Made by a program: the position numbers and the translations under genes. DNA of 64,000 nucleotides from Deltaproteobacteria bacterium. GTDB lineage: Bacteria; Desulfobacterota; DSM-4660; Desulfatiglandales; Desulfatiglandaceae. Position 1 is the stretch's first letter. Each line of letters opens with the position of its first letter. The notes under the pieces are model-generated. The model made no database searches, was not told the DNA's origin, and was given only the letters and a program-made list of their open reading frames with translations. Shown here one piece after another: positions 1 to 64,000 of this stretch. The stretch is taken from positions 1-64,000 of the forward strand of contig JAIPDI010000028.1 of assembly GCA_021737785.1 (NCBI GenBank), in the 5' to 3' direction.

Positions 1-131
1 TCGTAGTGCATCAATCCCAGGTGTTCTTCATCCGCCTCGTTTTGCCGGTAGTGCTCGATACCCTGGAGGATAGAGGCTGCGCAGTTTCCGATACCAACAA
101 TACCGATTCTGATCTTTCTATCGCTATCCAT
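1..131 (-). CDS. ino1: Inositol-3-phosphate synthase, N-terminal fragment
   Basis: Only the first 43 codons are inside the window; the gene continues beyond position 1. The product starts with an Ile-rich beta strand and the dinucleotide-binding loop GIGNCAAS, followed by ILQGIEHY and, near the edge, LGLMHY. This succession closely matches the start of bacterial and archaeal myo-inositol-1-phosphate synthases, which convert glucose 6-phosphate to inositol 3-phosphate with NAD. The ATG at 131-129 is chosen because the Rossmann strand begins directly after it; no strong Shine-Dalgarno is seen. The gene lies 242 bp downstream of the AOR gene on the same strand, separated by a strong hairpin, so it may be transcribed separately. 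Inositol could serve phosphatidylinositol or a compatible solute, which cannot be decided here. Confidence 0.8.
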   Translation of the reverse strand, partial: MDSDRKIRIGIVGIGNCAASILQGIEHYRQNEADEEHLGLMHY

Positions 132-335
132 GTCCCAACAATCCACTATGAGTACGAGAATGAGATCGAGACTTCTGCAACCGCCTCACAATATATCTTT
201 TTATTTTGAAAATCAAGCCATACTTGGCCTTGAACTCGATTCCGGCTCTGATTGCGGACCGTTTTCGGTAGAGGCGACGATCGGGGGATGCCGGCCGGAG
301 AGTGTGGATGCGTCAGGCCGGGTCTGGGGGAAGTT

Positions 336-367
336 CCCCCCCGTCCGCATCTTATCGGACGGGGGGG
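336..367 (-). terminator. GC-rich hairpin downstream of the AOR gene
   Basis: A 12-bp perfect inverted repeat (positions 336-347 and 356-367, arm CGGACGGGGGGG) with an 8-nt loop lies 6 bp past the AOR stop codon. Its position fits a transcription terminator. On the minus strand it is followed by AACTT rather than a T-run, so it is not a canonical intrinsic terminator. Confidence 0.5.
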
Positions 368-373
368 ACACTG

Positions 374-2113
374 TCAGGGGGAATCAAATTTTAACACTGA
401 ATCGAGATCCTCGTCAGAAACATCAAAGACGGCGTTGTGGGGCGAGAGTTTTTCCGTCTTGAAAAACTCGGGGAGCCGGTCATCGGCCGAAGTGAACCCG
501 GCGCGCCGGTTGAAGTCGATCTCGGTCTTCAGGACCTTCTGTCCAAGGGCGCCGATGTCGTCTCCTGTGAGGCTTAGACCATACTTGGCGTTCACCATAT
601 CCACAATCGCCGCGAAGGCATCAGGGACGTCCAGCACCGGGAAGGCCACGAAGAGGCAAAGCCCGGCAGTGTCGATGAAGGCCGTGGCGATCTGGAGATC
701 TTTGGAGAGTTTCGCCTGGCCCTCGCTCTTGAGCGGATCCAGTTGGCCCCCCACATTCATGATATTGGTTGCCACGGCGTAACCTGCCGTGTGGTCCGCC
801 CCCATCGGTGAGGTGGCAAAGGTTACGCCGACGCCCTTTACCGCCCTCGGGTCATAGGCCGGGAGGGCCTGGTTCTTGACAACGGGAACCCGTCTGACCC
901 CGAAGGTTTTTCCCACGACCCCGGCCCCTGCGCCTAATATGCGGCCCAGGGGGGTTCCTTTGCCCACCTCTGCGATGAGCTCTTCGGCACCCGCTGCGTC
1001 GCCGAAGTTTTTTAAGCCCCCTTCCATGGCAACGGCCACCGAATTTCCCATTTCGATGGTATCCACACCGATATCGTCACAGGCCCGGTCGATACGGGCG
1101 ATGGCGTCCAGATCATCAATCCCGCAGTTGGGACCCCAGGCCCATACGGTTTCGTATTCGGGCCATTTGGAAACATAATCGCCCTTTTGGTCAACGAAGA
1201 TTCCGGAACAACGGATGACGCAACCCGACATGCATCCGTGCGTCGGATCTCCCTTACGTTCTATGGTGAGCCTGTTCAGGGTTTCTCCTCCCACCTTGTC
1301 GGCCCCATCAAAACGCCCGGCGCTGAAGTTTCGGGTGGGAAGCCCCCCCGCCTCATTAAGGATATTGATGAGAATGTCTGTCCCGTAGGTCGGCAGGCCC
1401 TGACCGGTTACCGGATACTCCTGAAGCGCCTTGGCAAAGCGTTTGGCCGCCTGATTGAAGGATTCCTTGTCAATAATGGGCGCCACTTGGCCCCCTGACG
1501 GATCGATGATAATGGCCTTGAGTCCCTTGGATCCCATGACTGCGCCCAGGCCGCCCCGGCCGGCATGCCGGGTGGGGCGGACCTCTCTGTCGGTAAAGGC
1601 CACGCTCGCTCCGCCCAGTTTCCATTCGCCTGCCTGACCGATACTGACAAATCCGACTTTGTCTCCGAATTCGGTTTTCAGTTTATCTACGGCGGCATAG
1701 TTCCCGAGACCTTTTAGCTCGTCTGCAGGAGACAGCTCATACCGGTCCTTGCCCACCCAGAGCTTATAGAGCTTTCCGTTCTGCGGCAGACCCTCTACAA
1801 CGATTGCTCCGATACCGAGCCGGGCAAGATACTGGCCTGCCTGACCCCCTGAATTGGCCTCCTTGATGCCGCCCGTGAGGGGACTCTTGGCGCCCACTGA
1901 GATACGGCCCGAATTGGCGCAATTGGTGCCGCCCAAGAGGCCCGGGGCAAAGATCAACTTGTTGTTGGGCCCGATGGGGGAGCAGGTCGGTTCCACCTCT
2001 CTTGCCACGATGGCAGAGGTGAGCCCCCGTCCGCCCAGTCCCTCATATACCTCCGGGATATCTTCCGCCTTGACCGAAAGATCGGTCATGTTGACTCTTA
2101 ACATCTTGAACAT
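374..2113 (-). CDS. Aldehyde:ferredoxin oxidoreductase family protein
   Basis: 579 aa, near the usual ~600 aa of tungsten/molybdenum AOR enzymes, which oxidise aldehydes to acids (or reduce acids) with ferredoxin in the cytoplasm. The N-terminal pterin-binding domain has the family pattern GLGGRGLTS and the EANSGG...GQYLARLG stretch around residues 85-100. Residues 294, 298 and 302 form C-x3-C-x3-C (HGCMSGCVIRC), and Cys486 in DTAGLC is the expected fourth [4Fe-4S] ligand. A clear AAGGAGG lies 6 nt before the ATG at 2113. The divergent neighbours are two MoaD-like genes, a common pairing that suggests a role in pterin cofactor supply. The specific substrate (for example aromatic, aliphatic or glyceraldehyde 3-phosphate) cannot be told. 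Confidence 0.93.
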   Translation of the reverse strand: MFKMLRVNMTDLSVKAEDIPEVYEGLGGRGLTSAIVAREVEPTCSPIGPNNKLIFAPGLLGGTNCANSGRISVGAKSPLTGGIKEANSGGQAGQYLARLGIGAIVVEGLPQNGKLYKLWVGKDRYELSPADELKGLGNYAAVDKLKTEFGDKVGFVSIGQAGEWKLGGASVAFTDREVRPTRHAGRGGLGAVMGSKGLKAIIIDPSGGQVAPIIDKESFNQAAKRFAKALQEYPVTGQGLPTYGTDILINILNEAGGLPTRNFSAGRFDGADKVGGETLNRLTIERKGDPTHGCMSGCVIRCSGIFVDQKGDYVSKWPEYETVWAWGPNCGIDDLDAIARIDRACDDIGVDTIEMGNSVAVAMEGGLKNFGDAAGAEELIAEVGKGTPLGRILGAGAGVVGKTFGVRRVPVVKNQALPAYDPRAVKGVGVTFATSPMGADHTAGYAVATNIMNVGGQLDPLKSEGQAKLSKDLQIATAFIDTAGLCLFVAFPVLDVPDAFAAIVDMVNAKYGLSLTGDDIGALGQKVLKTEIDFNRRAGFTSADDRLPEFFKTEKLSPHNAVFDVSDEDLDSVLKFDSP

Positions 2114-2550
2114 GGCAGCCTCCTTTTGAATTGGGTTATTGCGTGTTTTTTCAATGACATTGCTTCGGTACCGCTCGGCTGGCGAGAAATCGGACCCGTT
2201 GGGTCCTGGTCAAAGAAGTCGATCGTCGCTCCTGTCACCCCCCTAAGCCTGCCATAATATGATCTCGATATCAAGCAGTTTTTACAAAAAAATCAGCATG
2301 TTAAGTCAAGAATGACATAAGGCGCCATCTGTAGCGGAATTGACAGCTACGGGTGTTTCTGATAAATTCCAGTCAGCAGGGTCCTCTCTGACGATATCGG
2401 ATACTGGTTCAGCCTGCATCCAAAAAAAACGAAAGATCTCACTCCAAGACACGGAAAGGTTCTTCAACGGCTGACGGTCTGAGGTTCCTGAATTGAGAGA
2501 AGACAAGCAGCAACCCGCAAGCATTTTCAGTGGAGGGTCTGTTTAAAAAG
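2114..2550. other. Divergent intergenic region AOR / MoaD-like genes
   Basis: 437 bp without a supportable gene. It must hold the promoters for the AOR gene (leftward) and the MoaD-like pair (rightward). A candidate leftward sigma-70 promoter lies at 2283-2311 within an A/T-rich tract (2275-2325). No convincing rightward promoter or operator was recognised. Confidence 0.6.
2283..2311 (-). promoter_or_regulatory. Candidate sigma-70 promoter of the AOR gene
   Basis: On the minus strand TTGACT (plus 2306-2311) is separated by 17 bp from TGTAAA (plus 2283-2288). The -35 box matches 5/6 and the -10 box 4/6. It lies about 165 bp upstream of the AOR start, so the mRNA would have a long leader. Confidence 0.4.
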
Positions 2551-2796
2551 ATGTCTTTACCTATAAAGGTGTTTCTGAGTTCAACGGTGAGACAGTACAT
2601 TCCCGGATATGATCCGTCTGAGGGAGTATTGATTTCCTTGGATCGGAAGACAACGATATTCGAACTCTGCAAGCGGATGCATATCCCCCAGGATAAGATC
2701 AAGATTATCATGGTGAATGGCAGGAATGCGTCTTTTGATTATGAACTGGAAGGGGGCGAGCGGGTCGGGCTCTTTCCCCCCGTAGGAGGGGGTTGA
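2551..2796 (+). CDS. MoaD/ThiS-like ubiquitin-fold protein with C-terminal Gly-Gly
   Basis: 81 aa from the ATG at 2551 (an upstream GTG at 2530 is possible; GGAGGG at 2532-2537 sits a little far from 2551). The beta-grasp pattern of MoaD/ThiS is visible: a first strand IKVFLSSTVR, then a middle helix with LCKRMHI, the segment IIMVNGRNA and the end GERVGLFPPVGGG. The terminal Gly-Gly is the adenylation/thiocarboxylation site in sulfur carriers. It is divergent from the AOR gene and immediately followed by a second MoaD-like gene. A role in supplying sulfur for the pterin cofactor of the oxidoreductase is plausible by context, but a stand-alone carrier for another pathway is not excluded. Confidence 0.8.
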   Translation: MSLPIKVFLSSTVRQYIPGYDPSEGVLISLDRKTTIFELCKRMHIPQDKIKIIMVNGRNASFDYELEGGERVGLFPPVGGG

Positions 2797-2801
2797 AAAA
2801 G

Positions 2802-3128
2802 ATGGGTACAACCACAAAACAACAGCCTGTCACCATCCGCATATTCGGGTTTCTGCGGAGCCACATGGATGGGCAGGGATTGCCCTATACCCTGGAAAGA
2901 GATGTTCCCCAAGAGGGGTGTACCGCATACCATATCGTTACGATGCTGTCGCTTCCGCCTGAAGAGGTGGAAGCGGTATTTCGTAATGGACAGGTGATCA
3001 ATATCTACGATCCCGTATTCCCCGGTGACCGGCTGGCATTGTGTCCGTACGGGACCCCTGGGCCTTATCGGGTTTTCCTGGGGATGGTGAGGGAAAACCG
3101 GGAACGGGCGCGGAGGGAATCAGAATAG
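2802..3128 (+). CDS. MoaD/ThiS-like protein lacking a C-terminal Gly-Gly
   Basis: 108 aa. The ATG at 2802 follows AGGAGGGGG (2784-2792) inside the end of the previous gene; the genes are 5 bp apart and surely co-transcribed. The fold is similar to its neighbour: strand VTIRIFGFLRS, segment VEAVFRNGQVIN, then DPVFPGDRLALCPYGTPGPY. The protein does not stop at Gly-Gly. It continues about 20 residues past the normal carrier end with a basic tail rich in Arg/Glu, so it cannot be activated at its C-terminus unless trimmed. It may be a structural or regulatory partner of the AOR enzyme rather than a sulfur carrier. Confidence 0.7.
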   Translation: MGTTTKQQPVTIRIFGFLRSHMDGQGLPYTLERDVPQEGCTAYHIVTMLSLPPEEVEAVFRNGQVINIYDPVFPGDRLALCPYGTPGPYRVFLGMVRENRERARRESE

Positions 3129-3972
3129 AGCGCATTGCCAGGACCGGTTTCCCACGATTCGTACGAATGAGATTCTTGCCTGTATTCCCGCCTCGCAAGC
3201 CTCGGCAGGTTTTTGCCCCTTCTTGCACATGTTTTAAAACAACACGCATTAAAACAATAACGTTCAAAAACGAAAATTGAAATTTGGGATAATCAGAGCT
3301 GCGAAGGCCCTTCGGAGTCTTTTTTCGGAAGCTCGGCGTACAGGATAAGGACCGCTGTCATGCACATCCTAAGGATCGTAAGTTAATTTATCTCATCAAA
3401 ATAATAAAATAAATTTTTTTTGCATCACACCAGAGAACCGCCTCGTTTCAGATGGGAATATTCCCCGACGTCTGCCGCTGTGCCATATCACTCCGGGCCA
3501 CACACTCTATCACATTTTTTCGTAAATAACCTTATGTTTTGAAAAATGTCATATTTCGAAAAAAATTCTTGACATATTTCTTCATGTGGGAATAATAAAT
3601 TCTGGTTAAGCTTGGTCTTTGTCGGATCCGCGCCCCAATGCCGGGCCATCATGGGAGATCCCCGGTAAGCACAGCGCTTCATCGATGGCGCCGCCACTGG
3701 CGGTTCTGTCAGGGCGCTGATCCACAAGAGCGGTGTTGGTTTCAAGCGTGGCAGAAGTCGACTTGGTTATTGTCTTCGTCGGCCATGGGGTGGATGTCAA
3801 ACAGTTTCATGGTGCTTTACAGGTTTAGAAACAACTTTGATATGTCCCGGCTTGTCTTTGGTGTCATCTACCGGGGCATGTCCCACATCAGTACGGGCCT
3901 TCGTTAAAGAGCGAGAGGTCACCATGGTTCCGGATCAACGATTCGAAGCTGCAATCTGAAGCAGAGGGGTGA
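3129..3972. other. Long intergenic region before the glpA operon
   Basis: 844 bp. No open frame here has a recognisable product. The first part (3129-3360) holds the end of the MoaD transcript. An A/T-rich block spans 3380-3425, and a promoter/operator block lies at 3551-3598. The remaining ~375 bp (3598-3972) would be an unusually long 5' leader of the glpA mRNA. Half-site-like words TTTTCG (around 3516-3521) and CGAAAATT (3271-3278) resemble the GlpR-type operator described upstream of the repressor gene, but are imperfect. Confidence 0.6.
3551..3598 (+). promoter_or_regulatory. Promoter and operator-like block of the glpA operon
   Basis: TTGACA (3569-3574) is followed after 16 bp by AATAAT (3591-3596), a good sigma-70 promoter. 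The 25 bp at 3551-3575 match 21/25 to positions 8497-8521 in front of the glycerol transporter operon, including a TTTCGAAA-type element just upstream of the -35 box. The shared block implies common regulation, most simply by the DeoR/GlpR-type repressor encoded at 7229-8158. Confidence 0.6.
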
Positions 3973-5460
3973 ATGCGTTCACAGTATGACGTCATCATCA
4001 TAGGCGCCGGGGTGGTGGGGTGTATGGTAGCCCGCTGGTTATCCCGGTACACGCTCAGGATTCTGCTTGTCGAGAAGACTTCAGACGTGTGTACCGGCGC
4101 CACGGCGGCCAACTCCGCCCTGGTTCATGCGGGCTACCACGCAGTCCCCGGTACGCTCAAGGCCGAGATGAACATCAAGGCGAATCCGATGTGGGACCGG
4201 CTTTCCGAAGACCTCCAGTTCGGGTTTGTACGCTCCGGCGCTTACATTGTGGCTGTGGGCGAAGACGAACGCCCGAGCCTGGACATGTTTCTGGACCGCG
4301 CCCAGAAGAACGGCACACCGGCGCAGATCATTTCCGGCAGGGAGATGCATAAGCGCGAGCCGTGCATCACTCCCGAGGTGACCAGTGCCCTCTTCGTGCC
4401 TGCCGGCGGCATCTGCGATCCTTGGGGCGCAACCATCGCAGCCGCAGAGAATGCGGTGATGAACGGCGTCGAACTCCGTCTTGACACGGAGTTCCAGGAG
4501 TTTCTATGGTCGGATGAGGAGGTCAAGCACATCGTCGGGATCAAAACCAACCGGGGTAGGTTCCATAGCCGGTGGGTGATCAACGCAGCCGGTCTTTTTG
4601 CCGACGAAGTGATGCATAAAGCAGGTGTACGGCCGGAATTCACGATCACGCCCCGCCGAGGAGAGTATTTTGTTTTGGATCGCAGCCGGATTCAGGTCCA
4701 AAACGTGCTGTTCCCGGTACCCACTCCCATCAGCAAAGGGATACTGGTCACCCCGACCCTTCACGGCAATACCCTTATCGGACCCAATGCGGAGAATGTC
4801 GAGGATAAGATTGACGTGGATGTGACGCCCGAGGGGATGGATGAGATCTGGGATGGGGGCAAGAAACTGGTCCCGAGTCTTGACCGGCGAGACATTATTG
4901 CGGTGTTCGCAGGGTTGCGGCCCGCAGGCAATGCACCGTGCCAAAACCCGGACGTGCACTACAATCACGACTTCATTATCGAAATCCCGGAGCACGTCAA
5001 GGGCTTCGTCAATCTGGGCGGCATGGATTCTCCCGCATTGACCGCGGCGCCCGCCATTGCCGAGAAGGTGGTAGAATTATTGCGGGAGGCGGGTGAGGCG
5101 TTGGCACCCAAGGCGGATTGGGATTCGATTCGCCCGGCACGCCCTGTTTTCCGGAACCTGTCTCACGGGGAGCAGGCTGCACTCGTCGCTGAAGACCCTC
5201 GATATGGACGGGTGATCTGTCGTTGTGAATATGTCACCGAGGGCGAAATCGTGGCCGAGATCCACGCGCCGATTCCTGCCACCACCTACGACGCCCTTAA
5301 ACGGCGCACGTGGCTGGGTACGGGACGCTGCCTGGGCGCCTTTGACATGCCTCGCGTTATCAATATCCTGGCTCGCGAATTGGGAAAGGACCCCCTGGAG
5401 ATAACAAAGAAAGGGGATGGCTCCGAACTCCTTTTCCGCAGGACCAAGGAGGTTCCGTGA
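3973..5460 (+). CDS. glpA: Anaerobic glycerol-3-phosphate dehydrogenase, GlpA-like FAD subunit
   Basis: 495 aa. The N-terminus has the FAD-binding GAGVVG motif (about residues 11-16), followed by a DAO-type domain to about residue 370. A C-terminal BFD-like [2Fe-2S] domain covers about residues 413-475. This order is that of GlpA, which oxidises glycerol 3-phosphate to dihydroxyacetone phosphate. Cys416, Cys418 and Cys453 occupy three of the four expected cluster positions, but the fourth is Asp458 (GRCLGAFD), where GlpA-like proteins usually have Cys. GAGGGGTGA precedes the ATG. The stop overlaps the start of the next gene. With the two following genes it forms the dehydrogenase module seen in Clostridia and Thermotoga rather than the E. 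coli GlpABC set; no glpC-like gene is present. Confidence 0.88.
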   Translation: MRSQYDVIIIGAGVVGCMVARWLSRYTLRILLVEKTSDVCTGATAANSALVHAGYHAVPGTLKAEMNIKANPMWDRLSEDLQFGFVRSGAYIVAVGEDERPSLDMFLDRAQKNGTPAQIISGREMHKREPCITPEVTSALFVPAGGICDPWGATIAAAENAVMNGVELRLDTEFQEFLWSDEEVKHIVGIKTNRGRFHSRWVINAAGLFADEVMHKAGVRPEFTITPRRGEYFVLDRSRIQVQNVLFPVPTPISKGILVTPTLHGNTLIGPNAENVEDKIDVDVTPEGMDEIWDGGKKLVPSLDRRDIIAVFAGLRPAGNAPCQNPDVHYNHDFIIEIPEHVKGFVNLGGMDSPALTAAPAIAEKVVELLREAGEALAPKADWDSIRPARPVFRNLSHGEQAALVAEDPRYGRVICRCEYVTEGEIVAEIHAPIPATTYDALKRRTWLGTGRCLGAFDMPRVINILARELGKDPLEITKKGDGSELLFRRTKEVP

Positions 5461-6743
5461 TGGCGAAGCCGCTGAAATCCCATTATGACGTCGTCGTCAT
5501 CGGGGCCGGTCCCGGCGGGCTGGCCGCGGCCATCTCCGCCAAAAAAACCGGTGCGGACGACGTATTGATGATCGACCGCGATCCGGAATTGGGCGGCATC
5601 CTGTTGCAGTGCATCCACAACGGGTTCGGGGTGGAGACCTTCAAGGAAGATCTGCCCGGTCCCAGCTATGCCCAGCGCTTTATCAATGAGGCGCAATCGG
5701 TCGGCATCGAGTATCTGCTCGATGCCATGGTGCTGGATGTGACGCCGGGGCGCAAGATATATGTTTCGGGAGCCCGGGGGGGATTTAGAGAACTCCAGGC
5801 CAGGGCCATCGTTATCGCAATGGGATGCCGGGAGCGCACGCGCGCCCAGATTCGCATCCCCGGACCGCGCCCGGCCGGCGTCTATACCGCGGGGCTGGCG
5901 CAACGGTGGGTCAACGTTGAGGGATACATGCCCGGCGAGCGCTTTGTTATTCTGGGTTCGGGGGATATCGGCATGATCATGGCGCGGCGTCTGACGTTCG
6001 AGGGGGCCAAGGTCGAACGGGTCTTGGAGGTCATGCCCTATCTCACGGGGTTGAGCCGCAACTATGTCCAGTGCCTCATGGATTTCGATATTCCGCTGCA
6101 ATTGCGACACACCGTCAAGCGCATTATCGGCAACGACCGTGTGGAGGCGGTTGAGGCGGTCCAGGTGGACGAGCGGTGGCAGTCTGTCCCCGGTACTGAG
6201 GAGATCATTCCCTGCGACACCCTGCTGCTTTCGGTGGGATTGATCCCGGAGAACGAACTCTCGCAAAAGGCCGGTGTGGTGCTGGATCCAGTCACCAACG
6301 GGCCGTTCGTGGATGACGGATTCGCCACCAATATCCCCGGGGTGTTTGCCGCCGGCAACGTGGTGCATGTCTATGACCTGGTGGATTGGGTCACCCAGGC
6401 CGGCCTTACCGCTGGGAGGCGCGCGGCCATGTTTGCCAAGGGGAGCTGTAACAAGAAGGCGGTCATGGTACCCACCGCTGCCGGTCGGAATGTGCGCTAC
6501 GTAGTCCCCCACAAGCTCGATCCGGAGACGCTGACCCAGGACGCGATCACCCTTCAGATGCGAGTGACACAACCGATGGAAGAGGCGGTTCAGGTGCGGA
6601 TAACCGACGGTGACACACTCATTGCGAAGAAGCGGGAGCGGTACGCGCGTCCCGGTGAAATGGTAAGCCTCACTCTGCGAGGACAGGAGTATGACGCGGT
6701 CCGAAATGCAAAAAAACTCGTCGTTAGCGTAGCTCCGGTTTAA
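5460..6743 (+). CDS. FAD/NAD-dependent oxidoreductase subunit of the glycerol-3-phosphate dehydrogenase module
   Basis: 427 aa from ATG 5460, preceded by AAGGAGG and overlapping the glpA stop by one base (translational coupling). Residues about 10-30 hold the FAD loop GAGPGGLAAA. The segment GGILLQCIHNGFG near residue 45 is typical of this oxidoreductase group, and a second Rossmann loop ILGSGDIG near residue 163 would bind NAD(P)H. It belongs to the pyridine-nucleotide-disulfide oxidoreductase superfamily and is always found beside a GlpA-like protein and a DUF1667 protein in anaerobes that use this module. It probably passes electrons from the GlpA flavin to NAD or an electron carrier. It is not homologous in detail to E. 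coli GlpB, so no symbol is given. Confidence 0.85.
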   Translation: MAKPLKSHYDVVVIGAGPGGLAAAISAKKTGADDVLMIDRDPELGGILLQCIHNGFGVETFKEDLPGPSYAQRFINEAQSVGIEYLLDAMVLDVTPGRKIYVSGARGGFRELQARAIVIAMGCRERTRAQIRIPGPRPAGVYTAGLAQRWVNVEGYMPGERFVILGSGDIGMIMARRLTFEGAKVERVLEVMPYLTGLSRNYVQCLMDFDIPLQLRHTVKRIIGNDRVEAVEAVQVDERWQSVPGTEEIIPCDTLLLSVGLIPENELSQKAGVVLDPVTNGPFVDDGFATNIPGVFAAGNVVHVYDLVDWVTQAGLTAGRRAAMFAKGSCNKKAVMVPTAAGRNVRYVVPHKLDPETLTQDAITLQMRVTQPMEEAVQVRITDGDTLIAKKRERYARPGEMVSLTLRGQEYDAVRNAKKLVVSVAPV

Positions 6744-6772
6744 TCGCCGTGACACGGAGCCTGGACCGGAAG

Positions 6773-7153
6773 ATGAACATGCCAGAGACAGAGAATATCA
6801 TCTGCATCACATGCCCCATGGGGTGCAATCTGACGGTGACGCGCGAGGGCGCGACTGTATTGCATGTGAACGGCAATGCATGCAAACGCGGGCTCAAATT
6901 CGCTGAGGCGGAATTAACCGATCCGAGGCGTATGGTGGCGACGACAGTACATGTCAAGGGGGGGATTCACCCCCTGGTGCCTGTTTACACCAAGGAACCC
7001 TTTCCCAAACCACGCATCTTCGAGCTGTTGCGCGAGATTCGTCAATTGAATATCGAGGCACCGGTAACCATGGACCAGGTGGTGCTGAAGAATGCCCTGG
7101 GAGAGGGCATCGACATTATCGCCAGCCGGGACATGCCCGCAGCAGCCGTTTAG
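6773..7153 (+). CDS. DUF1667 protein, small Cys-motif partner of the GlpA module
   Basis: 126 aa from ATG 6773; ATG 6779 is equally possible and a GTG at 6749 less likely. The N-terminus has C-x2-C-x3-C (CITCPMGC) and a fourth Cys in GNACKRG about 25 residues later. This spacing resembles the [4Fe-4S] site at the start of molybdopterin oxidoreductases. The rest contains MVATTVHVKGG and PVYTKEPFPK, typical of DUF1667. It lies 29 bp after the oxidoreductase gene. The family accompanies GlpA-like and NAD-oxidoreductase genes, so an electron-transfer or assembly role is inferred; no activity is known to me. Confidence 0.85.
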   Translation: MNMPETENIICITCPMGCNLTVTREGATVLHVNGNACKRGLKFAEAELTDPRRMVATTVHVKGGIHPLVPVYTKEPFPKPRIFELLREIRQLNIEAPVTMDQVVLKNALGEGIDIIASRDMPAAAV

Positions 7154-7228
7154 GAAATTCGATAAGGCCGCTGAGGGGTTTCAGCAAATCGCCTCATTTC
7201 CTGGTTGGGAATGCACGTCGAAGATTGC

Positions 7229-8158
7229 TCAGGAGTTGGGTGGGACATCTTTTCCGGACGGAATGATCTTTTTTTTCAGAGACTTCCCCTGGACGGGTTT
7301 CAAATCGTTAGGTGAGGATTCGTCTGCCACATACAATTTGACATCTGCGGCCGCTAACATCTCACACATCTCGGGAGGGGGAAACTGGTCTGTAAACAGG
7401 GCGTGCACTTCACGGATATTACAGAGGCGCACCATGGCCTGCCGGCCGAATTTGGTGTGATCGGCCACCAGAAAAACCTTTCGGGAGGTTTCGATGATCG
7501 CCCGTCCCACTCGAATTTCATGATAATCGAAGTCCAGCAAGGTTCCGTCTCCGTCGATGCCGCTCACGCTGATGATGCCGAAGTCGAATTTGAACTGCCG
7601 GATGAAATCAATGGTCGCCTCCCCTGTCAGTCCCCTGTCACGGCCGCGCACGGCCCCACCCGTGACAATCACTTCGAACCTTTCGTTTTCGCTCAAAATG
7701 ACCGCCACATTCAGATTGTTGGTGATCACCCTCAACCGGTCATGATTCAGGAGGGCTTTGGCCACCTCCTCTGTGGTCGTACCGATGTCGAGGAAGAGGG
7801 ATGCCTCGTCGGGGATATGCCTTGCCAGCAGGCGGGCGATCTGGATCTTTCCTGCCAGCGCAAACATCTTGCGGGTTGTGTATCCTACGTTTTCTACGCT
7901 GGAAGGGAGCCCGGCCCCTCCATGGTGCCGGTGTACCAGGCCCTTTCTGGAGAGCTCATTAATGTCCCTGCGAATGGTCTGGGGGGTGACCATGAATGTC
8001 TGGGCCAGGGCATCGATGGAAACAAATCCCTGCCCTCGGACAAGGTCCACGATTTTGGATTGTCGGAGGAGGACGCTCCTCGACTTGCCGTCTTTCTTAA
8101 ATTCCTCTTCTTCTGTTCTTGTCGTGACGGTCTTGTCGGGTGCCATTTCAAGTCCCAT
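7229..8158 (-). CDS. glpR: DeoR-family transcriptional repressor, GlpR-like
   Basis: 309 aa. ATG 8158 is chosen because GGAGGTGA stands 5 nt before it; an in-frame ATG at 8176 overlaps that site. After a charged ~25-residue N-terminal extension comes the DeoR winged helix (RQSKIVDLVRGQG...VTPQTIRRDINEL), then a phosphosugar-sensing domain with DIGTTTEEVAKALL, VTGGAVRGRDRG and FDFGIISVSGID. DeoR/GlpR proteins repress sugar- or glycerol-phosphate genes and are released by the phosphorylated metabolite. It is convergent with the dehydrogenase module and divergent from the glycerol transporter. A perfect TTTCG-CAAA-CGAAA site lies 70 bp upstream, suggesting autoregulation. The C-terminal ~30 residues are Lys/Pro-rich and longer than usual. 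Confidence 0.87.
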   Translation of the reverse strand: MGLEMAPDKTVTTRTEEEEFKKDGKSRSVLLRQSKIVDLVRGQGFVSIDALAQTFMVTPQTIRRDINELSRKGLVHRHHGGAGLPSSVENVGYTTRKMFALAGKIQIARLLARHIPDEASLFLDIGTTTEEVAKALLNHDRLRVITNNLNVAVILSENERFEVIVTGGAVRGRDRGLTGEATIDFIRQFKFDFGIISVSGIDGDGTLLDFDYHEIRVGRAIIETSRKVFLVADHTKFGRQAMVRLCNIREVHALFTDQFPPPEMCEMLAAADVKLYVADESSPNDLKPVQGKSLKKKIIPSGKDVPPNS

Positions 8159-8227
8159 TACAGTCACCTCCGGCATGGTTTTCTATTTCCTGAATTTGTC
8201 AAAGAGAACATATCACTAAATAATGCA

Positions 8228-8241
8228 TTTCGCAAACGAAA
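8228..8241. promoter_or_regulatory. GlpR-type operator candidate upstream of glpR
   Basis: TTTCG-CAAA-CGAAA is a perfect 5-bp inverted repeat with a 4-bp centre, the general form of DeoR/GlpR-family operators. It lies 70 bp upstream of the glpR start, as expected for autoregulation. Confidence 0.55.
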
Positions 8242-8462
8242 ATTCAAGATGATCTTCCCGAAGATCCACAGCCCCTGTGAACGGCTGTTCGGGCGTCTGG
8301 CGGAAAGATGAAGACCGGTGCCGTTAGATTGCCCGCCGAATACAGGCAAAAAGCCATTCTGGTGGACTTGAACGTCGCTTCCTTTTGGACAGAAAACTCT
8401 CTCGGGATGGCATTCAACACATAATCCACATCGCTTATGGGATGCCATCCGTTGAAATGATT

Positions 8463-8476
8463 TTTCACAAACGATT
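8463..8476. promoter_or_regulatory. Second GlpR-type operator candidate
   Basis: TTTCACAAACGATT matches the perfect site at 8228-8241 in 11 of 14 positions, including the CAAACGA core. It lies about 40 bp upstream of the transporter -35 box, where a looping or roadblock repressor could bind. Confidence 0.4.
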
Positions 8477-8496
8477 ATTTTATGAAAAACAATGTA

Positions 8497-8543
8497 ATTT
8501 TCCGAAAGAAATGCTTGACATTCTTTTCAGGTTGTTCTAGTAA
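8497..8543 (+). promoter_or_regulatory. Promoter and operator-like block of the glycerol transporter operon
   Basis: TTGACA (8515-8520) is preceded by TTTTCCGAAAGAAATG, which matches the glpA promoter block (21/25 over 8497-8521 versus 3551-3575). The -10 candidate TAGTAA (8538-8543, spacer 17) is poor, so the promoter may need help or the true -10 may be offset. Confidence 0.5.
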
Positions 8544-8907
8544 AAATAGACGAGATTTTCACCTTTGAACTTCAACCTGCCGGATCGGCGTCCGGTTCCT
8601 GAGTAACCATGGACCATCCTCTGCAACCAAACATACTCAAGATCATCGGTGGCGCGCAACCGGAACAGGTTTTGTCATTGACCTGGTCCTTTGCGACATT
8701 CCGTTGCGTCTTTATGAAAAGAGAGGATATCCATTCCGGCGCATCCGGCGGAACGCACGGACTGCTCCACAAGCGATTTGAACCGCTGTCTCAGGTGGTG
8801 GTCATTGAACACGGGGCTCCTGACAAGCGCCCCCCATATGCAGACCGCACCGGTCGAATTATTTGGATCAGGCTTTGAAAATCCATCAACAGACGTAAAG
8901 CAGCCGT

Positions 8908-10017
8908 ATGGATGACGTTCCTATGTCCTTGAGATTGGAATCCATAGGTAAGAAGGTGGGCCGCGAAACGCATATCGACGCGGTAAGCCTGGAGTTTGAG
9001 GCGGGATCTCGGAATGTCCTCCTTGGCCGCACGCTTTCCGGCAAGACCTCCCTTCTCCGCCTGATGGCCGGGCTGGACCGGCCTACATGCGGACGGGTTT
9101 TGGTAAACGGGCAAGACGTTACGGGCAGGTCTGTCCGAAAGCGCAGGATTGCCATGGTGTATCAGCAGTTCATTAATTATCCCTCTCTCACCGTCTTTAA
9201 CAACATCGCATCGCCTCTGAAAATCGCCAAGGTCCCCAATTCAGAAATCGACAAACGAGTGCGCACTACAGCGGAAATGCTCCATCTGGAAGGGTTCCTG
9301 GATCGGCTACCCAGCGAGCTTTCAGGCGGACAGCAGCAGCGCGTGGCCATTGCCCGGGCCCTGGTCAAGGAGACGGATCTTCTCCTGCTGGATGAGCCCC
9401 TGGTGAATCTGGACTACAAGCTGCGCGAGGAGCTGCGGGCTGAGTTGCAGGATATTTTTGAAGCGCGTCAGGCCATTGTGGTTTACACAACAACGGAACC
9501 GACCGAGGCCCTGATGTTGGGCGGCAATGTCGTGGTTATTGACGAGGGCCGGGTCCTGCAGACCGGTCCGACTCCGGAAGTGTATCATCACCCCGCCACA
9601 ACCAAAGTGGCCGAAGTCTTCAGCGATCCTCCGATCAATTTCCTCACCGGCAGGGTCCATGGGGGCGTTGCCCGGATGGGGCAATATATTGAATTGCCGC
9701 TCAATAACCATATGAAATCCCTGACTGACGGGGACTATGTATTCGGCGTCCGCGCCAATCACCTTTTTTTGTCCAGAACAGGCAAAGAAGATGTGGAAAT
9801 TCCCGCAAGAGTGGGACTGGCGGAGATCAATGGGTCGGAAACTTTTATCCATGCGACTCACGATGGTTTCCAGTTGGTGGTTCTGGAAAGAGGCGTTCGG
9901 CCGGTCCGGATCGGCGTTGAAATAACCATATATGTCAGCCCATCCTCCTTTTTTGTATACGACCCATCAGGGGCACTGGTTGCGTCGCCCCCACGAGAGG
10001 CGTCAAAGACCGACTGA
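8908..10017 (+). CDS. glpS: Glycerol ABC transporter ATP-binding protein GlpS
   Basis: 369 aa, cytoplasmic. Walker A is at residues 40-47 (GRTLSGKT), the ABC signature LSGGQ at 138-142, Walker B LLLLDE at 158-163, and a C-terminal TOBE-like regulatory domain follows from about 240. The switch (H-loop) histidine is missing: the usual VTHDQ is TTTEP, with Thr196 at the histidine position. It is first in a six-gene run whose order matches the rhizobial glpSTPQUV glycerol importer. No strong Shine-Dalgarno is seen before ATG 8908, and an in-frame ATG at 8923 is an alternative. It would pair with GlpT, which lacks the complementary motif (signature) but keeps its histidine. Confidence 0.87.
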   Translation: MDDVPMSLRLESIGKKVGRETHIDAVSLEFEAGSRNVLLGRTLSGKTSLLRLMAGLDRPTCGRVLVNGQDVTGRSVRKRRIAMVYQQFINYPSLTVFNNIASPLKIAKVPNSEIDKRVRTTAEMLHLEGFLDRLPSELSGGQQQRVAIARALVKETDLLLLDEPLVNLDYKLREELRAELQDIFEARQAIVVYTTTEPTEALMLGGNVVVIDEGRVLQTGPTPEVYHHPATTKVAEVFSDPPINFLTGRVHGGVARMGQYIELPLNNHMKSLTDGDYVFGVRANHLFLSRTGKEDVEIPARVGLAEINGSETFIHATHDGFQLVVLERGVRPVRIGVEITIYVSPSSFFVYDPSGALVASPPREASKTD

Positions 10018-10031
10018 TGTAGGGGAGTGTT

Positions 10032-11117
10032 ATGGCTCGCATCGAGTTGAGTGAAGTTGCGCACAGCTATCTTGCCAGACCCGGAAAGGATTCCGATTAT
10101 GCGCTGAAGCGGATCCACAATGTATGGGAGGACGGGTCCGCATGCGCCTTGTTGGGTCCCTCGGGCTGCGGGAAAACGACCTTGCTCAACATTGTTTCCG
10201 GTCTGCTGACCCCCAGCAGGGGTCGGGTCCTTTACGATGGAAGGGACGTCACCAAATTGCCGCCTGAAAAACGGAACATCGCCCAGGTCTTTCAGTTCCC
10301 GGTGCTCTACGACACCATGTCGGTTTACAATAATCTGGCATTTCCCTTGCGCAATCGAGGGATCGATGAATCCCTGGTAAAGGAGCGGGTCCTGGAAATC
10401 GCTGAGATTCTTGAACTGACCTCTTTCCTGGGCAAGCGGGCCGCGGGACTGGCAGCCGATGCCAAGCAGAAAATCTCATTGGGTCGCGGGCTGGTCCGAA
10501 GCGACGTGGCGGCCATCCTCTTTGACGAGCCCCTGACCGTGATTGATCCACAGCTCAAGTGGCACCTGCGGCGCAAGCTCAAAGAGATCCACGAAAAGCT
10601 GAAGCTGACCTTCATCTATGTGACCCATGACCAGGTGGAGGCCCTGACCTTTGCCGATCAGGTGGCGGTAATGTACGAAGGTGAAATTGTGCAGATCGGA
10701 ACGCCTCAAGACCTTTTTGAAAATCCCGAACATCGTTTTGTGGGCTATTTCATCGGGAGTCCGGGGATGAACTTCCTGGATTGCGTCATCGATGGAAATG
10801 TGGCCCACGTGGATGGGGCCGACATTCCCCTGGCTGAGGAAACCGCGGCAAAAGGACTTGAGGCCAAAGGAAAGCTGGAACTGGGGATTCGGCCCATGTA
10901 CCTGGAGGTCCATGGCGAACCCGGTGACAACCGGGTGGAGGCCTCGGTCAGGATGGTTGAAGACCTGGGGAGCTACAGGATCATGACCCTCAGACTGGCG
11001 GGGAGGACATTAAAGGCCAATCTGTCTGAAGACCAGCATGTTCCCGAGAGACGGGCCTGGCTTTCTTTTCCGCCGCAATGGACCCGTTTGTTCGCCGACG
11101 GCTGGCGGGTTAAATAG
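10032..11117 (+). CDS. glpT: Glycerol ABC transporter ATP-binding protein GlpT
   Basis: 361 aa, 14 bp after glpS with AGGGGAG before the ATG. Walker A GPSGCGKT is at residues 42-49, Walker B AILFDE at 161-166, and the switch histidine His199 is in VTHDQVEAL. The ABC signature is degenerate: LAADAKQK (140-147) replaces LSGGQQQR. A TOBE-like domain occupies the C-terminal third. As a heterodimer with GlpS, one ATP site would have Walker motifs and His of GlpT with the intact GlpS signature; the other would combine GlpS without His and the GlpT non-signature. The symbol follows the rhizobial operon and is not the E. coli glycerol-3-phosphate antiporter of the same name. Confidence 0.87.
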   Translation: MARIELSEVAHSYLARPGKDSDYALKRIHNVWEDGSACALLGPSGCGKTTLLNIVSGLLTPSRGRVLYDGRDVTKLPPEKRNIAQVFQFPVLYDTMSVYNNLAFPLRNRGIDESLVKERVLEIAEILELTSFLGKRAAGLAADAKQKISLGRGLVRSDVAAILFDEPLTVIDPQLKWHLRRKLKEIHEKLKLTFIYVTHDQVEALTFADQVAVMYEGEIVQIGTPQDLFENPEHRFVGYFIGSPGMNFLDCVIDGNVAHVDGADIPLAEETAAKGLEAKGKLELGIRPMYLEVHGEPGDNRVEASVRMVEDLGSYRIMTLRLAGRTLKANLSEDQHVPERRAWLSFPPQWTRLFADGWRVK

Positions 11118-11295
11118 TGCCCGAACAAATAGACCCGTTCAGGGAACGTGCGAATACGGAGATCGGAAATCCAGAACAAATTCAAACAGCAAAACCCAAA
11201 ACGATGAAATACAGCCCTAAATAGAGAGCCCTCTCCTATTAGAGAGCGTGGGTACATTTTTCAATCCTCAATCTTCAATTCCAAAGGGTATTGTC

Positions 11296-12171
11296 ATGGA
11301 AAAATGGCCCGATAACAAGGCCTGGTTGCTGGTGATGCCGGTTTTTGTCATTGTCGCGTTCAGTGCCATCATTCCCCTGATGACCGTGATCAACTATTCG
11401 GTCCAGGACATTCTCGCACCGGGACAGAGCATCTTCGTCGGAACCGAATGGTACGAAGAGATGTTGGGCGACTATCGCCTGCATGAAGCGCTTTGGCGTC
11501 AGTTCATGTTCTCCGGGCTCGTGCTGTTGATCGAAATGCCCCTGGGCATCCTCATCGCCCTGGCCATGCCCAAAAAGGGATGGGGGGTCCCCGCCTGTCT
11601 GGTGACCATTGCGCTGCCGCTGCTGATTCCATGGAATACCATCGGAACCATCTGGATCATCTTTACCCGGCCCGATATCGGGCTGTTCGGCGCGGGGATG
11701 AACAACCTTCTGGGCATTCCGTTCGACCACACGGCGAGGCCTTTGGACGCCTGGGTGACCCTGATGCTCATGGAGGTCTGGCATTGGACTCCCCTGGTGG
11801 CCCTGCTGGCCTATGCCGGACTACGCGCCATTCCCGAGGCCTATTATCAGGCCGCCCGGATCGACGGGGCATCGGCCTGGTCTACCTTTCTCTACATCCA
11901 GTTGCCCAAGATGCGCGGCGTACTCACCATCGCTTTTCTCCTGCGATTCATGGACAGTTTCTTGATTTATGCGGAACCGTTTGTGCTCACCGGAGGAGGC
12001 CCCGGCAATTCCACCACGTTCCTTTCCATCTATCTGGTCAAGATCGCCCTGCTGCAGTTCGATCTGGGGCCGGGCGGGGCCTTTTCCCTCATCTATTTCG
12101 TCATCGTTCTCCTGTTCAGTTTTATCTTTTACCAGGCCCTTCAGCGAGTCGGAAGAGGAGATAAAGTATGA
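11296..12171 (+). CDS. glpP: Glycerol ABC transporter permease GlpP
   Basis: 291 aa from ATG 11296 (an earlier in-frame start at 11248 adds an unlikely 16 residues). About six membrane segments are evident, beginning LLVMPVFVIVAFSAIIPLM. The binding-protein-dependent permease EAA motif appears as EAYYQAARIDGASAW near residues 180-195, which docks to the ATPases. It follows glpT after 178 bp and overlaps the glpQ start by 4 bp (ATGA). It belongs to the MalF/UgpA-type sugar permease family, consistent with a polyol substrate. Confidence 0.88.
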   Translation: MEKWPDNKAWLLVMPVFVIVAFSAIIPLMTVINYSVQDILAPGQSIFVGTEWYEEMLGDYRLHEALWRQFMFSGLVLLIEMPLGILIALAMPKKGWGVPACLVTIALPLLIPWNTIGTIWIIFTRPDIGLFGAGMNNLLGIPFDHTARPLDAWVTLMLMEVWHWTPLVALLAYAGLRAIPEAYYQAARIDGASAWSTFLYIQLPKMRGVLTIAFLLRFMDSFLIYAEPFVLTGGGPGNSTTFLSIYLVKIALLQFDLGPGGAFSLIYFVIVLLFSFIFYQALQRVGRGDKV

Positions 12172-12971
12172 AAGGAAAGAAAAAAATCGTCGGTCTTGCC
12201 ATATACTTTTTCCTGTTGCTGATTCCCATCTACTGGATGCTCAACATGTCCCTCCGGTCCAACGCCGACATCCTTGCGTCTTTTGCGTTGTACCCCAAGG
12301 ACATCACATTCATGAATTACATGAAGATATTTACGGATTCATCCTGGTACATGGGATACGTCAATTCCATGATCTACGTGGCACTGAATACTGTCATCTC
12401 TCTGTTCGTGGCCCTGCCCGCGGCCTACGCCTTTTCGCGGTACCAGTTTGTAGGCGACAAGCAGATGTTTTTCTGGCTGCTCACCAACCGGATGGCGCCC
12501 GCGGCTGTTTTCGCGCTCCCCTTTTTCCAGTTGTATTCCACGGTGGGCCTCATGGATACCCACATTGCAGTGGCCCTGGCCCATTGCCTGTTCAATGTGC
12601 CTTTGGCAGTATGGATATTGGAAGGTTTTATGTCCGGGGTCCCCCGTGAGATTGATGAAACCGCCTTTATCGACGGGTACAGCTTCCCTCGCTTCTTTGT
12701 CACCATATTTATTCCTCTGATCCGGGCCGGTGTGGGCGTCACGGCCTTTTTCTGTTTTATGTTCAGTTGGGTGGAACTGCTGCTGGCAAGGACCCTGACA
12801 GTCACTGAAGCCAAACCGATCTCCGCCATCATGACCCGAACCATCAGCGCCACGGGCCTTGATTATGGGCTGTTGGCCGCAGCCGGGATTCTGACCATTG
12901 TACCGGGCGCCATGGTGATCTGGTTTGTACGCAATCATATGGCCAAGGGTTTCGCCCTGGGCCGGGTATAA
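12168..12971 (+). CDS. glpQ: Glycerol ABC transporter permease GlpQ
   Basis: 267 aa, MalG/UgpE-type inner-membrane permease with about six hydrophobic segments and the EAA loop EIDETAFIDGYSF near residues 163-175. The start overlaps the glpP stop by 4 bp, so the two permease subunits are translationally coupled. It is followed after 12 bp by the small membrane protein gene glpU. The name follows the rhizobial glycerol operon and should not be confused with the glycerophosphodiesterase GlpQ. Confidence 0.88.
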   Translation: MKGKKKIVGLAIYFFLLLIPIYWMLNMSLRSNADILASFALYPKDITFMNYMKIFTDSSWYMGYVNSMIYVALNTVISLFVALPAAYAFSRYQFVGDKQMFFWLLTNRMAPAAVFALPFFQLYSTVGLMDTHIAVALAHCLFNVPLAVWILEGFMSGVPREIDETAFIDGYSFPRFFVTIFIPLIRAGVGVTAFFCFMFSWVELLLARTLTVTEAKPISAIMTRTISATGLDYGLLAAAGILTIVPGAMVIWFVRNHMAKGFALGRV

Positions 12972-12983
12972 AAAGGAACTACC

Positions 12984-13268
12984 ATGAAGCTGACACTGGA
13001 ATGGATGGAATGGACCGTACCCACCGCCATTTTCATCACCACTATTATTGGAATTGTGATTGCCATGACCGTGTGGCAGACCGTATCTCCCTCCATGGAA
13101 CGCCGCGGTTTTCTGCCGATACCCACCACACCGGGGGATCGGTTCTTCATAGGGGTCTTAACCAGTGTTTTTATTTTTTTTGCATGGATTGGCTTGACCA
13201 GTTTTGCCCTTTGGATCTTGCTCATTGTTGTCGTGTGCTGGATGGTTGTGGTGATGGTATGGGGATAG
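12984..13268 (+). CDS. glpU: DUF2160 small membrane protein GlpU
   Basis: 94 aa with at least two hydrophobic helices (AIFITTIIGIVIAMTVW and ALWILLIVVVCWMVVVM) joined by a short loop containing PIPTTPGDRFFIG. Size, position between glpQ and the binding protein, and the TPGDRFFIG loop match the DUF2160/GlpU family, known from rhizobial glycerol transport operons. Its exact role in transport is not known to me; it may stabilise the permease. AAGGAACT precedes the ATG. Confidence 0.85.
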   Translation: MKLTLEWMEWTVPTAIFITTIIGIVIAMTVWQTVSPSMERRGFLPIPTTPGDRFFIGVLTSVFIFFAWIGLTSFALWILLIVVVCWMVVVMVWG

Positions 13269-13538
13269 CCCATTTCAGTCTCCAGGTCCAGACGTGAGAC
13301 GATTTGCTGATAAATCATTAGGAAGAAGTTACGTGAACAGAGGTGCTAACTTCGAGATCGTATGTGGAATAACCCAAATTGTCTTGAAATTTGGAAAGGG
13401 GGTGGTGACGACCAGAAAAAAATAGGGGCCCACCGAATAGGGGCTCTGGTCTGCTTTGCCGATTTTTTTCTTCGACGCAGTCCTATCATCGGCAAGGCGC
13501 GTGCGGTTAATTAAAAAGCTTTGAGAGGAGGCAACCCA

Positions 13539-15269
13539 ATGAGCAAGAAGAGACTATTTTTTTGCGGGATCATCGCCTTGGCGTTTGTTTTTTCAGGCGT
13601 TCCCTGCTGGTCGTCACCGCAGACGGACGCAGCCAAGAAATGGATCGACAATGAATTCCAACCATCCACGCTGACCAAAGAGCAGCAGATGAAAGAGATG
13701 GAATGGTTCATCAAGGCGGCCGAGCCCTTTAAGGGCATGAATATTAAGGTCGTCTCAGAGACCATCGCTACCCATGAATATGAAGCCAAGGTCCTCGCAC
13801 AGGCCTTTGAAGAGATTACCGGAATCAAAGTTTCCTTTGATTTAATCCAGGAAGGGGACGTGATCGAAAAGCTTCAGACCCAGTGGGCCTCGGGAAAGAA
13901 CATCTATGACGCATGGGTGAACGATTCGGATCTCATCGGCACGCACATGCGCTACGGGTTCGTGGTTCCTCTGAGCGATTTCATGGAAGGCGAGGGAAAG
14001 GATGTGACCCTGCCGACCCTGGACATTGACGATTTCATGGGAAAATCCTTTACCACCGGTCCGGATGGAAAACTTTATCAACTTCCCGATCAGCAGTTCG
14101 CCAACCTCTACTGGTTCCGGTATGACTGGTTTACGCGCCCTGATTTCAAGAAAAAATTCAAGGAGATCTACGGCTATGAACTGGGCGTCCCGGTCAATTG
14201 GTCTGCATACGAAGACATTGCTGAGTTCTTTACCGAGCATATCAAGGAAATCGATGGGAAAGCCGTTTACGGCCACAATGACTACGGTAAAAAGGCCCCG
14301 GATCTGGGTTGGCGTTTTACGGATGCCTGGCTCTCGATGGCCGGTTGCGGCGATAAAGGACTGCCCAACGGCAAGCCGGTGGATGAGTGGGGCATCAGGG
14401 TTGAAAACTGCCAGCCGGTGGGTGCCAGCGTTTGTCGGGGCGGCGCCGCCAACAGCCCTGCAGCCAAGTACGCCCTTCGCAAGTACATGGAGTGGCTTCG
14501 GAAATATGCGCCTCCCGGCTGCTTGGGAATGGATTTCTATACCTACCTACCCTTCTTAGCCGGAGGGAATGTGGCTCAGCAGATTTTCTGGTACACGGCA
14601 TTTCTGCCCACTATGGTGGCTCCCGGACCGACGGTCAACGAGGATGGGACACCCAAATGGCGTATGGCCCCTTCTCCACATGGCCCCTACTGGGAAGAGG
14701 GGATGAAGTTGGGGTATCAGGACTGCGGATCCTGGACATTCATGAAGAGCACACCCCTGGATAGGCGGAAAGCCGCATGGCTTTTTGCCCAATTCTGTGT
14801 GGCCAAGACCACGTCGCTGAAGAAGGCCCATGTGGGCTTGACGCCGATTCGCGACAGCGATATCCGGCACCAGTCCTTTACTGACCGTGCACCGAAGCTG
14901 GGTGGTCTGGTAGAATTTTATCGCAGCCCGGCGCGTGTGGCGTGGACCCCCACCGGGACCAACGTGCCCGATTATCCCAAGCTGGCGCAGCTGTGGTGGC
15001 AGAATATCGGCGAGGCGGTCTCAGGCGAGGTAACCGTTGACAGGGCCATGGACAACCTGGCTCAGGAGATGGATAAGGTCATGCAGCGGATCGAGCGGGC
15101 CGGCGTCCAGAAGGAATGCGGTCCGAAGCTCAATCCATGCGGGGACCCGAAGGAATGGCTGAATAAGCCCGGATCGCCCAAGGCCAAGCTCGCCAATGAG
15201 AAGCCGCAAGGTCAAACCATTGACTACGACCAGCTCATTCAGGCGTGGCGTGAGGGAAAGGTGAAATAA
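13539..15269 (+). CDS. glpV: Glycerol ABC transporter substrate-binding protein GlpV
   Basis: 576 aa from ATG 13539, preceded by GAGAGGAGG. A signal peptide (KKRL, then a hydrophobic stretch to about residue 25) sends it to the periplasm. The mature part is an extracellular solute-binding protein of the long (~570 aa) type paired with GlpPQ; visible features are KVLAQAFEEITGIKV, a metal/sugar-type cleft region WVNDSDLIGTH and C-terminal KECGPKLNPCGDPKEW. A 270-bp gap with an inverted repeat (13456-13463/13488-13495) separates it from glpU, which may allow higher expression of the binding protein. A strong terminator follows. Confidence 0.87.
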   Translation: MSKKRLFFCGIIALAFVFSGVPCWSSPQTDAAKKWIDNEFQPSTLTKEQQMKEMEWFIKAAEPFKGMNIKVVSETIATHEYEAKVLAQAFEEITGIKVSFDLIQEGDVIEKLQTQWASGKNIYDAWVNDSDLIGTHMRYGFVVPLSDFMEGEGKDVTLPTLDIDDFMGKSFTTGPDGKLYQLPDQQFANLYWFRYDWFTRPDFKKKFKEIYGYELGVPVNWSAYEDIAEFFTEHIKEIDGKAVYGHNDYGKKAPDLGWRFTDAWLSMAGCGDKGLPNGKPVDEWGIRVENCQPVGASVCRGGAANSPAAKYALRKYMEWLRKYAPPGCLGMDFYTYLPFLAGGNVAQQIFWYTAFLPTMVAPGPTVNEDGTPKWRMAPSPHGPYWEEGMKLGYQDCGSWTFMKSTPLDRRKAAWLFAQFCVAKTTSLKKAHVGLTPIRDSDIRHQSFTDRAPKLGGLVEFYRSPARVAWTPTGTNVPDYPKLAQLWWQNIGEAVSGEVTVDRAMDNLAQEMDKVMQRIERAGVQKECGPKLNPCGDPKEWLNKPGSPKAKLANEKPQGQTIDYDQLIQAWREGKVK

Positions 15270-15307
15270 CCCGAGGGGGAAGACCCTTTCAGCAAGCAGG
15301 TGGTATC

Positions 15308-15337
15308 AGGGCCGGCCGTCAAGGCCGGCCCTTTTTT
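15308..15337 (+). terminator. Intrinsic terminator after glpV
   Basis: AGGGCCGGCC and GGCCGGCCCT form a 10-bp perfect stem with a 5-nt loop, followed by TTTTTT. It ends the glpSTPQUV operon. Confidence 0.9.
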
Positions 15338-15500
15338 CGTGTGTTATGGCATCCTCAGATCTCGTCACCATCACCCCGGCCAGGTGGAATCCGACGGGGC
15401 CCTTGCCATGGCACAACGGAAGAGGAGGACAAAAAGATAGAAAGCCGATTGATTTTGGTAAAATTTTGTGCGAAAGACAAATTCAGCAGTTTCTTGATAA

Positions 15501-15520
15501 AATCAGTTGGTCAACTGATT
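15501..15520. promoter_or_regulatory. Perfect palindrome upstream of glpK
   Basis: AATCAGTTG-GT-CAACTGATT is a 9-bp perfect inverted repeat with a 2-bp centre, 35 bp before the glpK start and just behind a possible -35 box TTGATA (15494-15499). The TTGGTCAA core recalls operators of GntR/FadR-type regulators, but no such regulator is encoded nearby. It differs from the TTTCG/CGAAA sites upstream of glpR. A CGAAAGACAAAT element at 15471-15482 partly resembles the shared promoter block. Confidence 0.5.
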
Positions 15521-15555
15521 AGGCCGCGCTTGCGCGAAGACTCTGGAGGAGTGAC

Positions 15556-17067
15556 ATGGCTGGCTATATAGGCGCAGTGGACCAGGGAACCACCAGTACC
15601 CGCTTCATTATTTTCGATCACGCGGGCCGGATAGCGGGTCTGGATCAGAAAGAGCATAAACAGATTTTTGCCAGGCCCGGGTGGGTGGAGCACGACCCTT
15701 CTGAAATATGGCGAAACACGCAGGATGTTATTCGGGGCGCACTGTCCAAGACAGGGATTCGGGGTTCTGATTTGGCCGCTATCGGGATAACCAATCAACG
15801 TGAGACCACTGCGCTCTGGAACAGGCATACCGGAGAGCCCTATGGTAATGCCGTTGTCTGGCAGTGTACGCGGACAGACGGGATCTGCAATGATCTTATC
15901 CGGGAGAGAGGAATAGACGGGTTTAGGGACAAGACCGGTCTCCCCATTGCAACCTATTTCTCCGGCCCCAAAATCAGATGGATCCTCGAGAACAATCCCG
16001 ATGCCAGGTCTGCTGCCAAGAAAGGGGATGTCTGCTTCGGAACCATGGAGACGTGGGTCATATGGTGGCTTACGGGCGGACCTGAAGAAGGACGCCATGT
16101 GACCGATGTAACCAATGCGAGCCGAACCTTGCTCATGGACCTGCGGTCTCTCACGTGGGACAACGACATATTGGGGGCACTGGGGATCCCAAGAGAGATC
16201 CTCCCTGAAATCGTCCCTTCCATTGATACGGATATTTGGGGCATGACCTCAACCGATGGCCCGGTGGGGGCCCGGATTCCCGTGTGCGGCGCGCTGGGGG
16301 ATCAGCAGGCAGCGCTTGTGGGTCAGCACTGTTTTGAAATGGGTCAGGCCAAGAATACATACGGCACCGGATGTTTTCTTCTCCTCAATACCGGAACCAC
16401 TCCTATGCCGTCCAAACATGGGTTGATTACCACCTTGGCATATCAGATGAGAGGTCAAAGGCCGGTCTATGCCCTTGAAGGATCCATCGCCATTGCCGGG
16501 GCCCTGGTCCAGTGGCTGAGGGACAATTTAGGGATGATTTCCGAGGCCCCTGAGGTGGAAGATTTGGCCTCTGAAGTCGAGGACAGCGGCGGTGTTTACA
16601 TCGTACCGGCATTTTCCGGACTCTTTGCCCCCTACTGGCGGTCCGACGCCCGCGGGGTCATGGTCGGGTTGACCCGATACGCCAACAAGAGTCACATCGC
16701 CCGGGCGGTGTTAGAGGCCTGCGCCTTTCAGACCCGGGATATCGTTGAGGCCATGAATAAAGATTCCGGAGTGCGCCTGGCCCATCTCAAGGTAGACGGC
16801 GGCATGGTCTACAACGATCTTCTGATGCAGTTTCAGGCAGACACCCTTGCCGTACCGGTCATCCGGCCCAAGGTGGCGGAGACCACTGCATTGGGGGCCG
16901 CCTATGCAGCCGGACTGGCTGTGGGTTTCTGGTCAGGGATCGAGGAACTGCATAAGAACTGGAGTGCGGATAAGACCTGGCAGCCGGGCATGGCCGAGAA
17001 GGAGAGAGAAAAGGGATACCGGGGGTGGAAAAAGGCTGTTGAAAGGACTCTCAACTGGGTTGAATAA
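15556..17067 (+). CDS. glpK: Glycerol kinase
   Basis: 503 aa, the usual length. The N-terminus [13 protein letters not shown] is the FGGY-kinase phosphate-binding signature, GITNQRETT and the downstream [11 protein letters not shown] and [14 protein letters not shown] segments complete the two-domain kinase fold. It phosphorylates glycerol to glycerol 3-phosphate in the cytoplasm, linking the importer to the GlpA module. CTGGAGGAGTGAC precedes the ATG. It is in the same direction as the transporter operon but behind its terminator, with its own control region including a palindrome. The next gene starts 6 bp after the stop. Confidence 0.96.
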
Positions 17068-17073
17068 CCCCCC

Positions 17074-18243
17074 ATGGGGAAGGTTTCTGTGGCCGTTAAG
17101 GAAGATCATTGCAGGGTCGAAACGTCCGGCTTCGAGGCCGTTATTATCGGGTGCGGGATTGCGGGGGCTTCTGTAGCCTATTTTCTGTCTCAGCGGGGGA
17201 TGACGGATATCCTGATCCTCGAGCGGGAGACCCAGCCCGGCTATCACGCCACCGGACGCTCGGCGGCGGTACTGGTGGAATTCGACATGGTGCGGCCCAT
17301 CCTCCAGTTGAAGCTTCTGGGGGCGCGATTCCTGCGCAATCCGCCTGCGGGATTTTCCGAGAATCCCCTGCTTCAGCAGTCCGGGATCCTCATCCTGTTT
17401 CAGGCGCCCCTGTGGCAACATGTCGCGCAGATGATCCCGGACCTGAAGCGATGGGGCGTTGCCGTGGATGTGCTGGACCGGGAAGAGACCGTCAAGAGGA
17501 TGCCGGTGGTGTCTCCCGAGAATTTCGACGGTGCACTGCTTCTACCCCAAGACGGACGCATCGATGTCAACGAATTGCTGTGGGGTTATCTTAAACAGGC
17601 CCGGGCCAGGGGGGCCCGGCTCCTGTGCAATGAAGAGGTCTCAGACATCATGGTGGAGCGGGGAAGGTGCGTCGGCGTCAGGACGAGTTCCGGCACCTAT
17701 CGATCCCGATGGGTCATCAATGCGGCAGGGGCCTGGGCCGGACAGATCAGGGAGTTGATCGGCCCCTCCCCGGTGCAACTGACGCCCCATCGCCGCACCA
17801 TCGTCACCTTCAAGCCCCCGGAGGGGTTGGTCGTCCGACAATGGCCCCTGGTGGCGGATTTGAGCCACGACCTCTATTTTTCCCCCGAGTCGGCCGGTCT
17901 CATGGCCAGCCCCATGGACCAGGACCCCATGCCCGCGTGCGATGTACGGCCGGATGAAATGGGGGTGGCGCGAACAATGGAGCGGCTTGAGGAGATCACC
18001 CCGCGACTGGTTCCCAGATCCATTGTCCATAAATGGGCCGGACTCAGGACCTTTGCGCCGGACCAGGTCATGGTGGTGGGAGAGGATACGGATGTGAAGG
18101 GGTTTTTCTGGCTTGCCGGCCAGGGAGGGGCCGGGATCGAGACCAGTCCGGCCGTCGGACGGATCGCAGCGGACCTCATGGTAGACGGGCGCACCGACCT
18201 GGTGGATGCGAGGCTCTACTCACCGGCAAGATTCGGCAGGTGA
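17074..18243 (+). CDS. FAD-dependent D-amino-acid dehydrogenase, DauA (D-arginine dehydrogenase)-like
   Basis: 389 aa. The FAD loop GCGIAGASVAYFLS lies near residues 26-39. Segments throughout resemble catabolic D-arginine dehydrogenase: EREtqPGYHATGRSAA, NPPAGFSENPLL, LTPHRRT, WPLVADLSHDLYF, HKWAGLRTFAPD, and GFFWLAGQGGAGIETSPA. These enzymes oxidise D-amino acids to 2-oxo acids with release of electrons to the membrane. It is likely co-transcribed with glpK (6-bp gap), an unexpected partner. Alanine dehydrogenase is downstream in the opposite direction. The exact substrate is not predictable; sarcosine or glycine oxidase-like activity is possible. Confidence 0.75.
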   Translation: MGKVSVAVKEDHCRVETSGFEAVIIGCGIAGASVAYFLSQRGMTDILILERETQPGYHATGRSAAVLVEFDMVRPILQLKLLGARFLRNPPAGFSENPLLQQSGILILFQAPLWQHVAQMIPDLKRWGVAVDVLDREETVKRMPVVSPENFDGALLLPQDGRIDVNELLWGYLKQARARGARLLCNEEVSDIMVERGRCVGVRTSSGTYRSRWVINAAGAWAGQIRELIGPSPVQLTPHRRTIVTFKPPEGLVVRQWPLVADLSHDLYFSPESAGLMASPMDQDPMPACDVRPDEMGVARTMERLEEITPRLVPRSIVHKWAGLRTFAPDQVMVVGEDTDVKGFFWLAGQGGAGIETSPAVGRIAADLMVDGRTDLVDARLYSPARFGR

Positions 18244-18268
18244 TTAAAGTGCCTGCACTGAAGTTCCC

Positions 18269-18410
18269 AAGGCGGCCTAACCGCCGCAACCCAAAAGTTT
18301 TCACCCAAGTCCCGGAAGCGTTCTGGACGCCCACGGGCAGACTTCTTCGCACGTTGCAGAGAAGTTACAGACAAAGACTTTAAGGCGGCCTAACCGCCGC
18401 AACCCAAAAG
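18269..18410 (+). repeat. Two exact 29-bp repeat copies downstream of the dehydrogenase
   Basis: The 29-bp word at 18269-18297 recurs exactly at 18382-18410; it contains GGCGG-cctaa-CCGCC, able to form a hairpin. A decayed third copy lies at 19616-19645 beyond the alanine dehydrogenase gene. The function is unknown. Confidence 0.75.
18330..18377 (+). repeat. 48-bp dispersed repeat, copy 1
   Basis: This 48-bp segment, beginning CCCACGGGCAGACTTC, matches 46/48 to positions 19881-19928 on the same strand. The copies flank alanine dehydrogenase. Confidence 0.8.
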
Positions 18411-18445
18411 GTATGGGTGCAAATCCCGGCAATTTTTGAGCGCGC

Positions 18446-18479
18446 GTGGGGGTCTCTTTCTCCCGCCCAAGGGCGGGAC
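18446..18479 (+). repeat. Inverted repeat flanking ald, left arm
   Basis: GTGGGGGTCTCT followed by TCCCGCCC-hairpin sequence. The reverse complement of 19851-19884 carries almost the same 34 bp. Directly behind the ald stop on the minus strand, the internal TCCCGCCC/GGGCGGGA hairpin may also terminate ald transcription. Confidence 0.7.
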
Positions 18480-18483
18480 CACC

Positions 18484-19593
18484 CTACCAAATGGATGTCA
18501 GAGGGGTATATTCAAGACCGAGGGCCTCTGCCACTGCCTGGTAAGTCACCTTTCCCCTATACACATTGATCCCTTTGGCCAGTGCAGGGGTATTCTTTAT
18601 GGCCTGGGAGACCCCTTCTCTTGCCAGTTGCGTCAAGTAGGGGAGGGTGGCATTCGACAGGGCATGGGTACTGGTCCGGGGGACAGCTCCCGGGATGTTG
18701 GTGACCCCATAGTGAATAACGCCGTCCAATACATAGACCGGATCCGAATGCCGGGTCGGGCGGATCGTCTCGCAGCACCCGCCCTGATCTACGGCCACAT
18801 CCAGAACGACGCTCCCCGGCGCCATCCTCCGAATCATATCCCTCGTCACCAGGCGCGGCGCCTTTGCACCCTTTACCAGGACCGCGCCGATGAGGAGATC
18901 CGACCGTTTAACCGCCTCGGCGATGTTGTAAGGATTGGCGCACAGGGTGGTGAGCCGGCCGTGCAGGACCTGATCCAGATAGCGGAGACGATCCGCGTCA
19001 ATATCGATGACGATCACGCTGGCGCCCATGCCGAGGGCAATCTGGGCGGCATTGGTCCCCACCACGCCGGCGCCCAGGATAGTCACATTCGCGGGACGGA
19101 CCCCGGGTACTCCCGACAGGAGCTTTCCCCGGCCGCCGTTGTTTTTTTCCAGGTACTGGGCCCCCAGCTGGACCGACATACGCCCGGCCACCTCGCTCAT
19201 CGGGGTAAGGAGAGGAAGTCTCCCATCGGCCGTCTCCACGGTCTCATAGGCGATGCCGGTCACTCCGCGCGTCATCATCTCGAGGGCGAGGGCCTTTTCT
19301 GCGGCCAAATGGAGGTAGGTAAATAGGGTCAGGCCCTGTTGCATCAGGGGGTATTCGGAAGACTGGGGTTCTTTGACCTTGACGACAATGTCAGCGGTCC
19401 ACGCCTCACCGGCTTGCGCAACTATCCGTGCGCCCCCCTGGAGATACTCCTCATCGGAAAAACCGCTCCCCTCACCGGCGCCGGTCTGGACCAGGAGGTC
19501 GTGCCCTGAATCCACCAGGTGCCGGACACCGCCCGGCGTAATGGCTACCCTGTTCTCGTTGTCTTTTACCTCCCTGGGCAAACCGATGATCAT
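18484..19593 (-). CDS. ald: Alanine dehydrogenase
   Basis: 369 aa, typical of hexameric NAD-dependent alanine dehydrogenase, which interconverts L-alanine with pyruvate and ammonia. The start MIIGLPREVKDNENRVA is characteristic, as are VVKVKEPQSSEY, LFTYLHLA and the NAD loop ILGAGVVGTNAA near residue 172. The catalytic-region segment DVAVDQGGC and the end segment THALSNATLPY are also present. GGGAGGGACTG precedes the ATG. It is isolated in orientation and flanked by direct and inverted repeats. The enzyme could use alanine as carbon source or recycle pyruvate and ammonia together with the adjacent D-amino-acid dehydrogenase. Confidence 0.95.
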   Translation of the reverse strand: MIIGLPREVKDNENRVAITPGGVRHLVDSGHDLLVQTGAGEGSGFSDEEYLQGGARIVAQAGEAWTADIVVKVKEPQSSEYPLMQQGLTLFTYLHLAAEKALALEMMTRGVTGIAYETVETADGRLPLLTPMSEVAGRMSVQLGAQYLEKNNGGRGKLLSGVPGVRPANVTILGAGVVGTNAAQIALGMGASVIVIDIDADRLRYLDQVLHGRLTTLCANPYNIAEAVKRSDLLIGAVLVKGAKAPRLVTRDMIRRMAPGSVVLDVAVDQGGCCETIRPTRHSDPVYVLDGVIHYGVTNIPGAVPRTSTHALSNATLPYLTQLAREGVSQAIKNTPALAKGINVYRGKVTYQAVAEALGLEYTPLTSIW

Positions 19594-19850
19594 CAGTCCC
19601 TCCCAAAAAGTACCTAAGGCGGCCTGACTGCCTCAACCAAACAGGTTTCACCTATGGACGCCCGTGGGGGTCTCTGCCCAAGAGCTGCAATAAAATGCGG
19701 TCGTATCGTTCGGCGGCCGCCCCCGGGCTCCGGATAATGTTTACGGAAAGGCAGCAAGGACATACCGTCCCATAAAAGGCAGTCCTTGGGGCTGGAACAG
19801 ACTGTATTGTAAAGCCCTGCTGCCGTCCCCAAGAGCTGTATTCGGTTTTT

Positions 19851-19884
19851 GTCCCGCCTCCTGGGCGGGAGGCAGAGACCCCCA
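19851..19884 (-). repeat. Inverted repeat flanking ald, right arm
   Basis: Reverse complement begins GTGGGGGTCTCTGCC and continues with the TCCCGCCC...GGCGGGAC hairpin. It matches the left arm at 18446-18479 with a few changes and lies upstream of ald. Confidence 0.7.
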
Positions 19885-19928
19885 CGGGCAAACTTCTTCG
19901 CACATTGCAGAGAAGTTACAGACAAAGA
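19881..19928 (+). repeat. 48-bp dispersed repeat, copy 2
   Basis: 46/48 identical to 18330-18377, differing only by two G-to-A changes. Confidence 0.8.
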
Positions 19929-20069
19929 GCCTAAGCTCGAAGCTCAAAGCTGAAAGGGGTTATCAGTTATCGGTTATCGGGCAAGGGGTCTCCCGGTTAG
20001 CGCATGGGGCATAGGGTCGCTCAACCCGATAAACCCAATGAACTCAACAAGCCCAACGAGCCCAATAAA

Positions 20070-20122
20070 CCAGCATCCAGCATCCAGTGTCCAGTATCCA
20101 GGACCCAGCATACAGTATCCAT
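20070..20122 (+). repeat. Degenerate CCAGCATCCAG tandem tract
   Basis: Successive variants of CCAGCATCCAG, CCAGTGTCCAG and CCAGTATCCAG. A related AACCCGCATCGAG-type tract is found around 49137-49186. Simple low-complexity sequence. Confidence 0.55.
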
Positions 20123-20337
20123 GAGATACGAGTTTACCGGAAATGCGGTGTCTTAATCAAGCGTAATCAGATACATTGGTTGATAGAGACAAGATTGTGC
20201 TTATAATATGAAGTTGAGATGATGAGGGTATTTGTGAACCAGGGTCTCTCAACGCAATGTAGCCCAATTCAGAGATAATCCGCCAAGAGAACAAACGCGG
20301 GAAGAGGGATGTCTTATCAGATTGAGGGGAACTTTTG

Positions 20338-21699
20338 ATGGAAGGGGTAGAAAAGGATCGGACCCATATTATTCTGGACAGCATTGCTGAAGGTGTCTTT
20401 ACGGTAGACGCTGATTGGAAGATTACCTCTTTTAATCGAGCGGCTGAAAAGATTACCGGGATCAGGAGGTGCGAGGCGGTGGGCAGACACTGCTGGGATG
20501 TGTTCAGGGCAAGTATCTGCGAGAACCGTTGTGCCCTTCGTCAGACCATGAAAACGGGGAAGCCGATTGTCAACCAGGCGGTTTTTATCATCAACTCTCA
20601 AGGCGACCGGATCCCCATCAGCATTTCCACGGCCCTTTTAAAAAGCGATACCGGACAGGTCGTGGGAGGGGTGGAGACCTTCAGGGACCTGAGCGTGGTG
20701 GAGGAACTTAGAAAAGAGCTGAAGGACCGACATTCATTTCTTGACATAATCAGCAAAAACAGTGAGATGCGGCGGCTTTTTAACCTTATGGAACAGGTTT
20801 CAGAAAGCAGTGCGACCGTCCTCCTCGTGGGTGAGAGCGGCACGGGCAAAGAGCTGTTTGCAAAGGCCATTCATTCTCTCAGCACGAGAGAGGAGGCCCC
20901 CTTGATAACCATCAATTGCGGGGCCCTGCCGGATAACCTCCTCGAATCGGAACTCTTCGGATACAAGGCCGGCGCTTTTACTGATGCCAAAAAGGATAAG
21001 CCGGGCCGTCTGGCCCTGGCCGAAGGCGGGACGATTTTCTTGGACGAAATCGGCGACATTTCCCCGGCCCTTCAGGTTCGGCTGCTCAGGGTATTGCAGG
21101 ACAAGGTGTATGAACCCCTCGGCAGCACCCAATCGGTTAAGGCCGATGTACGGATTGTTGCGGCAACAAACCAGGATCTGGAAAAACTGGTGAGCGACGG
21201 CACTTTCAGACAGGACTTATACTACCGCATCAATGTGGTCAAGCTGGTCCTCCCCCCCCTGAGAGAACGAAAGGAGGACATCCCGCTGCTGATAGATCAT
21301 TTTATCCGCAAGTTCAATCGACTCAACGGCAGGGAGATCCAGGGCCTGTCGCCGGATGTGCTTCCCCTGCTGATGTCTCACGGTTTCCCTGGGAATATCC
21401 GCGAGCTGGAAAATATTATCGAATACGCAACGGTTGTCTGCAAAGACCTTCTGATCGGGGTTGAGCATCTCCCCGATAATTTCCAACAGGACCTGAAGGG
21501 CAGCCCTGTATCGGCTTCAGGGCCGACTGTCCGAAAAGAAGCTTCCTGGGCGGAAATGGAACATGACTTTGTATATGAGGCACTCAGAAGGAACAACTGG
21601 AATCGATCGGCCACTGCCGATGAAATGGGAATTCATACCACCACCCTCTGGCGCAGAATGAAGCGCCTGAAAGTTGAAATACCTCCCAGGGGGGCGTAG
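20338..21699 (+). CDS. PAS-domain sigma-54-dependent transcriptional activator
   Basis: 453 aa from ATG 20338 (GAGGGGA 5' of it). Residues 8-120 are a PAS domain containing Cys45, Cys52, Cys61 and Cys65, which may bind a metal or sense redox state. An AAA+ sigma-54 interaction domain follows (about 140-375) with Walker A GESGTGKE and Walker B GGTIFLDEIGD. The sigma-54 contact loop reads GAFTDA instead of GAFTGA. The C-terminus is a Fis-type HTH (ALRRNNWNRSATADEMG...LWRRMKRL). No receiver domain is present, so it probably senses a signal directly. It stands directly upstream of NifX/NifU-like genes whose first member has a -24/-12 promoter, and it most likely controls them. In Desulfovibrio a comparable regulator controls the ORP complex genes. 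Confidence 0.88.
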   Translation: MEGVEKDRTHIILDSIAEGVFTVDADWKITSFNRAAEKITGIRRCEAVGRHCWDVFRASICENRCALRQTMKTGKPIVNQAVFIINSQGDRIPISISTALLKSDTGQVVGGVETFRDLSVVEELRKELKDRHSFLDIISKNSEMRRLFNLMEQVSESSATVLLVGESGTGKELFAKAIHSLSTREEAPLITINCGALPDNLLESELFGYKAGAFTDAKKDKPGRLALAEGGTIFLDEIGDISPALQVRLLRVLQDKVYEPLGSTQSVKADVRIVAATNQDLEKLVSDGTFRQDLYYRINVVKLVLPPLRERKEDIPLLIDHFIRKFNRLNGREIQGLSPDVLPLLMSHGFPGNIRELENIIEYATVVCKDLLIGVEHLPDNFQQDLKGSPVSASGPTVRKEASWAEMEHDFVYEALRRNNWNRSATADEMGIHTTTLWRRMKRLKVEIPPRGA

Positions 21700-21848
21700 T
21701 ATACGGCCGTTGCAGTCCTGCTGTTTCAAGGGCGCTGGGTTGCAGGGATGAGAAGTCATGCTGTCGGGGAATCCGATGGTTACGATTGGCTGAACGGGCA
21801 AGGTAAGTGGGTTCAGCGGTTGTGCATTTTTCCATCCATGCCCATGCC

Positions 21849-21865
21849 TGGCTAAAATGATGCTT
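21849..21865 (+). promoter_or_regulatory. Sigma-54 (-24/-12) promoter of the NifX/NifU-like cluster
   Basis: TGGC-taaaatga-TGCTT has GG (21850-21851) and GC (21862-21863) with exactly 10 bp between, as required for sigma-54. Transcription would start near 21875, giving a ~79-nt leader to the first NifX-like gene. The activator gene just upstream encodes the needed bacterial enhancer-binding protein. Confidence 0.72.
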
Positions 21866-21953
21866 GACATGGATGCGGATAATTTCTAACTTATCCGATG
21901 CGAAAGAAACGACTGATGAGGTCGTGAATTATTCAACTTTGAGGAGGTTTCAG

Positions 21954-22343
21954 ATGCAAAAAGGAAGAATAGCCATACCGAGTGTGGCGCCGGGAGGTCT
22001 GGACGGCGAACGGTCCGGACATTTCGGCCACTGTGATGTGTTCACGTTTGTGGATGTGGAGGATGGTAAAATCACCCAGGTGACGACCATCCCTAATGAG
22101 AGTCATGTTCAGGGCGGCTGCATGGTGCCGGTAAACCTGCTGGCCGGTCACAATGTCAATGCCCTGATTGTTGGAGGGATTGGTATGCGGCCTCTGATGG
22201 GATTCAGGCAGGTCGGGGTGGATGTCTATCATGATGCGGTCAGGCCTCAGATCCGGCCGGTGGTGGAGGATCTAATAAATGGAAAGCTCCCCATGATCAG
22301 CGATAATGAGGTCTGCGGAGGGGGCGGCGGCGCAGTCCATTAA
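21954..22343 (+). CDS. NifX/NifB-family (dinitrogenase cofactor-like) protein 1
   Basis: 129 aa from ATG 21954 with GAGGAGG 6 bp upstream; the longer frame from 21864 overlaps the sigma-54 promoter and is rejected. The Fe-Mo cofactor-binding fold is recognisable from HFGHCDVFTFVDVEDG, the central VNALIVGGIG and YHDAVRPQIRPVVEDLINGKL. The C-terminus ends in CGGGGGAVH. Members bind iron-sulfur or Fe-Mo clusters; in non-diazotrophs such proteins (for example ORP of Desulfovibrio) carry Mo-Cu or Fe-S clusters of unknown use. It is the first gene under the -24/-12 promoter. Confidence 0.85.
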   Translation: MQKGRIAIPSVAPGGLDGERSGHFGHCDVFTFVDVEDGKITQVTTIPNESHVQGGCMVPVNLLAGHNVNALIVGGIGMRPLMGFRQVGVDVYHDAVRPQIRPVVEDLINGKLPMISDNEVCGGGGGAVH

Positions 22344-22383
22344 GCTCAACACCCAGCACTTAGGCAATAAGAGGTTTTTTTCG

Positions 22384-22821
22384 ATGGATAAACAGAAGCC
22401 GGATGATGTTTATAAAATGCTCTCTGAATCGGGATATGCGGATAAGGCCATCAAGTACTTTCAGGCCAAGGAAAATTTTGGTGTTATTGAGGATGCGGAT
22501 CAGATAACGGATCTCACGGGCCCCTGTGGAGACACCATGAAAATTTCTCTGAAAGTAGACGGCGATAAGATAAATGATGCCAAGATTCAGGTGCTTGGCT
22601 GCCCGGGAGCCGTGGCCTCCGGTTGTGCCCTGGTAAGCCTCGCAAAGGGAAAGTCTTTGGAAGAGGCGGCGGATATTGATTTGGACGCCTTGTACCGTGA
22701 ACTCGAAAAAATGCCTGATCAAAAAGTCCATTGCGCCCGCCTGGCCCTTAAAACCCTGCAGAAAACGCTGGAAGAGTACCGAGGGCAGCAGATGAAAAAG
22801 AGGGCCATCGGAGATAAATAG
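22384..22821 (+). CDS. NifU/IscU-like iron-sulfur scaffold protein 1
   Basis: 145 aa. The ATG at 22384 is preferred to a frame starting inside the previous gene. The three scaffold cysteines are in TGPCGDTM, LGCPGAVASGC and VHCARLALKTL, matching the IscU/NifU N-domain pattern GxCGDxM...GC...HC. An N-terminal ~40-residue extension (DDVYKMLSESGYADKAIKYF) precedes it. It would assemble or transfer Fe-S clusters to neighbouring proteins. A MITE-like repeat follows directly after the stop. Confidence 0.85.
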   Translation: MDKQKPDDVYKMLSESGYADKAIKYFQAKENFGVIEDADQITDLTGPCGDTMKISLKVDGDKINDAKIQVLGCPGAVASGCALVSLAKGKSLEEAADIDLDALYRELEKMPDQKVHCARLALKTLQKTLEEYRGQQMKKRAIGDK

Positions 22822-22822
22822 C

Positions 22823-22971
22823 AGTGCCTGAACCAAAACCCCGTTTAGGCACTATTGAATATTCAAGAATTGAAAACTGGTTTTATTAATTCCAACTCTA
22901 TTCCATCAATTCGGAATTCGCAATTCCTCAATTCGCAATTGTGCCTGAACGGGGGTTTTCGTTCAGGCACT
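22823..22971. mobile_element. MITE-like element with terminal inverted repeats, copy 1
   Basis: A 149-bp element. Left end 22823-22853 (AGTGCCTGAACC) and right end 22940-22971 are near-perfect inverted repeats of ~30 bp. The ~77-bp core (from GAATTGAAAAC to CAATTGTG) recurs in copy 2 with few changes. It has no coding capacity, inserted between the NifU-like and the next NifX-like gene. Confidence 0.75.
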
Positions 22972-22988
22972 GAATAGGAAAGAATGCC

Positions 22989-23348
22989 ATGAAAATTGCT
23001 GTAACGTCAACAGGAACAGACATCGATTCAGAGGTGGATCCGCGATTTGGAAGGGCCGCCTACATCATTATTGTGGATTCAGAGACGTTCGAATTTGAGG
23101 TCTTGGACAACAAGGAAAATGTGAACGCCTTAAAAGGGGCCGGCATTCAGGCGGCCGTGGCCGTCAGCAACAAGGGGGCCGATGTCTTGCTCACAGGCTT
23201 TTGCGGCCCTAATGCCTTCAAGGCGATGGAGGCGGCTAAAATCAAGGTGGCCAATGACGCCCAAGGCACGATCAGGGAGGCTGTCCGGGCATATCTCGAT
23301 GGAAAAATGCCCCTGGCCGATGCGGCAAATGTGGAGGGGCAGTGGTAA
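22989..23348 (+). CDS. NifX/NifB-family protein 2
   Basis: 119 aa with the family opening KIAVTSTGTDIDSEVDPRFG, RAAYIIIVD, VLDN and a terminal helix TIREAVRAYLDGKM. It is a close paralogue of the protein at 24295 (DPRFGR.AY.IIVD in both). It follows MITE copy 1 by 17 bp, so its Shine-Dalgarno region (AGGAAAGAATGCC) abuts the element. A cluster-binding function is inferred from the family; the partner is unknown. Confidence 0.85.
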   Translation: MKIAVTSTGTDIDSEVDPRFGRAAYIIIVDSETFEFEVLDNKENVNALKGAGIQAAVAVSNKGADVLLTGFCGPNAFKAMEAAKIKVANDAQGTIREAVRAYLDGKMPLADAANVEGQW

Positions 23349-23360
23349 AGAGGAGAAATC

Positions 23361-23606
23361 ATGCCTATCTATGAATTTGAGTGTCTTGATTGCGGACAGC
23401 GAACCGAGATCCTGATGTCCAGTCACGAGACGGACCTGGTGGTGTGCGGGAATTGCGGGGGCCGGAACCTCAAGAAGCTCTTGTCCGCACATGCCGCTGT
23501 CAGCCCCACAGGGAGATTCCCCTCCGATCCGGCGGATAGATGCTGCGGAAGTGAGGGCCCTCCGTCTACGTGCGCGGGCCCAGGGAGTTGCTGCGGCAGG
23601 GCGTGA
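23361..23606 (+). CDS. FmdB-family zinc-ribbon protein
   Basis: 81 aa. MPIYEFECLDCGQRTE and VVCGNCGGRNLKKLLS form the FmdB-type zinc ribbon with two C-x2-C pairs. The C-terminal extension is rich in Cys and Pro (RCCGSEG...CAGPGSCCGRA) and may hold a further metal. AAGAGGAG precedes the ATG, 12 bp after the preceding gene. FmdB proteins are suspected regulators or accessory factors in formamidase, acetamidase and other loci; the exact role here is unknown. Confidence 0.85.
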   Translation: MPIYEFECLDCGQRTEILMSSHETDLVVCGNCGGRNLKKLLSAHAAVSPTGRFPSDPADRCCGSEGPPSTCAGPGSCCGRA

Positions 23607-23741
23607 ACGGTTCCCGCTCTTTCTGCAATGTTCCCCATTGCACTGTGGCGGAACCGGGATGTCCTTGAAATACGGACCCACCAGCGCTCTGTATATTTCA
23701 GTGAACCAGAGCGGGTCCATCCAGATTGCATCTCAAACACG

Positions 23742-23772
23742 CAGGGGCTGGGTTTACTGCCAGCCCCTGTTT
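23742..23772 (+). terminator. Intrinsic terminator after the FmdB-like gene
   Basis: CAGGGGCTGG and CCAGCCCCTG form a 10-bp perfect stem around GTTTACTG, followed by TTTGCGTATTTA. It is placed 136 bp downstream of the FmdB-like stop. Confidence 0.75.
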
Positions 23773-23780
23773 GCGTATTT

Positions 23781-23933
23781 AGTGTCTGAACGAAAACCCG
23801 GAAATCCAAAAAGGGTGGAATTGAAAACTTGGTTTTATTAATTTCAACTCTATTCCATCAATTCGGAATTCGCAATTCCTCAATTCGCAATTGTGGCTGA
23901 ATCACGCCAAGGCGTGATTTTCGTTCAGTCACT
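23781..23933. mobile_element. MITE-like element with terminal inverted repeats, copy 2
   Basis: 153 bp, same design as copy 1 at 22823-22971: ends AGTGTCTGAACG and its reverse CGTTCAGTCACT, with the common core. It contains the hairpin ATCACGCC-aa-GGCGTGAT (23901-23918). Two copies only ~800 bp apart suggest recent or local movement. Confidence 0.75.
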
Positions 23934-24294
23934 ATTTAACCCTACCTGCGGTACTTCTTCTTCACCTTTTTCACGCCTACAACCGAAAATAAAAATCCAT
24001 CCGGACCCATAAACTGCAATCCAGGCTTGCGGTTTTGCAATGCAATTTCCCCACTGCGACTGCGATAGCGAAACAGAGAAACCCGCGACGCCTTTACGGT
24101 TGCGCTTGGGATTATATTTTTTACCATATATATCAGCAACATATCCCAAGCATTGGATTTTGAATACACTGGCATGAAAGATGCTAATACAGTGAACATG
24201 TCTTGGACGGATTCGCGGGGCCTGACCAATTGATGGGGCCTGTCGTTTTTTTCTCAGCGATCAAACAAATCAATTTCCTGCAGGAGGGATGTGG

Positions 24295-24867
24295 ATGAAA
24301 GTAGTTGTCAGTTCAACCGGAAAGGATCTAAACTCACAGATCGATCCTCGTTTTGGGAGGTGCGCGTACTTCATCATCGTGGATACGGACACCATGGACT
24401 TTGAGGTCTTGGATAATGCAAACCTGGCCCTTGGCGGCGGTGCAGGGATCCAGTCTGCCCAACTGGTCGCGTCCAAGGGCGCCAAGGTGGCCATCACCGG
24501 TAACTGCGGCCCAAATGCGGTAAGGACCCTTTCCGCGGCCGGCGTTGAGGTCATTGTCGGTCAATCCGGCAGTGTCAGGGATGCAGTTGAGGATTTCAAG
24601 GCGGGAAGACTGAAGACGACGAGTCAAGCCAATGTGGCAGACCATTATGGCATGGGTGGCGGCGGCATGGGCGGGGGCATGGGCCGCGGCGGCGGCATGG
24701 GCCGCAGAATGAGTGCGGGGCAGGGAATGTCCATGGGCGCCGGGATGGGCGGAGCCGGTTCCGTGTCTCAAGATCAGGAGGTCGCATCCTTAAAGGACCA
24801 GATAAGGGCGTTGCAGGCCCAGGTGGAGGGTCTCCAATCCCGGATCAAGGACCCAGAGAAAACATAG
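24295..24867 (+). CDS. NifX/NifB-family protein 3 with Gly/Met-rich linker and coiled coil
   Basis: 190 aa from ATG 24295 (AGGAGG 7 bp upstream; ATG 24289 overlaps it). Residues 1-115 are the NifX-like domain (DPRFGRCAYFIIVD, ITGNCGPNAV). Residues about 120-160 are very rich in Gly and Met (GGGMGGGMGRGGG), a flexible or metal-attracting linker. The last ~30 residues form a short coiled coil (VASLKDQIRALQAQVEGLQSR). It is the only member with these extensions, suggesting a scaffold for oligomerisation. Confidence 0.87.
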   Translation: MKVVVSSTGKDLNSQIDPRFGRCAYFIIVDTDTMDFEVLDNANLALGGGAGIQSAQLVASKGAKVAITGNCGPNAVRTLSAAGVEVIVGQSGSVRDAVEDFKAGRLKTTSQANVADHYGMGGGGMGGGMGRGGGMGRRMSAGQGMSMGAGMGGAGSVSQDQEVASLKDQIRALQAQVEGLQSRIKDPEKT

Positions 24868-24885
24868 ACAGGAGAAGGGTTCTCC

Positions 24886-25266
24886 ATGAAAATTGCTGTT
24901 TCGGTCTGGGAAGGGAGGGTCTCTCCGGTCTTTGATACCGCCTCCAGATTATTGGTCCTTGATGCGGAGGAGACCGGCGAGAGATCCCGCTTTGAGGTGC
25001 TGCTGGACGAACAGACCTGCTCTCGAAAATGCTCACGCATTCAGGTCCTGGGCGTCGAGGTCCTGATCTGCGGGGCGATTTCACGCTATCTCCAGGGAAT
25101 TCTCGTCGCATCCGGGATTCGTGTGATCCCGTGGGTCTGTGGCGCTGCAAGCGAGGTGGTGAGTGCCTACATGGATGGAACCCTTTCGCAGCCTAGATAC
25201 TTGATGCCCGGTTGTCGGCCCAGGGAGGACGATATGGGCAGTACAGGGAATGATTCATTGAAATAA
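24886..25266 (+). CDS. NifX/NifB-family protein 4
   Basis: 126 aa, start KIAVSVWEGRVSPVFD, with LLVLDAEE, VLICGAISRYLQ and a final Cys-containing tail (LMPGCRPRED). GGAGAAGGG precedes the ATG, 18 bp after the previous gene, so they share an mRNA. It is more divergent from the other three. It has Cys residues CSRKCSR in mid-protein, which might hold a cluster. Confidence 0.82.
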   Translation: MKIAVSVWEGRVSPVFDTASRLLVLDAEETGERSRFEVLLDEQTCSRKCSRIQVLGVEVLICGAISRYLQGILVASGIRVIPWVCGAASEVVSAYMDGTLSQPRYLMPGCRPREDDMGSTGNDSLK

Positions 25267-25432
25267 GGGTAACTTTTCAATGCGCTCGGGTAGGCAACAT
25301 ACTGCTATACTTAAAATTTACTGAAAAGCGCTTAATATTCCATATTGGATTTTGGGCGTACGCCTTTTATGAGGTCCTGACGGATAAAAACTCCACCCGA
25401 ACTTATTGAGAAGTTACAAATGAGGGACTGCC

Positions 25433-25873
25433 ATGAGTGATGATTTTGACAATTTTGCCCGTAATTTACAGGCGCAGATTTTTGAAGAGACAAAACAGGC
25501 TTACGGCGCCGCGGCGTTCGATCGATGGCTTCACCCGATGTATATGGGGAAGATCGATCACCCCGATGGATATGCCCGTGTCACTGGACCCTGTCAGGAC
25601 ACCATGGAGATCTTTTTGAAATTCGAAGACGGGAAGGTGACAGAGGCATCGTTTCAAACGGACGGCTGCGGATCGAGTGCCGTGTGCGGATCGTTTGCGG
25701 CTGAGATGGCCCGCGGAAAAACGCCGGACGAACTCCTGGAGGTGACCGGCGAGGCCATCCTGAAGAGACTCGGGGGCCTCCCCAAAGAGGATGAACACTG
25801 CGCCCATCTCGCTGGAGAGACCCTTCATGAGGCGCTCGGCAATTATATGAAGGATCAGGCCAGGAGAGTCTAA
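25433..25873 (+). CDS. NifU/IscU-like iron-sulfur scaffold protein 2
   Basis: 146 aa, with GAGGGACTGCC before the ATG. The three scaffold cysteine sites are in VTGPCQDTMEIFL, DGCGSSAVCGSF and EDEHCAHLAGETL. The acidic N-terminus (SDDFDNFARNLQAQIFEETKQ) is different from NifU-like protein 1. Second copy of an IscU-type scaffold in the same cluster, 166 bp after the NifX-like gene. Likely function is Fe-S assembly for cluster proteins. Confidence 0.85.
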   Translation: MSDDFDNFARNLQAQIFEETKQAYGAAAFDRWLHPMYMGKIDHPDGYARVTGPCQDTMEIFLKFEDGKVTEASFQTDGCGSSAVCGSFAAEMARGKTPDELLEVTGEAILKRLGGLPKEDEHCAHLAGETLHEALGNYMKDQARRV

Positions 25874-26338
25874 CGAGGCACAACCCCATCCCAAAAGAAA
25901 TTTCTCACACAAAGCCACAGCGCCACAAAGAGACAGGAAAGGTTTTCTTGTTTTTTTTGTGACAGAAATTCCCCAGTTCCCCAATCCCTGAATCCTCAAA
26001 GGTCTCACCCCAAGTCAAATGCCCGCAAAGAGGACCGGATTTCTTTCTTGTGACAGAAATTCAGTCCCTAAGGGCCCCAATGTGGCCTGACCAGACTGCA
26101 GCAGGACTGACTTGGCCCTGGGCGAGAAAACAAATTGAAGTTTAACCTGTTTTTCTATAGTGTAGGAGGGCACCCGGTACCAGGCGTAAGGTGCAAGGTG
26201 CTTCAACCGAGGCAACCCCCGATATTCACTCTGAATTCAATGAGCTTAACAATCCTGATGAATTCAACACCCCCCTTTCCAGCATCCGGAGGCTTTTTAT
26301 GATCCACACTGCGCAAGGGTCCACCGGAGGATGAAGGA
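25874..26338. other. Intergenic region before the signal-transduction island
   Basis: 465 bp without a gene. TTGTGACAGAAATTC occurs twice (25957-25971 and 26048-26062). Low-complexity stretches follow. I see no convincing promoter. Confidence 0.5.
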
Positions 26339-29300
26339 ATGAGGCTTCGATTCATCCTGCTTGTTCTGTCTCTCCTGGCATTTCTCTCCGCAGCGGCCGG
26401 CGGGTATTTCTACTATCATTCTCTTCGAGATGCCTTCTTTGAAGCGGCCAAACAGGACGCCATTTCTCATGTGCATACGACCAACAACCTGATATCCCAG
26501 CATATCATGGCGTATACGCGACTTGCGGATGTCCTTTCAGACTTTCGGGAGATCCGGATGGCCCTGACAGATCCCGACGATGAAACCCTGGACCGCGCAA
26601 ACGGCATTCTGGATCATTTTCAAAAGGGGGCCCGAATGGAAGTGTGCTATCTCATGGACCATAGCGGCCGGACCATTGCCTCCAGCAACCGTTTTGAGGC
26701 GGATAGTTTTGTAGGGAAGGATTACTCCTTCAGACCCTATTTTCAGGCGGCCATGGGCGGCAGGAGCGGGGTCGGCATGGCCATGGGAGTGACTTCCCGG
26801 AAGCGCGGGCTCTATGTGAGCTATCCCGTGTACGGCCAAGACCCGGATCTTCCCATTGGGGCGGTGGTTGTGAAGGGCTCTGCCGAGAGTATCGTCAGAC
26901 GACTGTTGCGCGTGGAAACGGCTTCCCATGCATCCCGTAAGGCAATGCTCTTTATCACCGACCCGCACGGGGTCATCTTTATTTCAGATGCAAAGGGCTT
27001 TCTGCTGAAGACCTTGTGGAAAACCGATGAACTTGGACAGCGCAAGATCGCCGAGACACGGCAGTTCGGCAAAGGGCCTTGGGCATGGAGTGGGTTCAAG
27101 ATCCTGGACAGCGCTCATCAGGTCGTTGATGCCTCGGGCGATCCCTATCAGATGTACGAACAAGGCATAGAAAACCTTCCGGGGTGGAAAATTGTCTATC
27201 TCAGCAACCTGGATGCGATTTCGTCCCTCATCGCAAATCCACTTTTAAAAACTGCGGCGTATCTGATCATCGGATTGTGCATTCTCATCGGCGCAGCCAT
27301 ATTCCTCCTGAACAATCTGGCCCATGCCGAGATCTCAAGACGCAAGCGGGCCGAGGCGTCCTTGAAAGCGAGTGAGTCCAAGCTTCGGACCATCATCGAA
27401 CACAGTAACGAGTTCTTTTACATCCACGATACACAGCACCGCCTGAACTATGCGAGCCCGGGTTCATCAGCAATCCTCGGATATTCACCGGAAGAGATGC
27501 TGGTGAAATGGACCGATCTGGCAACGGACAATCCCATCAATTTAAAGGGAATCGAGATCACGGAACGGGCGATCCGTACGGGTGAGAAGCAGGAACCCTA
27601 TCTCATCGAGCTGAGTGGAAAGGATGGGCGCCCCGTACTCCTGGAGATTGATGAATCGCCCATCAAGGACGACAGGGGCCGGGTCGTCGGGGTTTCGGGG
27701 GCGGCCCGGAACGTGACCCAAAAGATTCTGGCCGAAAAGGCCCTGCGGGAGAGCGAGGAAAGATATCGGATCCTGGTGGAGGAGAGCTTTGACGGCATTT
27801 TTGTTCAGAAAGGGCCCAAAATCATATTTGCCAACGGCCGGCTGCACCAGATGCTGGGTTACGATGACGGTGAACTGCTGGGGCTGGATCACTGGCTGGT
27901 GTACCATCCGGAGTCTCAGGAGATCACCCGGAAACGGGCAGAGGCCCGTATGCGAGGCGAAAACGTGCCGTCACACTATGTTGTCAAGTTGGGTCGTAAG
28001 GACGGTTCGTGGTTTTACGGGGAGATAGCGGCCCGGGTCATCGATTTTGAGAATGAACCCGGGATACAGGTCTGGGTCAAGGATATCCACGAGCGCAAAC
28101 AGGCCGAACAGGCCTTGCAGGAGAACGAACAGAGGATGCGGGCGATCCTCAGGGCATCTCCGGTCGGGATCGGTCTGGTGGTTGATCGGGAATTGGTCTG
28201 GGCTAATGAAACCATGCACAGCCTGGCCGGTTATGGGCTGACGGATTTGCTGGGACAGAAGGGCAGGGCCCTTTATCCTGATCAGGAAGAGTATGAGAGG
28301 GTGGGCTGGGAGCTTTACACAGGAAGATCTCCAGACGGGACCAGCCAGGTTGAGACGCGCTGGGTTCGGAAGGACGGGACCATCTTTGACTGTATGATTC
28401 GATCATGTCTTCTGGAAACCGATGATCCCTCCAGGGGGCATATCGTTGTTGTGACCGACATCTCAGAGGCCAAACGCCTCCAGGCCCAGCTTCAGCGGGC
28501 TCAGAAGATGGAGGCCATCGGGACCCTTGCCGGCGGGGTGGCCCATGATCTCAACAATATCCTTTCCGGCCTGGTCAGTTACCCGGAACTCCTGTTGATG
28601 CAGATCCCAGCTGACAGTCCCTTGAGAAAACCGATACTGACGATCCAGCGATCAGGGGAAAGGGCCGCTGCAGTGGTCCAGGACCTGTTGACCCTGGCAA
28701 GGCGGGGGGTGGCGGTCAGTGAGGTGGTGAATCTGAATGACGTTATCTTGCAGTATCTGAAGAGCCCTGAATATGAGAAACTGAAATCGTTTCACCCGGG
28801 CGTGGATGTGGAGACCCATCTGGAGACAGGACTCCTGAATATCTCCGGATCGCCGGTCCATCTGTCCACGACCGTGATGAACCTGATCTCCAATGCGGCC
28901 GAGGCCGTTCGCGACGGAGGCAATATCGTGGTATCCACGGAAAACCGGTACATCGACCGGCCCGTCAGGGGGTATGAGGATGTACTGGAGGGCGATTACG
29001 TGGTGCTTACGGTGACCGACCCCGGGGTAGGCATTTCTGCGGATGATATCAAGAAGATCTTCGAGCCCTTTTACACAAAGAAGAAGATGGGGAGGAGCGG
29101 AACGGGTCTGGGTATGTCCGTTGTCTGGGGTACGGTGAAGGACCATCATGGGTATATTGACATTGAAAGCAGGGAAGGAGAGGAGACGACCTTCTCTCTC
29201 TACTTCCCTGCAACCCGGAAAACAAAGGGAAGAGATGAGCCCCCGCTTTCCACTGAAGATTACAGGGGGCGAGGGGAGTCCATCCTTATTGTCGACGACG

Positions 29301-29635
29301 TGGAGCAGCAGCGAGACATCGCTTCGGAAATGCTGAAAGGCCTCGGCTATTCCGTGGCGGCCGTATCCAGCGGAGAAGAGGCCGTTGAATATGTGAAAAC
29401 CCATCCGGTGGACCTACTGATTCTGGATATGATCATGGACCCCGGAATGGACGGACTCGAGACCTATCGACGGATTATCCGATTCCGTCCCGGTCAGAAG
29501 GCCGTTATCGCCAGCGGTTTCTCTGAGACGGAACGGGTGAGAGAGGCCCAGCGGCTGAGGGCCGGGGCCTATGTGAAAAAGCCTTTTTTATCCCACAAGA
29601 TCGGTCGGGCCGTCAGGGCTGAGTTGGATAAGTGA
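26339..29635 (+). CDS. Membrane-bound hybrid histidine kinase, Cache-3xPAS-HK-REC
   Basis: 1098 aa. A first membrane helix (about 3-24) and a second (about 302-327) bracket a ~275-residue periplasmic Cache-like sensor with DYSFRPYFQAAMGG and KRGLYVSYPV. Three PAS domains follow (about 345-460, 470-590, 600-715). The kinase core has the H-box AGGVAHDLNNIL near 740, G1 DPGVGIS, F-box EPFYTKKKMG, G2 GTGLGMSVVWG, and a C-terminal receiver (about 979-1098) with phosphoacceptor in LLILDMIMDPG and Lys in VKKPF. A true hybrid kinase that probably senses a small periplasmic ligand. The partner could be the NtrC-type regulator at 31946. Confidence 0.92.
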   Translation: MRLRFILLVLSLLAFLSAAAGGYFYYHSLRDAFFEAAKQDAISHVHTTNNLISQHIMAYTRLADVLSDFREIRMALTDPDDETLDRANGILDHFQKGARMEVCYLMDHSGRTIASSNRFEADSFVGKDYSFRPYFQAAMGGRSGVGMAMGVTSRKRGLYVSYPVYGQDPDLPIGAVVVKGSAESIVRRLLRVETASHASRKAMLFITDPHGVIFISDAKGFLLKTLWKTDELGQRKIAETRQFGKGPWAWSGFKILDSAHQVVDASGDPYQMYEQGIENLPGWKIVYLSNLDAISSLIANPLLKTAAYLIIGLCILIGAAIFLLNNLAHAEISRRKRAEASLKASESKLRTIIEHSNEFFYIHDTQHRLNYASPGSSAILGYSPEEMLVKWTDLATDNPINLKGIEITERAIRTGEKQEPYLIELSGKDGRPVLLEIDESPIKDDRGRVVGVSGAARNVTQKILAEKALRESEERYRILVEESFDGIFVQKGPKIIFANGRLHQMLGYDDGELLGLDHWLVYHPESQEITRKRAEARMRGENVPSHYVVKLGRKDGSWFYGEIAARVIDFENEPGIQVWVKDIHERKQAEQALQENEQRMRAILRASPVGIGLVVDRELVWANETMHSLAGYGLTDLLGQKGRALYPDQEEYERVGWELYTGRSPDGTSQVETRWVRKDGTIFDCMIRSCLLETDDPSRGHIVVVTDISEAKRLQAQLQRAQKMEAIGTLAGGVAHDLNNILSGLVSYPELLLMQIPADSPLRKPILTIQRSGERAAAVVQDLLTLARRGVAVSEVVNLNDVILQYLKSPEYEKLKSFHPGVDVETHLETGLLNISGSPVHLSTTVMNLISNAAEAVRDGGNIVVSTENRYIDRPVRGYEDVLEGDYVVLTVTDPGVGISADDIKKIFEPFYTKKKMGRSGTGLGMSVVWGTVKDHHGYIDIESREGEETTFSLYFPATRKTKGRDEPPLSTEDYRGRGESILIVDDVEQQRDIASEMLKGLGYSVAAVSSGEEAVEYVKTHPVDLLILDMIMDPGMDGLETYRRIIRFRPGQKAVIASGFSETERVREAQRLRAGAYVKKPFLSHKIGRAVRAELDK

Positions 29636-29745
29636 TGCAATTCAAAGTGGAAAACAGAAGATTCCAGACCGATATGATGCGTGTGATGAGACGACGTTCG
29701 CGTTGATGTCGCCGCTTAGGACTTTTGTCGCCGGGAGGAACCAAA

Positions 29746-31920
29746 ATGACCTTTTCCATTATTCCCAGGGATGATCCTGACCAGGCCCTGCGTATCCGGC
29801 GGATGCTCCTGGCCATGAGCATGGCTGTCATTCACCTCGCCATGTGCTGTGCCATGTATTCTCAAGGGTTTTTCCGACTCTCGTTCACCGGGTTTGTCCT
29901 TTTCTCAGTGGCCCTCTGGATCGGGCACTTTTCCATCTTCACAGTGGTCAGGACAGGGCTCAACAAGCGGTTCGCCGATCCGAGCCTTACATTGGTACAG
30001 ATACTATGGACAGCCACCTGCGTCATGCTGACCGCCTACTTTCTCACCGAATTACGCTCCGTAGTCCTCATGTTATTCCTCGTGGGGATGCTCTTTGGTT
30101 TCCTGCGACTGAATTTCAGGGAATTCTTATATCTCAGCCTGTACGCCATCGTGCTTTACGCGGCCGCGATAGGGCTGCTGTACCAATTCCATCCACAATT
30201 TGTTGAGCTGGATAAAGAGATTATTACCTGGTTCTCCTTTTCTCTGGTGACATTCTGTTTCGCATTGATGGGGCGTATAATCAATCGCATGAGGAAAACC
30301 TTGCGCACCAGCAACATTCAACTGGGCAAAGAGATCGAAGAGAGGAAAAGGGCTCAAGAGCAGACACAATTCCGAAAGGCCTATTTTGAGGGACTGGTGG
30401 ACAATATGCCGGATGCCATCGCCATGTTCGACGACACCGGCAGGATTACCGAGATCAATTCCCGGTTTACCGGGATGTTCGGGCACTCTGAAAAGGAGGC
30501 GCTGGGCAAAAACATCAGCGACCTGGTGGGGCCGCCGGATCGGCTCGAAGAGGCTCACGCCTACCGCCGGCGGATCACGTCCGGCGAGATAGTGGATGTG
30601 GAAACCGTTCGTATGGCTAAGGACGGCTCCCTGATCGATGTATCCCTCCGCTCCGCCCCGGTCATTGTCGACCATCATCGAATCGGACACTTTGTCATAT
30701 ACCGGGACATCTCCCCCCGAAAGAAGGCGGAAATGGAGAGATCCAGACTGGAATCCCAGCTCCAGCAGTCCCGTAAAATGGAGGCCATCGCCACCCTGGC
30801 AGGGGGCATTGCCCATCAGTTCAATAACGCCCTGACAGCCATCATCGGTAATCTTGAACTCCTCGAAGTTGAGCATTGCAGAGATGGAAGGATTCTGCCG
30901 CAACTTGGAGCCATGAAGACCTCGGGCCATCACATGGCTCACCTGACAAGTCAATTGCTGGCCTACGCAAGGGGAGGAAAATATAATGTCACAACACTAT
31001 GCTTGACTGATTTTGCAGCAGACACCCTGCCCCTTCTCGAGCACACCCTGAAACCTGACATTCGTGTGGAAACCGATTTTCCTCTTGATATCAGGCGGAT
31101 CAAGGCCGACAGGACCCAGATGCAGATGGTCCTCTCTGCGCTGCTTTCCAATGCAAACGAAGCAATGGACGGCCCGGGCCGCATTCGAATTTCTGCGAGA
31201 AACATAGACGTGGACCCTACGCTCATAAGGGACTGTCCCGGTCTCAAGCCGGGTCCCTATGTTTGCCTTTCCATTGAGGATGATGGAAAGGGCATGGATA
31301 CCGAGACACGGCAAAGGATATTTGAACCGTTTTTTACGACCCATTTCTTTGGCCGCGGGCTCGGGATGCCTGCTGTATACGGTATCGTAACGAATCACCA
31401 TGGAATCATCGAAGTGGATTCCGAGTTGGGGAAAGGAACGGAGGTTCGGATCTATCTGCCCGCAATAAGTGCCGGGATCATCGACACGGAGCGGCCAGAA
31501 ACCATTGAAAAGCCGGGGAAGCGGCTGCACGTGGGCCGGGGGACGATCCTGGTTATAGAAGATGAGCCACCGGTGATGAATCTGACCCGGACGGTGCTGG
31601 AAAGACTGGGATACCGTGTTCTGGAGGCCACAACAGGGAAAGAGGCCATTGACATGGCCAACAGTTTTGATGGCGCCATCGACCTTGCCCTCATGGATAT
31701 CAAGCTGCCCGATATGACGGGGAATCAGATCTATCCCCTGATCCGGGATGCCAGACCGGAGATGAAGGTCCTCGTGTGCAGCGGTTACTCCATAGATGGT
31801 CCTGCCCATGAGATTTTATGTGCAGGGGCAGAGGGATATATTCAGAAACCATTTTCCCTGTTGACATTGTCTCAGAAATTAGAAGATGTGTTGACGGCAA
31901 ACCAGGATCTATCGAATTAA
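29746..31920 (+). CDS. Membrane PAS histidine kinase with receiver, HQFNN-type H-box
   Basis: 724 aa from ATG 29746, with GGGAGGAACC upstream. About six membrane helices fill residues 25-180, with no large extracytoplasmic domain. One PAS domain follows (about 215-335). The H-box is LAGGIAHQFNNALTA (HisKA-like with Gln-Phe-Asn-Asn after His), and the ATPase G2 box reads GRGLGMPAVYG instead of GTGLGLS. A receiver domain (about 605-720; DLALMDIKLPD, QKPF) ends the protein. It is followed after 25 bp by an NtrC-type regulator. It shares the peculiar H- and G2-boxes with the kinase at 40453, so both come from one subfamily. Confidence 0.9.
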   Translation: MTFSIIPRDDPDQALRIRRMLLAMSMAVIHLAMCCAMYSQGFFRLSFTGFVLFSVALWIGHFSIFTVVRTGLNKRFADPSLTLVQILWTATCVMLTAYFLTELRSVVLMLFLVGMLFGFLRLNFREFLYLSLYAIVLYAAAIGLLYQFHPQFVELDKEIITWFSFSLVTFCFALMGRIINRMRKTLRTSNIQLGKEIEERKRAQEQTQFRKAYFEGLVDNMPDAIAMFDDTGRITEINSRFTGMFGHSEKEALGKNISDLVGPPDRLEEAHAYRRRITSGEIVDVETVRMAKDGSLIDVSLRSAPVIVDHHRIGHFVIYRDISPRKKAEMERSRLESQLQQSRKMEAIATLAGGIAHQFNNALTAIIGNLELLEVEHCRDGRILPQLGAMKTSGHHMAHLTSQLLAYARGGKYNVTTLCLTDFAADTLPLLEHTLKPDIRVETDFPLDIRRIKADRTQMQMVLSALLSNANEAMDGPGRIRISARNIDVDPTLIRDCPGLKPGPYVCLSIEDDGKGMDTETRQRIFEPFFTTHFFGRGLGMPAVYGIVTNHHGIIEVDSELGKGTEVRIYLPAISAGIIDTERPETIEKPGKRLHVGRGTILVIEDEPPVMNLTRTVLERLGYRVLEATTGKEAIDMANSFDGAIDLALMDIKLPDMTGNQIYPLIRDARPEMKVLVCSGYSIDGPAHEILCAGAEGYIQKPFSLLTLSQKLEDVLTANQDLSN

Positions 31921-31945
31921 GAGGTTGGCGCAGTAAGGGGTTTAG

Positions 31946-33343
31946 ATGTCAAAGGTTCTGATAATCGATGACGATCGGAGCATTTGTGAGATTCTGGAGG
32001 CTCTCCTGGAGTCTCTGGGCCATACGACGGCATTTGCCCTCGGACTTCAGGAGGGGCTTCATGTCCTTTCCAAAGATGCGTTTGACCTTGTATTTCTGGA
32101 TGTTCGATTGCCCGATGGGAACGGGCTCAAGGCCATTCCGCAGATCAAGGAATTGTCATCTTCTCCGGAGGTGATCATCATCACGGGCGAAGGGAGTCAG
32201 GAGGGTGCTCAACTGGCTGTTGAAAGCGGCGCCTGGGACTATCTTGCCAAGCCCCTTAACACAAACCAGGTCAGTCTATGCACCAGCAGGGCCATTGCAT
32301 ACAGGGAAGGTAAGAAGGTCTCGACAAGTCCTTTTGTGCTTCAGCGGGATGAGATTGTGGGGAGCAGCGCCCTTCTCAAGAAATGCCTGGACCAGGTGGC
32401 CAGGGCGTCCCTTTCCATGTCCCCGGTGCTCATTAACGGCGAGACAGGCACAGGGAAAGAGCTTTTTGCACGTGCTATTCACCGAAATAGCCCACGCGCC
32501 GGAAAATCTTTTGTGACCGTCGATTGTGCTGCACTGACCGAATCGCTGGTGGAAAGCGCTCTTTTCGGGCATGTGAAAGGATCTTTTACCGGGGCCGATA
32601 AAGATAGAAACGGGTTGATCAAGGAGGCGGATAAAGGCACCCTGTTTCTCGATGAAGTGGGTGAGCTTCCCATGAGTATTCAGGGCACCTTCTTAAGAGT
32701 GCTCCAGGAGCGGCGATTCCGACCGGTGGGTTACGATCGAGAAATCACAAGTGATTTCAGATTGATTGCCGCGACCCACCGGGACCTTGACGAAATGGCC
32801 CGGGAAGGAGGTTTCCGCCGCGATCTACTGTTTCGATTGAAATCCATTGTGATACATTCACCGGTATTGAGAGATCGGAACACTGATATCGTCGAACTTG
32901 CACTTTTATTCATCTCCGGATTCTTCAGGAATGTTGGAAAGACCATCAAGGGGATGTCGCCCGAGTTTCTGGAGGCTCTTTTAAGCTATCCCTGGCCCGG
33001 AAATGTTCGGGAACTGAATCACGTGCTGGAAAGCGCTCTTTCGGCGGCCGGCGAAGAACCCATCCTGTATCCCATTCATCTGCCGCTGGATATGCGCTCC
33101 CGATTGGCAAGGGAGGCCATTGCGCCGGCCTCTTCACAACGACCTCAAGAGGAGGCCCTCCCTTCCGGGGGGGCTTCCCATCCCCCATTGCGTGATCTGC
33201 TGGCATCCGTGGAAAAGAATTACCTGCATGAGTTGATCTCTCTCACCGGTGGAAACATCCAGAAAGTCTGCAACATCTCCGGCATTTCCAGGGCCAATCT
33301 CTACGTCCGTCTCAAGAAACACGGTATCACCCGGCATTTCTAA
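31946..33343 (+). CDS. NtrC-family sigma-54 response regulator
   Basis: 465 aa. Receiver (1-120) with acidic IDDD, phosphoacceptor Asp in LVFLDVRLPDGNG and Lys in YLAKPL. AAA+ domain with Walker A GETGTGKE, sigma-54 loop GSFTGA and GTLFLDEVGEL. C-terminal HTH of Fis type with GNIQKVCNISGISRANLYVRLKKHG. It is 25 bp behind the kinase at 29746, its likely phosphodonor. Its targets are not evident: no -24/-12 promoter was seen upstream of the following genes. Confidence 0.93.
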   Translation: MSKVLIIDDDRSICEILEALLESLGHTTAFALGLQEGLHVLSKDAFDLVFLDVRLPDGNGLKAIPQIKELSSSPEVIIITGEGSQEGAQLAVESGAWDYLAKPLNTNQVSLCTSRAIAYREGKKVSTSPFVLQRDEIVGSSALLKKCLDQVARASLSMSPVLINGETGTGKELFARAIHRNSPRAGKSFVTVDCAALTESLVESALFGHVKGSFTGADKDRNGLIKEADKGTLFLDEVGELPMSIQGTFLRVLQERRFRPVGYDREITSDFRLIAATHRDLDEMAREGGFRRDLLFRLKSIVIHSPVLRDRNTDIVELALLFISGFFRNVGKTIKGMSPEFLEALLSYPWPGNVRELNHVLESALSAAGEEPILYPIHLPLDMRSRLAREAIAPASSQRPQEEALPSGGASHPPLRDLLASVEKNYLHELISLTGGNIQKVCNISGISRANLYVRLKKHGITRHF

Positions 33344-33359
33344 GCACCTCACCACATCT

Positions 33360-33401
33360 GACCTGATACCTTGTCTCAAAATCAAGACAAGGTATCAGGT
33401 C
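33360..33401. repeat. 17-bp perfect inverted repeat after the response regulator
   Basis: GACCTGATACCTTGTCT (33360-33376) and its exact complement (33385-33401) form a long hairpin with an 8-nt loop, 16 bp beyond the stop of the NtrC-type gene. There is no T-run, so it may be a repeat remnant or a rho-independent-like mRNA stabiliser rather than a classic terminator. Confidence 0.7.
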
Positions 33402-33515
33402 TGGGACAAGATCCTGATTTGAAGAACCGTCTGTCCCCCATATCGCGGCCTCCAAATTACTCATAACCTGTCGATATTATAGTAATGAAATTATCACTAA
33501 AATGAAGAAAAACAG

Positions 33516-34895
33516 ATGGCGCAGTTCTTGCATATGAACGCCTTCAGCAGGGAATTTATTGACACCGTGAAGGTGGGGACGAGCGGCTATGCCTACCTGT
33601 ATCAGGCGGACGGCACTGTTATCGCCCATCCGGATAAGTCAAACATTTTAAAGTTGAACATGAACGAATTCGATTTCGGCAGAAAAATGCTGGCTGATGG
33701 CAGCGGGACCATGCTATACACCTTCAAGGGTGTGGAAAAGCTGGTAGTGTTCAAGACGGACAAAGAGCTGGGTTGGACCGTGGGGGTGGGGGCATCGCCT
33801 GAAGAGATCCTGGCGCCGGTCCGGAATGTAGGCTATACCAATGCCGGTATCGGGGCACTGGTGGTTGTCCTTGCTGCTATTCTCATCCTCCTCCTAGTGA
33901 ACTCCCTGGTAAAGCCGCTCTTCAGACTTTCCAAGGGACTCGGGGATGCGGCCCTTCAGGTGTCCTCTGCATCCGGCCAGGTGGCCGCATCCAGTCAGGC
34001 CCTGGCCGAGGGCGCATCGGAACAGGCCGCAGCCATCGAGGAGACGTCTTCTTCTCTGGAAGAGATCGCTTCCATGACCAAACAGAATGCCGGAAATGCC
34101 ACTCAGGCAAATTCCCTGGCAACGGAAACCAAAACGACCACGGGGTCTTGTTCCGATACCATGCAGAAGATGGCCGCGGCCATAGGCCAGGTGAGCGAGT
34201 CTGCCCAAGAAACCCAGAAGATTGTCAAGATCATCGATGAAATCGCCTTCCAGACGAATCTTCTGGCGCTCAATGCAGCGGTAGAGGCGGCCAGGGCCGG
34301 AGAGGCAGGCGCTGGATTTGCAGTAGTGGCCGACGAGGTGAGAAATCTGGCCCTGCGTGCGGCCGAGGCGGCCAAAAATACGACCGAACGGATTGAGGAT
34401 ATCAACAAAAAGGTCAACGGCTCCATGGAAATGGTTTCAAAGACCGTGGATGAATTTGGCAAGGTAGATGAGAATACGAAGAAAGTGAGTGAACTGGTGG
34501 CCGAGATCGCCGCAGCATCCAATGAACAGGCCCAGGGCATAGGCCAGGTAAACAATGCCGTGGCGGAAATGGACAAGATCGTCCAGCGGAATGCGGCAAG
34601 CGCCGAGGAAACGGCCTCTGCCTCAGAGGAAATGAGCGCCCAGGCAGAAGAGATGCAGGGCTTTGTAAGAGAGCTCAATGCCACAGTTGGAGGACGTAAA
34701 GGAGAAGACGTCCACGGACAGGCAACAGAGAGGATTGCCGGTGGGGCAACGAAGGTCCGAAAGAGGGCACAGGGGACTGCGCCGCTCCTTTTAGCTCCGA
34801 AGGGGGGTGAACGGGCAACGACGGGGCGGAACCGAAGGAAGGCCACGCCGGAGGAGATCATTCCACTGAAGGAGGATGAGTTTGAGGATTTTTGA
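33516..34895 (+). CDS. Methyl-accepting chemotaxis protein, N-terminally truncated
   Basis: 459 aa, shorter than the usual 600-700. The sequence opens in the middle of the Cache sensor ([22 protein letters not shown], split by several residues in related proteins), then the membrane helix (about 108-130), HAMP-less linker, methylation helices and the conserved signalling hairpin [21 protein letters not shown]. The first membrane helix and distal sensor half expected upstream are absent, and the upstream 172 bp do not encode them in any frame I can read. It may be a 5' deletion. C-terminal tail of ~50 residues is basic with a terminal EDEFEDF, possibly a tethering motif. Confidence 0.85.
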
Positions 34896-34952
34896 AAGGG
34901 TGGAAATTTGATCAGAACTTGTTGAATCTTCAGACCCATTTTTCAGGCATGC

Positions 34953-34990
34953 GTTGGGCCGGTGTGTACGGCCCGACGCTTTCTGCTTTT
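34953..34990 (+). terminator. Terminator after the chemoreceptor gene
   Basis: GCGTtGGGCC and GGCCCgACGC form an imperfect 10-bp stem around GGTGTGTAC, followed by TTTCTGCTTTT. Confidence 0.7.
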
Positions 34991-35181
34991 CTGCTGTAGG
35001 CTGGATATTGGATATCGGCCGTAGCGAAGCGTAGATCCCGCAGAATGCGGGATTGATGTTTCTCAACTTTAGGCATTCCAAACTTTAGACACTTCTCTTC
35101 TTCCAGATGTAATCTTGGTTCACTGGCGAGTCCCTTTTTCAGGTCCAGGCCGGATTCAGAGGGGTTATCAAGGAGAAGATC

Positions 35182-37455
35182 ATGCAGCCCATATTCAATC
35201 CTCGTCTATTTGTTCGAGAAGGAAAACCGGAACGCAGTGAGATTTCAGCGGTTCGGCAGACCATATTTGAAAGACTCCTCTATATCTTCTCTCTCATCGG
35301 CCTTCTGGCCGTTGTTACAGGTGCTATTGAGGCCTTCCTGCAGGGAAAATGGTACTTTTCTTCCCTGTATGCCGGCATTTATCTGCTCTTCCTCCTGGTT
35401 ACCTTTGGATCCCGTCGTATCTCATACAAGACAAGGGCCGTGGTCCTGGTATGCTGTCTCTATCTGATCGCCCTGGCGGTTCTTGTCAGAATCGGATTGA
35501 GTGGCGTCGGGACCCTCATCCTGGTCGGGGTATGCTTTCTCTCCGCGGTCTTTTTTGGTCTTCGTGGAGGAATCATCGCAATTTTTCTCAGTCTCGCGAG
35601 TATGGGCCTTGTGGGCGCCGGAATGACCACCGGCATTATCGAGATATACCCGGACCATATGCTGACCTCTCTCTCACTCATGGCCTGGATCACATTTCTA
35701 TTCGTTTTCTTCATGATCACGAGCGTCACCGTTCTCGCACCAGAGATGTTCAGCCTGAGCATTGAGCATTCCCTCGATCTTATCGAGGAGCACAAGATCA
35801 AGCTGGAGATCAACAATCAACACCTCCTGCTGGAAATCGAAGAACGGAAGAAGATGGAAGAGGCCTTGCGGGCCGGCGAAAGGAAGTACCGAAGCGTCAT
35901 TGAGAACATTCAGGACGTGTTCTATCGTCTGGACAAGAAAGGAAAACTCGTCATGACAAGCCCCTCCGGGGCTCGGATGTTCGGGTACACATTCATCGAG
36001 GAGATGAACGGCCTACCTTTGGAACACTTCATGCCGGATGCACACGAACGTCAGGCGCTGATGGAGAAATTGAAGAAGAACGGCAGCGTGAACGATTTTG
36101 AGGCCGTGATGAGGAGAACGGACGGGTCCACCTTCACCGCCTCTATCACGGTTCATTTTTATTACGATGATACGGGTGACCCAAAGGGGACTGAGGGCAT
36201 TATCCGGGATATCACCGAGCGCAGACAGGCGCAAGAGGAGAGAAAGCGGTTGAGCGACTATCTCGACAATATCATCAATTCCATGCCGTCGCTGCTGGTG
36301 GGGGTGGATCGGGAAGGCCGGGTAAGTCAGTGGAACCTGGCCGCAGAGAAGACGACGGGCATCTGCGCCGAGAAGGCCCGGGGACAAAATCTGGAGCATG
36401 TTCTGCCCATGCTGGGCCGTGAGCTGGAAAACGTTCAGGAGGCCATCCGCAACAAGAGTGTAAGATCGGAGGTTAAGGTCCCCCGGCAGACGGAGGGCGT
36501 GATGCACTATGATGATATAACGGTGTATCCACTGGTCACCAACGGCGTAGAGGGAGCGGTCATCCGGGTGGATGATGTAACCGAGCGGGTGCGGATGGAG
36601 GAGATGATGATCCAGTCCGAGAAGATGCTTTCGGTGGGAGGGCTGGCTGCGGGAATGGCCCATGAGATCAACAACCCTTTGGGGGTTATCCTGCAGGCGT
36701 CCCAGAATGTGTTGAGGCGGGTATCGCCGGATCTGCCCGCTAATTCCCGGATTGCAGAGGAATGCGGGACCACCTTGAGTGCGCTGAGGACATATCTGGA
36801 ACGGAGGGAGATCCCGGAGTTTCTCGATGATATCCGAAAAAGCGGCGAGCGGGCTGCCGGGATTGTCTCCAATATGCTGAGCTTCAGCCGCAAGGCTGAC
36901 GGAAGGGGAACCCCTGCGGACATGGGGGAACTCCTGGACCAGACCCTGGACCTTGCAGGGAGCGACTATGATCTCAAGAAAAAATACGATTTCCGGAAGA
37001 TTGAGATCGTACGGGAGTATGACCCTGAGGTGCCGAAGGCGGTATGTCAGACGAGCAAGATCCAGCAGGTCTTTCTGAATATCCTGCGCAACGGGGCTGA
37101 GGCCATGCAGGAGCAAAGAGCAAGAGCCAAAGAGCATGGGATAAAGGTGCTAACCCCGAGGTTTACCCTGCGGGTGATGCGCGAGGGGGAGATGGTGCGC
37201 GTGGAGATCGAGGACAACGGTCCGGGGATGGATGAGGCGACGCGCAAAAGGGTGTTCGAGCCCTTTTTTACCACAAAGGCCCCGGGTGTAGGGACCGGAC
37301 TGGGATTATCCGTCTCCTATTTCATCATCGCCGAAGAGCACCGGGGCACCCTTTCTATCGAATCCAACCCGGGGATGGGCGCCATGTTTGTGGTTCGATT
37401 GCCTGTGGAGGGAGGGAGTTATGGGAGGGGAGAGGATCCGAATTTTGGTGGTTGA
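35182..37455 (+). CDS. Membrane histidine kinase with two PAS domains
   Basis: 757 aa; AAGGAGAAG before the ATG. About six membrane helices in residues 32-190, then a short coiled region and two PAS domains (about 230-350 and 360-470). H-box is GMAHEINNPLGVI, typical of HisKA kinases of the NtrB/ZraS sort. G1 DNGPGMD, F-box EPFFTTKAPG, G2 GTGLGLSVSYF. No receiver domain. The end overlaps the start of a single-domain response regulator, its probable partner. The N-terminal membrane module resembles those of 29746 and 40453. Confidence 0.92.
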   Translation: MQPIFNPRLFVREGKPERSEISAVRQTIFERLLYIFSLIGLLAVVTGAIEAFLQGKWYFSSLYAGIYLLFLLVTFGSRRISYKTRAVVLVCCLYLIALAVLVRIGLSGVGTLILVGVCFLSAVFFGLRGGIIAIFLSLASMGLVGAGMTTGIIEIYPDHMLTSLSLMAWITFLFVFFMITSVTVLAPEMFSLSIEHSLDLIEEHKIKLEINNQHLLLEIEERKKMEEALRAGERKYRSVIENIQDVFYRLDKKGKLVMTSPSGARMFGYTFIEEMNGLPLEHFMPDAHERQALMEKLKKNGSVNDFEAVMRRTDGSTFTASITVHFYYDDTGDPKGTEGIIRDITERRQAQEERKRLSDYLDNIINSMPSLLVGVDREGRVSQWNLAAEKTTGICAEKARGQNLEHVLPMLGRELENVQEAIRNKSVRSEVKVPRQTEGVMHYDDITVYPLVTNGVEGAVIRVDDVTERVRMEEMMIQSEKMLSVGGLAAGMAHEINNPLGVILQASQNVLRRVSPDLPANSRIAEECGTTLSALRTYLERREIPEFLDDIRKSGERAAGIVSNMLSFSRKADGRGTPADMGELLDQTLDLAGSDYDLKKKYDFRKIEIVREYDPEVPKAVCQTSKIQQVFLNILRNGAEAMQEQRARAKEHGIKVLTPRFTLRVMREGEMVRVEIEDNGPGMDEATRKRVFEPFFTTKAPGVGTGLGLSVSYFIIAEEHRGTLSIESNPGMGAMFVVRLPVEGGSYGRGEDPNFGG

Positions 37456-37801
37456 CGATGAGGAGAGCATCCGAAGGGGCCTGCGGGCATGGCTGGAAGA
37501 CGATGATTTTGAGGCCGTGACAGCGGAAAGCGGGGAAAAGGCCCTCGAGATTCTCGCCAGCGATCCGGCGGACGGCGCCATTGTGGACATTCGTCTTCCG
37601 GGGATGGACGGAAATGCATTTATGGAACAGGCCCATCGCCTGTATCCGTCGATGAGATTCATCGTCTATACAGGATCGGTAGCGTATTCCCCGCTGCCGC
37701 AATTACGGGCGATCGGGATCAACGAGAGGGACATATTTCAAAAACCGTTGAGCGATTTGGCCGTACTGGTTGCTGCCGTAAAGGATCGAATGAAAAGGTG
37801 A
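37421..37801 (+). CDS. Single-domain response regulator
   Basis: 126 aa from ATG 37421 (GGAGGGAGGG just before it), overlapping the upstream kinase gene by 35 bp. A bare receiver: VVDDEES, phosphoacceptor Asp in AIVDIRLPGMDG, Thr in YTGSVA and Lys in FQKPLSD. There is no output domain, so it acts as phospho-shuttle or by protein contact. It is flanked on both sides by kinases, consistent with a phosphorelay. Confidence 0.9.
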   Translation: MGGERIRILVVDDEESIRRGLRAWLEDDDFEAVTAESGEKALEILASDPADGAIVDIRLPGMDGNAFMEQAHRLYPSMRFIVYTGSVAYSPLPQLRAIGINERDIFQKPLSDLAVLVAAVKDRMKR

Positions 37802-37809
37802 GGAGACTG

Positions 37810-40347
37810 ATGGAATCATGCACGTTGCTGACCATTGAGGATGAGGAACCCATCAGAAGGAGCATCCGGGCATTCTTTGAGGATCTGGAGTTCACCGTGA
37901 TGGATGCGGGGGATGGGGAAAAGGGCCTTGAACTTTTCCGGCAAAGACAACCGGCAGTCGTTCTGGTGGACCTCCGCATGCCCGGCATGACCGGCCTGGA
38001 TGTGATCGACGTGCTCTCCCGGGAGGCGCCCGAGACCCCTGTTGTGGTGCTCTCCGGAACAGGCGTTGTGGCCGATGCCATAGAGGCCATTCGGCGGGGG
38101 GCCTGGGACTATATTATGAAACCGATCAAAGACATGGCAGAGCTGGAGCACGTCGTTAACGGCGTGCTGGAACGGGCCAGACTCCGGGAGGAAAGCCGCA
38201 GATATCATACGAGTCTTGAGGAAGAGATCGAGTTGCGGACAAGGGAACTCCGGGAAAGCGAGGAACGGTATCGCGATCTCGTGGAAAATATGAACGATGC
38301 CATTTATGTGGTGGATGAGGGCGGCACCATATCCTATATCAGTCCGGTTATCGAGCGGATGGCGGGATACAGGCCCGATGAGGTCATTGGCCGGGATTTC
38401 AGGGACTTTTTCTTGAATGAAGCACGCGATCAAATGACGGCGGAATACCGGGGATTTCTGGCAGGCGAGAGCCGAAATGGCGAATATGTTCTGTTGAACA
38501 AATCAGGCGAACCCCTGTGGGTGCGGGCATCGAGCCGGCCCATATGGGATGGAGGCCGAATCGCCGGAATCCAGGGCATCCTCACCGACATCACGGACAG
38601 AAAAACGGCGGAGCAGCAACTGGAGAACAAGGCCCGGGAACTGGAGGTGTTAAACCTCCTGGGCAGGGAGATGGGCCAGGACCTTTCGGTTGACGCGATC
38701 GTCAACAGGGTATTGAGGGCAGCAAAGACCTCTCTTCAGTCCGACCTTGTGGCCCTGTTTTTAAAGGATGGAAACGACCTCATCTTGAAGGGATTCCAAC
38801 CGCACGGGCAAGCGTTTTCAGAGGAGGATGTGCCGGCTCATCATGTGGGGGAGTGCCTTTGTGGAATCGCGGCAAGGGAGGGAGCGACGGTCTATTCCGT
38901 CGATATCCACACCGACCCTCGCTGCACCTATGACGAATGCAAACGGGCAGGGCTGCGGTCTTTTGCTGCGCTGGCCCTGAAGAGCGCAGGCGAGGTTATC
39001 GGGGTGCTGGGTCTGGCCTCGCAGAAAACGAGGGATTTCCAGGTATCTTCTTCATTTCTGGAGGCGCTTGGAAACCAGACTGCCACCGGACTGAAAAACG
39101 CCCTTTTATTTGAAAAGGTCCGGTCAGACGCCATTGAGCTTCAGACGAGACTTGAGCAGATCCAGGAGACCCAGAAGGAAAAGGAAGAACTGATGCTTCA
39201 GCTTCACCGCAGCCAGAAGATGGAGGCCATCGGAACGCTCGCAGGGGGCATTGCCCACGATTTCAACAATATCCTCACGCCGATTGTGATGGGTACGGAA
39301 ATGGCCTTGATGAATGTGCCGCCGGATAACCGGGCGAACCGGATGTTGGAGCGGGTGCTGGATGCGGGGGCCAGGGCAAAAGATTTGGTGAACCAGATTC
39401 TTACCTTCAGTCGTCAGGACGATCTGGAGAAGGGGCCGATGCAGGTGGGACCTATTTTAAAAGAGGCGATCAAACTGACACGGGCAGCCCTCCCCTCGAC
39501 CATAGAAATCCGGCAGGATATCCGAACGGACAATGACACGGTCCTGGCCAACCCGACACAGGTGCATCAGGTGATTGTCAATTTCGTAACGAACGCGGCC
39601 CATGCCATGCGGGCCAAAGGAGGGATCCTGGAGATCACCCTGGACGAGGAGATCCTGGATGAAGTGAGGGTGGCGGAAACGAAAACATCGCTGAGCCCCG
39701 GGCCGTTCCTCAAACTGACGGTAAAGGACACAGGGCACGGCATGGACCCCAGGACCCTGGAGAAGATCTTTGATCCCTTTTTCACCACCAAGGCGAGGGA
39801 AGAGGGGACCGGTCTGGGCCTCGCGACCGTGCATGGGATCATCCGGAGCTGTGAAGGTGCGGTGGTGGTAGAGAGTGAATTGGGGAAGGGTTCTCGCTTT
39901 ACCATCTATCTGCCGAGGGTCAAGTCTCTTGACAAAGAAAAGGAGAAGCACGGTCAGCCCATTCCTCATGGTACCGAGAGGATCCTGTTTGTGGACGATG
40001 AGCCGATGATTGCGGAGATGTATGCCGATATGTTGCGGTTTCTGGGGTATGTGGTGGAATGCAGGACCGATCCCCTGGACACTTTGAATGCCTTCAGGAA
40101 CGATCCGGAAGGCTATGACCTGGTCATTACCGATATGACCATGCCCAGGATGACAGGAGACGAACTGGGGAAGGAAATCATGCGGATCAGACCGGACATG
40201 CCCATCATCCTCTGTACGGGGTTCAGTGAGCGGATGCCCGAGGACAAGGCCCTCGAGTTGGGATTTTGCGCCTTTGCCATGAAACCTGTGGTGATCGAAG
40301 AGATAGCGCAAAAGATCCGTCAGGCCCTTGACGGGAAAAGACGATGA
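37810..40347 (+). CDS. Soluble hybrid kinase REC-PAS-GAF-HK-REC
   Basis: 845 aa from ATG 37810 (AGGAGA upstream). Order: receiver (1-120; LVDLRMPGM, IMKPI), PAS (about 155-270), GAF (about 280-440), kinase core with AGGIAHDFNNILTP, VKDTGHGMD and GTGLGLATVHG, and C-terminal receiver (about 720-845; LVITDMTMPRMTG, MKPV). No membrane helices. The gene starts 8 bp after the single-domain regulator, so it is surely in one operon with it. A receiver at each end and PAS/GAF in between fit a relay integrating several cytoplasmic inputs. The two receivers may accept phosphate from different kinases. Confidence 0.92.
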   Translation: MESCTLLTIEDEEPIRRSIRAFFEDLEFTVMDAGDGEKGLELFRQRQPAVVLVDLRMPGMTGLDVIDVLSREAPETPVVVLSGTGVVADAIEAIRRGAWDYIMKPIKDMAELEHVVNGVLERARLREESRRYHTSLEEEIELRTRELRESEERYRDLVENMNDAIYVVDEGGTISYISPVIERMAGYRPDEVIGRDFRDFFLNEARDQMTAEYRGFLAGESRNGEYVLLNKSGEPLWVRASSRPIWDGGRIAGIQGILTDITDRKTAEQQLENKARELEVLNLLGREMGQDLSVDAIVNRVLRAAKTSLQSDLVALFLKDGNDLILKGFQPHGQAFSEEDVPAHHVGECLCGIAAREGATVYSVDIHTDPRCTYDECKRAGLRSFAALALKSAGEVIGVLGLASQKTRDFQVSSSFLEALGNQTATGLKNALLFEKVRSDAIELQTRLEQIQETQKEKEELMLQLHRSQKMEAIGTLAGGIAHDFNNILTPIVMGTEMALMNVPPDNRANRMLERVLDAGARAKDLVNQILTFSRQDDLEKGPMQVGPILKEAIKLTRAALPSTIEIRQDIRTDNDTVLANPTQVHQVIVNFVTNAAHAMRAKGGILEITLDEEILDEVRVAETKTSLSPGPFLKLTVKDTGHGMDPRTLEKIFDPFFTTKAREEGTGLGLATVHGIIRSCEGAVVVESELGKGSRFTIYLPRVKSLDKEKEKHGQPIPHGTERILFVDDEPMIAEMYADMLRFLGYVVECRTDPLDTLNAFRNDPEGYDLVITDMTMPRMTGDELGKEIMRIRPDMPIILCTGFSERMPEDKALELGFCAFAMKPVVIEEIAQKIRQALDGKRR

Positions 40348-40452
40348 ACCGAAAAGTTGATAAACTGATAAGCTGATAAGCTGGCAAGGCAGTAGACGGA
40401 TGAGGCGATGGGAGTATAAAGGCATGAGGGGCGTTTGGACTGGGGTCGAACC

Positions 40453-42861
40453 ATGAATTCAGGCGATCCCGGAAGACCTGAGAATCAAGAGGAGAGGGCG
40501 GGAGGTTCCGTTCTGAGGCGTGTGGCCAATTGGTGGTCCGCTCTCAGAATTTTTCCGCTGTTTGAACGGCGGTCAAAGGGGATGCGGGAGCGCATTCTCC
40601 TGTCTGTCATCATCATAGGGATTTTATTTTCAGGGCTCGCGGCTGTCCCTGCTGTGCTGCTTGCGCTGAGGGAGAGGCTTTGGGTCCCTTTGTCAATGGA
40701 CGTTGCGGTATTTGCATGCGGCCTCGGTCTCCTTATCGGGAAGAGGCTGAGATACAAAGTCAAGGCATGGGTGGCCTGTGCCCTGATCTATATCGTCGGC
40801 GTCTACGTGGTTTTCTTCTTTGGGTTCCTAAGCGGGGGTCCCATCTGGCTTTTCTCCTTTGCGGTCGTATGTGGTCTGCTCCTCGGCGTGAAGCCGGCAA
40901 TCATAGCAATATGCGTCAATATGGGGACCTTGGGGATACTTGGGTGGCTTCACGCTGCAACCCCATTGGGAGACAAGGTTCCATTCTTCGTTAGTCCACT
41001 GAATGCACTTGCCGCCGGTGGAAACTTCATCTTTTTGAATACATTGGTGGCGATCTCCTGCGCCCTGTTGATACAGGATGAAAAGGAGGTCTCCATTTCC
41101 CTGACAAGGGAGAAGTCCCAGATCCTGGAGGCCAAGAGGAGACTTGAAGAAGAAGTTATTTCTCGCAAGGAGGCGGAAAAGAAACAACGGGAACTTGCAC
41201 GGGAGCTGGAGTTTCTGCACGCCACGGCCATGGAGTTCGTGAACGTAAGGGACAGGAAGTCCCTTTACCAAATCATCGGGACGAGGATCAAGGCAATACT
41301 CGGGGATGTCGTGGTGCTGGTCAATTCCTATGAACCCGAGACGAGGCAATTCTGCACGATGGCCGTGGAAGGCATAGGGGCCGGCCTGGAGCGTATTTTG
41401 AACGTACTGGGGCGAGACCCCGTGGGAATGATAACCACACTGAATGACGAGTCTGCAGAGCAGACACTCAAGACCGGGAAGCTTGCGGACGGCCCGAAAG
41501 GGATCCATGGCCTCTCGTTCGGCGCCATACCCAAGGCTATTGCCCAGTCGCTCGAGAAGCTCGTGGGCATCCGCCGGATCTATGTGGTCGGATTAGTCAG
41601 AGAGGGGGAGTTGTTTGGGAGTGCGATTATCGTGGATCGAAGTACTTCCTCGGGTGCGGATTTTGTGTCGAGGAAAAGGCTGGTAGAGGCATATGTAAAC
41701 CAGGCGTCCTTGGCCCTGCTTCGCAACCGATTCGAGCGGGAGCTGAAGGAGAGCGAAGAGCGCTACAGACAACTCGTCAACAATGCCCCGGCGGGCATCT
41801 ACGAGATAGACCTGAAGAACTTTGTCATAACAAATGTCAACGAGGTGATGTGTGGGTACACGGGTTACACAAAAGAGGAATTTCTGACCCTCAATCCGCT
41901 GAGCCTCATGGCGGAAGAGAGCCTCGAGCATTTTATGGAAAGGGGGCGGCGTATCTTTGCCGCTCAACCGATCTCGGAAAGCACGGAGTATAAGATCCGC
42001 AGAAAGGATGGCAGTACTTTCTGGGTCAGATCCCATTCCAAGGCGACCTACGCCCACGGGGTCGCCGTCAAGGACACGCTGGTCTTCCACGATATCACCG
42101 AGGTGAAGACCCTCGAGGAGGAGAAGCGGCAACTTCAGGAGAGTCTCTTGGAGGCCCGCAAGATGGAGGCCATTGCCACCCTGGCGGGGGGCGTCGCCCA
42201 CCAGTTCAACAATGCCCTTTCGGTGGTTTCGGTGAGCATGGATATGCTGGAGCTGTCCAGGGAAGAAGGAAACGACCACCAGAAATACACAAACATGGTC
42301 AGGGACTCGATTCAGAGGATGACCGGGCTCACCAGTCAACTCCTTGCCTATGCGCGCGGCGGAAAATACTATGCCCGGATCCTGTCTCTGAGCCGGTTTG
42401 TAGCCGAGACCCTGCCGACGCTCCTCCCCGAGATGCCCACCTCCGTACAGTGGGAAACGGACCTGTCCCAGGATGTCCTGCCTGTCAAGGCCGATCCGAA
42501 ACAGATGAAGTCCGTGTTGTCCGCCATCCTGACAAACGCCGCGGAGGCCATGGAAGAAGGGGGGAAGGTTCGCATCGCGTGTACAGTTCAGACTGTCCAT
42601 GAGGGCGATCTGAAGGAATACCCGGACCTGGTTCCCGGGCCTTACACAGCCTTGACTATTGAGGACAACGGCAAGGGGATGGACGAACAGACCCTTAGGA
42701 AGATCTTCGACCCCTTTTTCACCACCAAGTTTCAGGGAAGGGGTCTCGCCATGCCCGCGGTCCTGGGAATCATCAAGAACCACGGGGGATGGATCGGCGT
42801 TGATTCAGAGAAAGGGAAGGGAACGACCGTGCGCATTCTCTTGCCCGTGTTTGAGGAATAG
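40453..42861 (+). CDS. Membrane histidine kinase with GAF and PAS, HQFNN-type H-box
   Basis: 802 aa from ATG 40453; a TTG at 40435 is alternative. About six membrane helices (residues 40-205), a GAF-like domain (about 245-430), PAS (about 440-555), then the kinase core. H-box LAGGVAHQFNNALSV and G2 box GRGLAMPAVLG match those of 29746, and there is no receiver. The other signatures are EDNGKGMD and DPFFTTKFQ. It is separated from the hybrid kinase by 105 bp containing GATAAGCTGATAAGCTG low-complexity sequence, and ends at a bidirectional terminator shared with the tRNA gene. Confidence 0.9.
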   Translation: MNSGDPGRPENQEERAGGSVLRRVANWWSALRIFPLFERRSKGMRERILLSVIIIGILFSGLAAVPAVLLALRERLWVPLSMDVAVFACGLGLLIGKRLRYKVKAWVACALIYIVGVYVVFFFGFLSGGPIWLFSFAVVCGLLLGVKPAIIAICVNMGTLGILGWLHAATPLGDKVPFFVSPLNALAAGGNFIFLNTLVAISCALLIQDEKEVSISLTREKSQILEAKRRLEEEVISRKEAEKKQRELARELEFLHATAMEFVNVRDRKSLYQIIGTRIKAILGDVVVLVNSYEPETRQFCTMAVEGIGAGLERILNVLGRDPVGMITTLNDESAEQTLKTGKLADGPKGIHGLSFGAIPKAIAQSLEKLVGIRRIYVVGLVREGELFGSAIIVDRSTSSGADFVSRKRLVEAYVNQASLALLRNRFERELKESEERYRQLVNNAPAGIYEIDLKNFVITNVNEVMCGYTGYTKEEFLTLNPLSLMAEESLEHFMERGRRIFAAQPISESTEYKIRRKDGSTFWVRSHSKATYAHGVAVKDTLVFHDITEVKTLEEEKRQLQESLLEARKMEAIATLAGGVAHQFNNALSVVSVSMDMLELSREEGNDHQKYTNMVRDSIQRMTGLTSQLLAYARGGKYYARILSLSRFVAETLPTLLPEMPTSVQWETDLSQDVLPVKADPKQMKSVLSAILTNAAEAMEEGGKVRIACTVQTVHEGDLKEYPDLVPGPYTALTIEDNGKGMDEQTLRKIFDPFFTTKFQGRGLAMPAVLGIIKNHGGWIGVDSEKGKGTTVRILLPVFEE

Positions 42862-42957
42862 GCCTCTTCTGTCGAAGATAAATTCGAATATTTCGACCTC
42901 CGATCTGGGGTTATTGTTCTGGAGGTGTTGCGGTGGGGTATGAAATTGGATGGCAAT

Positions 42958-42995
42958 AAAAAAAGGGTTCGTCACCGACGACGAACCCTTTTGAA
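42958..42995. terminator. Bidirectional terminator between kinase gene and tRNA
   Basis: AAAAGGGTTCGTC (42961-42973) and its complement (42980-42992) form a 13-bp stem with A/T flanks on both sides. It would end the tRNA transcript leftward and the kinase transcript rightward. Confidence 0.8.
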
Positions 42996-43000
42996 GGCTT

Positions 43001-43077
<77 letters not shown>

Positions 43078-43087
43078 GCAAAAACAT

Positions 43088-43116
43088 AATATATATCCCA
43101 ATGGCCTTTTTGTCAA
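43088..43116 (-). promoter_or_regulatory. Sigma-70 promoter of the initiator tRNA gene
   Basis: On the minus strand TTGACA (plus 43111-43116) is separated by 17 bp from TATATT (plus 43088-43093). The tRNA 5' end is 11 bp downstream of the -10 box. It is the best promoter match in the window. Confidence 0.85.
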
Positions 43117-43132
43117 ACAAAAAATCAGACGA

Positions 43133-44596
43133 TTATTCAACCGGGAGCCTGACCACAAAGGTGGTCCCTTTTCCCGGCACGCTGTCCGCCCAAATCTCTC
43201 CCCCATGGGCCTCCACAAGCTTGTAGGATATGGCCAGGCCCAGACCGAATCCCCGTTCCCGTGTCGTAAAGAAGGGTTCGAAGATATGAAGGAGATCTTT
43301 TTCATGAATCCCAATGCCTTCATCGGATATACGGATTTCGATAAATCCTGATGATTTCTCCGTGGTGATGGTGATCGTACCCCCGCCCTCCATCGCCTCG
43401 ACGCCGTTGGTAATGATATTGATAAAGACCTGCTTCAACTTATCCGGATCGCAATCGATTTCGCCCAGGTCCGGTGCCAGGCTGACTTTGAAGCGATGCC
43501 TGTCCGGAGAACAGACGCCTTCCATGATCTTCAATACATCCCGAATGACCGAATTAATGTCCGAGGTTCGCAAAACCAGGTTATGAACCTTGGTAAAATC
43601 CCCGATACTGGTCACCAGTCGTTCGAGCCGGCCGACCTCTTCCTGGATCATATCCAGTTTTTGTATTGCCTTGTCGTCAATCAAGCTGTCTCTTATCTGG
43701 TGAGAAAAGCCGCCGATGATCATGAGCGGATTTTTGATTTCGTGGGCCACATGGGCCACTGTCTGGCCCACCGCTGCCAGGCGTTCGGACTGCAACAGCT
43801 TCTTTTCCAGTTGCTTTTGTGTGGAAATGTCTCTGATGATGGCCGTGAAGGTAATGTCTTCTTCGGTTTCGTAAAAGGAAAGTCCCAGCTCGATGGGAAA
43901 TTCCTCTCCGCTTTTCCGAAATGCAATGAGCTTGAGATTCCTTCCGACTGCCCGCGGCATTCTGTTCTCCAGAAAACCGCTGACGAAGCGGTAATGGTCG
44001 CCGTATTGGGGCGGGATGAGCATGTTGAGATCCTTATTGAGGACCTCCTCGCTGGAGTAACCAAAGATCTGCTGGGCCGCGGTGTTAAAGAGGATGATCC
44101 TGTGGTTTCTATCGATGCTGATAACTGCGTCTGTGGCCGTGTCCAGAATGGTGCTGAACCGCTTTTTCTCAGCCTTCAGCTTTCGGATCAGGTTCCGGTA
44201 TTCTGTAACGTCCGTAGAGATCTCCACAAAATACTGCCCCACTTCTCCCCCGGTAGAGATCGGGTACATGATCCGGCTCAATTCTCTGTCGCCAATGCCC
44301 GGTCCGTAATACCGGTGGGTGATTTCCACCCGTTCTCCGGTCTCCTGTACCTTTTTGACGGGGCAGTTCTGGGTCCCGATGTGACACGGATTGCCGGACA
44401 GTTTCCTGAGCTCATAGCATTTTTTTCCGACAACCGTCTCCCGCGTCCGCCCACAGTTATTCAAAAATACCTGGTTCACATCCTGAATCGACCCCTCCGA
44501 GTCGATCACCATGATCTCTTCACTAATGCTGTCAAAGATGGCCTCCAAGAAGAGATTGCTGTCTCTGATCCCCCGGTTCGATGAATTTTGCTTCAT
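43133..44596 (-). CDS. Soluble histidine kinase with Cys-rich PAS domain
   Basis: 487 aa from ATG 44596 (TAGGAGGGTGATC upstream). Two PAS domains (about 13-130 and 135-255), then HisKA with HVAHEIKNPLMIIGG, ATPase with DEGIGIHE, EPFFTTRERG and GLGLAISYKL. The first PAS has Cys48, Cys60, Cys71 and Cys78 (GKKCYEL, NPCHIG, NCPV), a pattern that could ligate a metal or sense redox. No membrane helix is seen. It starts 2 bp after the upstream 191-aa gene, with which it must be coupled. Kinase partner not in the immediate vicinity. Confidence 0.9.
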   Translation of the reverse strand: MKQNSSNRGIRDSNLFLEAIFDSISEEIMVIDSEGSIQDVNQVFLNNCGRTRETVVGKKCYELRKLSGNPCHIGTQNCPVKKVQETGERVEITHRYYGPGIGDRELSRIMYPISTGGEVGQYFVEISTDVTEYRNLIRKLKAEKKRFSTILDTATDAVISIDRNHRIILFNTAAQQIFGYSSEEVLNKDLNMLIPPQYGDHYRFVSGFLENRMPRAVGRNLKLIAFRKSGEEFPIELGLSFYETEEDITFTAIIRDISTQKQLEKKLLQSERLAAVGQTVAHVAHEIKNPLMIIGGFSHQIRDSLIDDKAIQKLDMIQEEVGRLERLVTSIGDFTKVHNLVLRTSDINSVIRDVLKIMEGVCSPDRHRFKVSLAPDLGEIDCDPDKLKQVFINIITNGVEAMEGGGTITITTEKSSGFIEIRISDEGIGIHEKDLLHIFEPFFTTRERGFGLGLAISYKLVEAHGGEIWADSVPGKGTTFVVRLPVE

Positions 44597-44598
44597 GA

Positions 44599-45174
44599 TC
44601 ACCCTCCTACCGATGGGCAAAAGAAAATATATTCACGGGACAGGATGTCAAACATCTCATCCGTACCTTCCCGGATGGCCTGATAGAGCGTCTTCAGGGT
44701 TGCGGCGCGATGTACGGTAGCACGGTAGGCGGCGTCATTGTAAAAAGAGGGATCGATGGGGAGGAGGACCTGATCCAGAGACCCGTGCCAGTGTATGTTG
44801 AAATCGGCCTTCATGTCGAAGACTTTCTTATACATGGCCCTCAAAATATCGGTCCTTAAGATCGGATTGACCTGGTTGATCATGCAGTCGGTCAATCCGA
44901 TGAGGTAATAGGCCTGCCGCATCCTGACGCCGTCCCGGCGGATGGCATACATGGCCTGAATGGTGGATGCAAGGCCGCGATCGAGGGAAAAATGGGGAGG
45001 GATGGAGGCCATCGGTTCATCGGAAGCCAGCAGCTTTTCCGCCAGGGGGCGCAACATCTGGGCAAAAAAAGGTGTCTTCCAGCATGCCCTTCGGAATTCC
45101 CACGGTCCTGAAACGATCAGGTCGCAGGGGGACAGTTTCTGGAATCTGTCCCGGATATGAATAATTTTCCCCAT
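44599..45174 (-). CDS. Uncharacterised 191-aa protein coupled to a histidine kinase
   Basis: 191 aa from ATG 45174 (a TTG at 45180 is possible). I do not recognise the family. The sequence is mostly helical, with no signal peptide, membrane helix or Cys pair. Distinct short motifs are SGPWEFRR, YYLIGLTDCMINQVNP and a C-terminal YIFFCPSVGG. It sits 28 bp after the xerD-like gene stop and 2 bp before the kinase start, so it is probably translated with the kinase. It could be a sensor or regulatory partner of that kinase, which is inference from context only. Confidence 0.7.
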   Translation of the reverse strand: MGKIIHIRDRFQKLSPCDLIVSGPWEFRRACWKTPFFAQMLRPLAEKLLASDEPMASIPPHFSLDRGLASTIQAMYAIRRDGVRMRQAYYLIGLTDCMINQVNPILRTDILRAMYKKVFDMKADFNIHWHGSLDQVLLPIDPSFYNDAAYRATVHRAATLKTLYQAIREGTDEMFDILSREYIFFCPSVGG

Positions 45175-45202
45175 AAACAACGTCTCGCCGGCCGCCCTGG
45201 GA

Positions 45203-46084
45203 TCATGGCCTGGGGTGATATTTTTCGTGGAGTTCTCTTAACTTGTCCCTTGTGACATGGGTATAGATCTGGGTGGTGGAGATGTCTTCGTGACCGAGCA
45301 TGACCTGGACAGCCCTAAGGTCGGCGCCGCCCTGAAGTAGATGACTGGCGAAAGAATGCCTGATGGTGTGGGGCGATATCTCCTTTTTTATCCCGGCATC
45401 CTTCCCGTATTGCTTGATAATCTTCCAGAATCCTTGACGGGTCAGAGGGCGTCCTCTGAAATTGAGGAACAGGCAGGGAATGTTGGCGTTGCGAAGCATC
45501 TGAGGCCGGCCTTCTGAGAGATATGCCCTGACCGCCTGGATAGCCTTTCCTCCAATGGGTACCAGCCGTTCCTTGGCGCCCTTGCCCAGTGTTCTTATAT
45601 ATCCCGATTCCAGATTGACGTTCGAGACGGTCAATCCGATGAGTTCAGAAACCCGCAACCCGGTCGCATACAGGAGTTCCAGCATGGCCCGATCCCGGTT
45701 CCCACGAGGGCTGGAGGGGTCGGGTCGGGCCAGAAGCCGCTCCACTTCGTCCGTACTCAGGACTTCCGGCAGGTTCCGTGAGAGCCGAGGGATCTCGAGC
45801 AGCCTGGCCGGATTCTCCCGGATATGACCTTCTGAAGCAAGGAAGCGAAAAAACATCCTCGTGGCGGAAATGTTCCTGGCGATCGACCTGGCAGACAGCG
45901 ACCTCCTTAGAGAGTTCAGGTATTCGATAATTCGATCCCGGGAGACCGTAAGCGGGGACAGGCGCTGTTCTTCGAGGAATCGGGCAAATCCGGACAAATC
46001 CCTGCTGTAGGCCTGGACGGTGTTGTCGGCAAGCCCCCGTTCCAGTCTCAGGTAATTGATGAATTGATCGATCAGAGCATCCAT
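45203..46084 (-). CDS. xerD: XerD-like tyrosine recombinase
   Basis: 293 aa from ATG 46084 (the frame extends 21 codons upstream without a Shine-Dalgarno). N-terminal SAM-like core-binding domain FINYLRLERGLADNTVQAYSRDL. Catalytic residues visible: Arg in ATGLRVSEL, His-x-x-Arg in HTIRHSF, His in GHEDIST and Tyr in QIYTHV. XerC/XerD resolve chromosome dimers at dif; this one looks like the XerD type (GLADNTVQAY). No dif site was recognised nearby. It is part of a housekeeping run and not linked to an integrated element. Confidence 0.92.
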   Translation of the reverse strand: MDALIDQFINYLRLERGLADNTVQAYSRDLSGFARFLEEQRLSPLTVSRDRIIEYLNSLRRSLSARSIARNISATRMFFRFLASEGHIRENPARLLEIPRLSRNLPEVLSTDEVERLLARPDPSSPRGNRDRAMLELLYATGLRVSELIGLTVSNVNLESGYIRTLGKGAKERLVPIGGKAIQAVRAYLSEGRPQMLRNANIPCLFLNFRGRPLTRQGFWKIIKQYGKDAGIKKEISPHTIRHSFASHLLQGGADLRAVQVMLGHEDISTTQIYTHVTRDKLRELHEKYHPRP

Positions 46085-46200
46085 TTTTGAACCAGAATTA
46101 GACGAATGATGCGAATAGCGCAAGGAATTCGGTTGCCATGACAACATGCCGTACTACGGAAGAATTTCATTAAATTTCTCAATTCCTGAATCCGTGGGAA

Positions 46201-47322
46201 TCAGAAATCATAAAACCGGTCGCTTCTGGTCAGTATCCTCGGACCCGTATCTTCCACCAGGACCATTTCCTCCAATCGCACGCCTCCCTTTCCGGGGATA
46301 TAAATTCCGGGTTCAATGGTGAATACGCTCCCTTTTTGGAGTTTGACCGGATTCCTCGGTCCGATTCTGGGACGTTCATGGACCGCCAAACCCACGCCGT
46401 GGCCGAGGCCGTGACCGAAATACTTTCCAAACCCGGCCTCACGAATGTATTTCCTGGCCAAACCGTCCAGATGGGTGCTCTCCACCAGAGGGCGAACGCT
46501 TTTCAGAGCCTCCAGCTGTGCGTGCCGGACGGTCCTGTAGATGATTTTGAATTCGGGGCTCGGCGCGCCCAAAAAGACCGTCCGGGTCATGTCCGAACAA
46601 TAGCCGTTCAGCCTGGCGCCGATATCCAGGGTCAACGGTTCATTTTTGTTGAGTCTCCGGTCTGTGGGGACGGCATGCGGGAGCGCGCTGTTGGGACCGG
46701 ACGCGACAATGGGGGGAAACGACAGACTCTCCGCCCCGCGGTCCCGGGCCAGTCCCTCGATCTTCCACGCGATCTCCCTTTCCGTCATGCCCGGCCGAAG
46801 ATGGGTGGCAATCTCATCCAATACATCGGAGATAAGGTCCGCGGCCGCCTCCAGGGCTTGAATCTCTTCCGGATCTTTCACCTCCCGCAGTCCTTCAACA
46901 AGGCTGTCCAGGGGGACCAGTTCCACAGGGGGTGAAAGGGCCTGAAGCCGGATTTGGATTTTGCTGTGGAGTCCCCAGGTGAGGTAGTCCGGCTCAAAGC
47001 CGAGGGTCCGGATCCCCATGTCCATCACCCATGAGGGCATCTCGTCGACCAGGTCCTGCTTCAAGATCCTAGTCTCGAACTGAGGGGCCTCGTGCTCGGC
47101 CTGGAGGGTATATCTTGAATCCGTCACCAGGAGGGATCGGTTTCCGTGAATCAAAAGGGATCCGGAGGATTCCGGGAAATGTCCGTCCTCTGCCCTGAAA
47201 CCGGAAAGATATCGACGGTTTTCAGGCTGAGTGATCCATGCGGCATCACACGGGGCAGGAGTGCCCGATGCCATGCGGTGTCTCAGGGCGGCCAGGCGGT
47301 TTTGATAGATTTTCGTTTTCAT
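46201..47322 (-). CDS. M24-family aminopeptidase (Xaa-Pro aminopeptidase-like)
   Basis: 373 aa. An N-terminal creatinase-like domain (1-150) precedes the pita-bread domain. All metal ligands are visible: Asp in LTLDIGARLNGYCSDMTR (two), His in HGLGHGVGL, Glu in FTIEPGIYI and Glu in VRLEEMVLV. It removes N-terminal residues before proline in the cytoplasm. The gene is 116 bp upstream of xerD and in the same direction. No start ambiguity. Confidence 0.92.
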   Translation of the reverse strand: MKTKIYQNRLAALRHRMASGTPAPCDAAWITQPENRRYLSGFRAEDGHFPESSGSLLIHGNRSLLVTDSRYTLQAEHEAPQFETRILKQDLVDEMPSWVMDMGIRTLGFEPDYLTWGLHSKIQIRLQALSPPVELVPLDSLVEGLREVKDPEEIQALEAAADLISDVLDEIATHLRPGMTEREIAWKIEGLARDRGAESLSFPPIVASGPNSALPHAVPTDRRLNKNEPLTLDIGARLNGYCSDMTRTVFLGAPSPEFKIIYRTVRHAQLEALKSVRPLVESTHLDGLARKYIREAGFGKYFGHGLGHGVGLAVHERPRIGPRNPVKLQKGSVFTIEPGIYIPGKGGVRLEEMVLVEDTGPRILTRSDRFYDF

Positions 47323-47907
47323 AGGCTCTTGTTGAGCGCCACTTTTAGTAACTGGTCTTTGTCATGAAAAAACAAGAAAATATGGCCATCCTTGCACTGA
47401 ACGCTTAGCCTTCCGTCATTCCGGCACGATTCTAGCCGGAATCCAGAAATACGGCGTACTGGGTTCCGGCTAAGGGCATGCCGGAATGACGGGACAGTAC
47501 ACAGCCGTTTTGCTTGCGGTTATCCGAATTAGGATTCTCTCAGCCTGAAATATATTCAAGGAGATTGCTCTAAGATTGATGATAACCGATGGAGCGGGCT
47601 GCAATTTCAATAAAAAACAATACCCAAGTCCGTGCGGGGTGTCAATGGGGATGAGGCGAGCGGTCTCAACGAGCGGCGGGAAACCGAATCACGAGGACAC
47701 AGGGCGACAATTCGCAACGGAAACTGTGCAGGGTTCTGATTTTTATTGACAGGAACGGAATTGCTCAATATTGAGGTTTTCATGGCGGTTGATCATTCCA
47801 TGCTTACCTTACGACATCCCTGAAAACAAGATGCTTATTTATTCTGTCAGCGGATAGAACGGCCGGGCGGAGATCTATCCCGGAGTAACCCGCTATTCGC
47901 GAAGTTT
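47323..47907. other. Intergenic region between pepP-like and mnmA genes
   Basis: 585 bp, divergent promoter region. It holds the 80-bp inverted-repeat element at 47413-47492; the remainder shows no gene, and no promoter was confidently placed. Confidence 0.6.
47413..47492. repeat. 80-bp intergenic palindromic repeat (CCGTCATTCCGGC type)
   Basis: CCGTCATTCCGGCA...GCCGGAATCCAG on the left is mirrored by CTGGGTTCCGGC...TGCCGGAATGACGG on the right, with a 13-bp centre. This type, with ends CGTCATTCC / GGAATGACG, is a common small dispersed element in many bacteria (REP/MITE-like). Only one copy is in the window. Confidence 0.75.
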
Positions 47908-48972
47908 ATGCTTATGAAAGCCGCAAAAATGAATCAGCCAAGCAATGTGGCCGTTGCGCTCAGCGGGGGCGTGGACAGCGCTATGGCGGCCGTTCTCTTG
48001 AAGGCAGCCGGATGGGAGGTCTACGGCCTCCACCTGGTCCTTTCCGACGCTGACCCCCGAAGGGGAGAGCGGGTCAGTGAAATTGCAGACCGGATCGGCA
48101 TTCCCCTGGAGATCCTCGATCTCCGGGAGCGCTTTGAAACAGAGGTGGTAAGGCCGTTCTGCCATGCCTATCGGGCGGGTCTGACACCGAATCCGTGCGT
48201 CCGCTGCAATCAGGAGATTAAATTCGATGCACTCCATCACTATTGCATTGAAAATGAGATCCGTTCCCTGGCCACCGGCCATTATGCCCGACACTGTGTG
48301 GAAGAGGGGAGGATAAGCCTTTTGAGGGGCGTGGATAGGGCAAAGGATCAATCCTATTTCCTGCAGCGACTGGGCGGGACCCTTCTTTCCAGGGCGATCT
48401 TTCCCCTGGGGGAGATGACCAAGGAAGAGGTCCGACGCCGGGCGCGGGATATGGCCCTTCCTTGTCATTCAAGACCCGAAAGCCAGGAGATCTGCTTTAT
48501 TTCCGGGATGGACTACCGGGAGTTCATGGAGAAGAGGGGGCGTGCCTCGATCAGCAAAAAGGGGCTCATTGTGGATGAAGACGGCACGCGGATCGGAGAA
48601 CATGAAGGGATTTACCGGTATACGATCGGCCAGAGACACGGTCTGGGAATTGCTTCTTCAAGGCCTTACTATGTCAAGGAAATCAGGCCCGAGGTGAACC
48701 AGGTAGTGGTGGCCAGGCGGGAGGCACTTTTTACCAATACCGTGCATGCGATAGCTCTGAATTGGATACAGGGCACCCCGCCTGAAAACGGGGCGAAGAT
48801 GTCAGCACAGATCCGGTACCGTCACAAAGCGGCTCCGGGCCGGTTAACGGTGGTGTCATCGGATGAGGTACGGTTCATATTCGACATGCCCCAGTGGGCC
48901 GTCACGCCGGGACAGGCCATTGCACTTTATGATGGAGAAAGGCTCATCGGCGGTGGCTGGATTGAGAGATGA
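47908..48972 (+). CDS. mnmA: tRNA-specific 2-thiouridylase MnmA
   Basis: 354 aa; starts 47914 and 47929 are also possible. The PP-loop VALSGGVDSAMAA binds ATP near residue 20, and both catalytic cysteines are present in TPNPCVRCNQ and PESQEICF. RHGLGIASSRPYYV leads into the C-terminal barrel. It thiolates U34 of Lys, Glu and Gln tRNAs using sulfur from a persulfide donor. It is followed by mtaB in the same direction, another tRNA thiolation gene, after 218 bp of low-complexity sequence. Confidence 0.95.
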   Translation: MLMKAAKMNQPSNVAVALSGGVDSAMAAVLLKAAGWEVYGLHLVLSDADPRRGERVSEIADRIGIPLEILDLRERFETEVVRPFCHAYRAGLTPNPCVRCNQEIKFDALHHYCIENEIRSLATGHYARHCVEEGRISLLRGVDRAKDQSYFLQRLGGTLLSRAIFPLGEMTKEEVRRRARDMALPCHSRPESQEICFISGMDYREFMEKRGRASISKKGLIVDEDGTRIGEHEGIYRYTIGQRHGLGIASSRPYYVKEIRPEVNQVVVARREALFTNTVHAIALNWIQGTPPENGAKMSAQIRYRHKAAPGRLTVVSSDEVRFIFDMPQWAVTPGQAIALYDGERLIGGGWIER

Positions 48973-48993
48973 GAAGGGGCAAGGGATGAGGCA

Positions 48994-49021
48994 GGGAGCA
49001 GGGAGCAGGGAGCAGAGAGCA
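48994..49021 (+). repeat. (GGGAGCA)n tandem repeat between mnmA and mtaB
   Basis: Three perfect GGGAGCA units and one GAGAGCA, followed by related GGAGC words. The intergenic region to 49190 is low-complexity throughout and holds no gene. Confidence 0.8.
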
Positions 49022-49190
49022 CGGAGCTGGGAGCCGGGAGTGAGGAAGCGCTGAAGCTGAAAGCTCAAAGGTCAAAGGGAAAAGCGCCCCTTAACCAGAT
49101 AAACCCAAGGAACCCGATAAACCGGTACCCAATATCGAGCAACCCGCATCGAGTATACAGCATCCGGCAACCCGCAACGAGCAACCGGAA

Positions 49191-50507
49191 ATGACGAACG
49201 GTCCCAAAACATTTAGAATCATCACCCTCGGCTGTAAGGTCAATCAGTATGAGTCGGCCTATTTTGGTGAGGCCTTGGCCGCGGCCGGGTGGCGTGTCGC
49301 AGGAGGAGATGAAACCGCTGATGTGGTGATCGTCAACACGTGTATTGTGACCCAGAAGGCCGCACATCAGTCCAGGCAGGCCGTTCGAAAGGCGATCCGG
49401 GAACATCCTGTCGGATATGTGGCGGCAGTCGGATGTTACGCCCAGGTGTTCCCGGAGGAACTCTCTGAAATCGAAGGGCTGGGCCTGATCGCAGACAACC
49501 GGATGAAGGCCGATCTCCCCGAATTTCTTACCGGGGCCGACGCATCTTTTGAGACCGGTCTGCTGTTGAAGCCATTTGAACCCGGTGCCCGGTTCGATGC
49601 CATGGATATTTCCCGTTTCCCGGGTCGCGCCCGGGCCTATCTCAAAATCCAGGACGGATGCGAGTCTTTTTGCAGTTATTGCATTGTTCCATTCGCCAGG
49701 GGCCCTTACCGGAGCCTTCCCCCGGAAAAGGTCATTCGCAGGTTGGAAACCCTGTCCGATCAGGGTTACGGTGAGGTGGTCCTCACCGGAATTCACCTGG
49801 GAAAATATGGGGTGGATCTGAAGGGTGGAGTGGACCTTGTTTCCCTTCTTGGACAGGTGGGGAGAGAGGGGTTCCCCCTGCGTATCCGGCTCAGTTCCAT
49901 CGAACCCAACGAGTTAAAGATGGAATTGATAGAGATGGCGGCATCCGAGTCGTGGCTCTGCCGGCATGTCCATATCCCTTTGCAGAGCGGGGACGACCGG
50001 GTCCTTCACAGGATGAACCGGCATTATACCGCACGAGAGTTTGCCGATATTGTGGAGGCGGTTTACACAAGTATTCCGCATGCAGCGATCGGGGTGGACA
50101 TCATGGCCGGATTTCCGGGAGAAGATTCAAGGGCCTTTGACTCCGGGTATTCCCTGCTGAAGGACCTGCCGATCTCTTATCTCCATGTCTTTCCCTTTTC
50201 GCCCCGACCGGGCACGGCCGCCAGCCGGTTCAGCGGGAGAGTTGCTTCGGAAGAAATCAAGGAGAGGACGGCCAGATTGAGAGCTCTGGGCGAGAGAAAG
50301 CAGCGCCTGTTTTATCAGGGATGTCTGGGCAGGGAATTCTCCGTGCTCCCGGAAAGATGGGAATCCCGTGAAAAGAGGCTCATGCAGGGGAGGAGCGACA
50401 ATTACCTGCCGGTAATTTTCCCTTTGACCCGTGATTCGATCCAAGGTCCTTTCCGGGTTCGGATGGAGCAAATCGAGGGCCGAAGGGTCATCGGCACAAG
50501 GGTTTAG
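49191..50507 (+). CDS. mtaB: tRNA t6A37 methylthiotransferase MtaB
   Basis: 438 aa radical-SAM enzyme converting t6A37 to ms2t6A in tRNAs. The N-terminal MTTase domain carries LGCKVNQYES, NTCIV and a third Cys in VGCYAQV; the radical-SAM motif is CESFCSYC (C-x3-C-x2-C) near residue 157. A TRAM-like tail follows. The LGCKVNQYE start and FARGPYRS segment favour MtaB over MiaB. Preceding sequence lacks a strong Shine-Dalgarno (GCAACCGGAAATG). Confidence 0.92.
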   Translation: MTNGPKTFRIITLGCKVNQYESAYFGEALAAAGWRVAGGDETADVVIVNTCIVTQKAAHQSRQAVRKAIREHPVGYVAAVGCYAQVFPEELSEIEGLGLIADNRMKADLPEFLTGADASFETGLLLKPFEPGARFDAMDISRFPGRARAYLKIQDGCESFCSYCIVPFARGPYRSLPPEKVIRRLETLSDQGYGEVVLTGIHLGKYGVDLKGGVDLVSLLGQVGREGFPLRIRLSSIEPNELKMELIEMAASESWLCRHVHIPLQSGDDRVLHRMNRHYTAREFADIVEAVYTSIPHAAIGVDIMAGFPGEDSRAFDSGYSLLKDLPISYLHVFPFSPRPGTAASRFSGRVASEEIKERTARLRALGERKQRLFYQGCLGREFSVLPERWESREKRLMQGRSDNYLPVIFPLTRDSIQGPFRVRMEQIEGRRVIGTRV

Positions 50508-50648
50508 CGTACCTTCTCAGTAAACCCGGGAGATCCGTTCCCCTCACGACGGCAATGACAGCGAGAGGGATCCCCGAGATAGCCGTGTCGTGGTTCAGGC
50601 GTATTTTTGCGGTGACATTGGCTTGCTCGGGTTCAAGGTCTTGGAGAA

Positions 50649-51128
50649 TCAGATTGTGGCGCCCTTGAAATAGTAGACCCCGATCGGATGCCCCTTTGTA
50701 TTGTAGCCCATAAAGACAAACCCGGTGCGCGTCTCCATTGCCACGCGAAACCGTTTTGCAATGGAAGGGTTTTCAAGGATGATCAGGAGCCCGATGGGTC
50801 CCCGGCCTTCGCCCGCTGTGAATCGCCGCTCAAAAAAACTGCGTGTGCGCAGAAGAAGGTCGAGGGCAAGCCCCTTCCTGCGGTACACGATGGACGTCAT
50901 GGAGCGGTAGAAGTAGAAGCTGTTTTGAAATCGTTTGAGGTAGAGTTCCCTGGCCGTGCAAAGGGCCGCGATCTCGCCCCCGGTGGTTCGGGCGATAAAG
51001 ACGGTTTCTTCGGCCCTTTCTTCAGGGTCGGCCAAAAGGGGGAGGGCCTCATGAGCTTCCCAGAAATTCATGATCTCCGCCCTGAGTTGCGCGCCCACCT
51101 TCTGCCATACGCAGGTAAACGAAAACAT
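50649..51128 (-). CDS. GNAT-fold acetyltransferase-like protein
   Basis: 159 aa. The pattern ETVFIARTTGGEIAALCTARE, YRSMTSIVYRRKGLALDLLLRTRSFF and LIILENPSIAKRF, then TGFVFMGYNTKGHPIGVYYF fits a degenerate GNAT fold, with the R-R-K-G-L-A segment in place of the acetyl-CoA loop Q/RxxGxG/A. Substrate unknown. It is on the same strand as the following phosphodiesterase fusion (112 bp) but probably independent. Confidence 0.65.
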   Translation of the reverse strand: MFSFTCVWQKVGAQLRAEIMNFWEAHEALPLLADPEERAEETVFIARTTGGEIAALCTARELYLKRFQNSFYFYRSMTSIVYRRKGLALDLLLRTRSFFERRFTAGEGRGPIGLLIILENPSIAKRFRVAMETRTGFVFMGYNTKGHPIGVYYFKGATI

Positions 51129-51240
51129 CGTTTGATCCGCTCTTGAGTCCTGTTGGCCGTGTCTCTACGGCCCCTAATGGTTGCAGCTCGTAAATGGGAT
51201 CCCCAGGGGGTCTTTCGCCGTATTTCCTGAAGGCCGACTT

Positions 51241-54084
51241 CTACGTCTCTTCTATCCCTGCCATCCTCTCACCACGCTGACGATACAGCCTCGGATCCAC
51301 GACCCCTGCCATGGCCTCTGCACACAGGTCCCGGCCCAGGAAGTCGCGGACTTGCTCAGCCGTCTCCCCCGGATGCCCGATGCATCGGTCGTGGCGGAGG
51401 TAAAGGACGGGGAGTCCCATCCGGGCAAGGATCCGTTTTCCTGTGGTCGCCTGTCTCTCAAGAACACGTCCCAGATCGCGGTCCGAAAGTCTGGCCCCCT
51501 TTTTCCCCTGCCGCAAGAGGAGGGCTTTCTGGGAAGCGATGACTTCCCGTATGTCCCGCTCCACAAAAATAACTCGATAGGAGATCCCATGTTCCAGGCG
51601 TCCCAAAAGGGGCGCCACGATCTTGATGGCCTTCCCCCGGGCCTCAGGCAGCCACGAGGCATCTTCATGCAGGCGCTTGGCCGGTGCATATTCGAGATAT
51701 CCCTTCGGGTTGTCCTCATCGGCCTCTCTTATGTCGTCTGCCAGGATTGAAAGACCTCCGGCCCGGAGCATCTGCATGATCATGGAGGTCCCTGCGCGGG
51801 GCAGACCCGTCACCACCACCACAATATCGGACAGGTCCTCGGGGGGAGGCATATCCGGAATCCCGGGAACGTCCTGTTCCGCCTCGCGATCCGCTTCTCC
51901 CAAAAGCCCCGGAGATTCCCATACCCGGCTTGAAAGGGTCTTCTGCTCCCTTTTGAACTCCCGGATCTTCCTGGCTGCGTCGCGGGCGGACCGTGCCCGT
52001 TCCGATGCCTTTTCTTTGTTTGCAAGCCTCCGTTTGTAGATATAGGCCAGCCGTTCATGGGCCTTTGCAAAATGCGGGTTTTGATACACTGCCATCTTAA
52101 GGGCCAGCAAGGCCTCGGGAAGCTGCCCCTGGCGGTGGCGGGCCACACCCAGCAGGTAATGGGCGGTCGGGTTGTAATAGACGCGGCCCAGGGATTCGTA
52201 GGCCGCGTCACAGGCCTCCTCCAGTCGCCTGGTGGCAAGGCAGGTCCGGCAGATTCCCAGGTAGGCATCGGCGCTGTCCGGGTCCAGACGGAGGGTCGCC
52301 TGAAAGGATTGTTCCGCATCCTGCCATCGCCGCATCTTGAGATAGACCTGCCCCAGCTTGATATGAAGGCCCGGATCCTCCGGGTTCATGGCCTCGGCCG
52401 TCTTGAGATGCTCCAGGGCCTCCTCCTCTTCCCCTTCCTCAAACAGGATGGCCCCCCTGAGGTATTCCACGGCATACGGGTTGAACGAGGCCTGGGCCGC
52501 CAGGGACCGAAGCCTTCTCCCCTGGGCCTCGGTGATCTCTTCGGGCGTTTTGTCCTTCATCTTTTCTTTAAGGGCCTTGAGGGTTTCACGGGCCTGGGCC
52601 GCACCTCTGTTTTTACGCGCAAGGGTCTCTTCCAGGACCTGTCGGGCCTCCTGGATGCGACCGAGGGACTGGCAGCAGGAGACCAGTTGAAGCCCAAAGC
52701 GGTACTGATCGGGCCAATCCGCAAACAGGGACGCCAGGAGGGGAAGGGCCCTGCCGTGAAGACCCGCATCCATGTAGGAACGGGCCATGTTGTATTCCAG
52801 TTCCCGAACCGTCTGGGCCACGGCCTTGGCCCTGTCCTCATCGGGCGGCTCGATATAGCCCAGGGCCGCCAACTGGGTGAGGGCCTCCCGGGCCTCCACA
52901 GGGTCGATCCGCTTTTCTGGCGGATGCATCCCCGCCTCCCCGGGCACCAGGTCCCAGCTCTCGATGGCGGTGATCTCGAGAGGGAGATCAAAGGCATTGG
53001 CGAGGGGCCGTCCATCCATGTCTTGACCCACCGGCAGGCCGAACAGGGTCAGGATGGTGGGACACACATCCAGGAGACTGGCCCCGAATACCGTCTCATC
53101 TTTCTTTATGCCCGGGCCCCGCATGACAAAGATCCCGTAAGGCCGGTGCTGCGCGGCAGGGCCGGCAGGCTCCAGGGGCACATGGCGGGGCCTCAGGTGG
53201 TCTGACTGGAATCCATGGTCTGAGACCAGGAGTATGGTGGCATCCTCCCCGGCCGCTTCAAGAAGCCTTCCCAGCATCTTGTCATGGAAGATGTATCCGT
53301 TCTCGATCACCTGTCCGTAGATCTCGAAGTCATTTTCCGGGATATGGGGCTGGCGGGGAGGGTGATACCGCATGAAGGCATGGGAAAAATGATCGATGGC
53401 ATCGAAATAGACGGCCGCGAAATCCCAGGGCTCATGGGTCATGATGGCCGTTGCGGCCGAGAGGATGGTGGCTCCGTCGCAGATGACGCGCGACAGGGAT
53501 TCGAGCCGGTGGTCCTTATCCTGATCCACCTCAGCCGCCCTGGGCACAAAGGGGAGGATGTGTCCTGCGTTGAGTTTTTGGGGATGCCACCGCAATTGGG
53601 CCAGATTGCGGACCAGCCGTCCGGGATGCACCGTGCCCGGACGCAGGGGCCAGGGCCGGCCCAGAGGAGGGTAATGACCCGTGTAGAGGTTGGAGACCAT
53701 CACCCCGTTGATCGGCTCAGCCGGGTGGGAGGGCCACCACCCCACCACCACCGACTTCTTCTCCTCCTGGGACAGGATGTTCCAGATGGCCTTGGTCTTT
53801 CGGGAGAGGCTGGTAACGGGCCGGATCCCCCCGGCGTCGGGGTCCGGCTCGGTGAAACCGTGGATGCCGTGTTTGAAGGGCCGCTTGCCCGTGGCGATGG
53901 AGGTCCACAGCATGGGGGAGAGGTCCGGGTGGAGGGTGGCCAGATTTCCCATGACGCCATCCCGGACCATTCGCTCCAGGTTGGGCATTTTGCCGGCATC
54001 CAACAGCGGGTGTATGACCTTCCAATCGGCCCCGTCCCACCCGATCAGGAGCACCCGTCGGCACGGGGGTTCAGATCTCTTCAC
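51241..54084 (-). CDS. Phosphodiesterase-TPR-sulfotransferase fusion protein
   Basis: 947 aa with three modules. Residues 1-400: alkaline-phosphatase superfamily phosphodiesterase/pyrophosphatase with GWDGADW, nucleophile region LSPMLWTSIATGKRP and metal-binding IDHFSHAF and SDHGFQSDHL. Residues about 420-690: TPR repeats, for example LHIKLGQVYLKMRRWQDAEQ and AHYLLGVARHRQG. Residues 752-947: sulfotransferase-like P-loop domain starting VVTGLPRAGTSMIMQML, with RVIFVERDIREVIAS as the 3'-phosphate-binding segment. No signal peptide is seen, so cytoplasmic. The start overlaps the end of the IPTL-CTERM gene by 14 bp. AP-TPR combinations are known; fusion to a sulfotransferase module is unusual. 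Substrates unknown, perhaps a glycolipid or polysaccharide. Confidence 0.82.
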   Translation of the reverse strand: MKRSEPPCRRVLLIGWDGADWKVIHPLLDAGKMPNLERMVRDGVMGNLATLHPDLSPMLWTSIATGKRPFKHGIHGFTEPDPDAGGIRPVTSLSRKTKAIWNILSQEEKKSVVVGWWPSHPAEPINGVMVSNLYTGHYPPLGRPWPLRPGTVHPGRLVRNLAQLRWHPQKLNAGHILPFVPRAAEVDQDKDHRLESLSRVICDGATILSAATAIMTHEPWDFAAVYFDAIDHFSHAFMRYHPPRQPHIPENDFEIYGQVIENGYIFHDKMLGRLLEAAGEDATILLVSDHGFQSDHLRPRHVPLEPAGPAAQHRPYGIFVMRGPGIKKDETVFGASLLDVCPTILTLFGLPVGQDMDGRPLANAFDLPLEITAIESWDLVPGEAGMHPPEKRIDPVEAREALTQLAALGYIEPPDEDRAKAVAQTVRELEYNMARSYMDAGLHGRALPLLASLFADWPDQYRFGLQLVSCCQSLGRIQEARQVLEETLARKNRGAAQARETLKALKEKMKDKTPEEITEAQGRRLRSLAAQASFNPYAVEYLRGAILFEEGEEEEALEHLKTAEAMNPEDPGLHIKLGQVYLKMRRWQDAEQSFQATLRLDPDSADAYLGICRTCLATRRLEEACDAAYESLGRVYYNPTAHYLLGVARHRQGQLPEALLALKMAVYQNPHFAKAHERLAYIYKRRLANKEKASERARSARDAARKIREFKREQKTLSSRVWESPGLLGEADREAEQDVPGIPDMPPPEDLSDIVVVVTGLPRAGTSMIMQMLRAGGLSILADDIREADEDNPKGYLEYAPAKRLHEDASWLPEARGKAIKIVAPLLGRLEHGISYRVIFVERDIREVIASQKALLLRQGKKGARLSDRDLGRVLERQATTGKRILARMGLPVLYLRHDRCIGHPGETAEQVRDFLGRDLCAEAMAGVVDPRLYRQRGERMAGIEET

Positions 54085-54829
54085 GCCGGTTCTTCAATAA
54101 ATGGGCCCCAGATGCCACGATGAGGGCCGCCAGAAAGATCATGCCCCACTCGTTCAGGGTCGGAATGGGTGGGATGACCGGCCCTTGATCGCCGGCCGCG
54201 ATGGACTTACCGGGGACATCTTCGTAGGCCCACCCCGCGATCCGCCCCTCCGACCAGCCCGGGGGATCCCATGTCCCCTCAAAAGCGATCCAGCCATAAT
54301 GGGTGTTGCCGTCGATCTGGAACCGGACCCCAAGGAAACCCTCCTGGTTGATAAAATTACCGACTCTATAAGAGGTAGTATATGTGTAGGTCCCTGCTGT
54401 GTGTATCCTATAAAAGACTCCTGCTGCCAGGTAGCCGTAATATGTCCACGCGCCCGCCATTCCCTGCGACACCATATCGCCCTGCTGGAGTCGATAGGGA
54501 ACGGGATAGTGAGTCGAGCCAACCGCGCTGTTGCCCGTATTCCCTGTCAGTCCCATAAGTTGATTGGTGAAGAAAAGCGTCGTATTGGTACCGTAGTACT
54601 TGGAATAAACAGTTCCGTAATGCACAAAGGAAAAATCCCCAATCCCATCCCCGTTGAGGTCCACGGCTACGGGGGTATGGTCGCGATTGACCACGAGGTC
54701 CTTGGGGCCGCTCCAGTGGATGGCGGCCTGGGCAGGGGCGGTTACGGCCATGGCCGCCCCTGCTGCGGTGGCATAGGCAGCTGCATGTCTCAGACTTCCG
54801 GGCGGTAATGTGGATTTCTTCTTTGACAT
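54071..54829 (-). CDS. IPTL-CTERM exported protein
   Basis: 252 aa. Signal peptide with AAAYATAAGAAMAVTAPAQA and predicted cleavage after AQA (about residue 35). The mature part is Gly/Tyr/Thr-rich with FG-GAP-like AVDLNGDGIGDFSF. The C-terminus is the sorting signal IPTLNEWGMIFLAALIVASG (about 225-245) followed by basic KNRREEI, the IPTLxxWG-CTERM type handled by exosortase H-like enzymes. No exosortase gene is in the window. It is translationally linked with the phosphodiesterase fusion gene by a 14-bp overlap. Function unknown. Confidence 0.88.
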   Translation of the reverse strand: MSKKKSTLPPGSLRHAAAYATAAGAAMAVTAPAQAAIHWSGPKDLVVNRDHTPVAVDLNGDGIGDFSFVHYGTVYSKYYGTNTTLFFTNQLMGLTGNTGNSAVGSTHYPVPYRLQQGDMVSQGMAGAWTYYGYLAAGVFYRIHTAGTYTYTTSYRVGNFINQEGFLGVRFQIDGNTHYGWIAFEGTWDPPGWSEGRIAGWAYEDVPGKSIAAGDQGPVIPPIPTLNEWGMIFLAALIVASGAHLLKNRREEI

Positions 54830-54994
54830 GGTTGGTCTCCCCGTTCAAAAGGATTGGCGATGCGGTTTATGGGCGGCGCGGGTTTGACACTATCCAGACC
54901 GGCACAGAAGAATTCCCCTATCAGATCGGGGGGCTCTTGTCAACCCGGTTCTTACGGGGCCTGGAATTTTCATTCGGGCGACACTCGTTCCGTT

Positions 54995-55516
54995 TTATCT
55001 GATCTCGACGCTCAGTTCCTGGACGATCTCTTCCCCGTCATGCGTTATCACCAGGCGGATGCCGTTTTTGCCTGCCGGGAGCGGACCGGGAAAGAGGCCT
55101 TTTCCGTTCTTGTCAAGCACCTCCTCACCCAAGGGCGTAAATGCCACTAAGCGGGCCGGAAAGATCTCTCTGGAAAACGGTGTTCCGTGGGGGATCGTGT
55201 CCGGGGGGATACCTTTTTTTATAGTCGCAGGGTCAATCCCCCGGAAGACAAAGATGCCATTGGGCCTGCCATTGTGAAGATAGCGTGTTTTGTTCCAGTC
55301 AATGGCCAGAGGTCGATCGCTTTTGCTTGTCACATCCAGGCGAAACGAGACAAAAAACCGTTTATCCCGCTTGAGCGGCTCGAACCGGACATCAAAAGAA
55401 CGGTCTTCTCCCGTCTGAACAGGCGGGATGCTCGCCCAGTCCCTGGCGTCATTTGCCGGGGCGCAGGCCGTCAACATTGTCAACATTAATAGACCACGCC
55501 ACCACCCTGTTTTCAT
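54995..55516 (-). CDS. Putative lipoprotein
   Basis: 173 aa. N-terminal signal with lipobox LTAC (Cys18) suggests lipidation. The mature domain (RSFDVRFEPLKRDKRFFVSF, SKSDRPLAIDWNKTRYLHNGR) is all-beta and I do not recognise a family. A helix-free C-terminus ends HDGEEIVQELSVEIR. It lies 166 bp upstream of the IPTL-CTERM gene on the same strand. Confidence 0.7.
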   Translation of the reverse strand: MKTGWWRGLLMLTMLTACAPANDARDWASIPPVQTGEDRSFDVRFEPLKRDKRFFVSFRLDVTSKSDRPLAIDWNKTRYLHNGRPNGIFVFRGIDPATIKKGIPPDTIPHGTPFSREIFPARLVAFTPLGEEVLDKNGKGLFPGPLPAGKNGIRLVITHDGEEIVQELSVEIR

Positions 55517-55651
55517 CGTCTTTCCTCCTCAGCTGCCTAAAGTGCTAAAAATGACCTGATTGACCTAAACTTGAGAACTCAAGCACCCTAACGATCCTCC
55601 GACCTGAACTTCTCAATGCCTCAACTTCTGATCCTCTGTCCCCCTCATGCA

Positions 55652-58600
55652 TCACTTAGGTATCATGGGCGTCAGTACCTTGATCGGGGCCTTCAGGGTT
55701 CGTTTCATGATTCCCAGTAAATCCGAGCCTAACATGGAGACCGGAAGATACGCCACCTTCGGATTTTCCACATCCCCGGTAACCTTGACCGCAACAGAGA
55801 CAAGGGTGTCGTCCAGGATATACCCGATGACCGGCAGTATCCTCAGTACCCGGTCCACTGTCTTAAACGGCGCTGCGAAAACAGCAAGGTCCAGGTCCTG
55901 TTTCAAGAGATCAATATGACCGGTAGCGGCGATATTCATGGAAGAACCGTCCAACAGGGCATTTTCCACATAAAACTTCCCCTCCTCGAGGTGACCGTTC
56001 ACTGTCATTGAATTGTAGGCGAATCCCCTGCTCCTCAGATCAGGGAGCCGGCCCGTGAAGATCTCGGTGATATTGAGGAGGGAGAATATTTTCATGAGAA
56101 GGCCGAAGCGATCAATGCGGCCGTCTTTTGAAACGAATTGGATCGGGCCGTTGAGGGATCGGATAAGTGTCTCTTCGGTCCCCTTCCCGGTTATATCCCC
56201 TTTAAAATCGAAGGTGCCGCTCATTTTTGTGGTGTCGCTTGCCAGGCAGTCGATGGTTGAGGCCAGATTTCCCCCTTTGACATCCGGCAGGACATGAACG
56301 CCCGTTTTCCCGGGGAATATCTCCACTGTCCCCGGCGTAGAGATGCCGCAGAGGGCCGCCTCCCTGACGGCGATGCGGATTACGCTTCCTTCCGAAGAGA
56401 TGTCGCAGTTGAAGGGCTTCCATTCAAATTCCCCGTATGTAAGGCTGTTCAGTCTGATTTGAGCCGTTCCTTTGACCGGGACCGACCATCGGGTCGGATC
56501 CTTTCCTCCGGCGAATTTCCGATCCACCTTTTCCAATGCCGCCAGAACTCTTTTCAGATCAATACCATCGGCGGAGAGGTCGAGTTTGAAGAGAATCCCC
56601 TGTTCAGACATGTCGAGGTCGGCGTCCAACCCGATCCGCCGGTCGTCCAGGGCAAGGATGTTCGACTGGAATTCGAGCCTTTGCTGACTGGCGTGCAGCG
56701 AGAATCGATCCACGTGGGCAGGGAGATCCAACTGGCCGAGGCTGATATCTTCGCCCTCCAGATGCCCCTCGATGGTGGTTTCGATAGGGCTTTCCGGAAT
56801 AATCCGCCCCCAGAGATCCCCCTTGATCCATCCGGTCAGCAATCTGTTTTCGATCAGGAGCGAATCCAGGCAGGTCTGTGTCAGATTTCCGGCAAAGCCG
56901 ATGCCGATCGCATCTTGTCCCAGATCAAACCGGAAGGTGGCATCGGATGTGTCATCCATGATGCGGAGGCCCTCGATCTTGATAAACCTGGGGGTCCGGG
57001 TTCCGTTCAGGGAGATACGGGGGCCGTTCGCAACCATTAGCTCACCCTTAAAGGAGGTTTCCCTCTCCCCGTTCCATGTCACACGGGCCTCTGAAACCGC
57101 CACGGGAGGGTTGAGGCGGATATCTTCCGGCAGGGTGATGGTATCTGAAATAAATTGGAGGGCCGCCCGCCCGATGTCGCCGTCAATGACCGTCTCCAGG
57201 GTGTTGATCCCCTTGATATAGCCGGTGGCCCGACCGGACAGGTTCAGCCGGGCATCCAGCATGCCCATTCCGTTCCCCTCGAAGGCGATGGTATCGGCAT
57301 CTGCCCTGGCAGTTCCTTTTGCAAGGGTCAGCGGACCGGGCAATCGTTTGGAAACCAGGGTCAGGTCTCTGATCTCTCCCTCTGTGTTGAAACGCCATGC
57401 CACAGGGTTGAAAAGCGGGCCGCTGATGGTCAGGGAATTTAACAGAAGGGAACCCTCCACACGGCTCAGGTCCTTGAGGCCCTTTTCAGTCCAATACAGG
57501 GAGGACAACCAGGGGAATATCTCCTTCAGGAGGATGGCGGTCGTGCCTCCTGTCATTTCCAGAAAGGGCGCTTTTCCTTGCCAGTCCAGCATGCCCGAGA
57601 GCCGGGCAATGGACGATCTTCCGATGTTGACCGCCATATCATGGGCCTTGAGGCTGCCGCTGTCATAAGAGAGGCGGCCACCCCTTGCCTGGAGGAGATA
57701 GGGGATGCCGCGGTATCTGGTGGTCAGGTGGAATTCAGAGGTCTCCACACGCACTGTCATCGATTCCGTGGTCCCGGCCAGAATGAGCCGGGCCGCAGCG
57801 TTCCCCTGGATGTGTTCTATGCGCCTCAGTTCCCTTTCAAACGGCCCACCCTGAATCAGTCCCTGGACAATGGGGAGGGCCTCTGCCAGGTCGGCCTGTA
57901 TTGCCATGTCCAAGTGAAACGGACGGTTATGTCCGGTCAGGCCCAGTTTCAGACTTCCATTGTGGCCGCGAGCCTTCCCTAGCCTTGCCTGAAGGCGGGT
58001 CCCAATGAGAACGCCCTTGGAAATGGCGGCGTCACCTTTCACGTCAATAAGGTGCATGCCTGTTTCAGGCACGAAGACGTGGCCTTTCAAGATGCGGCCG
58101 CTGATATGGAGATGCGCCGGGTCTGCCAGATCAGCAGCCGCATCTGCCTGGGAGCTGATGGTGATCAAAGGGACCTCACCCCCGCGAACGATATCAAAGA
58201 TGTCCCGCACGTCCGGGATGGTCCCCCCCAGGGTGAGGGCCGTATCTCGGACAGAAGGGACATCCACATCCTTGGCCTCCAGTCCCAGACGGACCCGGGG
58301 CGTCCGGCTGTCCATTGTTATCTCTCCGGAGAGGTCGAGACGGGGACTGTCAAGATGCAATTCGGAAAAAGAGACGGCTGCGCTGCCGGATTTTCGTTCC
58401 AAGGTCCCCTTGAACCGGGCACCCCTGAAGACCGAGGTCTTTTCCCCGCGCATCAGGGTGAAAGGGGACGCTGAACCCTGGATGTCTGCCTTGACCCCAT
58501 GGTTCAGATCTGCCTTGAAGGCGAGTTCCAGCCCTGTTTCGTCATGGCCTAACTTGATCGGACCCCCGGGAATTAGGGAGGCCGGGAGGCGTAGGGGCCT

Positions 58601-59281
58601 GAGCCCCTTCAGGTCGATGCGGCCCTCGGCCTTGCGTGCAGCTGTATCCATCCGGATCTTCAGGGAGATATCCTCGCAGACGGCGGATTTACCGGTCAAC
58701 TCAATGGCAAGCAGTTTTGATGACGATTCGCCCAGGAGCCGGATACGATCCACCCCCAGAAGCGTCTTACGGCCCCTTTTAAAGGTGATCTGCCCGTCTC
58801 GGACCAGAAGGGAGAGATCCTCCATCCCGGATATGGGAGGAGCCGGAAGGCCCGCTGCCTCGGTGGAGAGTCCTTCCATGGTCCATGTGCGGGAAGGCGC
58901 TTTTCCCCCGCCATCCGGCTGGGGTAGATCGACGGTGATACGAGGGGATTGTGCGGTGATACGGGCGATGTCCACCCTGCCGATCAGGAGGGACCAGACC
59001 TTCGGGTAGACGGTCACGGAAGGGATATCTGCCGAGGCCGTGCCGGGAATGGAGAGGCCCGCATTGCGAATCACCACATGGGGGTGTGGAAAAAAGGAGA
59101 AATCAAGAACTGCAAAGTGAACCCGGCCCCCGACCCTGCGGGAGAGGTGGTTCACGATTTCCCTCTTTACATATTCAGAATTGAGGAGCCGCGGCCCCAG
59201 CAGGATCAAGATGCCTGCCAGGAACAAAAGGACAGCGATGCTTCCTAAAATCCAAACCGTCAGCTTCTTCCGCGCTTTCAT
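55652..59281 (-). CDS. AsmA-family protein, YhdP-like
   Basis: 1209 aa from ATG 59281 (the frame begins 9 codons earlier). One N-terminal membrane helix (about 5-27: WILGSIAVLLFLAGILILL) anchors a very long periplasmic beta-rich chain. The start SRRVGGRVHFAVLDFSFFPHPHVVIRNAGLS is the AsmA N-terminal region, and the C-terminus KTVDRVLRILPVIGYILDD...VKVTGDVENPKVAY resembles the YhdP/AsmA C-domain. Such proteins bridge inner and outer membranes and move lipids. A SHOCT-type lipoprotein lies upstream, separated by 34 bp. Suggests an envelope-maintenance role. Confidence 0.87.
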   Translation of the reverse strand: MKARKKLTVWILGSIAVLLFLAGILILLGPRLLNSEYVKREIVNHLSRRVGGRVHFAVLDFSFFPHPHVVIRNAGLSIPGTASADIPSVTVYPKVWSLLIGRVDIARITAQSPRITVDLPQPDGGGKAPSRTWTMEGLSTEAAGLPAPPISGMEDLSLLVRDGQITFKRGRKTLLGVDRIRLLGESSSKLLAIELTGKSAVCEDISLKIRMDTAARKAEGRIDLKGLRPLRLPASLIPGGPIKLGHDETGLELAFKADLNHGVKADIQGSASPFTLMRGEKTSVFRGARFKGTLERKSGSAAVSFSELHLDSPRLDLSGEITMDSRTPRVRLGLEAKDVDVPSVRDTALTLGGTIPDVRDIFDIVRGGEVPLITISSQADAAADLADPAHLHISGRILKGHVFVPETGMHLIDVKGDAAISKGVLIGTRLQARLGKARGHNGSLKLGLTGHNRPFHLDMAIQADLAEALPIVQGLIQGGPFERELRRIEHIQGNAAARLILAGTTESMTVRVETSEFHLTTRYRGIPYLLQARGGRLSYDSGSLKAHDMAVNIGRSSIARLSGMLDWQGKAPFLEMTGGTTAILLKEIFPWLSSLYWTEKGLKDLSRVEGSLLLNSLTISGPLFNPVAWRFNTEGEIRDLTLVSKRLPGPLTLAKGTARADADTIAFEGNGMGMLDARLNLSGRATGYIKGINTLETVIDGDIGRAALQFISDTITLPEDIRLNPPVAVSEARVTWNGERETSFKGELMVANGPRISLNGTRTPRFIKIEGLRIMDDTSDATFRFDLGQDAIGIGFAGNLTQTCLDSLLIENRLLTGWIKGDLWGRIIPESPIETTIEGHLEGEDISLGQLDLPAHVDRFSLHASQQRLEFQSNILALDDRRIGLDADLDMSEQGILFKLDLSADGIDLKRVLAALEKVDRKFAGGKDPTRWSVPVKGTAQIRLNSLTYGEFEWKPFNCDISSEGSVIRIAVREAALCGISTPGTVEIFPGKTGVHVLPDVKGGNLASTIDCLASDTTKMSGTFDFKGDITGKGTEETLIRSLNGPIQFVSKDGRIDRFGLLMKIFSLLNITEIFTGRLPDLRSRGFAYNSMTVNGHLEEGKFYVENALLDGSSMNIAATGHIDLLKQDLDLAVFAAPFKTVDRVLRILPVIGYILDDTLVSVAVKVTGDVENPKVAYLPVSMLGSDLLGIMKRTLKAPIKVLTPMIPK

Positions 59282-59315
59282 GGAAACCGGTGTCCTCAAA
59301 GGGATCATTCATCCG

Positions 59316-59522
59316 CTATTCCCCTTCCAGGATTCTTTCTTTCTGGGACTCGTATTGGTCTTTGGTGATCACTCCCCTGTCATAGGCCGATTTGAGATCG
59401 ATCAATTCCTGGCCGGTTGTGGTGGTGCGGGACTTGAGTTCAGCACCGCCGCCGCCGCATCCCCACAGCCCAGCCCCGAAGACAAGCAGAATACATAAAA
59501 TGAATGCTCTCAATCGTGTCAT
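59316..59522 (-). CDS. Small lipoprotein with SHOCT domain
   Basis: 68 aa. Signal with lipobox LWGC at residues 19-22, a Gly-rich GCGGGG follows, and the last 30 residues are a SHOCT domain (LIDLKSAYDRGVITKDQYESQKERIL). GGAGGAAAA precedes the ATG. It is 34 bp upstream of the AsmA-like gene and probably co-transcribed. Such domains bind other proteins; specific role unknown. Confidence 0.85.
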   Translation of the reverse strand: MTRLRAFILCILLVFGAGLWGCGGGGAELKSRTTTTGQELIDLKSAYDRGVITKDQYESQKERILEGE

Positions 59523-59673
59523 TCCATTTTTCCTCCCTTTCCATATGTCTCAGACTACCGATAAATATTGCCAAGCCGGTACATGTGTCAAGACAATTCG
59601 GCCTGTGCGGTGGGCTTCAGTTATTTCGAATATCCGCTCTTCGCACGGGTCGAAAATAATGGTTTGCGAATCC

Positions 59674-60396
59674 TCACTTTCCCATATTTTGGAGCGCAAA
59701 CTCCCAGTTCACCAGATTATCGAGAATCCCCCGGACATAATCGGCACGGCGATTCTGATAATCCAGGTAATAGGCATGCTCCCATACATCTATTGTGAGA
59801 AGCGGCGTCATCCCTTTTGTAAAAGGGACATCGGCGTTTTGGGTCTTGACGATTTTGAGCTTCCCCTGCTCCAGGACCAGCCAGCCCCAACCGCTCCCGA
59901 ACTGTGAAACAGCCGTGTCAGCGAACTCCTTTTTGCAGGCATCGACGCTGCCGAAGGCCTCCTCCATTTTTTGCTTGAGTGCAGCGGGCGGCTCGCCTCC
60001 GCCCTTGGGTGTGAGGCCTTGCCAATAAAAGGAGTGGTTCCAGAATTGGGCGGCGTTATTGAAGATAGCGGTTTTATCCTCCTTGCCGGAAGCCGTTTTG
60101 ATAATATTCTCCAACGGCATATCGGCAAATTTTGTCCCTGCGATGAGCCTGTTCAATTTATCCATGTAGCCCCTGTGATGTTTCCCGTAATGAAAACTGA
60201 TTGTTCTGGCGGATATGACCGGTTCCAGGGCATTTTCTGCATAGGGCAGGGGGGGCAGGGTATAGGGCGGGGGTGCTGCCTGCGTGCGTTGAAAGGCGCC
60301 CCCCATGGCAAGGGAGACAGCCGCGGCCGCAGACGCCACGAGAAAAGTACGACGATCGAGGTTGCAGGAAAAATCAATGCTGCTTTTTTTATCCAT
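59674..60396 (-). CDS. Iron superoxide dismutase with Tat signal
   Basis: 240 aa. The N-terminus has a Tat motif (DRRTFLVAS) and hydrophobic stretch, so the enzyme is exported folded. After cleavage (TQA) comes the Fe/Mn-[53 protein letters not shown] and [15 protein letters not shown] carry metal ligands His, His, Asp and His. Gln in NAAQFWNH favours iron. GAAGGAGGAACGG precedes the ATG. It would protect the periplasm of this anaerobe during air exposure. Confidence 0.93.
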
Positions 60397-60717
60397 GTCC
60401 GTTCCTCCTTACAATATAAAAGATTGTTTATTGGCTTCCCGCATAACAAACACCGTTCCCGGGCGTCTTTATCATGTTCATGACGCGAAGGGGGCTTCCA
60501 GGAGTCGTGCATCGTCTTTTCCCGGATTAACTCACCGGGGGGGAAAACTCTTTGATCATCCGAAATCGTATTCCCGGTTTCCAACTTGCGTCAATGGGGC
60601 AAACGCCCTATTTCCATGAGCAAAAAACCTCAATGTGAGCCCACCGGAAAAAACACACAACACCAGGTTGAAGGCGCCCTGAACAGAAAGGCTGCGGTTG
60701 TCCAGGAATCGGGGTAA
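60397..60717. other. Intergenic region upstream of the superoxide dismutase gene
   Basis: 321 bp; I see no gene in it. It must contain the promoter of the SOD gene (leftward), but no clear -35/-10 pair was found. It is preceded on the minus strand by the hydroxyacid dehydrogenase stop. Confidence 0.5.
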
Positions 60718-61689
60718 TCACGATGAAATCACCGGATGATTGACCACATTACGGGGGCTGTGTTCGAGAAACGCCTTGACATTGTCCACTGCCGCGGACA
60801 GGAGCCGTTGCCTGGCGCTCTTGGTGGCCCAGGCGATATGAGGGGTGATGAAGCAGTTGGGGGCGTTAAACAGCGGACAGTCGGGACCGGGGGGCTCCTT
60901 CTCCAGGACATCGAGTCCGGCCCCTGCCAGGGCATGGGTGGTCAATGCCTCAACCAGCGCCGATTCATCCACCAGCGGGCCGCGGCTGGTGTTGATGAGA
61001 AAGGCGGTGGGTTTCATCTTTTGGAGCCGGTCCCGGTCGATCAGGTGATAGGTGTCGGGGGTCAGGGGGCAATGGAGGCTGATGACGTCGCTTTGTCGAA
61101 AGAGGGTGTCCAGATCCACCATTTGCACAGGATGCGGACAGGACCGGGGCGGGGTTATGTCCGAAGCCATGATCTTCATGCCCAAGGCCGCGGCCAAGCC
61201 GGCAGTGGCCAGCCCGATGCGGCCCAAGCCCACGATCCCGATGGTGAGGCCGTTCAGCTCGATGAGGGGATGATCCCAGAAGCAGAAGTCCTCTGAGCGG
61301 CTCCAGGCGCCCTCCCTTACCTTGTCGCTGTGGTCCGCCACATGATGACAGAGGTTCAGGAGGTGCGCAAAGACCATCTGGGCCACGGAAACGGTGCCAT
61401 AGGCGGGCACATTGGTCACGGTGATGCCACGGCGGTCCGCGGCCGCTATATCCACCACGTCGTATCCTGTGGCCAGGAGCCCGATGTATTCAAGCCCGGG
61501 ACTCTGTTCAATGGCGGCGGCCGATACGACAACCTTATTGGTAAGGAGGTTTCCGGCATCCCGTGATCGCTCGATGGTTCTCTCCGGGGGCGTCCGGTCG
61601 TAAACAGTGCAGTCGCCCAGGGCCTTCAAAGGGGCCCAGGAGAGATCTCCGGGGTTGAGTGTGTATCCGTCCAGGACCGTGATAACCAT
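60718..61689 (-). CDS. D-2-hydroxyacid dehydrogenase (glycerate dehydrogenase-like)
   Basis: 323 aa. NAD loop GIVGLGRIG near residue 150, catalytic Arg in NTSRGPLVDE, Glu in LDVLEKEPP and His in FITPHIAW are present. N-terminal segment LEYIGLLATGYDVVDIAAA is typical of glycerate/hydroxypyruvate reductase (HprA/GhrB-like). It converts 2-oxo acids and D-2-hydroxy acids with NAD(P)H. AAGGAGATGCC precedes the ATG. Isolated from the glp region, though hydroxypyruvate/glycerate metabolism would fit glycerol use. Confidence 0.9.
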   Translation of the reverse strand: MVITVLDGYTLNPGDLSWAPLKALGDCTVYDRTPPERTIERSRDAGNLLTNKVVVSAAAIEQSPGLEYIGLLATGYDVVDIAAADRRGITVTNVPAYGTVSVAQMVFAHLLNLCHHVADHSDKVREGAWSRSEDFCFWDHPLIELNGLTIGIVGLGRIGLATAGLAAALGMKIMASDITPPRSCPHPVQMVDLDTLFRQSDVISLHCPLTPDTYHLIDRDRLQKMKPTAFLINTSRGPLVDESALVEALTTHALAGAGLDVLEKEPPGPDCPLFNAPNCFITPHIAWATKSARQRLLSAAVDNVKAFLEHSPRNVVNHPVISS

Positions 61690-61734
61690 ATGGCATCTCC
61701 TTGTTCATTGGCCGTATCCATGGCCCGATATGGA

Positions 61735-61816
61735 AGCTCAAAGCTCAAAGCTGAAAGGCAGGGGAGCCGGAGTCCGCCAGAGAGCTGAAAGCGGAAAGCT
61801 CAAAGTTGAAAGGGTG
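61735..61816 (+). repeat. AGCTCAAAGCT-type low-complexity tract
   Basis: AAGCTCAAAGCTGAAAGG at 61741-61758 is identical to 19940-19957, and variants follow up to 61816 (AGCTGAAAGCGGAAAGC). A related tract lies near 49054. These words occur only between genes. Confidence 0.6.
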
Positions 61817-61901
61817 GGGTACTCCCCCCTCCACAACTGGACCATCCGGCTGAAAAACGCCATCCGTGAAATTAGTTCTTTCTGTTTTCGGCCTGTTGGA
61901 A

Positions 61902-61914
61902 TATAATAAAATTA
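61902..61914 (+). promoter_or_regulatory. -10-like TATAAT immediately before polA
   Basis: A perfect TATAAT (61902-61907) stands 6 bp before the polA ATG at 61914, which coincides with the expected transcription start. A -35 match at 61879-61884 (TTTCTG) is poor and no Shine-Dalgarno is present, so a leaderless transcript is possible. Confidence 0.4.
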
Positions 61915-64000
61915 TGTCAAAAGATCAATCAACCGTTTATTTCGTGGATGGCAGTTCCTATGTCCACCGGGCCTATCATGCCATTCGGGGTCTCGCCAAT
62001 TCCAGGGGTTTCCCCACAAACGCCGTACTGGGCTTCACCAAGATGGTCCTGAAGCTTCTCGAAGAGAAGCAGCCTGCCTTTGTGGCCATCGTCTTCGATG
62101 CCAAGGGACCTACCTTCAGGCACGAGATGTATGAGGCCTACAAGGCAAACCGTCCTCCCATGCCCGATGACATGGCCGTTCAACTCCCCCCGTTGAAGCA
62201 GATCGTCAGATCCCTGGGGATTCAGTCATTCGAGATGGCGGGCTATGAGGCCGATGACGTCATCGGGACCTGGGCCAGAATCTGTGAAGCCGAGGGTCTG
62301 AAGGTGGTTATGGTAACGGGCGACAAGGATTTCAGACAACTGGTTACGCCCGATGCCTCCTTGTGGGATACCATGAAGGACCAGGTCACCAGTTATGATT
62401 CCATCAAGGCGGCCTACGGGTTTGAACCGGTCAAATTTATCGATGTCATGGGGCTGTCGGGAGACTCCTCAGACAATATCCCCGGCGTTCCGGGGGTGGG
62501 GGAGAAGACTGCGGTCCGCCTGATCCAGGAATTCGGGTCTTTTGAGGCCGTATTCGACCGGGTGGAAGAGATCACCCAGAAGAAACTGAAGGAGAGCCTG
62601 AAATCCTACCGGGATGAGGCGTTTCTGAGCAGACGTCTGGTGACCATCGATCGATTTGTGCCGCTTCAGGGGGATATTGAACAGCTCCGGCTGGGCGAAC
62701 CGTCCGAAGCGGAACTGGCCGCACTCTTCAGAGACCTGGAATTCAGGGGATTGTGGGACCAGTTTGCGTCACCCCATAAAGGGGACACAGCCTATGGTCT
62801 CTGCCAGTCCATAGAAGATCTGGAATGCCTGGCCCAGGAGATCAGGACGGCGGGGATCGTGGCCGTGGACACGGAGACCACGGGACAGGACCCGCTTCAG
62901 GCCGGACTGGTGGGCATCTCCTTTTGCTGTCGCGAGAGAGAGGCCGCCTATCTCCCGTTGGCGCACTGCTATCTGGGCTGCCCGGAACAGGTGGATTGGG
63001 TCGCGGCCCTCCCGGTATTGAAAGGGATACTGGAAGACGATAAGATCCTCAAGATCGGCCAAAACATCAAATATGATGCCGAGGTTCTCAAGCAGCACGG
63101 GGTGGCGCTGAAGGGGATCCACTTCGACACCATGATTGCCTCCTACGTGATCAACCCGGGTATCCGGCAGCACAATCTCGATTATCTGGCCCAGCATTAC
63201 CTGAACCATAAGATGATCAGTTACCAGGAGGTGACCGGCAAAGGGAAGAACGCATGTTGTTTTTCCCAAGTGGAGATCCGGAAGGCCTGCGAGTATTCGT
63301 GCGAGGATGCGGATATCGCCTTCAGGTTGAAGGGGATCCTCGGGGATAGGTTGCGCTCTGAAAAAAATGAAGATCTCTTCTATGGACTTGAAATGAAGCT
63401 CCTCCCGGTGCTCATGGATATGGAAATGGCCGGGATCCGAATCGATGCTGGATTTTTCAGAGAGATGTCGAGACGCTTTGCACAGGAGATGAAGAAGATA
63501 GAACAGGCTATTTTTGCCGAGGCCGGCATGCCCTTCAATATCAACTCGCCCCAGCAGCTGGGCTTCGTGTTATTTGAGAAACTTGGACTTCCGTGCCAGA
63601 AAAAGACCGCCAAGAGCGGGCACTATTCCACCGATGTGAGGGTCCTGAAGATGCTGGCGATCTCAAACTACACCATCCCCAGCCTCCTCCTTCGCTACCG
63701 GACCCTTTCCAAACTGAAATCCACCTATCTGGATGCCCTGATCAGGCTGGCCGATCCGTCCACCGGGCGGATCCACACCTCCTACAACCAGACGGTCGCC
63801 GCCACCGGGCGGTTGAGCAGCAGCAACCCGAATCTGCAGAACATCCCTGTGAAGGGAGAGGAGGGGAGGGAGATCCGGAAAGGATTTGTGGCGGAAAAAG
63901 GGCATTGCCTGGTGGGGGCCGACTACAGTCAGATCGAACTGAGGGTATTTGCCCATTATTCGGAAGATGAAGCGTTTATTGAGGCATTCCGAAAGGATCA
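61914..64000 (+). CDS. polA: DNA polymerase I, N-terminal 695 codons
   Basis: The gene runs off the window end with no stop. Residues 1-285: 5' nuclease with YFVDGSSYVHRAYHA, FDAKGPTFRHE, EADDVIGTW, VTGDKDFRQL and the helix-hairpin GVPGVGEKTA. Residues about 305-490: 3'-5' exonuclease with ExoI VAVDTETTG, ExoII GQNIKYDAE and ExoIII YSCEDAD, so proofreading should be intact. The polymerase domain begins around 500; TGRLSSSNPNLQNIP and motif A DYSQIELR are inside, the rest is missing. It repairs DNA and replaces RNA primers. Confidence 0.96.
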   Translation, partial: MSKDQSTVYFVDGSSYVHRAYHAIRGLANSRGFPTNAVLGFTKMVLKLLEEKQPAFVAIVFDAKGPTFRHEMYEAYKANRPPMPDDMAVQLPPLKQIVRSLGIQSFEMAGYEADDVIGTWARICEAEGLKVVMVTGDKDFRQLVTPDASLWDTMKDQVTSYDSIKAAYGFEPVKFIDVMGLSGDSSDNIPGVPGVGEKTAVRLIQEFGSFEAVFDRVEEITQKKLKESLKSYRDEAFLSRRLVTIDRFVPLQGDIEQLRLGEPSEAELAALFRDLEFRGLWDQFASPHKGDTAYGLCQSIEDLECLAQEIRTAGIVAVDTETTGQDPLQAGLVGISFCCREREAAYLPLAHCYLGCPEQVDWVAALPVLKGILEDDKILKIGQNIKYDAEVLKQHGVALKGIHFDTMIASYVINPGIRQHNLDYLAQHYLNHKMISYQEVTGKGKNACCFSQVEIRKACEYSCEDADIAFRLKGILGDRLRSEKNEDLFYGLEMKLLPVLMDMEMAGIRIDAGFFREMSRRFAQEMKKIEQAIFAEAGMPFNINSPQQLGFVLFEKLGLPCQKKTAKSGHYSTDVRVLKMLAISNYTIPSLLLRYRTLSKLKSTYLDALIRLADPSTGRIHTSYNQTVAATGRLSSSNPNLQNIPVKGEEGREIRKGFVAEKGHCLVGADYSQIELRVFAHYSEDEAFIEAFRKD

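Follow-up and report, generated by a model that had tools for sequence, protein, structure and literature searches.

A recurrent phosphodiesterase-TPR-sulfotransferase fusion encoded beside an exported protein family in several bacterial phyla

What is the role of a single polypeptide that joins an alkaline-phosphatase-superfamily (AP) domain, a TPR block and a sulfotransferase-like (ST) domain, and that is encoded next to an exported protein? This question was raised by a locus in a 64,000-nucleotide stretch of contig JAIPDI010000028.1 (assembly GCA_021737785.1, Deltaproteobacteria bacterium), designated here the window. A first-pass annotation of the letters had placed the three modules in one chain of 947 residues, which was borne out by the open reading frame and the Pfam matches, and it had noted a 14-bp overlap with an IPTL-CTERM gene, which was found at positions 54071-54084. 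The features are listed below; L numbers designate the compared loci.

50649..51128, minus strand: downstream gene, 159 aa, with no family assigned, a homologue of which adjoins the enzyme gene in L011, L012 and L017
51241..54084, minus strand: AP-TPR-ST gene, 947 aa, GTG start, single ORF
51274..51828, minus strand: compact ST domain, residues 753-937, with GLPRxGTS at 760-767, E798, R843 and S851
51985..52497, minus strand: core TPR block, residues 530-700, with weaker matches from about residue 470
52990..54063, minus strand: AP domain (PF01663), residues 8-365, with invariant D17, S56, D231, H235, D289, H290 and H313
54071..54084, minus strand: 14-bp overlap of the AP-TPR-ST gene and the partner gene
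54071..54829, minus strand: partner gene, exported beta-rich protein of 252 aa with a signal peptide (by eye) and IPTL-CTERM
54101..54166, minus strand: IPTL-CTERM sorting motif of the partner, residues 222-243

On the plus strand, the frame set by 51241-54084 contains stops. The GTG start is supported by two observations: only three further residues are open on the 5' side (a frame of 950 aa), and the relatives begin with the same fold strand as the window protein. Full-length relatives, whose best aligned segments are 32-57% identical to the window protein, were found across many genomes, and therefore the ORF is not a product of chance. Promoter-like sites (2 against 1.6 expected) and terminator-like sites (10 against 5.2 expected, sd 2.5) were uninformative. 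No export signal was found in the AP-TPR-ST protein, and no signal peptide precedes its AP domain, which suggests that the enzyme is probably cytoplasmic; this location agrees with the use of PAPS. An APS kinase, for PAPS supply, is encoded in the window's genome.

The AP domain was matched by PF01663 (Phosphodiest) at residues 10-293 with an E value of 3e-29 in Pfam. The seven residues listed above were kept in 33 of 33 full-length proteins and, with numbering one lower, in all 20 members of a second set, which includes three AP-TPR proteins without ST. We take these residues to be the two-metal ligands and the Ser/Thr nucleophile. The solved proteins nearest in sequence were phosphonoacetate hydrolase and nucleotide pyrophosphatase/phosphodiesterases (E 3e-5 and weaker). 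Sulfatases of the AP superfamily carry the formylglycine motif C/S-x-P/A-x-R at the nucleophile; this motif is absent here, where S56 is followed by PMLW, and a sulfatase identity was rejected. The TPR families matched from about residue 470 to about 700 (best E 2e-20; Pfam and NCBIfam). As the sole PADLOC match consisted of these TPRs at chance level (E 0.007), assignment to a defence system was also rejected.

The sulfotransferase homology proposed for the C-terminal domain was found in profile searches. PF13469 (Sulfotransfer_3) matched residues 755-788 with 27.0 bits, which is exactly the Pfam cut-off, and a profile built from 54 relatives gave SULT1A3 (4e-7) and other SULTs as its best PDB matches, while TPST2 was matched at the P-loop alone (profile positions 4-24, E 5e-4). 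An AlphaFold2 model of the domain (186 residues, pLDDT 91.9) was compared with solved structures by Foldseek. The top matches were SULT1A1, sulfotransferase S4, Teg12, estrogen sulfotransferase and Teg14 (E 2e-5 to 6e-5), with StaL at 1.5e-4 and TPST at 6e-4 to 7e-4; TM-scores against sulfotransferases were about 0.5-0.6, and RapZ (rank 9, 7e-5) and an adenylate kinase (rank 50, 7e-4) also appeared among the matches. In the 5'-PSB P-loop, R763 is invariant (54/54 rows). In the 3'-PB, R843 is invariant in the 54 rows and S851 is present in at least 90% of them, and the two align with an R and an S of SULT1A3. E798, located between the PAPS motifs, is invariant as well (54/54 rows). According to the excerpted text of PMC6637879, a basic residue in one PAPS motif, a Ser in the other and a Glu or His between them are essential in sulfotransferases; R763, S851 and E798 are of these three kinds, and E798 is a candidate catalytic base because this rule places Glu/His between the motifs. 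Together, the profile, the model fold and the conserved PAPS-binding and catalytic positions firmly indicate a C-terminal sulfotransferase of predicted activity.

A search for the same domain order, suggested by the first-pass annotation, found the AP-TPR-ST architecture in at least seven phyla. A scan of GTDB genome contigs yielded 69 loci, 38 of which carry the fused gene, in some cases truncated at a contig end, and by the tree labels fused genes are present in Nitrospirota, Myxococcota, Bacteroidota, Verrucomicrobiota, Planctomycetota, Acidobacteriota and one Halioglobus (Pseudomonadota). The annotation had also raised the case of a common, known architecture. It is widespread, but it was not found to be known: the libraries scanned contain no model of it, NCBIfam names no such protein, and no description was found in the open-licence PMC literature. 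The ST family itself is widespread but patchy. In a sample of the window's own phylum, 37 of 247 genomes matched the ST profile at E 0.001 (17 of these below 1e-60), and at 1e-30 matches were obtained in 19/295 Nitrospirota, 2/395 Bacteroidota and 28/387 Verrucomicrobiota genomes. In a tree with unsettled bootstrap, in which L050 and L135 were set as fused by hand and rows shorter than 165 residues and duplicates were left out, the fused label changed 5 times, compared with 24.1 times in shuffles, and at least three changes were forced; a single fusion event is therefore not supported. These known domains form a recurrent, unnamed fusion, and the exported partners form an unnamed family.

The upstream neighbour of the AP-TPR-ST gene, at 54071-54829, encodes this partner. 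In an all-against-all comparison of the mechanically called ORFs of the fetched loci, the partner family ranked in frequency behind only the enzyme and the single ST. A partner gene was present within 4 kb of the fused gene in 38 of 53 loci, 34 of them on the same strand, so the overlap alone had understated the tie to an exported protein. These 53 loci count L050 (broken frame) as fused and include L018, L028 and L044, which are cut by contig ends; the count leaves out the window, L078-L085, the L009 and L011 copies L126 and L133, and also L164, whose gene and contig are those of L048. By set, the partner was found in 30/38 loci of set A (the 38 fused loci of one pattern scan, whose neighbours trained the partner profile), in 2/4 of the new Nitrospirota and Bacteroidota loci and in 6/11 of the new Verrucomicrobiota loci; the last two groups (sets C and D), which were obtained by genome sampling and lie outside the profile training, together give 8 of 15. 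On the other hand, it lay within 4 kb of just one of 65 ST genes that lack an AP fusion, the exception being L163, which adjoins a fused gene; these 65 include the cut TPR-ST frames L135 and L157 (probably fused), and 22 of them in all have a frame longer than 300 aa or a flank shorter than 1.5 kb. Among 13 AP loci without ST, one had the partner (L040, an AP-TPR protein). After dereplication at 90% identity, the counts were 35/49 for fused and 1/63 for unfused ST genes. Anywhere in the genome, the partner was found in 29/33 genomes with the fused gene, 1/2 with AP-TPR alone and 2/11 single-ST controls, with a query alignment built from the partners of some of the same genomes. Gene proximity of this kind is a sign of partnership, not of the partner being the substrate.

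The transfer of neighbouring genes as one block could produce such co-occurrence without functional meaning, and the patchy ST family, e.g. in 2/395 sampled Bacteroidota genomes, is in line with it. However, the partner gene is located upstream or downstream of the enzyme gene, at times on the opposite strand, and its sorting tails vary, so the order is not frozen, and we regard this explanation as very improbable. Six of the 15 partner-less fused loci have another sorting-domain neighbour above the cut-off (T9SS in L031, L034, L142 and L143; PEP-CTERM in L166 and L170), and 9 of the 53 fused loci have neither. Among the partner-less loci, L159 has a sorting domain just below the cut-off on the opposite strand, L019 a Soli_cterm protein and L020 a PEP-CTERM-like tail matched below the cut-offs only; the flank is cut in L022, L028 and L044. 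In the long flanks of L030, L161 and L169, the partner and, by eye, a sorted neighbour were absent.

The IPTL-CTERM of the window's partner scored above the cut-off in both Pfam and NCBIfam (TIGR04174, 26.1 bits against 20.5), and the partner family is present in this genome as a single copy, adjoining the AP-TPR-ST gene. The same genome encodes a 472-aa exosortase, which scored 71 bits with the XrtH model (cut-off 86) and 51 bits with the general model TIGR04178 (cut-off 23); near the enzyme gene of L012 and L016, an XrtH exosortase scored above the cut-off. The partner tail differs among lineages: it is IPTL-CTERM in the window, L010 and L012, PEP-CTERM in L038, L040, L041, L042 and L163, and T9SS type A in L023 and L026. 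Therefore, the enzyme is tied to the protein, through its body or leader, and not to one export system. The mature part of the partner was modelled as all-beta (pLDDT 86.1). No PDB match was obtained for this model at E <=0.001, and the best VIA-align result, 8b6a (Z 7.1, rmsd 4.5, 131 aligned), was below the trusted level, so the partner is given no fold assignment and no claim to a new fold.

The partners contain 5.9% Tyr on average (n=37), as compared with 3.1% in 307 other ORFs and 2.8% in a small control of 13 signal-peptide-like ORFs; nine other exported neighbours ranged from 1.1 to 5.9%. No Tyr is invariant in the aligned partners, and the most often aromatic position after the signal is W in the window. 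On composition alone, Tyr is a possible acceptor; the absence of an invariant Tyr speaks against a simple Tyr model and against a fixed acceptor residue. An N-terminal element, basic-(L/I)-x-x-Y, was found in 24 of 39 partners and in 7 of 349 other ORFs; as the pattern was derived from partners, the independent cases among the seven are only three proteins of L031. The latter are tandem neighbours unmatched by the partner profile. The element is absent from the window's partner and from the Verrucomicrobiota partners except L037. These three L031 proteins, sharing the element, and the TPR block would also fit a secretion-quality or chaperone factor, in which the exported protein is held by the TPRs, the catalytic domains have a regulatory part and sulfation is secondary. 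Since both domains retain their catalytic residues in different phyla, we consider such a role quite improbable.

An ST of the same family also exists as a single gene, and in one case (L064) it is directly followed by a bifunctional ATP sulfurylase/APS kinase, which makes PAPS. An AP-profile match was located within 4 kb of 20 of the 65 unfused ST genes, and these AP-matching genes were on the ST strand in 25/25 cases in sets B to D and in 4/6 in set A. A frequent arrangement, found in L124, L128, L129 and L132, has two AP genes, then the gene of a protein of about 280 residues whose start is membrane-like, and then ST. The other 45 of the 65 had no AP match nearby, and the ST therefore acts in other settings too. 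In L163, AP-TPR and ST are adjacent separate genes next to a fused copy and three partner copies. L040 and L046 have an AP-TPR without fused ST, with a separate ST elsewhere in both genomes, and the L039 genome gave weak matches only. In L040, which belongs to Phycisphaerae, the partner adjoins this AP-TPR gene, so the tie may be to the AP-TPR part.

These separate genes bear on the idea that the ST sulfates a small molecule or lipid while the AP domain clears PAP or the donor, the exported neighbour serving the same response as a sensor or structural protein. The solved structures closest to the AP domain include nucleotide pyrophosphatases, and the 45 ST genes without AP indicate that the ST domain can act alone. 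However, the AP proteins of separate-gene operons carry, by eye, Sec- or Tat-like leaders, so the AP would miss cytoplasmic PAP. The partner is also left unexplained, and a small-molecule substrate seems unlikely to us. The same leaders would place the AP and ST activities across the membrane from each other, which also counts against the reading favoured below.

Another explanation is that a glycan or glycolipid precursor is sulfated and phospho-edited in the cytoplasm and later joined to the sorted protein, the partner being its carrier. Exosortase cargo has a link similar to the glycolipid tether of T9SS cargo. The tethering of T9SS cargo through glycolipid anchors, as given in the excerpt of PMC7468200, would provide such an attachment. 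In L186, a related split locus, AP-TPR, an exported-looking protein, GT2 and ST stand in one row, and the single ST of L123 is located among probable capsule or exopolysaccharide genes, as judged from sequence. Conversely, no glycosyltransferase family with at least two members was found among 121 neighbour proteins of 25 fused loci, a set that excluded partners, proteins >1000 aa and masked ones and of which 25 of 186 families were listed, most single-member families lying outside that list; one DegT sugar-aminotransferase family was among those listed. The conserved neighbour is the partner protein itself. The glycan route is therefore possible, at a clearly reduced probability. As for the exosortase or polysaccharide genes that the first-pass annotation had suggested as neighbours, the exosortase was present in relatives, and a GT2 gene was found in L186. 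The positioning of a polymer by the TPR part between hydrolysis and sulfation received little support, given the probably cytoplasmic enzyme and this neighbourhood.

Because the AP-TPR-ST gene usually adjoins one exported family, its product is probably an enzyme that decorates that protein chemically. We tentatively favour, at slightly less than even probability, a cytoplasmic enzyme that modifies, and most likely sulfates, its cognate surface protein prior to export. The TPR part would dock the unexported partner, and the ST domain would move sulfate from PAPS onto the partner or onto something attached to it, the acceptor being possibly a tyrosine, some other hydroxyl group or a sugar carried by the partner. 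The AP domain, judging from family knowledge, may act on the same substrate or pathway as a two-metal, Ser-nucleophile phosphohydrolase or phosphotransferase. The modified partner would then be exported and sorted according to its tail, by an exosortase (IPTL, PEP-CTERM) or by T9SS. The fuller picture, a surface-protein sulfation module of many phyla, in which the three-domain cytoplasmic enzyme modifies, perhaps on Tyr, a perhaps sheet-forming cargo known in many lineages by its N-terminal (K/R)-L-x-x-Y before export by exosortase or T9SS, is doubtful as a whole. If true, this would amount to a bacterial equivalent of protein sulfation in the Golgi, with a second phospho-step. The unnamed enzyme and the unnamed exported family form a defined enzyme-cargo pair in several phyla, and the pair suggests one modification common to the cargo of unrelated sorting systems. 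The fusion also gives context to the pairing of phosphodiesterase and sulfotransferase that recurs as separate genes.

Among known proteins, the S-layer protein mela_00855 of Methylomirabilis, experimentally located as such, has a signal peptide and an IPTL tail as in the partner; by the description in the excerpted PMC8671808, on which this comparison is based, it is without BLAST homologue outside Methylomirabilis and has glycosylation genes nearby. The PF01663 phosphodiesterases (phosphonoacetate hydrolase and NPP; PDB 3szy, 2gsn) have the family and the ligand and nucleophile positions in common with the AP domain, whereas the latter has no visible export signal, is fused to TPRs and has its own conserved block around VGWWPSHPAEPINGVMV. 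The ST domain shares the fold, the P-loop and the R-x7-S PAPS motif with cytosolic SULTs and tyrosylprotein sulfotransferases (PDB 1cjm, 3ap1, 5wrj), its sequence likeness to TPST being limited to the P-loop. However, it has 186 residues, as compared with about 220-300 in most matched chains, and the nearly invariant block DxxNPxGYxE is its own. To our knowledge, few cases of bacterial protein sulfation are known, and RaxX is the best of them. RaxST is a stand-alone enzyme, whereas the enzyme here has three domains. The RaxX-RaxST pair of Xanthomonas is the nearest precedent: in the excerpted text of PMC6637879, the gene of the PAPS sulfotransferase adjoins that of a small secreted substrate, which is sulfated before secretion. 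According to the same text, RaxX is made as a 60-residue precursor with a double-glycine leader for type I secretion, whereas the protein encoded here is beta-rich and carries, in its various lineages, exosortase or T9SS tails.

A small gene adjoins that of the fused enzyme in several relatives, and is listed here with the loci of its copies.

Window 50649-51128: protein of 159-176 aa across its copies, assigned to no family, found also in the relatives' loci L011, L012 and L017.

The L012 copy gave a faint match to arginine/ornithine succinyltransferase (E 0.045), which hints at an acyltransferase fold for this neighbour.

Two loci of relatives showed variant arrangements. In L031 (10767-14689), the fused enzyme is adjoined by three exported proteins in tandem, each with a KR-I-x-x-Y element at the N-terminus. 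The profile of the exported partner family did not match any of the three, and the first, which was tested for it, carries the C-terminal tail of the T9SS sorting system. The Verrucomicrobiota locus L163 (2513-10313) holds a fused enzyme, a split AP-TPR/ST pair and three partner copies together.

Contig C26 of the own genome encodes an exosortase-like protein (L086:1483-2901), a single chain of 472 aa, in which the profile of XrtH, the exosortase cognate to IPTL-CTERM, found two tandem matches, below its cut-off. A second PF13469 sulfotransferase of this genome (G000:C12:85936-86571; E 2e-28) was only distantly similar to the ST family of the enzyme. Separately, the Fe/Mn superoxide dismutase at window 59674-60396 is possibly exported, as judged from a weak Tat-signal match below the cut-off.

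An operon encoding two AP proteins, a protein of ~280 aa and a single sulfotransferase recurs in the loci L128, L129, L132 and L124. By eye, the first AP shows a Sec-like leader and, after it, YIGPGAG in L128, L129 and L132 (it is cut in L124), the second has a Tat-like leader, and the ~280-aa protein has a membrane-like start. In L064 (5829-13417) and L053, a bifunctional ATP sulfurylase/APS kinase, assigned by Pfam for L064 only and by homology for L053, directly follows a single sulfotransferase of the ST kind.
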